Assembly: GCA_021299855.1 (NCBI GenBank)
Contig: JAJTEY010000024.1
Coordinates: 1-39,047, forward strand
Source: Bacteroidota bacterium
GTDB taxonomy: Bacteria > Bacteroidota > Bacteroidia > Palsa-965
Direction: 5' to 3'
DNA: 39,047 bases
The notes under the pieces are model-generated. The model searched no databases, had not been told where the DNA came from, and saw only the letters and a list, made by a program, of their open reading frames with translations. Every line of letters begins with the position of its first letter. The stretch's first letter is position 1. The translations under genes were made by a program, and so were the position numbers. Shown here piece by piece: positions 1-39,047 of the stretch.

Positions 1-1743
1 TGTAACCACAATTGATTGTGTTGTTGCAGTGTTGCTCCACACGTTACCCATTGCCTGACTTGAAGATAATGTTACAGAATCACCAGTACAGAATGAAGTA
101 GAACCACTTGCAGTAATGTTTGGCGAAGCAGGCTGTGCGTTAACCGTAACCACGATAGAATTGGTTACCGCCTGACAACCGTTTGCTTTTGTAACTGAAC
201 AGTTGTAAGTACCTGAAGTAGTGACATTAATTGTTTGTGTAGTTGCGCCGTTGCTCCACAAGTAAGAAGCACCTGCTACAGCACCTGCATCTAACGTTAC
301 AGAACCACCTTGACAGAATGTTGTTGAACCGCTTGCGGTTGCAGTAACCGTGAACATGTTATTGATAGCAGCGTTGTAAGGCTGATTCTGTGGGTCGAAT
401 TCTGCCCAACAAGTTGTCCAGTCCGTAGAAGCACCACCGAAAGCACCACGATAAGTAGTAGGTGTGAAGAATGGATCGCTTACGTAGGCGTCGCTGAAGC
501 TACCGCCGGTTAATAATGGAGAACCTGGAGTTAATGTAAAGTCAGGATTGTTCAAGTCCACATTGGTAAATCCACAAGATGCGATAGTATTAATTACTTC
601 GTTGTTGAAACCGGGTGAATAGAACCAGCCTGATTGTGCCGACGGATTTCCAATATTGAATGCACCGTTAGTATTATTCGGGTTAGCAGCCGTAGTTGCA
701 GCCAACGTGTCATTCATCTGAACGATCGCAGTTGACCTGAAACGTAAATTACCGTTAGTGGCATTGCCCTGTGTTGAAGACGATTCAATCAACAAACCTG
801 TTGGATAACCCATGAACACGGAGTTAAATGTGCTGGTGCGGGTATTACGACGCAAGTGCAACGCTCTTTTGTAGTTAGAAGCAATTGTTGAATTGAACGC
901 CAAAGGTCCTGCGATGGTAATGTTAGAGAAAATTGGAGCAGTTATTGGTGTGTTGGTAGTTCCTGTTGCGTCGTTATCAGACTCGAATCCGTTAGAACCG
1001 GACTGATCGGCAATAGCAGGATCACGGACTACAAAACCAAACTGAATTTTGCCGTTGTAACCATTATCGGTATCGAAATCATCATCCCAACCGCGGTAAG
1101 CAATTAAATACTTCGCATTAACAGTACCACCGAACCACTCGAAAGAGTCGTCACCGCAGTAGGAAACCTGAATGTGTTCCAAAACTGTTTTGCGACCAAC
1201 GCCGCCCATAGTTAAACCATTGATCTCGGAGTTAGGCTGAAACGCCACACCCGGATACTCGATGCGCACATAACGCATTACACCGGAAGAGTCATTATCG
1301 TTTGGCGTAGCTCCACCTCCGTAGATAGAACCCACACCACCTTCAATAACACCTTCACCTGCAGCTGTTCCTGCAGAAGCATTTGCAGGCAAATTAACAG
1401 AAGCGCGTCCGCAAATAATTACACCGCCCCAGTCACCATAACTGCGCTGTCCTACGGCCTTCTGCGAAGTGAATACGATCGGCATATCCACAGTTCCATC
1501 AGCGATAATTTTCGCATCACGCTCAATAATTAAAGTTCCTTTAGAAACGAAATCACCTTTGATGATCGTTCCCGGCTGAATAGTTAAAGTAACACCTGGC
1601 TTCACATAAACCCAACCATTCAGCAGGTAAATATTGTTGCTGGTCCAAGTCTCATTGGCGGTAATGTTTCCTGACTTGATAATCTGTGCGTTCAGCGCCA
1701 GAGAAGTCAGCATCACTCCTAATGCAAGTAAAATCTTTTTCAT
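1..1743 (-). CDS. Secreted right-handed beta-helix protein with Ig-like repeats (3' end outside window)
   Basis: About 581 codons are open from ATG at 1743 to the left edge, so the C-terminus is missing. A signal peptide (MKKILLALGVML..LALNA) is followed by Gln at mature position 1. Residues ~20-400 read like a secreted parallel beta-helix: N-terminal phrases such as VKPGVTLTIQPGTIIKG, many Gly/Asn/Asp-rich strands and YCGDDSFEWFGG. From ~440 there are tandem Ig/PKD-like modules, each with a pattern like SGSTxFCxGxSVTL, a Trp-Ser-Asn turn and SGTY, common in T9SS cargo; a sorting domain is expected beyond the edge but not seen. The gene lies downstream of the TonB-dependent receptor on the same strand but has its own promoter, and a terminator separates the two. 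I infer an outer-surface or secreted partner of that receptor. Substrate unknown. Confidence 0.8.
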   Translation of the reverse strand, partial: MKKILLALGVMLTSLALNAQIIKSGNITANETWTSNNIYLLNGWVYVKPGVTLTIQPGTIIKGDFVSKGTLIIERDAKIIADGTVDMPIVFTSQKAVGQRSYGDWGGVIICGRASVNLPANASAGTAAGEGVIEGGVGSIYGGGATPNDNDSSGVMRYVRIEYPGVAFQPNSEINGLTMGGVGRKTVLEHIQVSYCGDDSFEWFGGTVNAKYLIAYRGWDDDFDTDNGYNGKIQFGFVVRDPAIADQSGSNGFESDNDATGTTNTPITAPIFSNITIAGPLAFNSTIASNYKRALHLRRNTRTSTFNSVFMGYPTGLLIESSSTQGNATNGNLRFRSTAIVQMNDTLAATTAANPNNTNGAFNIGNPSAQSGWFYSPGFNNEVINTIASCGFTNVDLNNPDFTLTPGSPLLTGGSFSDAYVSDPFFTPTTYRGAFGGASTDWTTCWAEFDPQNQPYNAAINNMFTVTATASGSTTFCQGGSVTLDAGAVAGASYLWSNGATTQTINVTTSGTYNCSVTKANGCQAVTNSIVVTVNAQPASPNITASGSTSFCTGDSVTLSSSQAMGNVWSNTATTQSIVVT

Positions 1744-1774
1744 TGTCTTTTGTGGTTTGTGTAGTTAACGGTAG

Positions 1775-1830
1775 CAAATCTACCTGCGCAGTATCACGCC
1801 AACATGAAACCGAGTTTATAATAACGTTAC
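1775..1830 (-). promoter_or_regulatory. Promoter with Pho-box-like 11-bp repeats for the beta-helix gene
   Basis: On the minus strand a perfect Bacteroidota -7 element TAGATTTG lies at 1775-1782, 31 nt before the ATG. Upstream, 7-bp units recur every 11 bp: GTGATAC (1791-1797), TTCATGT (1802-1808), ATAAACT (1813-1819) and GTAACGT (1824-1830). The last unit before the -7 box ends 8 bp from it, the same phase as at the porin promoter. A TTG (1800-1802) could act as -33, 17 bp upstream of the -7 box. PhoB-family regulators are known to bind 11-bp direct repeats; assignment to PhoB here is inference. Confidence 0.6.
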
Positions 1831-1852
1831 CAATCGGGTGTGGTTTGTAAAC

Positions 1853-1880
1853 AAAAAAGACCGTGATCACTCACGGCCTT
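1853..1880 (-). terminator. Intrinsic terminator after the TonB-dependent receptor
   Basis: On the minus strand AAGGCCGTGA and TCACGGTCTT form a 10-bp stem (one G-U pair) with a 4-nt loop, followed by a T-run (1853-1858). It lies 22 nt after the receptor stop, so the receptor and the following beta-helix gene are probably separate transcripts. Confidence 0.85.
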
Positions 1881-1901
1881 AACATTAAGAAAACATTGCG
1901 A

Positions 1902-4814
1902 TTAATTCGTCTTCGGCTCCAGCAAGCGAACTGTGAATCCGATCGTGTAATACGTGCCTCGCTGGAAAAACTGCATTTGCTGATCATTATTACGATCTAA
2001 AGTTCCATCTCCGTTCGCATCCTGCAACAACACAAAATTCTGATTTAACAAATCGGTAATGTTTAAGCGCACATCAATATTCTTTTGCTTACCAATTGTT
2101 TTAACAATAGCCAGATCCACCTGATGGCGAAGCATTTCATACACTTCCGGAATCCCGGGAATACCCACAATAACAACACGAGGTCCGATAACGTTATACA
2201 TTGCATTCACCTGTAAACCGATGCTGTCGTTCTGATAAAACAAACCTGCGTTTACGATCCATGGAGATTGCCCCATCATCGGACGTTGATTGTTGCGATT
2301 ACCGATACTGTCGTCCGTTAATTCAATGGCACTTTTAATGAAAGCCGCATTTGCCACAACAGACAAATTGCGAATCACCGGCACATTTAAACTGTCCAAC
2401 TTCTTACGAACTTCCACTTCAACACCATAGTTGTTTGCCAGTGGAGCATTGCCCCAAGTAAAGCTTCGCGTACCTCCGGATCCAACACCCGGCACGAAGT
2501 ACATTTCGATAGGATCAACAAAGCGCTTATAAAATGCACCAACCGTAATATTTTCTCCGGGGCGCGGATAAAACTCCCAACGCAAATCGAAATTATCTAC
2601 TGATGCCGTCCGCAAGGAATCGTTACCGGTATTAATACTATTAAAAATAAAGTCATAGAAGTAAAGCGGCGCAATCTCACGGAACTCAGGACGATTTAAC
2701 GTTTTACCATATGCCATGCGCACCAACATGCGGTCGGTTAAATTATATGCAACATTGATTGAAGGCAACACACGAGTAATATCGTTGTTCACCATAACTG
2801 TATCGCCCGGGATGGTATTACTATTCAGCTTTTGAATGCTTCGCTCTAAACGCACACCACCACTTATACGCACACGTTCGTGTTCTTCTCCATCGGTCTT
2901 CCCCACGAAGTTGCCGAACGGCATCACAGCCATCAAATAAGCTGCTTGAATATCAATGGATGAATAATATTGGTCCGCTTTCTTGGTGTCTTCATCAATG
3001 GCAAGACCATCAACGTTATTGATATTTTCAGGAGCAAATAACTGACCTATAGGTGTAGTTAAAAGTTCTTGATTGGTATACGTCTGGAATGATCCGGCTT
3101 TATACCCTAAGTTTCGCACGTTGAAACTACGCTCTTTGGATTCCACATACACACCTGATTTCAATGTAAACGTGTAACCCGCTTTTTTCGCTATGGTATC
3201 TGCACCCAACGTAATTTTTTGCTCTACGTTGGCAGTGGCTGCATAAATATCTTCTTTCATGTCAATATAAAGGCGACCCAAGAAGAAAGGTTGCGCACTA
3301 AACGGCAGATACAAATTATAAGGATCAGATTCCGGAGCACTGAATGCTTTTGTATAACGCACACGCTTCCAGTCCGGCTCGGTGCGGCGCGCAGCAGAAT
3401 ACGCTAATGTATAATCCACTTTCGTACGCTCTTTGTTAAAACTGTGCTCACCACCCAACTGCCCGGTGTACAACAAACGCTGACCATAACGGTAGGAATA
3501 CTCTTGGCGATAATCTCCTTCTTCAATATTTCTTCCACCGCGTAACGTTGTTTCATTATCGCCCATGTTATTCAGCAAGTTTTTCAATGAAATGCGATGC
3601 TGTCCTTCTTTACCAAAACGAACGGAATTATTCTGAACCAATGCAACACGCACACGATTCGTATAAATACCATCTTCGTAATAGAACACAGTATCAGATT
3701 GCTGAAACGCCGGATTATAAGTGTTATAATCCAAACGATTCGATTGGAAATACGCATTCGTGTTGGAATAATTCAATGATGTGATATTCCCGAATTGAAA
3801 TCCTTGTTTACTTAAACGATAAGCATACGTCATGTTTACACGATGATCTAACGGTGCGTTGTATTCACGATTGGCCCAATTGGAATCCAGTGAACGTCCT
3901 AAATCCTGAATAGCTTGCGGATCGTTATTAAAGTCACGCACATTGGATGCGAACCCTTCAGGCAATGCACGATCCTTAGCACCAAAACTCCACTTGTCCA
4001 TTTTACTTCCTTCATTCATTACAAAAGGCTGGAACGTTGTCCCTGTTCTAAAACCGGAAGCATAATTCACGGTGAAATTGGTCTTCTCAGGAATATCCGT
4101 GGTTGAAACTTTCACCACACCACCCGAAAATTCTCCGGGTAAATCGGGAGAAGGCGATTTGTACACCATGAAACGATCAATCATTGCACTCGGAACGAGA
4201 TCGAACGAAAACGCTTTTACATCAGATTCTACCGAAGGTGCTAACACATTATTTAACAACACGGCATTGTAACGCTCCGACAAACCACGTACCACCACAA
4301 ATCGATTATCTACAACTGTTACACCCGGAATACGACGCGCTACCTGACTCGCATCCGTAGCTGTAGACTTTTGAATTTCACTTTTAGCTTGCCCGTCTGC
4401 TGCAACGTTACCTTCTTTAATATCTGCCAACACGCTGGTTTGTGAACTTGTCGGGCGCGATTCATAAATCACGACAAATCCTGAGGTATCATTACCTACT
4501 AACTGTGATGCAGGTTCAATCGGGATATCTAAAACTGTTGTCTTTCCTGCCACAACATTTACATTCTGAATAGTAACGGGAGCAAAGCCCATTACTTTGC
4601 AGCTTACACTATAGGTGCCGGGCTTAATTCGGATGACATATTTTCCGTCAAAATCGGTTTGTGCGCCGGATGTAGTGCTGTCCACGCGCACGATTGCGCC
4701 AATAACAGGAGAAGCATTTGCCTTCTCGGTAACTGAACCTGATATGGTACCTGTTTGTGAATAGCCCGTCATTATTACAAGAAGACCGCTCAGAATACCG
4801 AATAAATGTTTCAT
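1902..4814 (-). CDS. TonB-dependent outer-membrane receptor with carboxypeptidase-like regulatory domain
   Basis: A 970-residue TonB-dependent receptor, importing a scarce ligand across the outer membrane using TonB/ExbBD energy. I chose ATG 4814 because it starts a clean signal peptide (MKHLFGILSGLLVIMTGYS, then Gln); the ORF extends nine codons further upstream without adding anything. Residues ~20-105 are a CarboxypepD_reg-like beta-sandwich (GTISGSVTEKANASPVIGA.. with DFDGKY). A plug follows (ARRIPGVTVVDNRFVVVRGLSERYNAVLLNN), then a long aromatic-rich barrel. No SusD-type partner is adjacent, so it is not a SusCD pair. It is divergent from the PhoB/PhoR-like genes, and its promoter carries the same 11-bp repeats as the porin and phosphate genes. 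From this I infer a phosphate- or organophosphate-related ligand; the sequence alone does not show the substrate. Confidence 0.9.
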   Translation of the reverse strand: MKHLFGILSGLLVIMTGYSQTGTISGSVTEKANASPVIGAIVRVDSTTSGAQTDFDGKYVIRIKPGTYSVSCKVMGFAPVTIQNVNVVAGKTTVLDIPIEPASQLVGNDTSGFVVIYESRPTSSQTSVLADIKEGNVAADGQAKSEIQKSTATDASQVARRIPGVTVVDNRFVVVRGLSERYNAVLLNNVLAPSVESDVKAFSFDLVPSAMIDRFMVYKSPSPDLPGEFSGGVVKVSTTDIPEKTNFTVNYASGFRTGTTFQPFVMNEGSKMDKWSFGAKDRALPEGFASNVRDFNNDPQAIQDLGRSLDSNWANREYNAPLDHRVNMTYAYRLSKQGFQFGNITSLNYSNTNAYFQSNRLDYNTYNPAFQQSDTVFYYEDGIYTNRVRVALVQNNSVRFGKEGQHRISLKNLLNNMGDNETTLRGGRNIEEGDYRQEYSYRYGQRLLYTGQLGGEHSFNKERTKVDYTLAYSAARRTEPDWKRVRYTKAFSAPESDPYNLYLPFSAQPFFLGRLYIDMKEDIYAATANVEQKITLGADTIAKKAGYTFTLKSGVYVESKERSFNVRNLGYKAGSFQTYTNQELLTTPIGQLFAPENINNVDGLAIDEDTKKADQYYSSIDIQAAYLMAVMPFGNFVGKTDGEEHERVRISGGVRLERSIQKLNSNTIPGDTVMVNNDITRVLPSINVAYNLTDRMLVRMAYGKTLNRPEFREIAPLYFYDFIFNSINTGNDSLRTASVDNFDLRWEFYPRPGENITVGAFYKRFVDPIEMYFVPGVGSGGTRSFTWGNAPLANNYGVEVEVRKKLDSLNVPVIRNLSVVANAAFIKSAIELTDDSIGNRNNQRPMMGQSPWIVNAGLFYQNDSIGLQVNAMYNVIGPRVVIVGIPGIPEVYEMLRHQVDLAIVKTIGKQKNIDVRLNITDLLNQNFVLLQDANGDGTLDRNNDQQMQFFQRGTYYTIGFTVRLLEPKTN

Positions 4815-4838
4815 GTACATGCTGTATAAAATCAGGTG

Positions 4839-4894
4839 CAAAGAAACCTTTGGTAAGTTGTGTGCGCATTACGCCAATATGAACTTGATGTTAA
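4839..4894 (-). promoter_or_regulatory. Promoter with Pho-box-like 11-bp repeats for the TonB receptor
   Basis: Minus-strand units at 11-bp spacing: ACAACTT (4855-4861), GTAATGC (4866-4872), TTCATAT (4877-4883), TTAACAT (4888-4894). The nearest unit ends 8 bp before a -7-like element TTTCTTTG (4839-4846), which is itself identical to the porin -7 element, including the preceding GG. The two distal units are the strongest. Confidence 0.55.
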
Positions 4895-4931
4895 GTCTCG
4901 CTAATCGGAAAAGATGTATAATTGAATATAA

Positions 4932-4976
4932 TTAATGTTTTATTAACGTGTAAGGTGCGAACACACTATACCTTTG
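4932..4976 (+). promoter_or_regulatory. phoB promoter with candidate autoregulatory Pho box
   Basis: Direct repeats TTAATGT (4932-4938) and TTAACGT (4943-4949) are spaced 11 bp apart. A perfect -7 element TACCTTTG (4969-4976) lies 22 nt before the phoB ATG. The end of the second unit is 19 bp (11+8) from the -7 box, so the phase matches the other four promoters. Autoregulation is an inference. Confidence 0.6.
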
Positions 4977-4997
4977 TTTCGAATTAAAATGTAAAGA

Positions 4998-5675
4998 ATG
5001 AGTACGGAACACAAGATTTTACTGGTTGACGATGAAGAGGACATTCTTGAATTTTTGAGCTACAACCTCAAGAAGGAAGGATATAAAGTTTATACTGCTT
5101 TGAACGGTGAAGAAGGATTAGAAGTAGCAAAGAAAGAATTACCTAATTTGATTTTGTTGGATGTGATGATGCCGGGTATCGATGGCATCGAGGTTTGTCG
5201 TGAAATACGAGGAATTCCCGGATTAAAAGATGTACTTATTGCGTTCTTATCCGCACGAAGCGAAGATTACTCGCACATAGCAGGATTTGATGCAGGTGCC
5301 GATGACTACATTAACAAACCTATCAAACCACGCGTTCTATTGAGCAGAATCAAAGCTTTGTTACGTCGTGGTCAGCCTGTAAAAGACAGTATTCCGGAAG
5401 ATTTGGGCGGTATTCGAATTGATCGCGAAAGTTATTTGGTACACAAAGAAGGACAGGAAATTTCATTGCCTCGTAAGGAATTCGAATTGTTGTCGTTGCT
5501 TGCGTCAAAGCCCGGTAAAGTGTTTGCCCGCGAAGACATCTTAAATAAAGTTTGGGGCGGCGAAGTTGTTGTAGGCGATCGAACAATTGACGTGCATATC
5601 AGAAAGCTTCGTGAAAAGTTGGGAGAAGATTATATCAAAACCGTAAAAGGTGTTGGTTATAAGTTTGAATTCTAA
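4998..5675 (+). CDS. phoB: PhoB-like DNA-binding response regulator (OmpR/PhoB family)
   Basis: A 225-residue regulator of normal length. The receiver domain (residues ~5-120) has the acidic pair D11/D12, phospho-acceptor D55 in LLDVMMPG, S85 and K107 (INKPIKP). A winged-helix output domain follows (~130-225; DRTIDVHIRKLREKLG and VKGVGYKFEF). It would be phosphorylated by the histidine kinase 40 bp downstream and bind 11-bp direct repeats. The pairing with the kinase and the surrounding phosphate genes (porin, DUF47, PiT) supports a PhoB role. The family also includes PhoP-type regulators, so the symbol rests partly on context. Confidence 0.85.
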   Translation: MSTEHKILLVDDEEDILEFLSYNLKKEGYKVYTALNGEEGLEVAKKELPNLILLDVMMPGIDGIEVCREIRGIPGLKDVLIAFLSARSEDYSHIAGFDAGADDYINKPIKPRVLLSRIKALLRRGQPVKDSIPEDLGGIRIDRESYLVHKEGQEISLPRKEFELLSLLASKPGKVFAREDILNKVWGGEVVVGDRTIDVHIRKLREKLGEDYIKTVKGVGYKFEF

Positions 5676-5715
5676 TCTCCTTGCAATCCTTATATTTAAG
5701 GATAAATTATAACAC

Positions 5716-6762
5716 TTGAGCAAATTTTCCCGACTCGAAATTCAGACCATTGCTGCGGCAGGCTTTCTAGGCATTGTTGCAGCCGGTTGTGATTTATTAT
5801 TATCTCATTTCACCAGCTGGGGGATTCTTGGCGTAGCCATTGTTACGGCAGCAACTACCGTCATTACTGCGTTAATTCTTATTCGCTCAGTTATTCGTCG
5901 ATTTGCTTTATCACGCATCAATGCCTTGTACCGTACCATTTATAACATCCGTCAACTGGAAGATATCACCGTTAACCACTCCGGAAATACGGATGAATTG
6001 TTGAATCAAATTCAAAAAGAAGTTACAGATTGGGCTAAAACACGTACATCCGAAATTGAAGACTTGCGCAAACTGGAAGTGTATCGAAAAGAATTTTTGA
6101 GCAACGTTTCGCACGAATTAAAAACTCCCATCTTCAATATTCAAGGATATGTGACTACGTTGTTAGAAGGTGGTATGGAAGACCCGACGATCAACCGCAA
6201 ATATTTGGAACGTACTGAAAAAAGTGTGGAGCGAATGATTCACATCATTCAGGATTTGGAGTCGATTTCGCGTATTGAAAGTGGGGAGTTGGTTTTGGAT
6301 AAAGAAAATTTCGACATCGCAGACATGGCAAAAGATATCATTGAGGCGCAGGAAATGAAGGCGGGAAAAAAGAATATCAAAATAAAAGTTCGCGAATCCG
6401 CACGTTCTCCACGTGTTAATGCCGACAAAGAACGGATACGACAAGTATTGACGAACCTCATTGTTAACTCCATCAAATACGGGAAAGAAAACGGCAGCAC
6501 GGAAATTTCATTTCAAGATGTGGAAGACCGCATTCTCATTGAAGTTTCGGATGATGGTATCGGTATTGCTCCGGAGCATTTACCGCGCCTCTTCGAACGA
6601 TTCTATCGAGTGGATAAAGGTCGTTCGCGGGACCAAGGCGGCACAGGACTTGGGTTGGCTATCGTAAAACACATTCTCGAAGCGCACGGGCAAAGTATCA
6701 ATGTCCGCAGTAAAGAAGGCGCCGGATCTACATTTTCATTCACGCTTAACAAAGCCAAATAG
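5716..6762 (+). CDS. phoR: PhoR-like sensor histidine kinase, TTG start
   Basis: A 348-residue membrane histidine kinase. Translation probably starts at TTG 5716: an in-frame stop lies two codons upstream and there is no early ATG. Two hydrophobic helices (~10-30 and ~36-57) are joined by a turn of only a few residues, so there is no periplasmic sensor domain. A linker (~60-125) leads to the H-box (FLSNVSHELKTP, H133). The ATPase domain has N-box NLIVNSIKYG, G1 DDGIGIAPEHL, the F-box FERFYRVD and G2 GGTGLGLAI. No PAS domain is evident. Lack of a periplasmic domain fits known PhoR, which senses through the transport machinery and a PhoU-type protein rather than phosphate directly. It follows the regulator gene by 40 bp in an operon. 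Confidence 0.85.
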   Translation: MSKFSRLEIQTIAAAGFLGIVAAGCDLLLSHFTSWGILGVAIVTAATTVITALILIRSVIRRFALSRINALYRTIYNIRQLEDITVNHSGNTDELLNQIQKEVTDWAKTRTSEIEDLRKLEVYRKEFLSNVSHELKTPIFNIQGYVTTLLEGGMEDPTINRKYLERTEKSVERMIHIIQDLESISRIESGELVLDKENFDIADMAKDIIEAQEMKAGKKNIKIKVRESARSPRVNADKERIRQVLTNLIVNSIKYGKENGSTEISFQDVEDRILIEVSDDGIGIAPEHLPRLFERFYRVDKGRSRDQGGTGLGLAIVKHILEAHGQSINVRSKEGAGSTFSFTLNKAK

Positions 6763-6814
6763 CAATCTGATTTTGACCAAAAAGTGAAGGTTTCCGCTTC
6801 AAAAATCCTTTGCT

Positions 6815-6822
6815 TACTTTTA
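6815..6822 (+). promoter_or_regulatory. -7-like element immediately before the M43 protease
   Basis: TACTTTTA (one mismatch to TAnnTTTG) ends 4 nt before ATG 6827, predicting a leaderless or nearly leaderless mRNA. Confidence 0.4.
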
Positions 6823-6826
6823 GGTC

Positions 6827-8098
6827 ATGAAAAAATTGTTACTCCTTTCCGCTTTGGCGTTATCCCATTGGACTTTCGCGCAAGCTCCAGAAAAATGCGG
6901 CAGTATGCAAGCTTACCAGCAGCAACTGCAACACCCCGTGCATGGCCGTAACACCGCAGCGGTGCAAGCTGCAGCTAATCAATGGCTGGCGAACAATCCA
7001 AATGCAGGTAATAATCGTTCTGTAATTACCATTCCTGTGGTTGTTCATGTAGTGTATAGAAATGCCACGCAGAACATTACCGACCAGCAGGTCTATTCAC
7101 AAATAGCAGTGCTTAATCAGGATTTTCGTCGTTTAAATGCCGACACCGTAAACACGCCTGCTGTGTTTGATACCATCGCGGCAGACATGGGCATTGAATT
7201 TTGTCTGGCGACCACAGATCCTAACGGAAATCCAACCAATGGAATTACACGTACTTCCACAACAGGAGGTCAATTGTTCGGATTCTTCGGGCCATTCGAT
7301 GATGTGAAAGCGTCTTCAACGGGAGGCATTGATCCTTGGCCAACTGATAAGTACTTTAATATCTGGGTATGCGAGTTATTCCCCGGATTATTAGGGTACG
7401 CACAGTTTCCGGGTGGCGATCCTATGACTGATGGCGTTGTTATTACTTATAATGCATTCGGAACAATAGGAACGGTTCAGGCGCCCGCGTTATTGGGTCG
7501 TACCACCACACACGAAGTTGGTCACTGGTTAGGATTGTATCACATCTGGGGTGACGATCAGGATTGCACCACAGGAATTGATTCTATTCCGGATACACCG
7601 AACGCTGCCGCAGCATCTCAGAGCGATTGTAACGTGACACTCAACAGTTGCAGTAATGAAGATCCTTATTGGGGAACCGTTGATCCACCGGACATGGTGC
7701 AGAACTACATGGATTATTCCAACGATTCTTGCATGAACATGTTTACGCTTGGACAAAAAGCACGTGCATACAGTTTCCTGGCGACCGACACATTGCGTAT
7801 TGCATTGTTGAATTCAAACGTTGGATGTAATCCTTTAGGGATTGTAAATACAACTATTGATAAATACTTCTCGTTTTATCCGAATCCTTCCGATGGAATG
7901 ATCAACGTGAGTTACTTCGGAAATTTGTCAGGCACCATTCAGTACGATGTTTATAGTATCACCGGACAATGGGTAAAAGGATTTACTGCAGGACCCGGAA
8001 ACACACAATTAAACCTGGAAGATTTACAACCCGGCGTTTACACCATTCGCATTACCAACAATAACGAAAGTGGTGTTCAACGCATCGTCATTCAATAA
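6827..8098 (+). CDS. Secreted M43 (pappalysin/cytophagalysin-type) zinc metalloprotease with T9SS sorting domain
   Basis: A 423-residue exported protease. The signal peptide MKKLLLLSALALSHWTFA is followed by Gln. The catalytic domain (~65-330) has the metzincin zinc motif HEVGHWLGLYH (residues 229-239) and a downstream Met-turn (QNYMDYSNDSC, M295), typical of family M43. Paired cysteines around 247-302 suggest disulfides and an extracellular location. The last ~75 residues are a type A T9SS C-terminal domain (FSFYPNPSDG ... LQPGVYTIRI ... QRIVIQ), so it should pass the outer membrane by T9SS. It is convergent with the glycosyltransferase gene and shares a terminator with it. A larger paralogue lies at 35656-37773. 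Substrate unknown. Confidence 0.92.
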   Translation: MKKLLLLSALALSHWTFAQAPEKCGSMQAYQQQLQHPVHGRNTAAVQAAANQWLANNPNAGNNRSVITIPVVVHVVYRNATQNITDQQVYSQIAVLNQDFRRLNADTVNTPAVFDTIAADMGIEFCLATTDPNGNPTNGITRTSTTGGQLFGFFGPFDDVKASSTGGIDPWPTDKYFNIWVCELFPGLLGYAQFPGGDPMTDGVVITYNAFGTIGTVQAPALLGRTTTHEVGHWLGLYHIWGDDQDCTTGIDSIPDTPNAAAASQSDCNVTLNSCSNEDPYWGTVDPPDMVQNYMDYSNDSCMNMFTLGQKARAYSFLATDTLRIALLNSNVGCNPLGIVNTTIDKYFSFYPNPSDGMINVSYFGNLSGTIQYDVYSITGQWVKGFTAGPGNTQLNLEDLQPGVYTIRITNNNESGVQRIVIQ

Positions 8099-8113
8099 AG
8101 TAACCGCGATTAC

Positions 8114-8146
8114 AAAAAAGGTCAACAGTTTATGTTGGCCTTTTTT
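8114..8146. terminator. Bidirectional terminator overlapping the glycosyltransferase 3' end
   Basis: A 14-bp arm (8114-8127) pairs with 8133-8146 (one G-U pair) around a 5-nt loop, with A-tract and T-tract on the two flanks so it can work on either strand. The last codons and stop of the minus-strand gene (stop 8130-8132) form part of the hairpin. Confidence 0.9.
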
Positions 8147-9209
8147 GTTGCAACAAAACGGGCAAGATGCGCAACGCTGTATCTAAAAGTGACTCGTCAT
8201 TGCTTAACTGCAACGGAATATTTTTTTCAGGAAACTGTACTGCTTGACGCAAACTCTCGGAAGATCCATCCATGATGGTGATTCCTTTCGTTTTCAAATA
8301 ACGTCCCAAATATTCCTGCTCTGTTTGTCCCGGCGTGGGAATTCCGATAAACGATTTCCCGAATTGCGCTACATCACACAAAGTAGAATAACCGGTTCTG
8401 GAGATAATCACCTTCGCGTTGCTGATGAGTTGACTTAACAATTGATCATGGGCATAATTGTAAATAGCAATATTCCCAACCTGCTGCCTTTCTCGCGACA
8501 ATTCACTTTTCCCCAAAACCATCACGTGTTTGCCCGGACAATTTCGCAACTCATTTACTACATATTGTTCCAACTGCGAACGCATCGGTTCCGGGCCTGA
8601 ACAAATCGTTAATGTGTCTATTAGTTCATTCGCAGTTACTTGTTTTAAGCGCGTTTGTGGACCTATGTACTTCACGTTCTTAACGCGTGAGTCATGGCCT
8701 AACTCGCCGGAAAGATTGTCTTCCCCCGGCAAATCCGGAACCCAAACAGCATCAAACTTATTCATGACAGCACGATGCCAACACGATGGTAAAATACTTC
8801 CAAACGCGCTCTTCACCTGAAGTTGATGCGTGATATAAACCGACGGAACCTGTTTGGAATAAAAACCGAAGCGGTTATCCGAGATCACATAGTGAATTCC
8901 CATTTGTCGCACTGCGAATTCAACGTGATCCTGCTCGTGTTGTATTTGCCTCAATAATTGGGGAAGTTGAGAGAATAACGACCAGCTCAAATAAGCATGT
9001 TCGGGAAAGCGTATCGTGTATTCGGGAATATCCGAAAAAACTGCATTCTTAAATTCCAATTCCCACAGCTTTCGGGCACGTCCTTCTGCTGCCAGAATCA
9101 CTTCGGCTCCGTGCTCCTGCAACACACGAATTACAGGCACACTGCGTGAAGCGTGACCTAATCCCCAATTGAGGGCTCCGTATAAAATGCGCTTTCCCGA
9201 CAGGTGCAT
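8130..9209 (-). CDS. MurG-like GT-B glycosyltransferase
   Basis: A 359-residue protein with the GT28/MurG-like GT-B fold. The N-terminal half starts with LYGALNWGLGHASRSVPVIRVL (Gly-rich loop plus His-Ala-Ser-Arg), then a second Rossmann-like half ends in the nucleotide-sugar site: ISRTGYSTLCDVAQFGK, then IPTPGQTEQEYLG. It lacks membrane segments. The family transfers sugars from UDP donors to lipid or secondary acceptors; the acceptor cannot be told from sequence. It is divergent from trmB with only 59 bp between; GATATTTG (a one-mismatch -7 element) sits 4 nt before its ATG. It is not true MurG, as there are no cell-wall neighbours and conserved MurG residues are not all evident. Confidence 0.75.
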   Translation of the reverse strand: MHLSGKRILYGALNWGLGHASRSVPVIRVLQEHGAEVILAAEGRARKLWELEFKNAVFSDIPEYTIRFPEHAYLSWSLFSQLPQLLRQIQHEQDHVEFAVRQMGIHYVISDNRFGFYSKQVPSVYITHQLQVKSAFGSILPSCWHRAVMNKFDAVWVPDLPGEDNLSGELGHDSRVKNVKYIGPQTRLKQVTANELIDTLTICSGPEPMRSQLEQYVVNELRNCPGKHVMVLGKSELSRERQQVGNIAIYNYAHDQLLSQLISNAKVIISRTGYSTLCDVAQFGKSFIGIPTPGQTEQEYLGRYLKTKGITIMDGSSESLRQAVQFPEKNIPLQLSNDESLLDTALRILPVLLQQKRPT

Positions 9210-9253
9210 ACCTCAAATATCGCTTTTCATTCCCTTCTCTGCGCTTCAACGTG

Positions 9254-9261
9254 TATTTTTG
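9254..9261 (+). promoter_or_regulatory. -7 element of trmB
   Basis: TATTTTTG matches TAnnTTTG perfectly and ends 7 nt before ATG 9269. This also argues against an upstream GTG start at 9251, which would put the promoter inside the gene. Confidence 0.55.
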
Positions 9262-9268
9262 CCGCGTC

Positions 9269-9994
9269 ATGAGAACAAATAAACTGGAACGTTTCGCTTT
9301 AATGCGCGAAATGCCACACGTGCTTCATTTCGGGTTCCGCGATTTACAATCCGGCTTTCATCCGCTACTAGGGAGATGGGGTAAGGATCATTTTAAAAAT
9401 GATCATCCCATTATTCTGGAATTGGGATGCGGAAAAGGCGAATACACTGTTGGACTTGCACAGCGTTATCCTGATAAAAACTTTATCGGTTTGGATGTGA
9501 AAGGTGCGCGTATGTTTATCGGTGCAACTCAATGTGTTCAGCAAAACATTTCCAACGCCGCGTTTCTCCGTACACGTATCGATTTCATCAACGCGATATT
9601 CGGAGAACAAGAAGTCGATGAGATCTGGATTACTTTTCCCGATCCTCAAAAGGAGAAAGAACGCAAGCGATTAACACACCCACGTTTTTTGAAACGTTAT
9701 GCCCGCATATTAAAACCGGGAGGCATTGTTCATCTTAAAACGGACAGTCAGCTATTACACGAGTTTACCAAAGAAATCATTCAGCAAGAAAATTTGATTC
9801 CTATATGCGCGGATAGCGATGTGTACAATACTTCGCAAAAGCTCGACAGCGTATTAACGGAAATTCAGACCACTTACGAAAAGAAGTTCCGCAAGCTGGG
9901 AATGTCGATCACGTATGTCAGTTTTCAACTTCCGTCGGGTTATGGGGCTAATGAACCCATATTTGCACTCGATTATCGAGATGGAGAACGTTAA
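9269..9994 (+). CDS. trmB: tRNA (guanine-N7-)-methyltransferase
   Basis: A 241-residue SAM-dependent enzyme that makes m7G46 in the tRNA variable loop. Motif I LELGCGKGEYT, an acidic post-I (FIGLDVKG), the TrmB signature FPDPQKEKERKRLTHPRFL and LKPGGIVHLKTD are all visible. I chose ATG 9269 over the upstream GTG 9251, since a promoter box overlaps the GTG-led extension and the family starts near here. It has its own promoter and no obvious operon partner. Confidence 0.93.
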   Translation: MRTNKLERFALMREMPHVLHFGFRDLQSGFHPLLGRWGKDHFKNDHPIILELGCGKGEYTVGLAQRYPDKNFIGLDVKGARMFIGATQCVQQNISNAAFLRTRIDFINAIFGEQEVDEIWITFPDPQKEKERKRLTHPRFLKRYARILKPGGIVHLKTDSQLLHEFTKEIIQQENLIPICADSDVYNTSQKLDSVLTEIQTTYEKKFRKLGMSITYVSFQLPSGYGANEPIFALDYRDGER

Positions 9995-10082
9995 CCCAAG
10001 GTAAAATCTTAATTGATCTTCAGCGCCTAATGTTGCTTTTTCCTACTATGAAGGTTTCCATATTGTTAAATTTTACATTTTG

Positions 10083-10127
10083 ATAACATTGCGCGGTCAT
10101 TTACTTAACATAACGTAGGTTTCTTTG
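10083..10127 (+). promoter_or_regulatory. Porin promoter with three-unit Pho-box-like repeat
   Basis: Three 7-bp units with 4-bp spacers: ATAACAT (10083-10089), CGGTCAT (10094-10100), TTAACAT (10105-10111). Eight bp later comes a -7-like element TTTCTTTG (10120-10127). CGGTCAT differs from the E. coli Pho-box half-site CTGTCAT by one base. This is the clearest of the five arrays; the proximity of box and -7 resembles known PhoB-activated promoters, where the box replaces the -35. Confidence 0.65.
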
Positions 10128-10161
10128 CGGCGTTAACTCTTTATTACGCCAACGTTAAATC

Positions 10162-11373
10162 ATGCGCCCACTTCTCCTCCTTGCTGCTCTTGTTTGGTCG
10201 GTTACGGTTTCTGCACAAAATGTAGACACGCTTACCAATAAGTTAAAGTTGTCCGACAAAAAAACCTGGTACCAAAAAATGAATCTCCGTGGTTACACGC
10301 AAATTCGTTACAACCGCCTTTTGGAAACCAATCCGGATTTAAAATCAGATTTGGACCGCTCTGTTGGGAATAACGGCAGCGTGTTAATTCGTCGTGGACG
10401 ATTGGTGTGGAGCGGAGACGTTCATCCGCGCATGTTTATTTACATCCAAACTGATTTTGCCGTAACAGCAGGAACCACGTTGCATTACACTGCTTTACGT
10501 GACGCATACTTTGACGTTTCAATTGATACCGCCAAAGTTTATCGCATCCGATTTGGTCAAAGTAAAATCCCCTTTGGTTACGAAAACATGCAATCCAGTT
10601 CTAACCGATTGCCATTAGAACGCGCCGATGCATTGAACAGCGCTGCGCCGGGCGAACGTGACCTCGGAGCAATTTTCATGTTTACACCTAAACGTGTTCA
10701 AAAACACATCTACGACCTTAACAAAAATTCACTCAAGCACTCCGGCGATTACGGCATGTTTGCATTTGGAGCCTACGTGGGTCAGGGAATTAACCGCGCG
10801 GAAGCGAACAACAACTTGCATGTCATTTCCCGCGTGTCTTATCCATTCGGAATTAAAAATCAGGTGGTGGAATTCGGCGTTCAGGGTTATACCGGATTTT
10901 ATACCATGAGTAAAGATCAATTGTCGTCCGGAACGAAAACCAATAGCGATGCAACATACCTCGATCGTCGTGCGGCTGCATCGTTTGTGTTGTATCCAAA
11001 ACCATTCGGGATTTTAGCGGAATACAATATTGGTAACACCCCGATGTACAATGCCGCCAACGATTCTATTACCACCGGGTATCTGGAAGGTGGATTTATC
11101 ACATTGAGCTACTTTATTCCATTGAAGAAAGGCGGAGAACAATTGGTTCCTTTTGCACGCGCACAATATTTCGATGGCGCAAAGAAAATTGATACAGACG
11201 CGCGTAGCTACAAAGTCAATGAATACGAATTCGGTTTCGAGTATTTGATTTTCAAAAACTTCGAATTAACTGTTGACTACTGTATTTCGTATCGCAATAC
11301 GTCTGATAAAGCCAAAGAAAATAATGCACAACAGGGCAATTTTCTACGAATTCAGGTACAGTTAAATTACTAA
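10162..11373 (+). CDS. Phosphate-selective porin O/P family outer-membrane protein
   Basis: A 403-residue outer-membrane beta-barrel. The signal peptide MRPLLLLAALVWSVTVSA is followed by Gln. The body has alternating strand pattern and conserved family features such as GYTQIRYNR, RRGRLVWSGDVHPRMFIYIQTDF, a phrase about FGQSKIPFGYENMQSSS with LPLERADALN, and a C-terminal strand ending FLRIQVQLNY. This matches the OprO/OprP-type porins that pass phosphate or pyrophosphate in Gram-negatives. A multi-repeat Pho-box-like promoter precedes it and DUF47 and PiT genes follow, supporting a phosphate role. Bacteroidota members may differ in selectivity. Confidence 0.85.
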   Translation: MRPLLLLAALVWSVTVSAQNVDTLTNKLKLSDKKTWYQKMNLRGYTQIRYNRLLETNPDLKSDLDRSVGNNGSVLIRRGRLVWSGDVHPRMFIYIQTDFAVTAGTTLHYTALRDAYFDVSIDTAKVYRIRFGQSKIPFGYENMQSSSNRLPLERADALNSAAPGERDLGAIFMFTPKRVQKHIYDLNKNSLKHSGDYGMFAFGAYVGQGINRAEANNNLHVISRVSYPFGIKNQVVEFGVQGYTGFYTMSKDQLSSGTKTNSDATYLDRRAAASFVLYPKPFGILAEYNIGNTPMYNAANDSITTGYLEGGFITLSYFIPLKKGGEQLVPFARAQYFDGAKKIDTDARSYKVNEYEFGFEYLIFKNFELTVDYCISYRNTSDKAKENNAQQGNFLRIQVQLNY

Positions 11374-11410
11374 TACGCTAATTAATAGTACTTTAAGGGC
11401 GCCCAAACTA

Positions 11411-11455
11411 ATAACATTAACTTAACACTGCACATGGGATACCAACCTAAATTTG
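11411..11455 (+). promoter_or_regulatory. DUF47-PiT promoter with Pho-box-like repeats
   Basis: ATAACAT (11411-11417) and TTAACAC (11422-11428) are 11-bp direct repeats with spacer TAAC. A perfect -7 element TAAATTTG lies at 11448-11455, 19 bp (11+8) after the second unit. This is the same phase as at phoB. Transcription would start after 11455, which supports ATG 11491 as the DUF47 start. Confidence 0.6.
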
Positions 11456-11490
11456 ACCCTGAACAAGATTATCCTAGCAATCGTAAACCG

Positions 11491-12045
11491 ATGAGTTTTT
11501 TACAATTCCTCCTACCCAAAGACCGCAAGTTCTTTCCTCTGTTCGAACAAGCGACAAGCAATCTGGTTAAAACATCCAAGTTACTAGTTGAACTGGTTAA
11601 TGTTGAACCTGAAAAGCGCAAAGAATTAATTAAAGAAATTGAGCACCTGGAACATCAGGGCGACAATTTAACGCACTTAATTTTTAATGAATTAAGCCGC
11701 AACTTCATTACGCCATTTGATCGTGAAGACATTCATGCATTAGCTTCTGCTATTGATGATGTATTGGATTTCATTCATGGTTCTGCAAAGCGAATCGATT
11801 TATACAAGATCAAATAATTGCCTGAGCCTATCGTGATGTTGGCTGATGTAATTCTTAAAGGTGCAATCGAATTAAATGTGGCTGTGCGCAATCTGGAAGA
11901 CATGAAACAAATCATGTTGATCAAAGAATCGTGTGTAAAAATCAACAGTCTCGAAAACCACGCAGATGACGTGTTCAACATGGGCATCGCAAAACTTTTC
12001 GAAGAAGAAAAAGACGCAATTCAGATCATTAAGATCAAAGCATAA
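11491..12045 (+). pseudogene. DUF47 family (PhoU-like) phosphate transport regulator, interrupted by a stop codon
   Basis: DUF47 proteins are PhoU-like helical partners of PiT transporters. Start ATG 11491 (MSFLQFLLPKDRKFF) is preferred: the family begins here, and a promoter box lies inside the longer ORF starting at 11434. The frame reads as DUF47 (EHQGDNLTHLIFNELSR, TPFDREDIHALASAIDDVLDFI) until TAA at 11815-11817. It continues seamlessly in the same frame (LPEPIVMLADVILKGA ... LENHADDVFN) to TAA at 12043-12045. So a single in-frame nonsense codon splits it. The C-terminus also stops right after a short IIKIK segment, whereas I expect roughly 30 more residues in the family, suggesting a 3' deletion. 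TTG follows the first stop directly, so reinitiation is conceivable. A sequencing error cannot be excluded. Confidence 0.75.
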
Positions 12046-12060
12046 TACTCGTTACACACG

Positions 12061-13130
12061 ATGACTCTACTTATTCTTATTATCGTACTGGCGATTGCGT
12101 TCGATCTCATCAACGGCTTCCACGATGCAGCGAATTCTATTGCTACTGTTGTTTCTACAAAAGTACTGACTCCGTTTCAGGCGGTATTGTGGGCTGCAGT
12201 TTTCAATTTCGTAGCCTTCTGGATTTTCGATTTAAAAGTTGCTGATACAGTTGCAAAAACCGTACACAGCGACAGTATTAATCTCGCCGTAATTTTCTCG
12301 GGATTAGTTGCTGCGATCTTCTGGAATCTTTTAACCTGGTGGTACGGAATTCCTTCCAGTTCTTCGCACACACTTATTGGCGGATTTGCAGGAGCTGCAA
12401 TTGCTCACGCGGGTTCTTTCGATGTCGTGAATCAGGAAAGCATTTTTAAAACATTCATCTTCATTTTCCTTGCACCGATTATCGGGATGTTGACCGCGTA
12501 TATCATAACCGTGCTTATCATTCAGATTGCCAAGCGCAGTATGCCTTCGAAAGCGGAGCGTTGGTTTAAACGACTGCAATTGGTTTCTTCGGCTGCTTTC
12601 TCCATCGGACACGGTGGAAGTGACTCTCAGAAAGTAATGGGCATTATCGCTGCTGCATTAATTGTGTTCAACGCTCAGCAAATGGCGATTAATCCGGCAC
12701 ATACAGAACCCCATATAAAGCAGAATACAAACAACGTTACGGCAATTCGTTGAAAGAAAAAATCAAACACATTCCTGATTGGGTGCCGTTGGTGTGTTAC
12801 ACCGCAATCGGCTTAGGAACCATGATGGGTGGTTGGCGTATTGTGAAAACAATGGGCACCAAGATCACCAAAGTAACGCCACTTGAAGGTGTTGCAGCGG
12901 AGACAGCGGGCGCAATTACATTGTATGGTGTTTCGCAGGGCTTAGGTGTTCCGGTAAGTACAACACACACTATCACCGGTTCTATCATCGGCGTAGGAAT
13001 GACAAAACGTTTAAGCGCTGTGCGTTGGGGTGTTACCGTTAACTTGTTGTGGGCATGGATTCTTACCATTCCTGTTTCAGGATTAGTTGGTGCAGGAACG
13101 TATCTCATCATGCACGCTTTAGGTTACTAA
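12061..13130 (+). pseudogene. PiT family inorganic phosphate transporter, broken by a -1 frameshift
   Basis: PiT permeases import phosphate by symport and consist of two homologous halves. The first half (12061-12753) has signature GFHDAAN and many membrane helices; the second (ORF 12750-13130) has VPLVCYTAIGLGTMMGGW and VPVSTTHTITGSIIGVG. The frames meet at a run CCCC (12709-12712). Adding one C restores continuous coding through the alternative frame (PYKAEYKQRYGNSLKEKIKH then PDWVP). The break sits in the loop between halves. As written, the first frame runs into TGA at 12751-12753, overlapping a TTG (12750) that could start the second half. The second-half motif GGSDSQK has Ser where I would expect Asn. 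It follows the DUF47 gene by 15 bp. Confidence 0.8.
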
Positions 13131-13163
13131 GCGAAGTTTCATTTGTTTTAAGAACTTTGTCGC

Positions 13164-14144
13164 ATGAGAAGCGACATTCAGCTGTTCGATGATAGTGTGC
13201 ACAGTTTTGAAGCTGTTGCATTAGAAGTCTTTCGTTACCAGTTCGACAACAATGCCTTCTATCGTCGCTTTTGTGAATTACAACATAAAACACCCGCAAC
13301 GGCAAACTGCATTCAAGATATTCCGTTTCTGCCGATTGAGTTTTTCAAGCAGCAAACGATTTATAGCTATTCGCAAGAACCGGAAATCGTATTTACCAGC
13401 AGCGGAACCACAGGCAGCATAACAAGCCGGCATCCTGTTGCGAAATTATCGTTGTACCAAGAAAGTTTCCTCCGTGGATTTCGGTATTTCTATGGCGATG
13501 AAACAGAATGGACGACTCTCGCATTGTTACCATCATATCTGGAACGTGAAGGCTCATCCCTGGTTGTCATGGCCGATGAATTAATTCGACGCTCTTCTTA
13601 TCAAGAGAGTGGTTTCTACTTACACAACTACCGCGAACTCGCACAACAGTTGTCTGTCTTAAGCCGGCAACCCAATCGTAAAGTATTGTTGTTGGGTGTT
13701 ACCTATGCACTGCTCGATTTGGCAGAACAATTCCCACAAGCACTGCATCACATTGTGGTCATGGAAACCGGCGGAATGAAAGGCAAACGCAAAGAAATGG
13801 TTCGCGAAGAATTGCATCACACATTAAAAACAGCATTCGATGTTCCTGCAATACATTCCGAATACGGCATGACCGAACTCCTCTCACAAGCTTATTCCAA
13901 AGGCAACGGAATATTTGAAACACCGCCCTGGATGCGCATCTTAATTCGCGAAATGAATGATCCGCTAACGTACGTTGAACCCGGAAAAAGCGGCGGAATA
14001 AATATCATTGATCTTGCGAACAAATACAGTTGCAGCTTCTTAGCAACTTCCGATCTCGGGAAACAACACGGTGATCATCAATTCGAAATTTTAGGTCGTT
14101 TTGATTTCAGTGATGTTCGTGGTTGCAACCTGATGGTGGAATAA
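13164..14144 (+). CDS. LuxE-like acyl-protein synthetase / acyltransferase
   Basis: A 326-residue member of the LuxE acyl-protein synthetase family, ANL-like enzymes that activate fatty acids as acyl-AMP and hold the acyl group as a thioester. The P-loop-like motif FTSSGTTGS (residues ~91-99) and the downstream SEYGMTELLSQ adenylation motif are clear. Bacteroidota carry this gene without luxCD and its substrate is not known. The -7-like GAACTTTG (13152-13159) lies only 4 nt before the ATG. The PiT gene stop is 33 bp upstream. No signal peptide. Confidence 0.75.
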   Translation: MRSDIQLFDDSVHSFEAVALEVFRYQFDNNAFYRRFCELQHKTPATANCIQDIPFLPIEFFKQQTIYSYSQEPEIVFTSSGTTGSITSRHPVAKLSLYQESFLRGFRYFYGDETEWTTLALLPSYLEREGSSLVVMADELIRRSSYQESGFYLHNYRELAQQLSVLSRQPNRKVLLLGVTYALLDLAEQFPQALHHIVVMETGGMKGKRKEMVREELHHTLKTAFDVPAIHSEYGMTELLSQAYSKGNGIFETPPWMRILIREMNDPLTYVEPGKSGGINIIDLANKYSCSFLATSDLGKQHGDHQFEILGRFDFSDVRGCNLMVE

Positions 14145-14189
14145 TACCAACTGCTTAATAGAAACTACCGCTTGTGTAGTGAACGACTT

Positions 14190-14197
14190 TATCTTCG
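14190..14197 (+). promoter_or_regulatory. -7-like element of the small lipoprotein
   Basis: TATCTTCG (one mismatch to TAnnTTTG) lies 22 nt before ATG 14220. Confidence 0.4.
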
Positions 14198-14219
14198 GAA
14201 AATAAACGAAGTTTATACC

Positions 14220-14573
14220 ATGATTCTACGCCTCGCAATAGCATTTCTTATTCTTCTTGCATCTTGCAATAAAGAAGAAGTGTTGCGTCGTGTAACTTTT
14301 AATGTGCGGGAGTTTTCTGCAGGTACGCCAACTTGCACCATTACCTACACTTCAGATGCTTCCGGCGGAACGACTGTTACATCAACTTCATCTGACTCGT
14401 GGAGTTCACCGTCACTTCAACTAAAGCCCGGTAGTGCAGCAGTATTAACAGTAGATTGCACTGAAGCTACCTTCGACTATAAACTTTATGTTTACGTCGA
14501 TGGAAATTTGCTGGAAACAAAAACGTACAACGGTGGCAGCAGTCCCGAAACTGTAAGCATTTCGGTTCCTTAA
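14220..14573 (+). CDS. Small predicted lipoprotein, function unknown
   Basis: A 117-residue protein. I chose ATG 14220 because it begins a lipoprotein signal: a hydrophobic stretch (ILRLAIAFLILLASC) with the lipobox Cys at about residue 17. The rest is short, Thr/Ser-rich and likely a small beta-sandwich (CTITYTSDASGGTTVTS ... YKLYVYVDGNLLETKTYNGG). Two cysteines (~40 and ~80) may form a disulfide. No family is recognised. Its stop abuts the stop of trpS on the other strand (no gap). Confidence 0.6.
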   Translation: MILRLAIAFLILLASCNKEEVLRRVTFNVREFSAGTPTCTITYTSDASGGTTVTSTSSDSWSSPSLQLKPGSAAVLTVDCTEATFDYKLYVYVDGNLLETKTYNGGSSPETVSISVP

Positions 14574-15545
14574 TTAAAACCCGAGTGCTGTTCTGACACG
14601 ACCCAGAACCGGAGTGGCGATGCTTCGCGCTTTATCTTCACCCTTTTTCAATTCTGCTTCCAACAAACCACGATCATTCATAAGTTCATTGTAACGTGTA
14701 CGAGGCTCGCGATAATAATCCAACAACAATTCGAGCAAAGCGGCTTTCGCGTGACCGTATCCGAAGTTGCCTGCAAGGTACTTCTCGCGTAACACGTTTG
14801 TTTGTTCAGCATTAGCAATTAGTTTGTACAATGCAAACACGTTGCAGGTATCAGGATTTTTAGGCTCTTCCAATGGAGTGGAATCTGTAACAATACTTCC
14901 GATCACTTTTTTCAATTCCTTTTCGGGAAGAAAAATATTGATGAAGTTACTGTACGACTTACTCATTTTACGACCATCTGTTCCGGGCACAACCATCACC
15001 TGCTCATCGATCTGTTCTTTCGGCACCACAAACAATTCCTGATTGTACTGATGATTAATCTTCTCGGCAAGATCACGCGTAAACTCGATGTGTTGCTTCT
15101 GATCTTTTCCTACAGGAACAATCTCCGTATCGTACATTAAAATATCCGCGGCCATTAACACAGGATAAGTAAACAAACCTGCATTTACATCCGATAAATT
15201 CTCTGATTTATCCTTAAACGAATGTGCTAATTGCAAACGCTGATAAGACATAAAACATCCCAAATACCAGGTTAATTCGCACACTTCAGGAACATCACTC
15301 TGACGAAACAAAATATTCTTATCCGTATCTAAGCCGAATGCCAACCATGTAGCGGCAACCGCCATCGCGCTCTCTTTGCGAAAATCAGCATCTTTTATCG
15401 AAGTCAGCGAATGTAAATCCGCGATAAAATAAATGCAATGATTATTCGGATTTTTCGAAAGTGCTACTGCAGGACTTAACGCGCCCAGAATATTTCCAAG
15501 ATGCGGGATATTGGTACTTTGAATACCGGTAAGAATTCGTGCCAT
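14574..15545 (-). CDS. trpS: Tryptophanyl-tRNA synthetase
   Basis: A 323-residue class I aminoacyl-tRNA synthetase charging tRNA-Trp. The HIGH-type motif is PHLGNILGAL (HLGN, residues 15-18) and the KMSKS loop is GRKMSKSYSN. I chose ATG 15545 (MARILTGIQS), because the ORF extends 40 codons upstream into a promoter: a perfect minus-strand -7 element TACTTTTG lies at 15564-15571. It is divergent from plsC and convergent with the small lipoprotein gene. Confidence 0.95.
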   Translation of the reverse strand: MARILTGIQSTNIPHLGNILGALSPAVALSKNPNNHCIYFIADLHSLTSIKDADFRKESAMAVAATWLAFGLDTDKNILFRQSDVPEVCELTWYLGCFMSYQRLQLAHSFKDKSENLSDVNAGLFTYPVLMAADILMYDTEIVPVGKDQKQHIEFTRDLAEKINHQYNQELFVVPKEQIDEQVMVVPGTDGRKMSKSYSNFINIFLPEKELKKVIGSIVTDSTPLEEPKNPDTCNVFALYKLIANAEQTNVLREKYLAGNFGYGHAKAALLELLLDYYREPRTRYNELMNDRGLLEAELKKGEDKARSIATPVLGRVRTALGF

Positions 15546-15563
15546 AGTGCTGTAATTACCGCC

Positions 15564-15571
15564 CAAAAGTA
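15564..15571 (-). promoter_or_regulatory. -7 element of trpS
   Basis: TACTTTTG on the minus strand, a perfect TAnnTTTG, 18 nt before ATG 15545; it excludes the upstream start at 15665. Confidence 0.5.
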
Positions 15572-15607
15572 GCCATTCCCGCTTAAAGCACACACCTTTC
15601 TTATGTG

Positions 15608-15615
15608 TACCTTTG
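15608..15615 (+). promoter_or_regulatory. -7 element of plsC
   Basis: TACCTTTG is a perfect TAnnTTTG ending 4 nt before ATG 15620, so the mRNA is probably leaderless. Confidence 0.55.
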
Positions 15616-15619
15616 TCAC

Positions 15620-16390
15620 ATGCGCCAATACCTGGGCCTGATTCCACGAGCACTGTGGAAAACACTGTTCATTCTCAACTTTATCATCGGACTGCTGCTG
15701 CTGTATCCGGTGTTTCGGATTTTATTGGCCGATCCGAAGCGCTACCCACGAGCATTTCGACTTACGCGTTCGTGGGCACGCTGGGTACTTATCATTCCCG
15801 GTGTTCGTGTTAAAGTGAAGCACGAAACACTTGTTGAGCAACTTCCCGTTCCATGCATTTTCGTGGCGAATCACGCCTCCTACATCGATATCGTCGCAAG
15901 TTATATCGTGATGCCACATTACTTTGCCTACATGGGGAAAGCTGAAATTGATAAGGCTCCGGCTTTAAGAATATTTTTTCGCTCCGTGCGCAAAGGAAAT
16001 AGCCCCATGAATATTTACGTGGACCGCCGCAGTCGCATGGGTTCCTACGACGCATTTCGACAAGCAGCACAATTGCTTCAGGAAGGCAAAAGCATCTTTA
16101 TTTATCCGGAAGGCACCATTTCAGCTGACGGTATGCTGAAACCTTTTAAGAACGGGGCTTTCAAACTGGCTATCGAACATAATGTTCCTATTGTTCCCAT
16201 TACTTTTCACAACAATTGGAAACTGCTGCAAAATGGTGGCTTTCTGAAAGCATTTGGTCGTCCGGGAACGGCACACTTAACCATTCACGCTCCTGTTGAA
16301 ACAAAGCACCTCGGCGAAAAAGATTTGGTAACTTTGCGGGACAGTGTTAGAAACACGATTCAACAAGCATTACAACATTATGAAAATTGA
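15620..16390 (+). CDS. plsC: 1-acyl-sn-glycerol-3-phosphate acyltransferase
   Basis: A 256-residue PlsC-type acyltransferase making phosphatidic acid from lysophosphatidate. There is an N-terminal membrane helix (~15-37) and the catalytic HX4D motif in NHASYID. Block II contains YVDRRSR, block III is YPEGTIS and block IV VPIVPITFHNNW. I preferred ATG 15620 over the ORF start at 15605, since the -7 element lies between. It overlaps gatC by 11 bp, suggesting translational coupling in a two-gene operon. Confidence 0.92.
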   Translation: MRQYLGLIPRALWKTLFILNFIIGLLLLYPVFRILLADPKRYPRAFRLTRSWARWVLIIPGVRVKVKHETLVEQLPVPCIFVANHASYIDIVASYIVMPHYFAYMGKAEIDKAPALRIFFRSVRKGNSPMNIYVDRRSRMGSYDAFRQAAQLLQEGKSIFIYPEGTISADGMLKPFKNGAFKLAIEHNVPIVPITFHNNWKLLQNGGFLKAFGRPGTAHLTIHAPVETKHLGEKDLVTLRDSVRNTIQQALQHYEN

Positions 16391-16673
16391 CAGCAAAACC
16401 GTTCAGGATGTAGCTCACTTAGCGCGACTCGAATTTGAGGCGGAAGGTGAACAGAAAATCATCAACGACATGAATCGTATGTTGGGCTTTGTAGAGAAGT
16501 TAAACGAGCTGAACACCGACGGTATCGAACCGTTGATTTATATGACAGAAGAAACGAATCACCTGCGCGAAGATGTTGTTCATCCTCCTTTATCACACAA
16601 AGAAGTGTTGCAAAATGCGCCGAAACATGACAGCGATTATTTCAAAGTTCCAAAAGTGGTAGAAAAGAAATAA
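16380..16673 (+). CDS. gatC: Asp-tRNA(Asn)/Glu-tRNA(Gln) amidotransferase subunit C
   Basis: A 97-residue GatC, the small stabilising subunit of the GatCAB amidotransferase that converts mis-charged Glu-tRNA-Gln or Asp-tRNA-Asn. The family pattern starts VQDVAHLARLEF and includes LGFVEKLNELNTDGIEPL and HLREDVV. ATG 16380 overlaps the plsC stop. gatA and gatB are not adjacent. Bacteria with GatCAB often lack AsnRS or GlnRS, which this window cannot show. A strong terminator follows. Confidence 0.92.
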   Translation: MKIDSKTVQDVAHLARLEFEAEGEQKIINDMNRMLGFVEKLNELNTDGIEPLIYMTEETNHLREDVVHPPLSHKEVLQNAPKHDSDYFKVPKVVEKK

Positions 16674-16688
16674 CATTGATTAAACAAC

Positions 16689-16725
16689 AAAAAGCCTCGT
16701 CATCATTGGATAACGAGGCTTTTTT
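16689..16725. terminator. Bidirectional intrinsic terminator between gatC and the bacilliredoxin gene
   Basis: AAAAAGCCTCGT (16689-16700) pairs with ACGAGGCTTTTT (16713-16724) around a 12-nt loop, with A and T runs on both sides. The two genes are convergent and both end here. Confidence 0.92.
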
Positions 16726-16737
16726 ATGATTTAATAC

Positions 16738-17154
16738 TTAGTTGCAGAACTCTGCGTAAGCTTGCTTCAAATGTTCAGCGATCATTTCTGCCGAGCGACC
16801 TTCAATATGATGACGCTCGATGAAATGCACCAACTTTCCGTCTTTAAACAACGCGATAGATGGTGATGATGGCGGATAAGGAGTGAAATGCTTTCTGGCC
16901 TGTGCCACGGCGTCGGTATCAAATCCCGCGAATACGGTTGTTAATTTATTCGGACGAGGACCGTCGCCTTGCAACGACATTTTTACACCCGGACGCGCGG
17001 CTCCTGCCGCACAACCGCAAACAGAATTTACCACCATCAAGTGTGTTCCGCTTTGACTTACTGCCGAATCCACTTGTTCCGGTGTTGTTAAATCTTCAAA
17101 GCCCGCTGCGGTCAATTCTGCTTTCATGGGCATTACTAATGGTGCAGGATACAT
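16738..17154 (-). CDS. BrxA/BrxB family bacilliredoxin-like protein
   Basis: A 138-residue protein of the YphP/YqiW (BrxA/BrxB) family, thioredoxin-fold proteins that remove bacillithiol from proteins in Firmicutes; some Bacteroidota also make bacillithiol. The active-site CGC occurs in VVNSVCGCAAG. I chose ATG 17154 (MYPAPLVMPMKAEL), the usual family start; the ORF extends 12 codons further. A minus-strand -7 element TATCTTTG (17190-17197) lies upstream, consistent with this start. Confidence 0.88.
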   Translation of the reverse strand: MYPAPLVMPMKAELTAAGFEDLTTPEQVDSAVSQSGTHLMVVNSVCGCAAGAARPGVKMSLQGDGPRPNKLTTVFAGFDTDAVAQARKHFTPYPPSSPSIALFKDGKLVHFIERHHIEGRSAEMIAEHLKQAYAEFCN

Positions 17155-17189
17155 ATGCTTATGTTTTTTGTTTAGTAAATGTTGGACCA

Positions 17190-17197
17190 CAAAGATA
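17190..17197 (-). promoter_or_regulatory. -7 element of the bacilliredoxin gene
   Basis: Perfect TATCTTTG on the minus strand, 35 nt before ATG 17154; it overlaps the longer ORF's first codons. Confidence 0.5.
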
Positions 17198-17314
17198 CAT
17201 GGAAATCGTGCCTGTCTTTGTTAAAATCCGCTAAACACAACAATCAACCTGCCACAAAGTTCTGCACCGATTAATCTTGTGAATGCTTACATTTGGTTTT
17301 CAATCATCTGTATT

Positions 17315-20188
17315 ATGAGAAAACTAATCTTCACCGCAGCCGCACTGACTGTAGCCCTGATCGGATTCGCACAGGCAGGCAGTAAAGCAAAGCTGGTAGA
17401 AAAGGTAACACCGATCACCGGAAAGCCTTCGGGCATGATGATCGCTTACGAACGTTATGTATTGCCTAATGGCTTAACATTAATTGTACACGAAGATCAT
17501 TCCGATCCGATTGTACACGTTGACGTTACCTACCACGTAGGTTCTGCGCGCGAACAAGAAGGTCGCTCCGGGTTTGCACATTTCTTCGAACACATGATGT
17601 TCCAGGGTTCAGAGCACGTGGCCGATGAACAACATTTCAAACTGATCACAGAAGCCGGTGGAACCATGAACGGAACCACGAATACGGACAGAACCAACTA
17701 TTTCGAAACAGTTCCTGCCAATAATTTGGAGCTGGCGTTGTGGTTGGAGGCAGATCGTATGGGCTTTTTGCTCGACTCCGTAACACAACGCAAATTTGAA
17801 GTCCAGCGCGCTACCGTTAAGAACGAGCGTGGACAGCGTTATGACAATGCTCCTTACGGCTTGGTTTGGGAAAAATTGGGCGAAGCCATGTATCCTCAAG
17901 GACATCCGTATTCCTGGTCTACGATCGGTTACATTGAAGATTTGAACCGTGTTGGAGTTGGCGATTTGAAGAATTTCTTCCTGCGTTGGTACGGACCAAA
18001 CAATGCCACCATCACTGTTGCCGGTGATGTAAATACGCTTAACGTAGTAAAGCTGGTAGAAAAATATTTTGGTTCCATTCCTCGTGGACCTGAAGTAAAG
18101 AACATGCCGAAACGCATGGTTACTTTAGACAAAGATCGCGTCATTTCTTATGAAGACAATGTACGTTTCCCGCAATTGACAGTGGCTTGGCCGGGTGTAC
18201 ATTCCTGGCATGCGGATGAACCTGCATTGGATGCGCTAACCAATATCTTGTCTCAAGGGAAAGGTTCTGTGATGTACAATCGTTTTGTAGTGCCCGGTGT
18301 TGCAGGCGGGGCAAGCATGTACAATGGATGTCAGGAACTTGCAGGTAATATTATTTTCTCGGTGCGAACCTTCCCCGGACATACGCCGCGAGAAGCAGAT
18401 AGCTTACTGCGAGTCGCATTGACCGACTTCGAAAAGAAAGGCGTTAGCGATAATGATTTGAAACGCTTTAAGATGTCTATTGAAACTTCAGTATTGGATC
18501 AAATTTCCAGCGTTGAAGGAAAAGGAAGTATGCTCGCCGCTTATATGACCTTCAACGGGAATCCGAACATGTTGCAGAAAGACATCGACCGTTACAACAA
18601 AGTAACCAAAGAAGATGTGATGCGCGTGTACAACAAATACATCAAGAATAAACCGGCTGTTGTGTTAACGGTTTATCCTAAAGGAAAACCTGAATTGAAA
18701 GCACGCCCGGACAATTATAAAATTCCGGAATACCGCGTAGGCACCGCAGAAAGCGCAGAATACAAGAACTTACAAATGCGCAAAGCAAAAGATAATTTCG
18801 ATCGCGGTATCATTCCTGCTCCGGGTCCTGTTCCAACTGTAAAATCACCTGCAATTTGGCGCCACACGTTTGCGAACACCATGCCGGTTATCGGTACACA
18901 ATTCGGTGAAGTTCCGCGCACGATGATGATGATTACGGTTGCGGCAGGTCATCGTCAGGAAGATCCTGCAAAGGCCGGTATAGCAACGCTTTTAGCGCGC
19001 ATGCTCGATCAATCCACCGAAAAACACTCAGCAGCAGGAATTGAAGAAGAACTAGAACTGCTCGGCAGTAGCATCAGCATTGGTTCCGATAACGATGAAT
19101 TCACGATTTATGTCAATTCACTTACTCGCAACCTGGATGCAACATTAGCATTGCTTCAGGAGAAGTTGTTCATGCCAAAATTCGATCAGTCGGAATTTGA
19201 TATGGTTAAAAAGCAACAGCTGGAAGGCATTGCGAATATGAGCACGCAGCCGGGCGCAATGGCCGACTTCATTTTCAACCGTATGATATTCGGTGCGGAT
19301 CACATCATGGGAATTCCGCGTTCAGGAACTGCAGAAACCGTGAACTCCATTACACTTCAGGATGTAAAGGTTTACTACAACAAAATGTTCTCTCCGAACA
19401 TTTCAAAACTGATTATAGTATCTGACCTAGGTAAAGATAACGCCATCGGAAAGTTGGGCTTCCTCAGCACCTGGCAGAACAAAAACACGGCGATCAAGAC
19501 AAATGCTGACTTCGCACCGAAATATGCTGCGATGAAAACGAAGATTTATCTGTACGATAAAAAAGATGCAGCGCAATCGGAAATTCGTATTGGTCGTATG
19601 GGCTTACCGTATGATGCTACCGGAGAATTCTACCGCGTGGGCTTGATGAATTATCCATTGGGTGGACATTTCAACAGTCGTGTGAATTTGGAAATGCGTG
19701 AGAACAAAGGCTGGACTTACGGTACGCGAACCGGATTTAACGGCAGCAATTACACCGGAACATTTGTAGCATCAGGTGGCTTCCGATGGAATTCAACAGA
19801 CAGTGTGATTGTGTCCTTCATCAATTTAATGGATAATTATGCATCAGCAGGTATCAGAGAAGATGAATTGAAATACATGAAGAAAGCGATCTCTCAGAAA
19901 GAGGCGCTCGCTTACGAAGAACCTTATCAGAAGCTGTTCTACCTGAAGCGCATCATCGATTACAACCTGCCGGATAATTACAATGAGCAACAATCCGAGA
20001 TTTTGAAAAACATCACAAAATCAGAAATTGATGCATTGGCGAAAAAATGGTTGAGCACTCAGAACATGGTCATCATGATGGTGGGTGACAAAACCAAATT
20101 GCACGAAGAACGGTTGTCATTACGGCAACCGTTTTTTTGTTGCACATACAGTATATTCGCGCATGGAACTCACCATCTTCTCCGATGA
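17315..20188 (+). CDS. M16 family zinc metallopeptidase with abnormal C-terminus
   Basis: A ~957-residue exported insulinase-family protease with two M16 halves. ATG 17315 begins the signal peptide (MRKLIFTAAALTVALIGFA, then Gln); the ORF reaches 17279. The inverted zinc motif HFFEH is at residues 89-93, with a distal Glu ~75 residues on (VKNERGQRYD). The second half (from ~525) lacks HXXEH, as is usual for two-domain M16 proteins. The end is odd: after MVIMMVGDK the expected ~20-residue M16 tail (usually LGYxVxExD) is absent. Instead the ORF runs through an intrinsic terminator (20109-20138) and 26 bp into tadA. I infer loss of the last codons. Confidence 0.85.
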   Translation: MRKLIFTAAALTVALIGFAQAGSKAKLVEKVTPITGKPSGMMIAYERYVLPNGLTLIVHEDHSDPIVHVDVTYHVGSAREQEGRSGFAHFFEHMMFQGSEHVADEQHFKLITEAGGTMNGTTNTDRTNYFETVPANNLELALWLEADRMGFLLDSVTQRKFEVQRATVKNERGQRYDNAPYGLVWEKLGEAMYPQGHPYSWSTIGYIEDLNRVGVGDLKNFFLRWYGPNNATITVAGDVNTLNVVKLVEKYFGSIPRGPEVKNMPKRMVTLDKDRVISYEDNVRFPQLTVAWPGVHSWHADEPALDALTNILSQGKGSVMYNRFVVPGVAGGASMYNGCQELAGNIIFSVRTFPGHTPREADSLLRVALTDFEKKGVSDNDLKRFKMSIETSVLDQISSVEGKGSMLAAYMTFNGNPNMLQKDIDRYNKVTKEDVMRVYNKYIKNKPAVVLTVYPKGKPELKARPDNYKIPEYRVGTAESAEYKNLQMRKAKDNFDRGIIPAPGPVPTVKSPAIWRHTFANTMPVIGTQFGEVPRTMMMITVAAGHRQEDPAKAGIATLLARMLDQSTEKHSAAGIEEELELLGSSISIGSDNDEFTIYVNSLTRNLDATLALLQEKLFMPKFDQSEFDMVKKQQLEGIANMSTQPGAMADFIFNRMIFGADHIMGIPRSGTAETVNSITLQDVKVYYNKMFSPNISKLIIVSDLGKDNAIGKLGFLSTWQNKNTAIKTNADFAPKYAAMKTKIYLYDKKDAAQSEIRIGRMGLPYDATGEFYRVGLMNYPLGGHFNSRVNLEMRENKGWTYGTRTGFNGSNYTGTFVASGGFRWNSTDSVIVSFINLMDNYASAGIREDELKYMKKAISQKEALAYEEPYQKLFYLKRIIDYNLPDNYNEQQSEILKNITKSEIDALAKKWLSTQNMVIMMVGDKTKLHEERLSLRQPFFCCTYSIFAHGTHHLLR
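20109..20138 (+). terminator. Intrinsic terminator inside the 3' end of the M16 ORF
   Basis: AACGGTTG (20109-20116) pairs with CAACCGTT (20126-20133) around a 9-nt loop, followed by T20132-20138. It sits before the M16 stop (20186-20188) and just ahead of the tadA promoter. Confidence 0.8.
20152..20159 (+). promoter_or_regulatory. -7-like element of tadA
   Basis: TATATTCG (one mismatch to TAnnTTTG) ends 3 nt before ATG 20163, predicting a leaderless mRNA. Confidence 0.45.
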
Positions 20189-20612
20189 ACACTTTATGCG
20201 TGAAGCGCTTAAGGAAGCACGAAAAGCATTTGATGCAGAAGAAGTTCCTGTTGGTGCCGTTATTGTTTGGCAAGACAAAATTATTGCACGAGCACACAAT
20301 CTTACAGAACGACTGAATGATGTCACCGCGCACGCAGAAATGCAAGCGATAACTGCAGCGGCATCTGCTATTGGAGGAAAATACTTAACCGAATGTACGT
20401 TATACGTAACGCTGGAACCTTGCGTGATGTGCGCCGGAGCCCTTCAATGGTCGCAAATTCCCAAGATCATTTTCGGTGCGCATGACACAAAACGAGGTTA
20501 TGCCCGTTTTGGAAACTCACTGCTTCATCCGAAAACACAAATTACAGGCGGTGTGCTGGAAACGGAATGTGCCGAGCTAATGACCACCTTTTTCAGAGAA
20601 CGACGCAAGTAA
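20163..20612 (+). CDS. tadA: tRNA-specific adenosine deaminase
   Basis: A 149-residue deaminase making inosine at tRNA-Arg position 34. The zinc-site motifs are HAE (H57, E59) and PCVMC (C87, C90), with a typical cytidine-deaminase-fold spacing. I chose ATG 20163 (MELTIFSDEHFM) rather than the ORF start at 20085, which lies inside the M16 tail and terminator. It overlaps the M16 ORF by 26 bp only because that ORF reads past its normal end. Confidence 0.92.
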   Translation: MELTIFSDEHFMREALKEARKAFDAEEVPVGAVIVWQDKIIARAHNLTERLNDVTAHAEMQAITAAASAIGGKYLTECTLYVTLEPCVMCAGALQWSQIPKIIFGAHDTKRGYARFGNSLLHPKTQITGGVLETECAELMTTFFRERRK

Positions 20613-20637
20613 GTCGTTATACTCCCACAAGGTTTCG

Positions 20638-20645
20638 TAATTTCG
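20638..20645 (+). promoter_or_regulatory. -7-like element of aspS
   Basis: TAATTTCG (one mismatch to TAnnTTTG), 21 nt before ATG 20667. Confidence 0.4.
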
Positions 20646-20666
20646 CACCTCTTCAATATTACTACT

Positions 20667-22415
20667 ATGCTGCGTTCTCATACCTGTGGCGAATTACGCC
20701 TTGCTGATGCCGGAAAAGAAGTTAACCTCTGCGGATGGGTGCAAACCTCTCGCGATTTCGGAGGCATGACGTTTATTGATTTGCGTGATCGTTACGGTAT
20801 AACACAATTGGCATTCAACATGGCCACTAATGCAACTTTGTGTGAACAAGCGCGAACGCTCGGACGTGAATTTGTAGTGCGCGTGAAAGGTGCAGTGCGC
20901 GAGCGTGAAAACAAAAATCCGAAAATACCCACCGGAGATGTGGAGATCATTGTAACAGACTTAACAGTGCTCAACACTGCGAAAACACCACCCTTTACCA
21001 TTGAAGATGAAACGGATGGCGGTGATGATTTGCGCATGAAATATCGTTACCTCGACTTGCGTCGTAATCCTGTGCGTGATAGTTTGATATTGCGTCACGA
21101 AGTTGCACAGGCAACGCGCCAATACCTCAGCAATCAGCAGTTTATTGAAGTAGAAACGCCGGTGCTCATCAAATCTACACCCGAAGGTGCACGCGATTTT
21201 CTGGTGCCTTCACGCATGAATCCGGGACAGTTTTACGCCTTGCCGCAATCTCCTCAAACGTTTAAACAACTATTGATGGTTGCGGGATTCGATCGCTACT
21301 TCCAGATTGTAAAGTGTTTTCGTGATGAAGATTTGCGTGCTGATCGTCAGCCGGAGTTCACACAGATTGATTGTGAAATGAGCTTCGTGGAACGCGCGGA
21401 TATCCTGAACATGTTTGAAGGTCTTGTCCGCCATTTGTTTCAAACCGTTAAAGGTGTAGACATTGGTACATTACCACACATGAGTTATGCTGATGCCATG
21501 AAATATTATGGCAACGACAAACCGGATACGCGATTTGAAATGCGTTTTGTCGAGCTGAACGATGTCGTGAAGAACAAAGGCTTCAAAGTTTTTGATGATG
21601 CGGAACTTGTTGTGAGTATTTGTGCGAAAGGTGCTGCATCATTCACCCGCAAGCAGTTGGACGAACTGACAGAATTTGTAAAGCGCCCGCAGATTGGAGC
21701 TTCCGGATTGGTTTACGTGCGTTACAACGAAGACGGAACGTTGAAGTCCTCCGTTGACAAGTTCTACAATGAAGAGGAATTGAAAAAATGGGCTGTTGCA
21801 TGCGATGCACAACCCGGCGATTTGATTTTAGTACTCGCGGGCAATGCGAACAAAACACGCAAAGCCATGTCGGAGTTACGTCTTGAAATGGGCTCACAGC
21901 TTGGGCTGCGCGACAAAAACAAATTCTCGTGTTTGTGGGTAATTGATTTCCCTTTATTGGAATTCAATGAAGATGCTAATCGCTGGTTTGCTATGCACCA
22001 TCCGTTTACTGCACCATGGCCGGAAGATATTGCCAAGCTCGACAATCCTGATGCATACGGCGATATTCGTGCAAATGCGTACGACATGGTCATTAATGGC
22101 GTAGAAGTTGGTGGTGGTTCTATCCGAATTTTCGATAAAGACTTACAAGCAAAAATGTTTGGCGTATTGGGCTTTTCTCCGGAAGAAGCGCAAGAACAAT
22201 TCGGCTTCCTGATGAATGCATTTGAATTTGGAGCACCTCCGCACGGGGGTATCGCTTTCGGATTCGATCGTTTGTGTTCGCTATTTGGAGGTGCCGATTC
22301 TATTCGTGATTTTATCGCCTTCCCGAAAAATAATTCCGGTCGCGATGTCATGATTGATACGCCAAGTGTAATTGACGAACTTCAATTGAAGGAGCTGAGC
22401 ATTAAAACGCTGTAA
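20667..22415 (+). CDS. aspS: Aspartyl-tRNA synthetase, bacterial type
   Basis: A 582-residue class II synthetase. It has an N-terminal OB-fold anticodon domain (~1-105), catalytic motif 2 [19 protein letters not shown], a bacterial GAD insertion (~280-420), and motif 3 [15 protein letters not shown] near the end. Residue 31 is Phe (SRDFGG), where discriminating E. coli AspRS has Leu and several non-discriminating enzymes have His, so tRNA specificity cannot be set from this. gatC is 4.3 kb away. It is convergent with the next gene, 7 bp apart. Confidence 0.95.
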
Positions 22416-22422
22416 TACGATT

Positions 22423-22959
22423 CTATTCGCTGAAAGATGCGATGATCGCTTCCATCGTCTCACGATTCGACTCTAGTCGCGTTGTTGGAGTCCAGAGTAG
22501 AATCTGGTAAAAGAACTTTTCCGACTCCACGCAGGTGAGCGAATAGGTTGTTTCGTTTCCTCCTTGCTTTCGGATAATGGTCGTTTGTAATACGGGCAAA
22601 TTATTGATTTCCTTTTTGGCATTCACGAACACACCCACGCTGTCAATATTGCGCGATGCAATTTTCATGTAGGTATCCAAATCGTAGTCGAGACCGAATG
22701 ATGTAATCTTGTCTTTGGAATCGTCAATAATTACTACGTACAATTCTGCATCCGCATCCGCATATTGGAGCGAAGCATTGTCATTCAGTTGTGGTGCAGG
22801 ATTCATAACACCGGGCAAGCTTAATTGATATTGTGCACCTGCTGATGACAACACCCGCGTTTGCATTAAGCCTGATTCGCGGAATCCAAACCACCAAATG
22901 CCAAATATGAAACCGATTACACCGGCCACCACTAACAAGTATTTAACTGCTTTCTTCAC
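22423..22959 (-). CDS. Single-pass membrane-anchored hypothetical protein
   Basis: A 178-residue protein. One N-terminal membrane helix (residues ~6-25, KYLLVVAGVIGFIFGIWWFGF) is followed by a soluble domain of ~150 residues that starts like a beta-rich unit (YQLSLPGVMNPAPQL). It contains DDSKDKITSFGLDYDLDTYMKIASRNI and a C-terminal ETMEAIIASFSE. The pattern resembles PsbP-like lipid- or protein-binding domains only loosely. No catalytic motif is seen. It is the gene after hppD on the same strand, separated by a hairpin. Confidence 0.6.
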   Translation of the reverse strand: MKKAVKYLLVVAGVIGFIFGIWWFGFRESGLMQTRVLSSAGAQYQLSLPGVMNPAPQLNDNASLQYADADAELYVVIIDDSKDKITSFGLDYDLDTYMKIASRNIDSVGVFVNAKKEINNLPVLQTTIIRKQGGNETTYSLTCVESEKFFYQILLWTPTTRLESNRETMEAIIASFSE

Positions 22960-23002
22960 ACCACCAAATTACATTTTTACCACGATAACAACACGAATAA
23001 AC

Positions 23003-23026
23003 AAGGCCATCCCGAAGGACAGCCTT
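23003..23026 (-). terminator. Probable terminator after hppD (UUCG tetraloop hairpin)
   Basis: On the minus strand AAGGCTGTCC pairs with GGATGGCCTT (two wobble pairs) around a TTCG tetraloop. The following stretch is only moderately T-rich, so termination may be partial. Confidence 0.55.
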
Positions 23027-23049
23027 TCTTGTGATTTAAGTATCGCCTA

Positions 23050-24210
23050 TTACAATGTGCCGCGCTTCTCTTGTTCGCGTTCGATTGATTCAAACAACGC
23101 TTTGAAATTACCGGCACCGAATCCTTTAGCACCCATACGCTGAATGATTTCATAAAACAACGTCGGACGGTCTTCAACAGGTTTGGTAAATATCTGAAGC
23201 AAATAACCTTCTTCATCCGCATCAACCAAAATGCTGAGCTTCTCCAACACATTGATGTCTTCTTTCATCATCTTCATGTGTTCACCCAAACGTGCCGGAA
23301 TTGCCTCGTAATACGAATGCGGAGGCGCTGATAAAAATTCTACGCCACGTGCACGCAACTCGGAAACAGTTTTGATGATGTCATCTGTAGCTACTGCGAT
23401 GTGCTGACAACCCGGACCTTCGTAAAAATCAAGATACTCTTCAATCTGAGATTTCTTCTTGCCTTCAGCCGGTTCGTTAATCGGGAATTTGATTCGTCCA
23501 TTTCCGTTCGACATTACCTTCGACATCAGCGCGGAGTATTCCGTGTGAATCGTTTTATCATCAAAAGACAAGAAATTGACGAAGCCCATAACATCTTCGT
23601 ACCACTTCACCCACTGATTCATTTCTCCCCAACCTACGTTACCAACCATGTGATCAATGAACTTCAATCCAACAGGAGATGGATTATAGTCTGATTCCCA
23701 TTTCATATAGCCCGGCAAAAACGGACCATCATACTTTTTGCGCTCTACGAAAACATGAACTGTTTCACCGTAAGTATAAATGCCGGAACGAATAACTTCA
23801 CCATGTTCGTCTTTTTCTAACGTCGGAGTCATGAAGGGCTTCGCCCCTCGCTTTGTAGTTTCTTCAAATGCCTTTGTCGCATCTTCTACCCACAATGCAA
23901 TCACCTTGACACCGTCCCCGTGTTTCTTGATGTGTTCGGCAATCGGTGATTCGCTGTTTAATGGTGTTGTTAGTACCAAACGAATTTTGCCTTGCGACAA
24001 CACATAAGAGGCGCGGTCGCGTACACCTGTTTCCAAACCTGCAAAAGCACAAGACTGAAAGCCGAAAGCCGTTTTATAAAAGTGCGCTGATTGTTTAGCA
24101 TTACCTACGTAGAATTCTACATAGTCTGTTCCCAGCAGTGGCAGGAAATCCTGAGCACCTTCAAATATTTTATCTAAACCGTATTCAACGTTTTTTACAT
24201 CAGTAGCCAT
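23050..24210 (-). CDS. hppD: 4-hydroxyphenylpyruvate dioxygenase
   Basis: A 386-residue non-heme Fe(II) dioxygenase converting 4-hydroxyphenylpyruvate to homogentisate in tyrosine breakdown. Two vicinal-oxygen-chelate halves are seen. The expected iron ligands are His in FIDHMVGNV, His in QHIAVATDDI, and Glu in FYEIIQRMG after DRPTLF. The length is normal. hmgA lies 174 bp upstream on the same strand, so the two steps of the pathway are adjacent. No fumarylacetoacetase or maleylacetoacetate isomerase gene is in the window. Confidence 0.95.
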   Translation of the reverse strand: MATDVKNVEYGLDKIFEGAQDFLPLLGTDYVEFYVGNAKQSAHFYKTAFGFQSCAFAGLETGVRDRASYVLSQGKIRLVLTTPLNSESPIAEHIKKHGDGVKVIALWVEDATKAFEETTKRGAKPFMTPTLEKDEHGEVIRSGIYTYGETVHVFVERKKYDGPFLPGYMKWESDYNPSPVGLKFIDHMVGNVGWGEMNQWVKWYEDVMGFVNFLSFDDKTIHTEYSALMSKVMSNGNGRIKFPINEPAEGKKKSQIEEYLDFYEGPGCQHIAVATDDIIKTVSELRARGVEFLSAPPHSYYEAIPARLGEHMKMMKEDINVLEKLSILVDADEEGYLLQIFTKPVEDRPTLFYEIIQRMGAKGFGAGNFKALFESIEREQEKRGTL

Positions 24211-24384
24211 TTGTATTATGTTTTAATAATTGTTGTAGTTCATGAAAATTATCGTCTAACAAAACCTCACGAATATGACCACATCGCTCTGATGTGCGGC
24301 GACAATAACAATATCCTCATTTCATTCATACTTAAATTTAGCAAGATTTACGCGGCAAACAATAGCACCTGACGTAAATCATCT

Positions 24385-25542
24385 TTAATCAACCCAGGTT
24401 TTGTAGTACTTGCCGTCGTCTATTTTCAACGCCTCTTCAGTAATCATCAGCGGGCGGAAGGTGTCCACCATCACTGCCAATTCTTGCGTATCCTTTTGGC
24501 CAATGCTGCGCTCCATAGCTCCCGGAGCCGGTCCGTGCGGAATACCTTTCGGATGTAACGTGATGTGTCCTTGTTCAATGTTATTACGGCTCATGAAATC
24601 ACCGTCCACATAATACAACACTTCGTCTGAATCGATATTACTGTGATTGTATGGAGCAGGCACTGCCAAAGGATGGTAATCATACATACGCGGAACAAAC
24701 GAACACACCACAAATGTGGACGTTTCAAACGTTTGGTGAGTTGGTGGCGGCAAATGCACCCGTCCTGTTATCGGTTCAAAATTGTGAATCGAGAATCCCC
24801 AAGGGAAATTATAGCCGTCCCAGCCCACAACATCAAAAGGATGTGTAGCATACACCAATTCGTGCAACATACCTTCCTTCTTGATCTTCATCAGGAAGTC
24901 ACCCTTTTCATCAAAGGTTTCCAACTCGGTTGGTAATTTCATGTCGCGCTCACAAAACGGTGAATGTTCCAGCAACTGCCCCGAAGAACTCTTGTAGCGT
25001 TTCGGCGTGAAAAAGGGCGCGTAACTTTCTACATAAAAAATGCGGTTGTCTTCGGTTTCGAAATCTATCTGATAAATCATTCCACGTGGGATGATCAGGT
25101 AATCACCGTATTCGAATTCGATATTACCCATAAACGTGCGCAGTTTCCCTTTGCCTTTGTGAATGAAAAGCATTTCATCCGCATCTCCGTTTTTATAAAA
25201 ATAACTGCGTAAACTTTTTCTCGGTGCTGCTAACCCGATGATACAATCACCGTTTACCAAAACCGGCACACGGCTTTCCAAAAAATCATCTTTCGGAGGC
25301 ACCTGAAATCCCTGCAACAACATAGGGCGAATGTTCTTAGGAATTGCAATTTTAGGAGACACGTCAGTCGACTTAACAATCTCCTTAATCTGTGTCGGAC
25401 GATGAATATGATACGTTAACGACGAATGATTATTAAATCCTTCCGTACCAAATAACTGCTCGTACAGAAAATTGCCATTCGCGTTTTTCGTTACGGTGTG
25501 ACGTTTGGACGGAAACGTACCGAGTTTATGATAAATAGGCAT
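24385..25542 (-). CDS. hmgA: Homogentisate 1,2-dioxygenase
   Basis: A 385-residue ring-opening Fe(II) dioxygenase that turns homogentisate into maleylacetoacetate. Expected iron ligands occur in the C-terminal cupin: His and Glu in PYNHSNIDSDEVLYY, and His in PKGIPHGPAPG. I chose ATG 25542 (MPIYHKLGTFPSKRH), because the longer reading needs a TTG overlapping the promoter (-7 TAGTTTTG, 25564-25571). The neighbour hppD makes its substrate. Confidence 0.93.
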   Translation of the reverse strand: MPIYHKLGTFPSKRHTVTKNANGNFLYEQLFGTEGFNNHSSLTYHIHRPTQIKEIVKSTDVSPKIAIPKNIRPMLLQGFQVPPKDDFLESRVPVLVNGDCIIGLAAPRKSLRSYFYKNGDADEMLFIHKGKGKLRTFMGNIEFEYGDYLIIPRGMIYQIDFETEDNRIFYVESYAPFFTPKRYKSSSGQLLEHSPFCERDMKLPTELETFDEKGDFLMKIKKEGMLHELVYATHPFDVVGWDGYNFPWGFSIHNFEPITGRVHLPPPTHQTFETSTFVVCSFVPRMYDYHPLAVPAPYNHSNIDSDEVLYYVDGDFMSRNNIEQGHITLHPKGIPHGPAPGAMERSIGQKDTQELAVMVDTFRPLMITEEALKIDDGKYYKTWVD

Positions 25543-25563
25543 AATAGATGATGTTATTTCACC

Positions 25564-25594
25564 CAAAACTATTCCCGGTTAAACAAACGGTCAA
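25564..25594 (-). promoter_or_regulatory. hmgA promoter
   Basis: On the minus strand a TTG (-33, 25592-25594) is followed after 20 bp by a perfect -7 element TAGTTTTG (25564-25571). The expected transcription start lies just before ATG 25542. Confidence 0.6.
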
Positions 25595-25620
25595 TGACAA
25601 AAGTCATAACCGATTTCCCG

Positions 25621-26664
25621 TTAATCTGATTTTCGTCGTGTAAATGCCGGCTTCAACTTGCTGTGATAAAAAGATCCGGCTCTTACTACTTTGCCTTCTG
25701 CACGCCGTTGCTTCTTTTCATCAGTAGTTAATTCATCCCAGGCCTTACATTCCGGTGAGCAATAACCTTTTGTCTCCTCTATGCAATTCGGACATAAAAT
25801 GTACAAAACGTGACAATCCTGATTCGTACAATTTAAATGATCGTCAGCGGGTGTGCCGCAATTATGACATTGTGCAAGAATATCATTCGTAATGCGTTCG
25901 CCCAATCGCTCATCAAACACAAAGTTCTTTCCGATAAACTTGGTGGGCAATTGATTCGTTTTAACCTGACGGGCGTATTCAATAATTCCTCCGTAAAGTT
26001 GATTGACATCCTTAAAGCCATGATGCTTTAACCATGCACTTGCTTTCTCGCAGCGCACTCCGCCGGTGCAATACATCAAGATCTTTTTATCCTCCTGCCC
26101 TTTCAACTTGTCCAGCACCATGGGTAACTCTTCTTTGAAAGTGTCAGCTTCAGGTAAAATCGCACCTTCAAATCGTCCTACTTCACTTTCATAATGATTG
26201 CGCATATCTACAACAATCGTTTCCGGCTGTTCCAATGCTGCGTTAAATTCTGCTGCGGATAAATGATTGCCAACATTAGTGACGTCAAATGTGTCATCGG
26301 CTAATCCATCTGCAACAATTTTCTTGCGCACTTTTATCGTCAATCTGAAAAATGATTTCCCGTCATCTTCTACGGCAATTTTGAAAGGCACATCTTTAAA
26401 TTCCGGGCGCGCATCAATAGCTTTTCGAAATGCATCGAAATGAAATTCGGGCACACTCAATTGAGCATTAATACCCTCACGTGCCGCATAAATTCTACCA
26501 AACACATTCATCGCCGACCATTCTTTCCACAACGCATCACGCATCGCCTGAGGATCATCAAGAATGACGTAACGATAAAACGAAAGCGTAATACGACGGA
26601 AGGGCTCTTCCATCAATCGCTTACGCATTTCTTGTCGGGAAACACGATTAACTAGTACTGACAT
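25621..26664 (-). CDS. trhO: tRNA uridine(34) hydroxylase (rhodanese-related, YceA family)
   Basis: A 347-residue UPF0176/YceA protein; E. coli TrhO hydroxylates U34 of certain tRNAs. An N-terminal ferredoxin-like domain (~15-115) is followed by a rhodanese domain with catalytic Cys in LMYCTGGVRCEKAS. A Cys-rich tail follows with two pairs (CHNCGTPADDHLNC, CPNCIEETKGYCSPEC), a likely zinc-binding region often found in the longer members. Its promoter (TAATTTTG) is at 26682-26689. The gene lies upstream of hmgA but has a 78-bp gap and a separate hmgA promoter. Confidence 0.9.
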   Translation of the reverse strand: MSVLVNRVSRQEMRKRLMEEPFRRITLSFYRYVILDDPQAMRDALWKEWSAMNVFGRIYAAREGINAQLSVPEFHFDAFRKAIDARPEFKDVPFKIAVEDDGKSFFRLTIKVRKKIVADGLADDTFDVTNVGNHLSAAEFNAALEQPETIVVDMRNHYESEVGRFEGAILPEADTFKEELPMVLDKLKGQEDKKILMYCTGGVRCEKASAWLKHHGFKDVNQLYGGIIEYARQVKTNQLPTKFIGKNFVFDERLGERITNDILAQCHNCGTPADDHLNCTNQDCHVLYILCPNCIEETKGYCSPECKAWDELTTDEKKQRRAEGKVVRAGSFYHSKLKPAFTRRKSD

Positions 26665-26681
26665 GGTATTCTAATTTTTTG

Positions 26682-26689
26682 CAAAATTA
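26682..26689 (-). promoter_or_regulatory. -7 element of trhO
   Basis: Perfect TAATTTTG on the minus strand, 17 nt before ATG 26664. Confidence 0.5.
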
Positions 26690-26817
26690 AGGAACAACGC
26701 GGCATGTAAGGGCTGATTGTTGTCATACACAGAGCGTCCTGCGGAATATTAACAATCATGAGTAAAATCTCACAGGTATTTCACAACTTTACGGCACAAC
26801 ATTATGAAGCTTTTCGC

Positions 26818-27768
26818 ATGAGTAAAGAACGAATACTAGTAATTGGAAGCTCCGGGCAGATTGGCACGGAACTCGTGGTGGAACTGCGTCGCATTTACGG
26901 ACAGGACAATGTCTTTGCATCCGATCTTAAAGCGGACGACGGCTCACACGCGGGGCCTTATGTGCAATTGGATGCACTGGATAAGAACAAACTTTTTGAG
27001 ATTGTCAAGAAAGAAAATATTACCCAGGTGTATTTGTTAGCGGCACTGTTGTCCGCAACCGCTGAGAAAAATCCGGAGTTCGGATGGAAGTTGAACATGG
27101 AAAGTTTATTTCATGTCTTGGAAATTGCTAAAGAAGGGCACATCAAAAAAATATACTGGCCGAGTTCCATTGCGGTTTTCGGTCCGACAACGCCGCGTGT
27201 TAACACACCGCAATTCACCGTAATCGAACCAACGACGGTTTACGGAATCAGCAAATTTGCGGGTGAGCGCTGGTGCGAATGGTATTTCAACAAATACGGC
27301 GTGGACACGCGCAGCCTCCGATATCCGGGATTAATTGGCTGGAAATCTGCTCCGGGCGGCGGAACTACAGATTACGCGGTGCACATCTATCACGAAGCAC
27401 TGAAAACAGGAAAATACACCTGCTTCCTGAACGAAAACACCACATTGCCCATGATGTATATGCCTGACGCTATCCGCGCCACTATTGAGGTTATGGAAAG
27501 CCCTGCAGACCGCATCAAAACACGCAGTTCATACAATTTAGCCGGGATGAGCTTTAATCCGGAAGAAATTGCCGTTGATATCCGTCGCCATGTGCCAAAT
27601 TTCAGTATCAGTTACGCCCCGGATTTCCGTCAGGCAATAGCCGATAGCTGGCCACAAAGCATTGATGATCAAAAAGCTACGGAAGATTGGGGATGGAAAC
27701 CGCAATTCGATCTTAGCCGAATGACAGACGACATGATCAGTAACCTGAAAAATATTATCGGGAAATGA
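26818..27768 (+). CDS. tdh: L-threonine 3-dehydrogenase, SDR type
   Basis: A 316-residue NAD-dependent SDR; Bacteroidota use this family, unlike E. coli's zinc-dependent Tdh, to make 2-amino-3-ketobutyrate. It has Gly motif IGSSGQIG, catalytic YGISK (YxxxK), and family-typical LRYPGLIG, GGGTTDYAVHIYHEAL and LPMMYMPDAIRAT. I chose ATG 26818 (MSKERILVIGSSGQIG), the normal length. A second in-frame ATG at 26758, also followed by Ser-Lys, would add 20 residues (MSKISQVFHNFTAQHYEAFR) of no obvious function. The kbl partner is not in the window. Confidence 0.88.
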   Translation: MSKERILVIGSSGQIGTELVVELRRIYGQDNVFASDLKADDGSHAGPYVQLDALDKNKLFEIVKKENITQVYLLAALLSATAEKNPEFGWKLNMESLFHVLEIAKEGHIKKIYWPSSIAVFGPTTPRVNTPQFTVIEPTTVYGISKFAGERWCEWYFNKYGVDTRSLRYPGLIGWKSAPGGGTTDYAVHIYHEALKTGKYTCFLNENTTLPMMYMPDAIRATIEVMESPADRIKTRSSYNLAGMSFNPEEIAVDIRRHVPNFSISYAPDFRQAIADSWPQSIDDQKATEDWGWKPQFDLSRMTDDMISNLKNIIGK

Positions 27769-27948
27769 AACCGTAGGCACATGAGTTGCGTACACATCTA
27801 TAACTAAAGTGTCTGTATAGACTTCAGCTTCGTATCTGTCGATATAATTGGCGGATTAGTCGAAATTTTGAAACAAAACAGATACTTTGGCAGTATTTTA
27901 GCGGACTAAGGGAAGCTCGAGCAATCGGACTTGGAAACAAATTTGCAG

Positions 27949-28839
27949 ATGAAAAAATTGGTACACTTCCTCATCATCCTCGCTGTGATCGCTGGTTACG
28001 GTTCTGCAGTTGCGGCTGAATCGGACACCATCAATCAAACCGACGGAGCAGGTAAACGCCAGGGATGGTGGATCATTACCGGAGCTTTCAAGAAAGATCC
28101 GAAGTACGCGCCTACTGCCAAAGTGGAAGAAGGTCGTTATAAAGACAGCCAAAAAACAGGTGTTTGGATTGAATATTATCCGAACGGAGCTAAGAAAAGC
28201 GAACTGACTTTCGTTAACAATCGCCCGAATGGTCATGCGGTGATGTATCACGAAAACGGCAAGAAATCAGAAGAAGGAACATGGGTTGGAACACGTTGGG
28301 TTGGAGATTACACCTTGTTTTACGAAGATGGTGTTCCTCGTCAGCAGTTCAACTACAATCAACTCGGAAAGCGTGATGGCAAGCAGGTTTACTATCATTC
28401 AAACGGTAAAGTAGCGATTGAAGTAAACGTAAAAGAAGGAAAAGAAGAAGGTTGGAAGAAAGAATACAATGAAAACGGAGAGTTAATTCTAGAAACATAT
28501 TTTGCCGGTGGTAACATTGATCCTGCGAAAACAAAGACTTACGAACCGAAGAAGTCGGTAACAACTCCGGAAAAAGCTCCGGAAGAAAAAGAAATTAAAG
28601 GAACTGCTCCAACTGTAACTGACAACGCGAACAAGCCGAACACAGGACAATTCACCGGTGAAGGGTATTGGATTCTGTACAAAAACGGTCAGATTTCCAT
28701 GAAAGGAACGTTCAAAAATCGTAAGATGATGGAAGGTGAAGAGCGCGTTTACGATAACAACGGCAAATTGACTCAAATAAAACTTTACAAAGGCGGCAAA
28801 TACGTTGGCGATGGTCCGCTGCCTGTGGATAGCAAATAA
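27949..28839 (+). CDS. Exported MORN/YwqK-type repeat protein
   Basis: A 296-residue protein with signal peptide MKKLVHFLIILAVIAGYGSAVA, starting at ATG 27949 (the ORF begins at TTG 27931). Residues ~40-180 hold about six ~23-residue repeats with G-x-W-x-x-x-Y-x-x-G-x-(K/R): e.g. TGVWIEYYPNGAKKSELTF, NGHAVMYHENGKKSEEGT and DGKQVYYHSNGKVAIEV, as in MORN or YwqK-family proteins; a Pro/Lys/Thr-rich linker and one more repeat end the chain. YwqK is a putative antitoxin family, but no toxin gene is adjacent, so a surface role is as likely. Followed by a terminator. Confidence 0.8.
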   Translation: MKKLVHFLIILAVIAGYGSAVAAESDTINQTDGAGKRQGWWIITGAFKKDPKYAPTAKVEEGRYKDSQKTGVWIEYYPNGAKKSELTFVNNRPNGHAVMYHENGKKSEEGTWVGTRWVGDYTLFYEDGVPRQQFNYNQLGKRDGKQVYYHSNGKVAIEVNVKEGKEEGWKKEYNENGELILETYFAGGNIDPAKTKTYEPKKSVTTPEKAPEEKEIKGTAPTVTDNANKPNTGQFTGEGYWILYKNGQISMKGTFKNRKMMEGEERVYDNNGKLTQIKLYKGGKYVGDGPLPVDSK

Positions 28840-28858
28840 TCCAGTACTTTCAGGAGTG

Positions 28859-28890
28859 ACAGGGTAGCCAAAAGGTTACCCTGTTTTTTT
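28859..28890 (+). terminator. Intrinsic terminator after the MORN-repeat gene
   Basis: ACAGGGTAGCC (28859-28869) pairs with GGTTACCCTGT (28874-28884), one wobble, loop AAAA, followed by T-run to 28890. Confidence 0.92.
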
Positions 28891-28914
28891 ATGTGCTTCC
28901 CTCATCTTTATCGG

Positions 28915-28922
28915 TAAATTTG
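28915..28922 (+). promoter_or_regulatory. -7 element of cysS
   Basis: Perfect TAAATTTG, 14 nt before ATG 28937; it favours ATG 28937 over the TTG at 28928. Confidence 0.5.
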
Positions 28923-28936
28923 GACAATTGAAATTT

Positions 28937-30466
28937 ATGAAACCGCATCAACTTCAAATTCAGAACACACTTTCGCGTAAAAAGGAAATTTTTCAACCTA
29001 TTGAACTCGGTTACGTTGGTATGTACGTTTGCGGACCTACGGTGTACAGCGATGTCCACATGGGCAATTGCCGCACATTTATTTCCTTCGATATTATATA
29101 CCGTTACCTCATTCACTTGGGTTACCAAGTTCGTTATGTCCGCAACATCACTGATGTAGGGCATTTAGAAAGTGATGCGGATGAAGGTGATGACAAAATC
29201 GCACGTAAAGCACGATTGGAACGGTTAGAGCCGATGGAAATTGTACAACGCTACACTACTGGTTTTCACGAAGTCATGGCGATGTTTAATGCAATGCCTC
29301 CATCAATAGAACCAACTGCAACAGGACATATCATTGAGCAGATTGAAATGACGGAACAGATCATGAAAAATGGTCTGGCGTATGAAAGCAACGGCAGCAT
29401 TTATTTCGATGTAGAAAAATATATCGGCAACAACAATTACGGCGTCTTATCCGGTCGTTCGCTGGAAGAACAATTGAACAATACCCGCGACCTCGACGGA
29501 CAAGGAGAAAAGAAAGGGAGATTGGATTTCGCGTTGTGGAAAAAAGCGAAACCCGAACACATTATGCGCTGGAATTCTCCGTGGGGAGAAGGTTTTCCGG
29601 GATGGCATATTGAATGCTCCGCGATGAGCCGCAAGTATTTGGGCGACCGTTTCGATATACATGGAGGTGGAATGGATTTGATTCCGACACACCACACGAA
29701 TGAAATTGCACAGAACGTCGGCTGCTGCAACACCGCTCCCGTAAACTATTGGATACATACCAATATGCTGACTGTGAACGGTCAAAAAATGTCGAAGTCA
29801 TTAGGCAATTCATTTTTGCCTGTAGAGTTGTTCACCGGATTGCAATTGGATCCGAAATCTCCGGGGGCTGCGCCATCATTGGCAGTGCTGGGCGATAAAC
29901 ACCCTATGCTCGACAAAGGTTACTCGCCAATGACCGTGCGTTTTTTCATGTTGCAAACACATTACAGCAGCACGCTCGACTTTTCCAACGAGGCATTGCA
30001 AGCATCTGAAAAAGGATTCCGCAGATTAATGGAGGCGTTGAAAACATTGAGCAATGCGCCTGTCAGCGACAAGACAACATACGACATTCCGCAACTGCAA
30101 TCGCGTTTATACGCAGCAATGGATGACGACTTCAACACACCTGTTCTGATTGCAGAATTGTTTGATGTTGTTCGTTATATCAATTCCGTTAATGACGGAA
30201 AAGAATTTATTAGTGCTGAATATAAGTCTTCATTAATCAAATTACTGAATGCATTTGTGCATGATGTATTAGGACTGAAGGATGATATCATGGAAGATCA
30301 GTCGGGTACAACATATGGACTGATGCAATTGATCATTCGTATGCGCGCGGATGCACGTGCACGTAAAGATTTTGGCACATCCGATTTAATTCGTGATGAA
30401 CTCGCGAAGTTGAACATTGTATTAAAAGACGGTAAGCAAGGAACCTCATGGGAAATCAAAAGCTAA
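28937..30466 (+). CDS. cysS: Cysteinyl-tRNA synthetase
   Basis: A 509-residue class I synthetase charging tRNA-Cys. Zinc/substrate site Cys32 in MYVCGPTVY, HIGH-type HMGN (41-44), zinc ligands in WHIECSAMS, and KMSKS in NGQKMSKSLGN. I chose ATG 28937 over the in-frame TTG at 28928. Its last 19 bp overlap the glutaminyl cyclase gene, so the two are probably translated from one mRNA. There is a family-typical C-terminal domain (RARKDFGTSDLIRDEL). Confidence 0.95.
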   Translation: MKPHQLQIQNTLSRKKEIFQPIELGYVGMYVCGPTVYSDVHMGNCRTFISFDIIYRYLIHLGYQVRYVRNITDVGHLESDADEGDDKIARKARLERLEPMEIVQRYTTGFHEVMAMFNAMPPSIEPTATGHIIEQIEMTEQIMKNGLAYESNGSIYFDVEKYIGNNNYGVLSGRSLEEQLNNTRDLDGQGEKKGRLDFALWKKAKPEHIMRWNSPWGEGFPGWHIECSAMSRKYLGDRFDIHGGGMDLIPTHHTNEIAQNVGCCNTAPVNYWIHTNMLTVNGQKMSKSLGNSFLPVELFTGLQLDPKSPGAAPSLAVLGDKHPMLDKGYSPMTVRFFMLQTHYSSTLDFSNEALQASEKGFRRLMEALKTLSNAPVSDKTTYDIPQLQSRLYAAMDDDFNTPVLIAELFDVVRYINSVNDGKEFISAEYKSSLIKLLNAFVHDVLGLKDDIMEDQSGTTYGLMQLIIRMRADARARKDFGTSDLIRDELAKLNIVLKDGKQGTSWEIKS

Positions 30467-31446
30467 GCGCGGTTATTATTTTTATATGCACGTTGTTTTG
30501 GATGTCGTGCAGCAATGATCCAAAAGGGAATAATCCAAAAGATACAGGGACAGTAAAAACTACTCCGCGAGTTAAAGCTCCCGCTTTCAATTCGGATTCA
30601 GCATACACGTTTATTCAGAAACAAGTGGATTTCGGTCCGCGGGTACCGGGAACACCTGAACATGCCGCCTGCGCAAGTTGGATGACCGAAAAATTGAAGT
30701 CGTATGGATTGGATGTGAGCGTACAAAACGCGCCGGTTACTTTTTACGACGGTCGCAAAGCCATGCTGAGCAACATTTTCGGACAATTTCATAAAGAACG
30801 TGAGCGTCGTGTTTTGTTGTTAGCGCATTGGGATACACGCCCTCGCGCGGATCGTGACAGTGTGAGACGATCAGAGCCTATACCCGGGGCAAATGATGGA
30901 GGAAGCGGGGTTGCTGTGCTCTTAGAGATTGCGCGTATTATTGCACAAAACGATCCCGGCATTGGTCTTGATATTTTACTTGTAGACGGAGAAGATAATG
31001 GCGATCCCGGTGGAGAAGCGGAAACATGGTGTTTAGGTTCACAATACTGGGCACAGAATCGACCTCAAGGATATAAAGCAGATTTTGCGATTCTGCTGGA
31101 TATGGTTGGCGCTAAAGATGCCGTGTTCCCGCGTGAAGGCACATCGGTGTATTTCGCATCCGGCATTGTGGAGAAAGTTTGGAGTGCCGCTGCAAATCTG
31201 GGCTACGGCAACTATTTCGTAAACAACATCGTCGGGCAAACTACCGATGATCACTTATTTATTAATATGTACGCACACATTCCGGCAATTGATATTGTGC
31301 ATTACGATCCTAAGCGAATGGACTACGGACATTTCCACCATCGTCATACCGACAGTATGGAATACATTGATAAAGGCACGCTGGGCGCTGTGGGACACGT
31401 GGTTCTGGATGTTCTTTTCAACGAACAACCGGCTCCCGCACCCTAA
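30448..31446 (+). CDS. M28-family glutaminyl-peptide cyclotransferase-like lipoprotein
   Basis: A 332-residue zinc enzyme fold of the M28/glutaminyl cyclase family, which forms pyroglutamate at N-terminal Gln. The N-terminus is a lipoprotein signal (IFICTLFWMSCSND), so it is a periplasmic or envelope lipoprotein. Metal-site regions: AHWDTRP, GANDGGSGVAVLLEI, VDGEDNGDPGG, QTTDDHLFINM and FHHRHTDSMEY. Bacteroidota QCs are known to modify exported proteins whose signal peptide cleavage leaves Gln first (the Q-rule); six exported proteins in this window fit. An M28 aminopeptidase is the alternative. It overlaps cysS by 19 bp. Confidence 0.82.
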   Translation: MGNQKLSAVIIFICTLFWMSCSNDPKGNNPKDTGTVKTTPRVKAPAFNSDSAYTFIQKQVDFGPRVPGTPEHAACASWMTEKLKSYGLDVSVQNAPVTFYDGRKAMLSNIFGQFHKERERRVLLLAHWDTRPRADRDSVRRSEPIPGANDGGSGVAVLLEIARIIAQNDPGIGLDILLVDGEDNGDPGGEAETWCLGSQYWAQNRPQGYKADFAILLDMVGAKDAVFPREGTSVYFASGIVEKVWSAAANLGYGNYFVNNIVGQTTDDHLFINMYAHIPAIDIVHYDPKRMDYGHFHHRHTDSMEYIDKGTLGAVGHVVLDVLFNEQPAPAP

Positions 31447-31547
31447 TTCGGTTATCAACTACTTACTAACATTTACACAGAGATATTGACACGGTATTTT
31501 TTTATTGATGTTGGTGCATTTTCTTTGGTGAAGTGTCACGAACAGCT

Positions 31548-32132
31548 ATGAAAAAACAACTCCTATTTTTATTCATTGCACTTGGAATCAGCATTGTCTC
31601 CACTGCTGAAATGGCTTACAAGTCGGGCTACGTAATCCTGAACTCGGGAGATACCGTGCGCGGAGACATTAAAGTAAACACCAAAAAAGAATTGCCTTTA
31701 TTCGCCAGGGTGATCTTGAAGCAGGGCGAAACCAGCAGAACTTACAAACCTGAACAGGTAAAAGGATATAGTTTGGACGGCGTCCAATTTCTTACGCGCA
31801 AATTAGGCGGAGAAATGGTGTTTTTAAAAGTGGTTACTTCAGGTAGAATTGTTATCTTCGAACATCAGTTCGAGGTTTACCACGGAGACCAAACGTTAGT
31901 AGAAAAAGAATACTACGTTGAAAAGAATGACGGAACAAGCAACGAATTGGTGAAGTTGAGAGGCAATAAATTTAAGAAGTTGTCTGCTGAGTGGATGAGC
32001 GACCATAGTGAACTAGTTGCTAAGATCGATCAAGAAAATAAAAAGATGGAGTTTGCAGAAATGCAGGCATACATTGAAGAATATAATTCCTGGCACAGCA
32101 ATCAAAGTCAGGAAGCGCGAGGAACGCGTTAA
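31548..32132 (+). CDS. Exported hypothetical protein
   Basis: A 194-residue protein starting at ATG 31548 with a signal peptide (MKKQLLFLFIALGISIVSTA). The mature start (GYVILNSGDTVRGDIKV) followed by a charged beta-rich domain is a pattern I have seen in Bacteroidota hypotheticals. The C-terminal ~60 residues are strongly charged and helical (ELVAKIDQENKKMEFAEMQAYIEEY). Mature position 1 is not Gln here. A -7-like TTTCTTTG (31520-31527), the same sequence as in the TonB receptor and porin promoters but without Pho-box units, lies upstream. Function unknown. Confidence 0.7.
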   Translation: MKKQLLFLFIALGISIVSTAEMAYKSGYVILNSGDTVRGDIKVNTKKELPLFARVILKQGETSRTYKPEQVKGYSLDGVQFLTRKLGGEMVFLKVVTSGRIVIFEHQFEVYHGDQTLVEKEYYVEKNDGTSNELVKLRGNKFKKLSAEWMSDHSELVAKIDQENKKMEFAEMQAYIEEYNSWHSNQSQEARGTR

Positions 32133-32160
32133 GATTTCCCTTAGTAGTAGTTTCCGCCGG

Positions 32161-32198
32161 CGGCCCGGGAGCAGAAATGCCCGGGCCGTCTGGTTTTT
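32161..32198 (+). terminator. GC-rich intrinsic terminator
   Basis: CGGCCCGGG (32161-32169) pairs with CCCGGGCCG (32180-32188) around a 10-nt loop; a T-run follows at 32194-32198. It separates the hypothetical from polA. Confidence 0.85.
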
Positions 32199-32239
32199 AA
32201 CCGGCTCGTAAAACTGTATTTTAGTTCAAAATATTTCGC

Positions 32240-35050
32240 ATGAAAAAATTATTTCTGCTCGACGCATTCGCTCTTATCTATCGCGCCTATTTCGCATTCA
32301 GCAATAACCCACGTGTCAATTCCAAAGGTTTAAATACGTCTGCAGTATTTGGATTTACCAATACATTACTCGACGTCATTAAAAAAGAACAACCTACACA
32401 CATTGCCGTAGTATTCGACACCGCAGAACCAACTGTTCGCCACACCGAATACACCGAATACAAAGCCAATCGCGAAGAGATGCCGGAAGATCTTGCAGCT
32501 TCATTACCCTACATTTTCGATTTACTGGAAGGATTAAATATCACCACGCTGAAATCGGATGGATTTGAAGCTGATGATATCATTGGAACATTGGCAAAAG
32601 AAGCTTCCCAAAAAGGATTTGTCACATACATGATGACACCCGATAAAGATTACGGTCAATTGGTGAGCGACAATATCTTCATCTACAAACCGGGATACAA
32701 AGGCGGACCTCCTGAAAAATTAGGCGTTGCAGAAGTGTGCGCACGATACGGAATAGAACGTCCCGAACAGGTGATTGATATCTTGGGATTAATGGGTGAT
32801 GCTGTCGATAATATTCCGGGCATTCCGGGTGTTGGAGAAAAAACGGCTACTGCTCTGATACAACAATTTGGTTCCGTTGAAAATCTCATACAGAACACTG
32901 ATCAATTGAAAGGTAAACTGAAAGAAAAAGTAGAGCAACACAAAGAGCAAGCTTTGTTTTCTAAAAAACTTGCTACGATTATTATTGATGCACCCGTTCC
33001 TTTTGTAGAAGATGAATTGGTCGCGCGTGAATACAATCGCGAAAAACTGGAACAGGTATTAAATGAATTAGAATTTCGTCGTCTTGCGCAACAATTATTG
33101 GGAGTAACCATAAGCGACACTTCTCCCGAAGAAGACGCCACAGGGGTTTCTAAAAAAACGAAACCCGGACAGATGGATATTTTCGGAAACACAGGTGCTG
33201 AAGCAGAAGAAGTAGAACCGATTGAAACACCGTTGATGAAGCATATTGATACAGTGTCTCATCAGTATTATGTGGCGCAGACTAAATCGGAACGCAATCA
33301 ACTTATTGAACTTTTAAATGCGCAGCCGGTATTTGCTTTCGATACAGAAACGACAGGACTTGATGTGTTAACGGCAGAAATTGTCGGCTTGTCTTTTTCA
33401 TGGAAAGCGCATGAAGGCTGGTACGTCCCAATTCCGGCAGATCGCAATGAAGCGCAAAACATTCTTGATGAATTTAAATCGCTATTGGAAAATGATAGCT
33501 CAATTAAAGTCGGACAAAATATTAAGTACGATTACAATATTCTGATGCGCTACGGCATTCAGGTTCGCGGTTCAATGTTTGACACGATGATCGCGCATTA
33601 TCTGATTCAACCGGACATGCGTCACAACATGGATGTGTTATCCGAAACGTATTTACATTACAAGCCGGTGAGCATAGAAACGTTGATTGGAAAAAAGGGT
33701 AAAACGCAATTAAGTATGCGAGATGTTCCTTTATCAGCAATAGCACCTTATGCCGCAGAAGACGCTGACATAACGTGGCAGTTGAAAGAAACATTCGCAC
33801 CCATCCTGCAAGAAAGCGGAACCGAAAAATTATTCCGTGAATTAGAAATGCCGCTGATGCCTGTGTTAGCTGCGATGGAGCAGGAAGGAATTCGTTTAGA
33901 TTCGGAAGCACTTCACCTCTACTCTGCTGATTTGGAAAAAGAAATTATTGCGCTTGATCAGGAAATTCAGCAGATGGCCGGTACACCGTTCAACGTATCG
34001 TCACCAAAACAAGTTGGAGACATTTTATTTGAAGTGTTGAAAGTTGCGGAAAAGCCCAAGAAAACAAAAACAGGACAATACGCCACCGGTGAAGATATCT
34101 TGCAAAAGCTGGCAGGAAAACATCCTATCATCAACAAGATATTAGAATACCGCGAAGTAGTAAAACTCAAAAACACGTATGTAGATGCGTTACCACTTAT
34201 GGTGAACCCCACAACGGGGCGTGTACATACCAGCTTTAATCAGGTAGTTGCTGCAACCGGACGTTTGAGTTCCGATAATCCCAACTTGCAAAATATTCCG
34301 ATTCGCACATCGAAAGGTCGTGAGATCCGTCGGGCATTTATTGCGCGCGACGAAAATCATGTTTTACTTTCCGCAGATTATTCGCAGATCGAATTGCGCA
34401 TCATTGCTTCTTTGAGTAAAGAGCATAACATGATTGCAGCGTTCAAAAGCGGACACGATATTCACGCTGCAACTGCTGCACGCGTTTATGGTGTAGAATT
34501 GGAAGCCGTTACATCCGATATGCGTCGTAATGCCAAGATGGTCAACTTCGGAATTATCTACGGTATATCTGCATTTGGTTTAGCAGAACGTTTGAATATT
34601 CCGAGAAAAGAAGCGCAAGAAATTATTGGTCAGTATTCGATGCAATATCCTGCTATTAAAGAATACATGGATGGACAGATTGCGTTTGCAAAAGAGCACG
34701 GATATGTGGAAACCATTTTAGGACGACGTCGCTACTTACGTGATATAAATTCTGCTAATGCAGTTGTTCGCGGATTCGCTGAGCGTAACGCAATTAATGC
34801 GCCCATTCAAGGTAGTGCTGCGGATATGATCAAACTGGCCATGATCCTTATTCATCGTGAATTGAAAGAAGGCGGATTTAATACGAAAATGTTGCTGCAG
34901 GTGCATGATGAATTAGTATTTGATGTACCGTTGACTGAAGTTGATCGCGTTAAACCTTTAATTGAAGACGGAATGCGAAATGCACTGACGATGGACGTTC
35001 CTATTGAAGTGGGTATTGGCACCGGTAAAAACTGGCTGGAAGCTCATTAG
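32240..35050 (+). CDS. polA: DNA polymerase I
   Basis: A 936-residue three-domain polymerase for Okazaki-fragment processing and repair. The 5'-3' exonuclease (~1-290) has FEADDIIGTLA and GVGEKTATALIQQFG. The 3'-5' exonuclease domain keeps DxE (FDTETTGLD, D368/E370), so proofreading looks intact. The polymerase domain has motif A DYSQIELR (D713) and motif C VHDEL (H889-D890-E891). A -7-like ATATTTCG lies 1 nt before ATG 32240, perhaps a leaderless start. Confidence 0.96.
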   Translation: MKKLFLLDAFALIYRAYFAFSNNPRVNSKGLNTSAVFGFTNTLLDVIKKEQPTHIAVVFDTAEPTVRHTEYTEYKANREEMPEDLAASLPYIFDLLEGLNITTLKSDGFEADDIIGTLAKEASQKGFVTYMMTPDKDYGQLVSDNIFIYKPGYKGGPPEKLGVAEVCARYGIERPEQVIDILGLMGDAVDNIPGIPGVGEKTATALIQQFGSVENLIQNTDQLKGKLKEKVEQHKEQALFSKKLATIIIDAPVPFVEDELVAREYNREKLEQVLNELEFRRLAQQLLGVTISDTSPEEDATGVSKKTKPGQMDIFGNTGAEAEEVEPIETPLMKHIDTVSHQYYVAQTKSERNQLIELLNAQPVFAFDTETTGLDVLTAEIVGLSFSWKAHEGWYVPIPADRNEAQNILDEFKSLLENDSSIKVGQNIKYDYNILMRYGIQVRGSMFDTMIAHYLIQPDMRHNMDVLSETYLHYKPVSIETLIGKKGKTQLSMRDVPLSAIAPYAAEDADITWQLKETFAPILQESGTEKLFRELEMPLMPVLAAMEQEGIRLDSEALHLYSADLEKEIIALDQEIQQMAGTPFNVSSPKQVGDILFEVLKVAEKPKKTKTGQYATGEDILQKLAGKHPIINKILEYREVVKLKNTYVDALPLMVNPTTGRVHTSFNQVVAATGRLSSDNPNLQNIPIRTSKGREIRRAFIARDENHVLLSADYSQIELRIIASLSKEHNMIAAFKSGHDIHAATAARVYGVELEAVTSDMRRNAKMVNFGIIYGISAFGLAERLNIPRKEAQEIIGQYSMQYPAIKEYMDGQIAFAKEHGYVETILGRRRYLRDINSANAVVRGFAERNAINAPIQGSAADMIKLAMILIHRELKEGGFNTKMLLQVHDELVFDVPLTEVDRVKPLIEDGMRNALTMDVPIEVGIGTGKNWLEAH

Positions 35051-35065
35051 TCCTGAATCGAAAAA

Positions 35066-35608
35066 ATGTGGCGAGAATTAAGAGTTATCGGCAAGAAAAA
35101 GGGTCCACCTGTCTTTTCCTTACCGTGAATTCCACACAGGTCATAACCGGCGTAATCGAAATTTTTATTGGGCCGTGTCAATAGCACAAATTAAAAAAGG
35201 TTCCGGGCATTCTATATGGGTACCCGGCACGGCTTATATTCGACCTAAGAAATTTTAACTTACATTACTTAAGCCCTCGAAACCAGAGTGTTGTGAAAAA
35301 TTTGGCACAGATTAAAATAGGAACTGCACAGGAAGAAAGAACGGAATCCCCTGCATTCTTCAACAGCTGAAGCGTCAATTAATCGTGATATTCATGATGC
35401 AGATTTTGTCGTAGTAGATACCTTTGGTCAGATCAAGGAGACCATCAAATTACAATTAAATGGTTTCGACTTCTTCGGCGTCCGAACTAGTATCATGACA
35501 GGAGCAAAGTGTTTATTATTAGAGAAAAGAAGTGCCGCGGAAACGGACAGGTACACGGATGCTTATCTATTCTTGCTGAATTTAAATCGAACTGATTTTA
35601 CAGCATAA
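35066..35608 (+). pseudogene. Degenerate gene remnant, family not recognised
   Basis: This 605-bp stretch after polA (35051-35655) has no intact gene. Reading by eye, protein-like sequence runs in successive frames. MWRELRVIGKKKGPPVFSLP starts at ATG 35066 and stops at 35126-35128. GHNRRNRNFYWAVSIAQIKK ... WVPGTAYIRPKKF ends at TAA 35256-35258. SVVKNLAQIKIGTAQEERTE ... FFNS stops at 35368-35370. A continuous last ~80 codons contain EASINRDIHDADFVVVDTFG, KLQLNGFDFFGVRTS and TDAYLFLLNLNRTDF, then TAA 35606-35608, just before a strong terminator. That gives three frame changes or stops in ~540 bp. I cannot name the family. Indels or sequence errors could each explain it. Confidence 0.45.
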
Positions 35609-35643
35609 AAAAGGGTGGACATTTAATCATGACCACCCTTTTT
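35608..35643. terminator. Bidirectional intrinsic terminator
   Basis: AAAAAGGGTGG (35608-35618) pairs with CCACCCTTTTT (35633-35643) around a 14-nt loop that can form an inner CAT/ATG stem. It abuts the remnant's final stop and ends the convergent M43 gene, implying the remnant was once a real gene. Confidence 0.9.
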
Positions 35644-35655
35644 ATGTTTTGTACT

Positions 35656-37773
35656 TTATTGTACCAGCAGCTTTTGTGTTACCGCTCTTCCGTCATTCAT
35701 TTCAACGCGGATAAAATATGTACCTGCACTTAGTATATTCACGTTAAGCGGAATCTGATGATTACCTGCAGCCATTGAACCATTGAATACGTTCAATATT
35801 TCGCGACCGGTCATATCCACTACACGAATTTGGAAGTTCTCTTGCTTCTCCAGGTTAAAAGCAATCATCGTGTTATCGTTCGTAGGATTCGGGAACACGC
35901 TGAATTCATTCACACCGGCTTCCGGCGCATTTACAGACGTCGGCGCATTCAAATTGATATCATCAATCCAGATATCATTACCACCATCACTTGTAAATTC
36001 AAACTTCACGCGCACGTTTGCAGCACTCTGCATAGCTGAAGTAAACGTTACCGTTTCAGTGCGCCATTGAGCTGCAGTAGGAACATATGCCGCAGTAGTT
36101 GCAGTCGCAGTGCTAAGCGTTGCACCGGTCTTCGAATAACGTTGACTCCATGTAGCACCGCAATCTGTTGAAACCAATACACGCAATTTATCGGCATCCC
36201 CGGTTTGACGTTGCGCATAAGCAACCTTGAATGTCATGCTGGAAGCTCCAATTGCAGAAAGATTCAGAGACGGGCTCATCATTTCGTCTATTGTCCCCAA
36301 CATTGCCGTTGTATTATCCAGACGCATACTTGCAGAGCCGGTTGCTGCTGCAGAAGTAGAACGAACCCATCCGTTACCTTGTGGATTGATAATAACCCAA
36401 TCCTGAGTTACGTTGGTTGCACTTTCAAATCCTTCTGTATACGGTGATGCTGAATACTGTGCTGTTATCGGAGAAACTACTACGTGTGCTGCTCTTGTAA
36501 TTGAATTACTTCCTGCGGCATTCGCAACCGTTAGCGTCACCGCATAACTACCTGCAGTGTTATATTGTACGGTTGGAGTCGCACTGGTAGAAGTTGACGG
36601 TGAACCGCCCGGAAATTGCCAACTCCATGAAGTTACCGGTCCATTCCACGCCAGATCACTAAACGTTACAGAACCACCCTCACAAACGAAACGCTTGTCT
36701 ACAGGAGTAAAATCCGCCTTTGGGGCACAAGTGTTAGGCGGGTTGTTTAATATTCCGGTTGCAGTATGCGTAGTTGTAGTTGACAATTGATTACGCTGTC
36801 CTGCGCTATTATTCAACGCAGCGCGCATACGAGTACACTGACCGGCGGAAAACATACGATAGCAGTATGAATAATCCATAAAATTCTGTACGTTCTCAGA
36901 TATGTTTGCGTTGCAAATAGCATTATTGGTTAGATTACAACTAGTCCAGCCTTTAGTTACCGGCGTGTCGCTAACACCGTCATTACCACATGCAACGTTC
37001 GGATTATTGGTACTTCCCCAGCAATGCTGCAAATTCAAAAAATGTCCGATCTCGTGAGTTAATGCACGCCCTGTAGTTGGATTACCGCTGCCGATACTAC
37101 CGACATATGTTGACACAATAATAATTCCGTCAACCGCTGCAGTAGGAGCTCCTCCCGGTAAGTAAGCATATCCCGCTGCACCATTTGAAATTGTTCGCAC
37201 TACCCAAACGTTCAGGTACCGGTTGCGTGGCCATGCGTTTAACTTGGAACCGTCATCCCCTATATATGTCTCCATACTTGCAATACGATCGATTCCGTTA
37301 GTACAGTTTCCATTTGGATCTAAATTCGCTAAACGAAATTCAATCTCTGCATCGTCTGCAATACCCACAAACTGAGAAACGATGGATGAAGTATCGGCAT
37401 TCAATTTGCGAAAGTCTTCATTCAGAATGCGCATCTGATCCAGAATCTGCGCATCCGAAATATTTTCAGTTCCATAATCGTGAATGACGTGGAACACCAC
37501 CGGAATGATGTACGTTGGCGGAGATTGTACCGACACGCTATTGCGTTCGTTACGACCGTAGTTATTCGCAAAATCTTGCTGGTCGCGCAAAATCTCCTGC
37601 GCTTCACGTGCTTCCCAATCAGCCTTTAATTGAGGATTTTCAGCGAACGCCTTTGCTTGTTGTTGATCAGTACCACACTGGAAATATCCGTGATCTTGAT
37701 GTTGTGCGTATCCGGAAACCACTGTAAATAATGCGGCTGCCCAGACAAACAGAGATGTAATTTTCCGTTTCAT
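35656..37773 (-). CDS. Large secreted M43 zinc metalloprotease with PKD and T9SS domains
   Basis: A 705-residue exported protease. Signal peptide MKRKITSLFVWAAALFTVVSGYA, then Gln. The M43 catalytic domain (~85-335) has HEIGHFLNLQH (240-250) and Met-turn QNFMDYSYC. A PKD domain (~350-435; SWSWQFPGG, NTAGSYAVTLTV) follows, then a MAM-like jelly roll (~445-610; EGFES ... GGNDIWIDDINL) and a T9SS type A sorting domain (~625-705; FSVFPNPTNDN ... GTYFIRVEMNDGR). The short paralogue at 6827 has only the catalytic and sorting domains. The gene starts 29 bp after the SDR stop with no visible -7 box, so the two may be co-transcribed. Confidence 0.93.
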   Translation of the reverse strand: MKRKITSLFVWAAALFTVVSGYAQHQDHGYFQCGTDQQQAKAFAENPQLKADWEAREAQEILRDQQDFANNYGRNERNSVSVQSPPTYIIPVVFHVIHDYGTENISDAQILDQMRILNEDFRKLNADTSSIVSQFVGIADDAEIEFRLANLDPNGNCTNGIDRIASMETYIGDDGSKLNAWPRNRYLNVWVVRTISNGAAGYAYLPGGAPTAAVDGIIIVSTYVGSIGSGNPTTGRALTHEIGHFLNLQHCWGSTNNPNVACGNDGVSDTPVTKGWTSCNLTNNAICNANISENVQNFMDYSYCYRMFSAGQCTRMRAALNNSAGQRNQLSTTTTHTATGILNNPPNTCAPKADFTPVDKRFVCEGGSVTFSDLAWNGPVTSWSWQFPGGSPSTSTSATPTVQYNTAGSYAVTLTVANAAGSNSITRAAHVVVSPITAQYSASPYTEGFESATNVTQDWVIINPQGNGWVRSTSAAATGSASMRLDNTTAMLGTIDEMMSPSLNLSAIGASSMTFKVAYAQRQTGDADKLRVLVSTDCGATWSQRYSKTGATLSTATATTAAYVPTAAQWRTETVTFTSAMQSAANVRVKFEFTSDGGNDIWIDDINLNAPTSVNAPEAGVNEFSVFPNPTNDNTMIAFNLEKQENFQIRVVDMTGREILNVFNGSMAAGNHQIPLNVNILSAGTYFIRVEMNDGRAVTQKLLVQ

Positions 37774-37802
37774 GTTTCGGATTTTATTGATGTGCTTGTT
37801 GT

Positions 37803-38543
37803 TTACTTTTTAATTCCGAAGTCCTTCAACGAGAAGACAACTTCCTCCCCAACCTGCTTCGGATCTTCTAAGATAAGGTGTACTTTGTGCGAAATCAAGT
37901 CCGTCGACAATAATTGTCCTTCACGATGCAGATTTTGGAAATACTCCAACCTGCTGAAATTTTCTTCGGTTGAAGCTCGAATGTGCTGCTGCATGGGCGT
38001 ATCCACTACTCCGGGAGCAACAGAAAAAGCGTAAATCTGGTGTTGATTCAACACATTTAATTCCTCGCGGACACATCTCGTAAACATATCCAAACCTGCT
38101 TTAGTCGCACAATAAACACTCCAGGCATCGATTGGATTTTTACCCGCACCTGAACTAATGTTAAGAATGATTTGTTGACGGTCGTCTTTTCTACCGAAAG
38201 CACTCAGAAAGTAATTAGTGAGTTGAATCACAGCCGTGAGATTCAACTGAATGCTGTCATCAATATCATCATCAGACAACGATCCGACACGTTGAATTGC
38301 TCCAATCCTGCCGGCATTGTTGATTAAGACTATTTTACTGAAACTTGAATCGGCTTCAAAAAGAATTGTCTTCGTTGCTTCGAAGTCACTTAGGTCAGCT
38401 GTTACGGGAATATAGCGCGGATGGTTGATTGTATGTCGTCTGCCAATACCAACTACCTCATACGCATCGGTCAATAACAACTTCTCTGCAATCGCTAAGC
38501 CAATGCCGCTTGAAGTACCGGTAATAAAAACTTTGGTTCGCAT
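37803..38543 (-). CDS. Short-chain dehydrogenase/reductase (sepiapterin-reductase-like)
   Basis: A 246-residue classical SDR. NAD(P) motif TGTSSGIG, NNAG, catalytic Ser in NISSGAG and YCATK (YxxxK). The layout NLTAVIQLTNYFLSAF and VAPGVVDTPMQQHIR resembles sepiapterin or benzil reductases, but the substrate is not settled. I chose ATG 38543 (MRTKVFITG); the ORF extends 7 codons more. A -7-like GAAATTTG (38549-38556) lies 5 nt before this ATG. It precedes the M43 protease gene by 29 bp. Confidence 0.85.
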   Translation of the reverse strand: MRTKVFITGTSSGIGLAIAEKLLLTDAYEVVGIGRRHTINHPRYIPVTADLSDFEATKTILFEADSSFSKIVLINNAGRIGAIQRVGSLSDDDIDDSIQLNLTAVIQLTNYFLSAFGRKDDRQQIILNISSGAGKNPIDAWSVYCATKAGLDMFTRCVREELNVLNQHQIYAFSVAPGVVDTPMQQHIRASTEENFSRLEYFQNLHREGQLLSTDLISHKVHLILEDPKQVGEEVVFSLKDFGIKK

Positions 38544-38701
38544 TATTTCAAATTTCCACAACACAGTACGATTTTACAATACTGATATGGACACATAAAT
38601 TAGTTAAGAAAAACCCCTTCTTGGTGAGCAACAAATAGGGTCACGAAACGGTCTGAAAAGCACAAAAATATCTTTACCGGTGTAGCGGTTGAATATTGAA
38701 T

Positions 38702-39047
38702 TTACTTTAATGCGTCCTGCAAATCAGACAACAAATCTTCAATATTCTCAATCCCCACGCTTAAACGCAACAAATTATCCACTACACCAACGCGCTCACG
38801 CTCTTCTTTAGGAATTGAAGCATGTGTCATGGTAGCAGGGTGATTGATTAACGATTCTACGCCACCCAACGATTCCGCCAAGGAGAATACTTTAAATGAC
38901 GATGCAATTCTAAACGTTTCTTTTAAATCGGCTCCTTTCAATACAATAGAGATCATTCCACCGAAATCTTTCATTTGTTTTTTGGCAATATGATGATTCG
39001 GATGAGTTTCGAATCCGGGCCAATACACTTTTTCGATGCGGGGATGA
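38702..39047 (-). CDS. Cystathionine gamma-synthase/lyase-type PLP enzyme (C-terminal fragment)
   Basis: Only the last ~114 codons are in the window; the gene enters from the right edge. The fold is the C-terminal domain of Cys/Met-metabolism PLP enzymes. HPRIEKVYWPGFETHPNH is followed by FGGMISIVLKG, the conserved SLGGVESLINHPATMTHASI, and the closing RLSVGIENIEDLLSDLQDAL. The PLP lysine is outside. It could be cystathionine gamma-synthase, cystathionine lyase or a related enzyme; the fragment does not decide. Confidence 0.88.
   Translation of the reverse strand, partial: HPRIEKVYWPGFETHPNHHIAKKQMKDFGGMISIVLKGADLKETFRIASSFKVFSLAESLGGVESLINHPATMTHASIPKEERERVGVVDNLLRLSVGIENIEDLLSDLQDALK

Follow-up and report, generated by a model that had tools for sequence, protein, structure and literature searches.

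Direct repeats phased to the -7 box as the very probable Pho box of class Bacteroidia

Introduction

Bacteroidota are dominant in the gut, in soil, in the rhizosphere and in the sea. A Pho box related to the repeats described here is that of Bacillus subtilis PhoP, which consists of TTAACA repeats with a period of about 11 bp; the core and the approximate period are shared, and the B. subtilis box belongs to Firmicutes promoters and usually contains more repeats.

Other Pho boxes differ in their unit, which is CTGTCAT in Escherichia coli and GTTCACC in Streptomyces coelicolor (PMC4415409), with E. coli boxes situated 10 bp before the -10 box (PMC1906773). The box reported here resembles the E. 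coli PhoB box, as described in those sources, in having 7 conserved and 4 less conserved bases, in its direct repeats and in its location upstream of the core promoter; E. coli targets are pst and phosphatase genes. It differs in its unit and in lying 8, 19 or 30 bp from a TAnnTTTG box rather than 10 bp from a sigma-70 -10 box. An E. coli-type Pho box was rejected as a description of these repeats, the unit here being TTAACAT and the spacings being different.

The cyanobacterial counterpart of PhoB, SphR, recognises CTTAACCT repeats spaced at 11 bp, which stand before pst, phoA and nuclease genes (PMC1906773), and the Bacteroidota box likewise precedes genes of these kinds. As far as the sequences go, the Bacteroidota box is closest to this cyanobacterial one, for both place a nearly identical unit (CTTAAC) in tandem direct repeats whose period is 11 bp (8 bp + 3 bp for SphR). 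According to the SphR description, the differences are that the unit ends in CT in SphR but AT in Bacteroidota, that SphR boxes have at least three repeats whereas two seem enough in the Bacteroidota class with a 19-bp spacer (N19), and that the Bacteroidota box keeps a distance of 8, 19 or 30 bp from the Bacteroidota -7 box.

Phosphate regulation itself has been described in Bacteroidota. B. fragilis PhoB binds the pstC promoter (a 512-bp fragment) in an electrophoretic mobility shift assay (EMSA), and deletion of phoB lowers pstSCAB-phoU by factors of about 17 to 540, with a 52-fold drop for a putative phosphate/sulphate permease; the words 'consensus' and 'repeat' are absent from the main text of that report (PMC3547664). 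The low-phosphate PhoBR/PUS regulon of F. johnsoniae includes the same cluster as the one studied here (glycosyltransferase, OprP, PhoR, PhoB, TonB-dependent receptor (TBDT) and beta-helix protein FII), with induction measured, and the main text of its description contains no occurrence of 'Pho box', 'motif' or 'promoter' (PMC8115612). Neither 'PhoB' nor 'TTAAC' appears in the main text of the F. psychrophilum transcription-start map (PMC9723704). A 2015 paper, whose study organisms included flavobacteria, states that the PlcP gene clusters of marine bacteria contain putative Pho boxes, and gives no sequence in the portion of its text considered here (PMC4796936). Among the matches listed, titles and opening lines of abstracts in the open-access literature gave no Bacteroidota Pho-box sequence, a coverage that does not establish priority.

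A box with fixed promoter geometry would make the phosphate regulons of Bacteroidota predictable from sequence, suggest a likely role for orphan TonB receptors and beta-helix lipoproteins, and allow what has been published on F. johnsoniae and B. fragilis to be recast as a binding model open to direct test.

Results

Repeats and promoters of the window

The window is a stretch of 39,047 nucleotides that forms one whole contig of a 72%-complete, 2.08-Mb Bacteroidota genome. In its part of interest, the genes from left to right are those of a secreted beta-helix protein (incomplete) and a TonB-dependent receptor, then phoB and phoR, followed by genes for an M43 peptidase, a glycosyltransferase, a TrmB-like methyltransferase (Methyltransf_4), a protein of the phosphate-porin family, DUF47 and PiT. 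The original prediction had described 7-bp units recurring every 11 bp upstream of five of these genes, and all of the units were located (Table 1); its distances from a unit end to the -7 box were confirmed throughout as 8, 19 or 30 bp, that is, 8+11n. The porin array has an additional unit that had been overlooked, TTTACAT at 10072, preceding ATAACAT-N4-CGGTCAT-N4-TTAACAT, and the -7 boxes of the porin and the TonB receptor (TTTCTTTG) lack the A of TAnnTTTG.

Table 1 Features of the window, with candidate Pho boxes scored in bits
Feature	Positions	Strand	Units, spacer and -7 box	Score or basis
Secreted beta-helix protein, 5' part (gene runs off contig end)	1–1743	-		Homologue of F. johnsoniae FII/FI/FIII
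Candidate Pho-box array of beta-helix gene	1775–1830	-	GTAACGT-N4-ATAAACT-N4-TTCATGT-N4-GTGATAC (units 1824–1830, 1813–1819, 1802–1808, 1791–1797); 8 bp; -7 TAGATTTG 1775–1782	15.9 bits
TonB-dependent receptor (CarboxypepD_reg, Plug, beta-barrel)	1902–4841	-		Domains
Candidate Pho box of TonB receptor	4839–4894	-	TTAACAT 4888–4894, CAAG, TTCATAT 4877–4883; 30 bp; -7 TTTCTTTG 4839–4846	18.1 bits
Candidate Pho box of phoB	4932–4976	+	TTAATGT 4932–4938, TTTA, TTAACGT 4943–4949; 19 bp; -7 TACCTTTG 4969–4976	25.9 bits
phoB, OmpR-family response regulator	4998–5675	+		65% identity to F. johnsoniae PhoB
phoR, sensor histidine kinase	5716–6762	+
Glycosyltransferase (PF04101/PF13528)	8130–9209	-		Homologue of low-phosphate-induced Fjoh_0541
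Candidate Pho-box array of porin	10072–10127	+	Units 10072–10078, 10083–10089, 10094–10100, 10105–10111; 8 bp; -7 TTTCTTTG 10120–10127	19.0 bits
Phosphate-selective porin O/P family (PF07396)	10162–11373	+
Candidate Pho box of DUF47-PiT	11411–11455	+	ATAACAT 11411–11417, TAAC, TTAACAC 11422–11428; 19 bp; -7 TAAATTTG 11448–11455	23.0 bits
DUF47 (PhoU_div), probable start ATG 11491	11491–12042	+		One in-frame TAA
PiT phosphate permease (PF01384), coding split between two frames	12061–13130	+

To avoid circularity, the window was scored with a matrix trained on 23 phoB and pstS promoters, all from outside its family, and both strands were scanned for pairs of units that are separated by 4 bp and lie 8, 19 or 30 bp away from a -7 box. 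At a threshold of at least 14 bits, which like the window sizes was chosen post hoc after first looks, the sites found on either strand were exactly those of the five named promoters. At the same threshold, ten other phases yielded 0–4 sites and ten other spacers 0–2. Within the window, no site of at least 8 bits precedes the glycosyltransferase gene.

The DUF47 promoter falls within a mechanically called open reading frame (11434–11817), so translation probably starts at ATG 11491 rather than at 11434; the protein beginning there (MSFLQFLLPKDRKFFPLFEQ) resembles the DUF47 proteins of relatives. This DUF47-PiT segment (11434–13130) carries an in-frame TAA at 11815–11817 within DUF47 and has PiT in two frames, and the internal stop is absent from the 30 other DUF47 matches among relatives; the stop and the frame split reflect either a sequence error in the draft genome or decay. 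On the minus strand at 1851–1878, between the genes for the TonB receptor and the beta-helix protein, a terminator-like hairpin followed by a T run was noted by eye and is consistent with separate promoters for the two genes. A LuxE-type acyl-protein synthetase is encoded near the cluster (13164–14144), and a protein of similar appearance, again judged by eye, occurs at 583966 in F. johnsoniae, shortly past the FII gene.

Upstream regions in relatives

Searches among the window's relatives found DUF47 in 31 of 59 genomes and PhoB in 53 (E≤1e-60), together with the PstS family in 43 at E≤0.001, of which 17 exceeded the family cut-off. Several DUF47 upstream regions are near-perfect, for example TTAACAT-TGGC-TTAACAT at 19 bp from TACATTTG (locus L038). 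When the training set of the matrix consisted solely of the window and DUF47 promoters, sites of at least 14 bits were present in 13 of 29 phoB upstream regions (the window's own phoB left out and 29 of the 52 others used) and in 10 of 30 upstream regions of the pstS family, as against means of 0.07 and 0.12 in dinucleotide shuffles. The pstS loci that reached the threshold comprised 8 of the 17 over the family cut-off and 2 of the 13 below it. Other phases gave 0–7 (phoB) and 0–4 (pstS) regions in these sets, and other spacers 0–5 and 0–4.

Later counts used all 53 phoB regions, or the 52 other than the window's. Among the 52, sites of at least 14 bits were in phase (±1 bp) in 27 and out of phase in 7, with a shuffle mean of 0.1, and 7-4-7 pairs of at least 10 bits occurred in 23 (other spacers, 0–4). 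Sites in the exact register numbered 19 of 53 with the window included, and 11 of 42 outside its family. When the distance between box and -7 was left free from 2 to 44 bp, the best distance in the 30 regions reaching 14 bits was 19 (10 regions), 20 (6), 30 (5), 8 (4) or 18 (1), with four others found once each. At the threshold, a site was absent from 25 of the 52 phoB regions and from 20 of the 30 pstS-family regions, including 9 of the 17 loci over the cut-off.

Genome-wide pattern searches

The box alone is weak evidence: without a -7 box and at up to 3 mismatches it matches 343 times in the window's own genome, where the reversed pattern matches 499 times; F. anhuiense similarly lacks enrichment (137 versus 285 reversed). 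The combined pattern TTAACAT-N4-TTAACAT-N19-TANNTTTG at up to 3 mismatches has two matches in the own genome (2.08 Mb), namely the phoB and DUF47 promoters of the window, against one for the reversed pattern. The corresponding N8 form with -7 was not enriched in F. johnsoniae (6 versus 8 reversed), where the sites found later lie mostly at 19 or 30 bp rather than 8.

Across 16 genomes, the N19 form at up to 3 mismatches had 37 matches against only 25 reversed. At up to 2 mismatches, 13 of 14 matches precede DUF47 (6), phoB (4), a phoB paralogue, pstS or a phosphoesterase, an assignment made partly by eye from N-terminal sequences and wholly so for the phosphoesterase (L343). In 395 genomes of class Bacteroidia, up to one mismatch gave 59 matches (56 genomes, 24 families) against 3 for the reversed pattern. 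All 59 were inspected, and the genes downstream were named from Pfam matches and from their clustering in BLAST with proteins of the window. Phosphate genes follow 31 of them: the phosphate-porin family (10; 7 by Pfam match and 3 by BLAST clustering only), DUF47 (8; one run against Pfam, the rest clustering with it by BLAST), PiT (7), pstS (2) and, once each, phoB, a PhoR-like kinase, a PlcP-like phosphoesterase and a Na/Pi cotransporter. Genes of TonB-receptor-type outer-membrane proteins follow a further 10, and the other 18 sites comprise 16 before genes without an evident phosphate role and 2 without an open reading frame. The original prediction called for enrichment at other phosphate genes, and this was borne out across the class, in which promoters of pstS, phoB, PiT, DUF47, Na/Pi-cotransporter, PlcP-like and Porin_O_P genes carry the box.

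Positions left free by the pattern are also conserved. In the 58 class-wide sites with full flanks, a T follows the two units in 78% and 60%, a C precedes the second unit in 60% and another follows the -7 box in 57%; an A-rich leader is conserved as well. Past its first two bases the 19-bp spacer has no position conserved above 0.18 bit in these 58 sites, which indicates that two units seem enough and rules out a required third unit.

Low-phosphate expression in F. johnsoniae

We recognised the F. johnsoniae genome by a GldM 100% identical to a PDB chain that we take to be from this species. Its 574–583 kb region is a cluster of counterparts to the window's glycosyltransferase, porin, phoR, phoB, TonB receptor and beta-helix protein, all of them homologues. 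Locus tags were assigned from position, gene order, length and the Pfam column of Table 1 of PMC8115612 rather than from annotation; Fjoh_2225, 3187 and 0074 could not be placed, and 3414 was placed by position only. The published low-phosphate 'FC' values, which we took as log2, are 5.42 for the glycosyltransferase, -1.3 (not significant) for the porin, 0.76 (not significant) for phoR and 3.06 for phoB, and they reach 8.02 for the syntenic TonB receptor (Fjoh_0545) and 9.91 for the beta-helix protein (Fjoh_0546), supporting the proposal that the receptor and its secreted partner are phosphate-regulated (PMC8115612, Table 1).

Promoters were scanned in 61 stretches of 20 kb (1.22 of 6.10 Mb), with genes called within them; low-phosphate-induced genes in the whole genome number 95. 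The box is linked to induction: with a list of 18 heads of low-phosphate-induced operons, drawn from that published table and fixed post hoc, after a first ranking of 972 promoters, 12 of the 18 fell in the top 40 of 600 (area under the curve (AUC), 0.896; 0 of 5,000 label permutations as good). The 582 controls had an upstream gap of at least 80 bp, non-head genes with less being left out; OprP, PhoR and 13 internal induced genes were also left out, and promoters at stretch edges or containing N were dropped. In this ranking other phases placed 4–10 heads in the top 40, phase +5 being second best with 10, and other spacers 2–7. An earlier matrix applied to 970 promoters, again leaving out OprP and PhoR, placed 11 heads in the top 40 (AUC, 0.911). 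When the ranking took in all 31 induced genes, those inside operons among them, the AUC was only 0.699; other phases gave 0.592–0.677, and spacer 7 reached 0.714.

Exceptions occur in both directions. Some induced heads have no good site, namely phoB Fjoh_0544 (rank 106 of 972), the ECF sigma factor 4171 (102), TBDT 1368 (138), sigma factor 3859 (137) and FI 3856 (944). Conversely, the site of OprP Fjoh_0542 ranks 3 of 972, yet the gene is uninduced (-1.3, not significant), and it is doubtful that the window's porin is an induced gene despite its box. The promoter of PafA, whose transcript is unchanged in Table 1 of PMC8115612, ranks 406. The rank-2 promoter among the 600, off the head list, precedes the gene of a 506-aa lipoprotein at 4,078,967, where neighbouring tags place Fjoh_3414 (10.32). 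Two further strong in-phase sites stand before genes that, as far as they could be placed, are absent from that table: rank 1 at 5908763, before a gene for a 153-aa protein, and rank 6 at 1817974, before one for a secreted protein that by eye is endonuclease/phosphatase-like.

Discussion

The repeats very probably represent the class Bacteroidia Pho box, with a sequence of about (C)TTAACATTNNCTTAACAT and a -7 box, TAnnTTTG, that follows at 8, 19–20 or 30 bp. Their 7 conserved bases recur as direct repeats across a 4-bp spacer, they lie just upstream of the core promoter, they precede phosphate-starvation genes across genomes and they are associated with low-phosphate induction in F. johnsoniae, on a post hoc list and with exceptions such as OprP. 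Where the original prediction spoke of the Pho box of the phylum, the Pho-box reading and the association with phosphate genes are supported class-wide; the genomes covered all belong to class Bacteroidia.

Taken as a whole, we have high confidence that the best explanation is a Pho box bound by phosphorylated PhoB, which would activate from one helical face. Two head-to-tail 11-bp units ahead of the core promoter are the arrangement of PhoB-type activators. In this model, PhoR would sense phosphate shortage and give rise to phosphorylated PhoB, which as a head-to-tail dimer would bind two 11-bp repeats, about CTTAACATTNN. A pair at 8, 19(–20) or 30 bp from the TAnnTTTG -7 box of the primary sigma factor would lie on one helical face, allowing PhoB to contact RNA polymerase and activate. 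Within the window, PhoB would act on its own gene (autoregulation) and on those of the TonB receptor, the beta-helix protein, the porin and DUF47-PiT. The least certain part is that polymerase may be contacted from more than one distance, as the 8, 19 and 30 registers suggest.

In the strongest competitor, the 8+11n phase is a by-product of two spacing preferences, a pair over the -33 region and occasional extra units, with no helical-face rule. We regard this as unlikely but well worth weighing. With the gap left free, most optima fall in the 19–20 register (16 of 30 regions, as against 4 for register 8 and 5 for register 30), the N19 spacer shows no conserved third unit and phase +5 is second best in F. 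johnsoniae; against this, registers 8 and 30 recur, and 9–17 and 21–29 are missing from the list of optima.

An improbable alternative accepts the box and gives its main binder as another OmpR-family response regulator. Proteins of this family often read 11-bp direct repeats, several relatives have second PhoB-like regulators, and one of these (L341, genome G002), adjoining a beta-helix gene, has the box in its own promoter. However, in many families phoB itself has the box in front of it, as genes of phosphate uptake do throughout, and in B. fragilis it is PhoB that controls and binds the pst promoter (PMC3547664).

Chance TTAACAT-like matches in AT-rich promoters can be discounted almost entirely, for although the box alone at 2–3 mismatches (two genomes) and the N8 form with -7 (F. 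johnsoniae) are no commoner than their reversed patterns, chance as a general explanation is refuted by the shuffles (27 of 52 phoB regions versus 0.1), the reversed-pattern counts (59 versus 3 with -7 in 395 genomes) and the peaks at spacer 4 and phase 0. The single weak units CGGTCAT, GTGATAC and ATAAACT could be chance.

Under the PhoB reading, we put at somewhat below an even chance the further idea that one PhoB dimer site activates from several registers (8, 19 and 30) in a Pho regulon centred on outer-membrane import, comprising TonB receptors, phosphate porins and here possibly an exbB-exbD-exbD-tonB-pstS-like operon. If true, phosphate starvation would directly switch on energised outer-membrane uptake machinery class-wide. 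In B. fragilis, BF4130 (PstS-like, +4.10) and BF4134 (ExbB, +3.78) are reported to change with phosphate (PMC3547664).

The best listed box match in the window's own genome (L331, contig C72, 767–4957; 1 mismatch) heads such an exbB-exbD-exbD-tonB-pstS-like operon, so named from its sequence and one weak PstS family match, and has a moderate -7 box at 30 bp.
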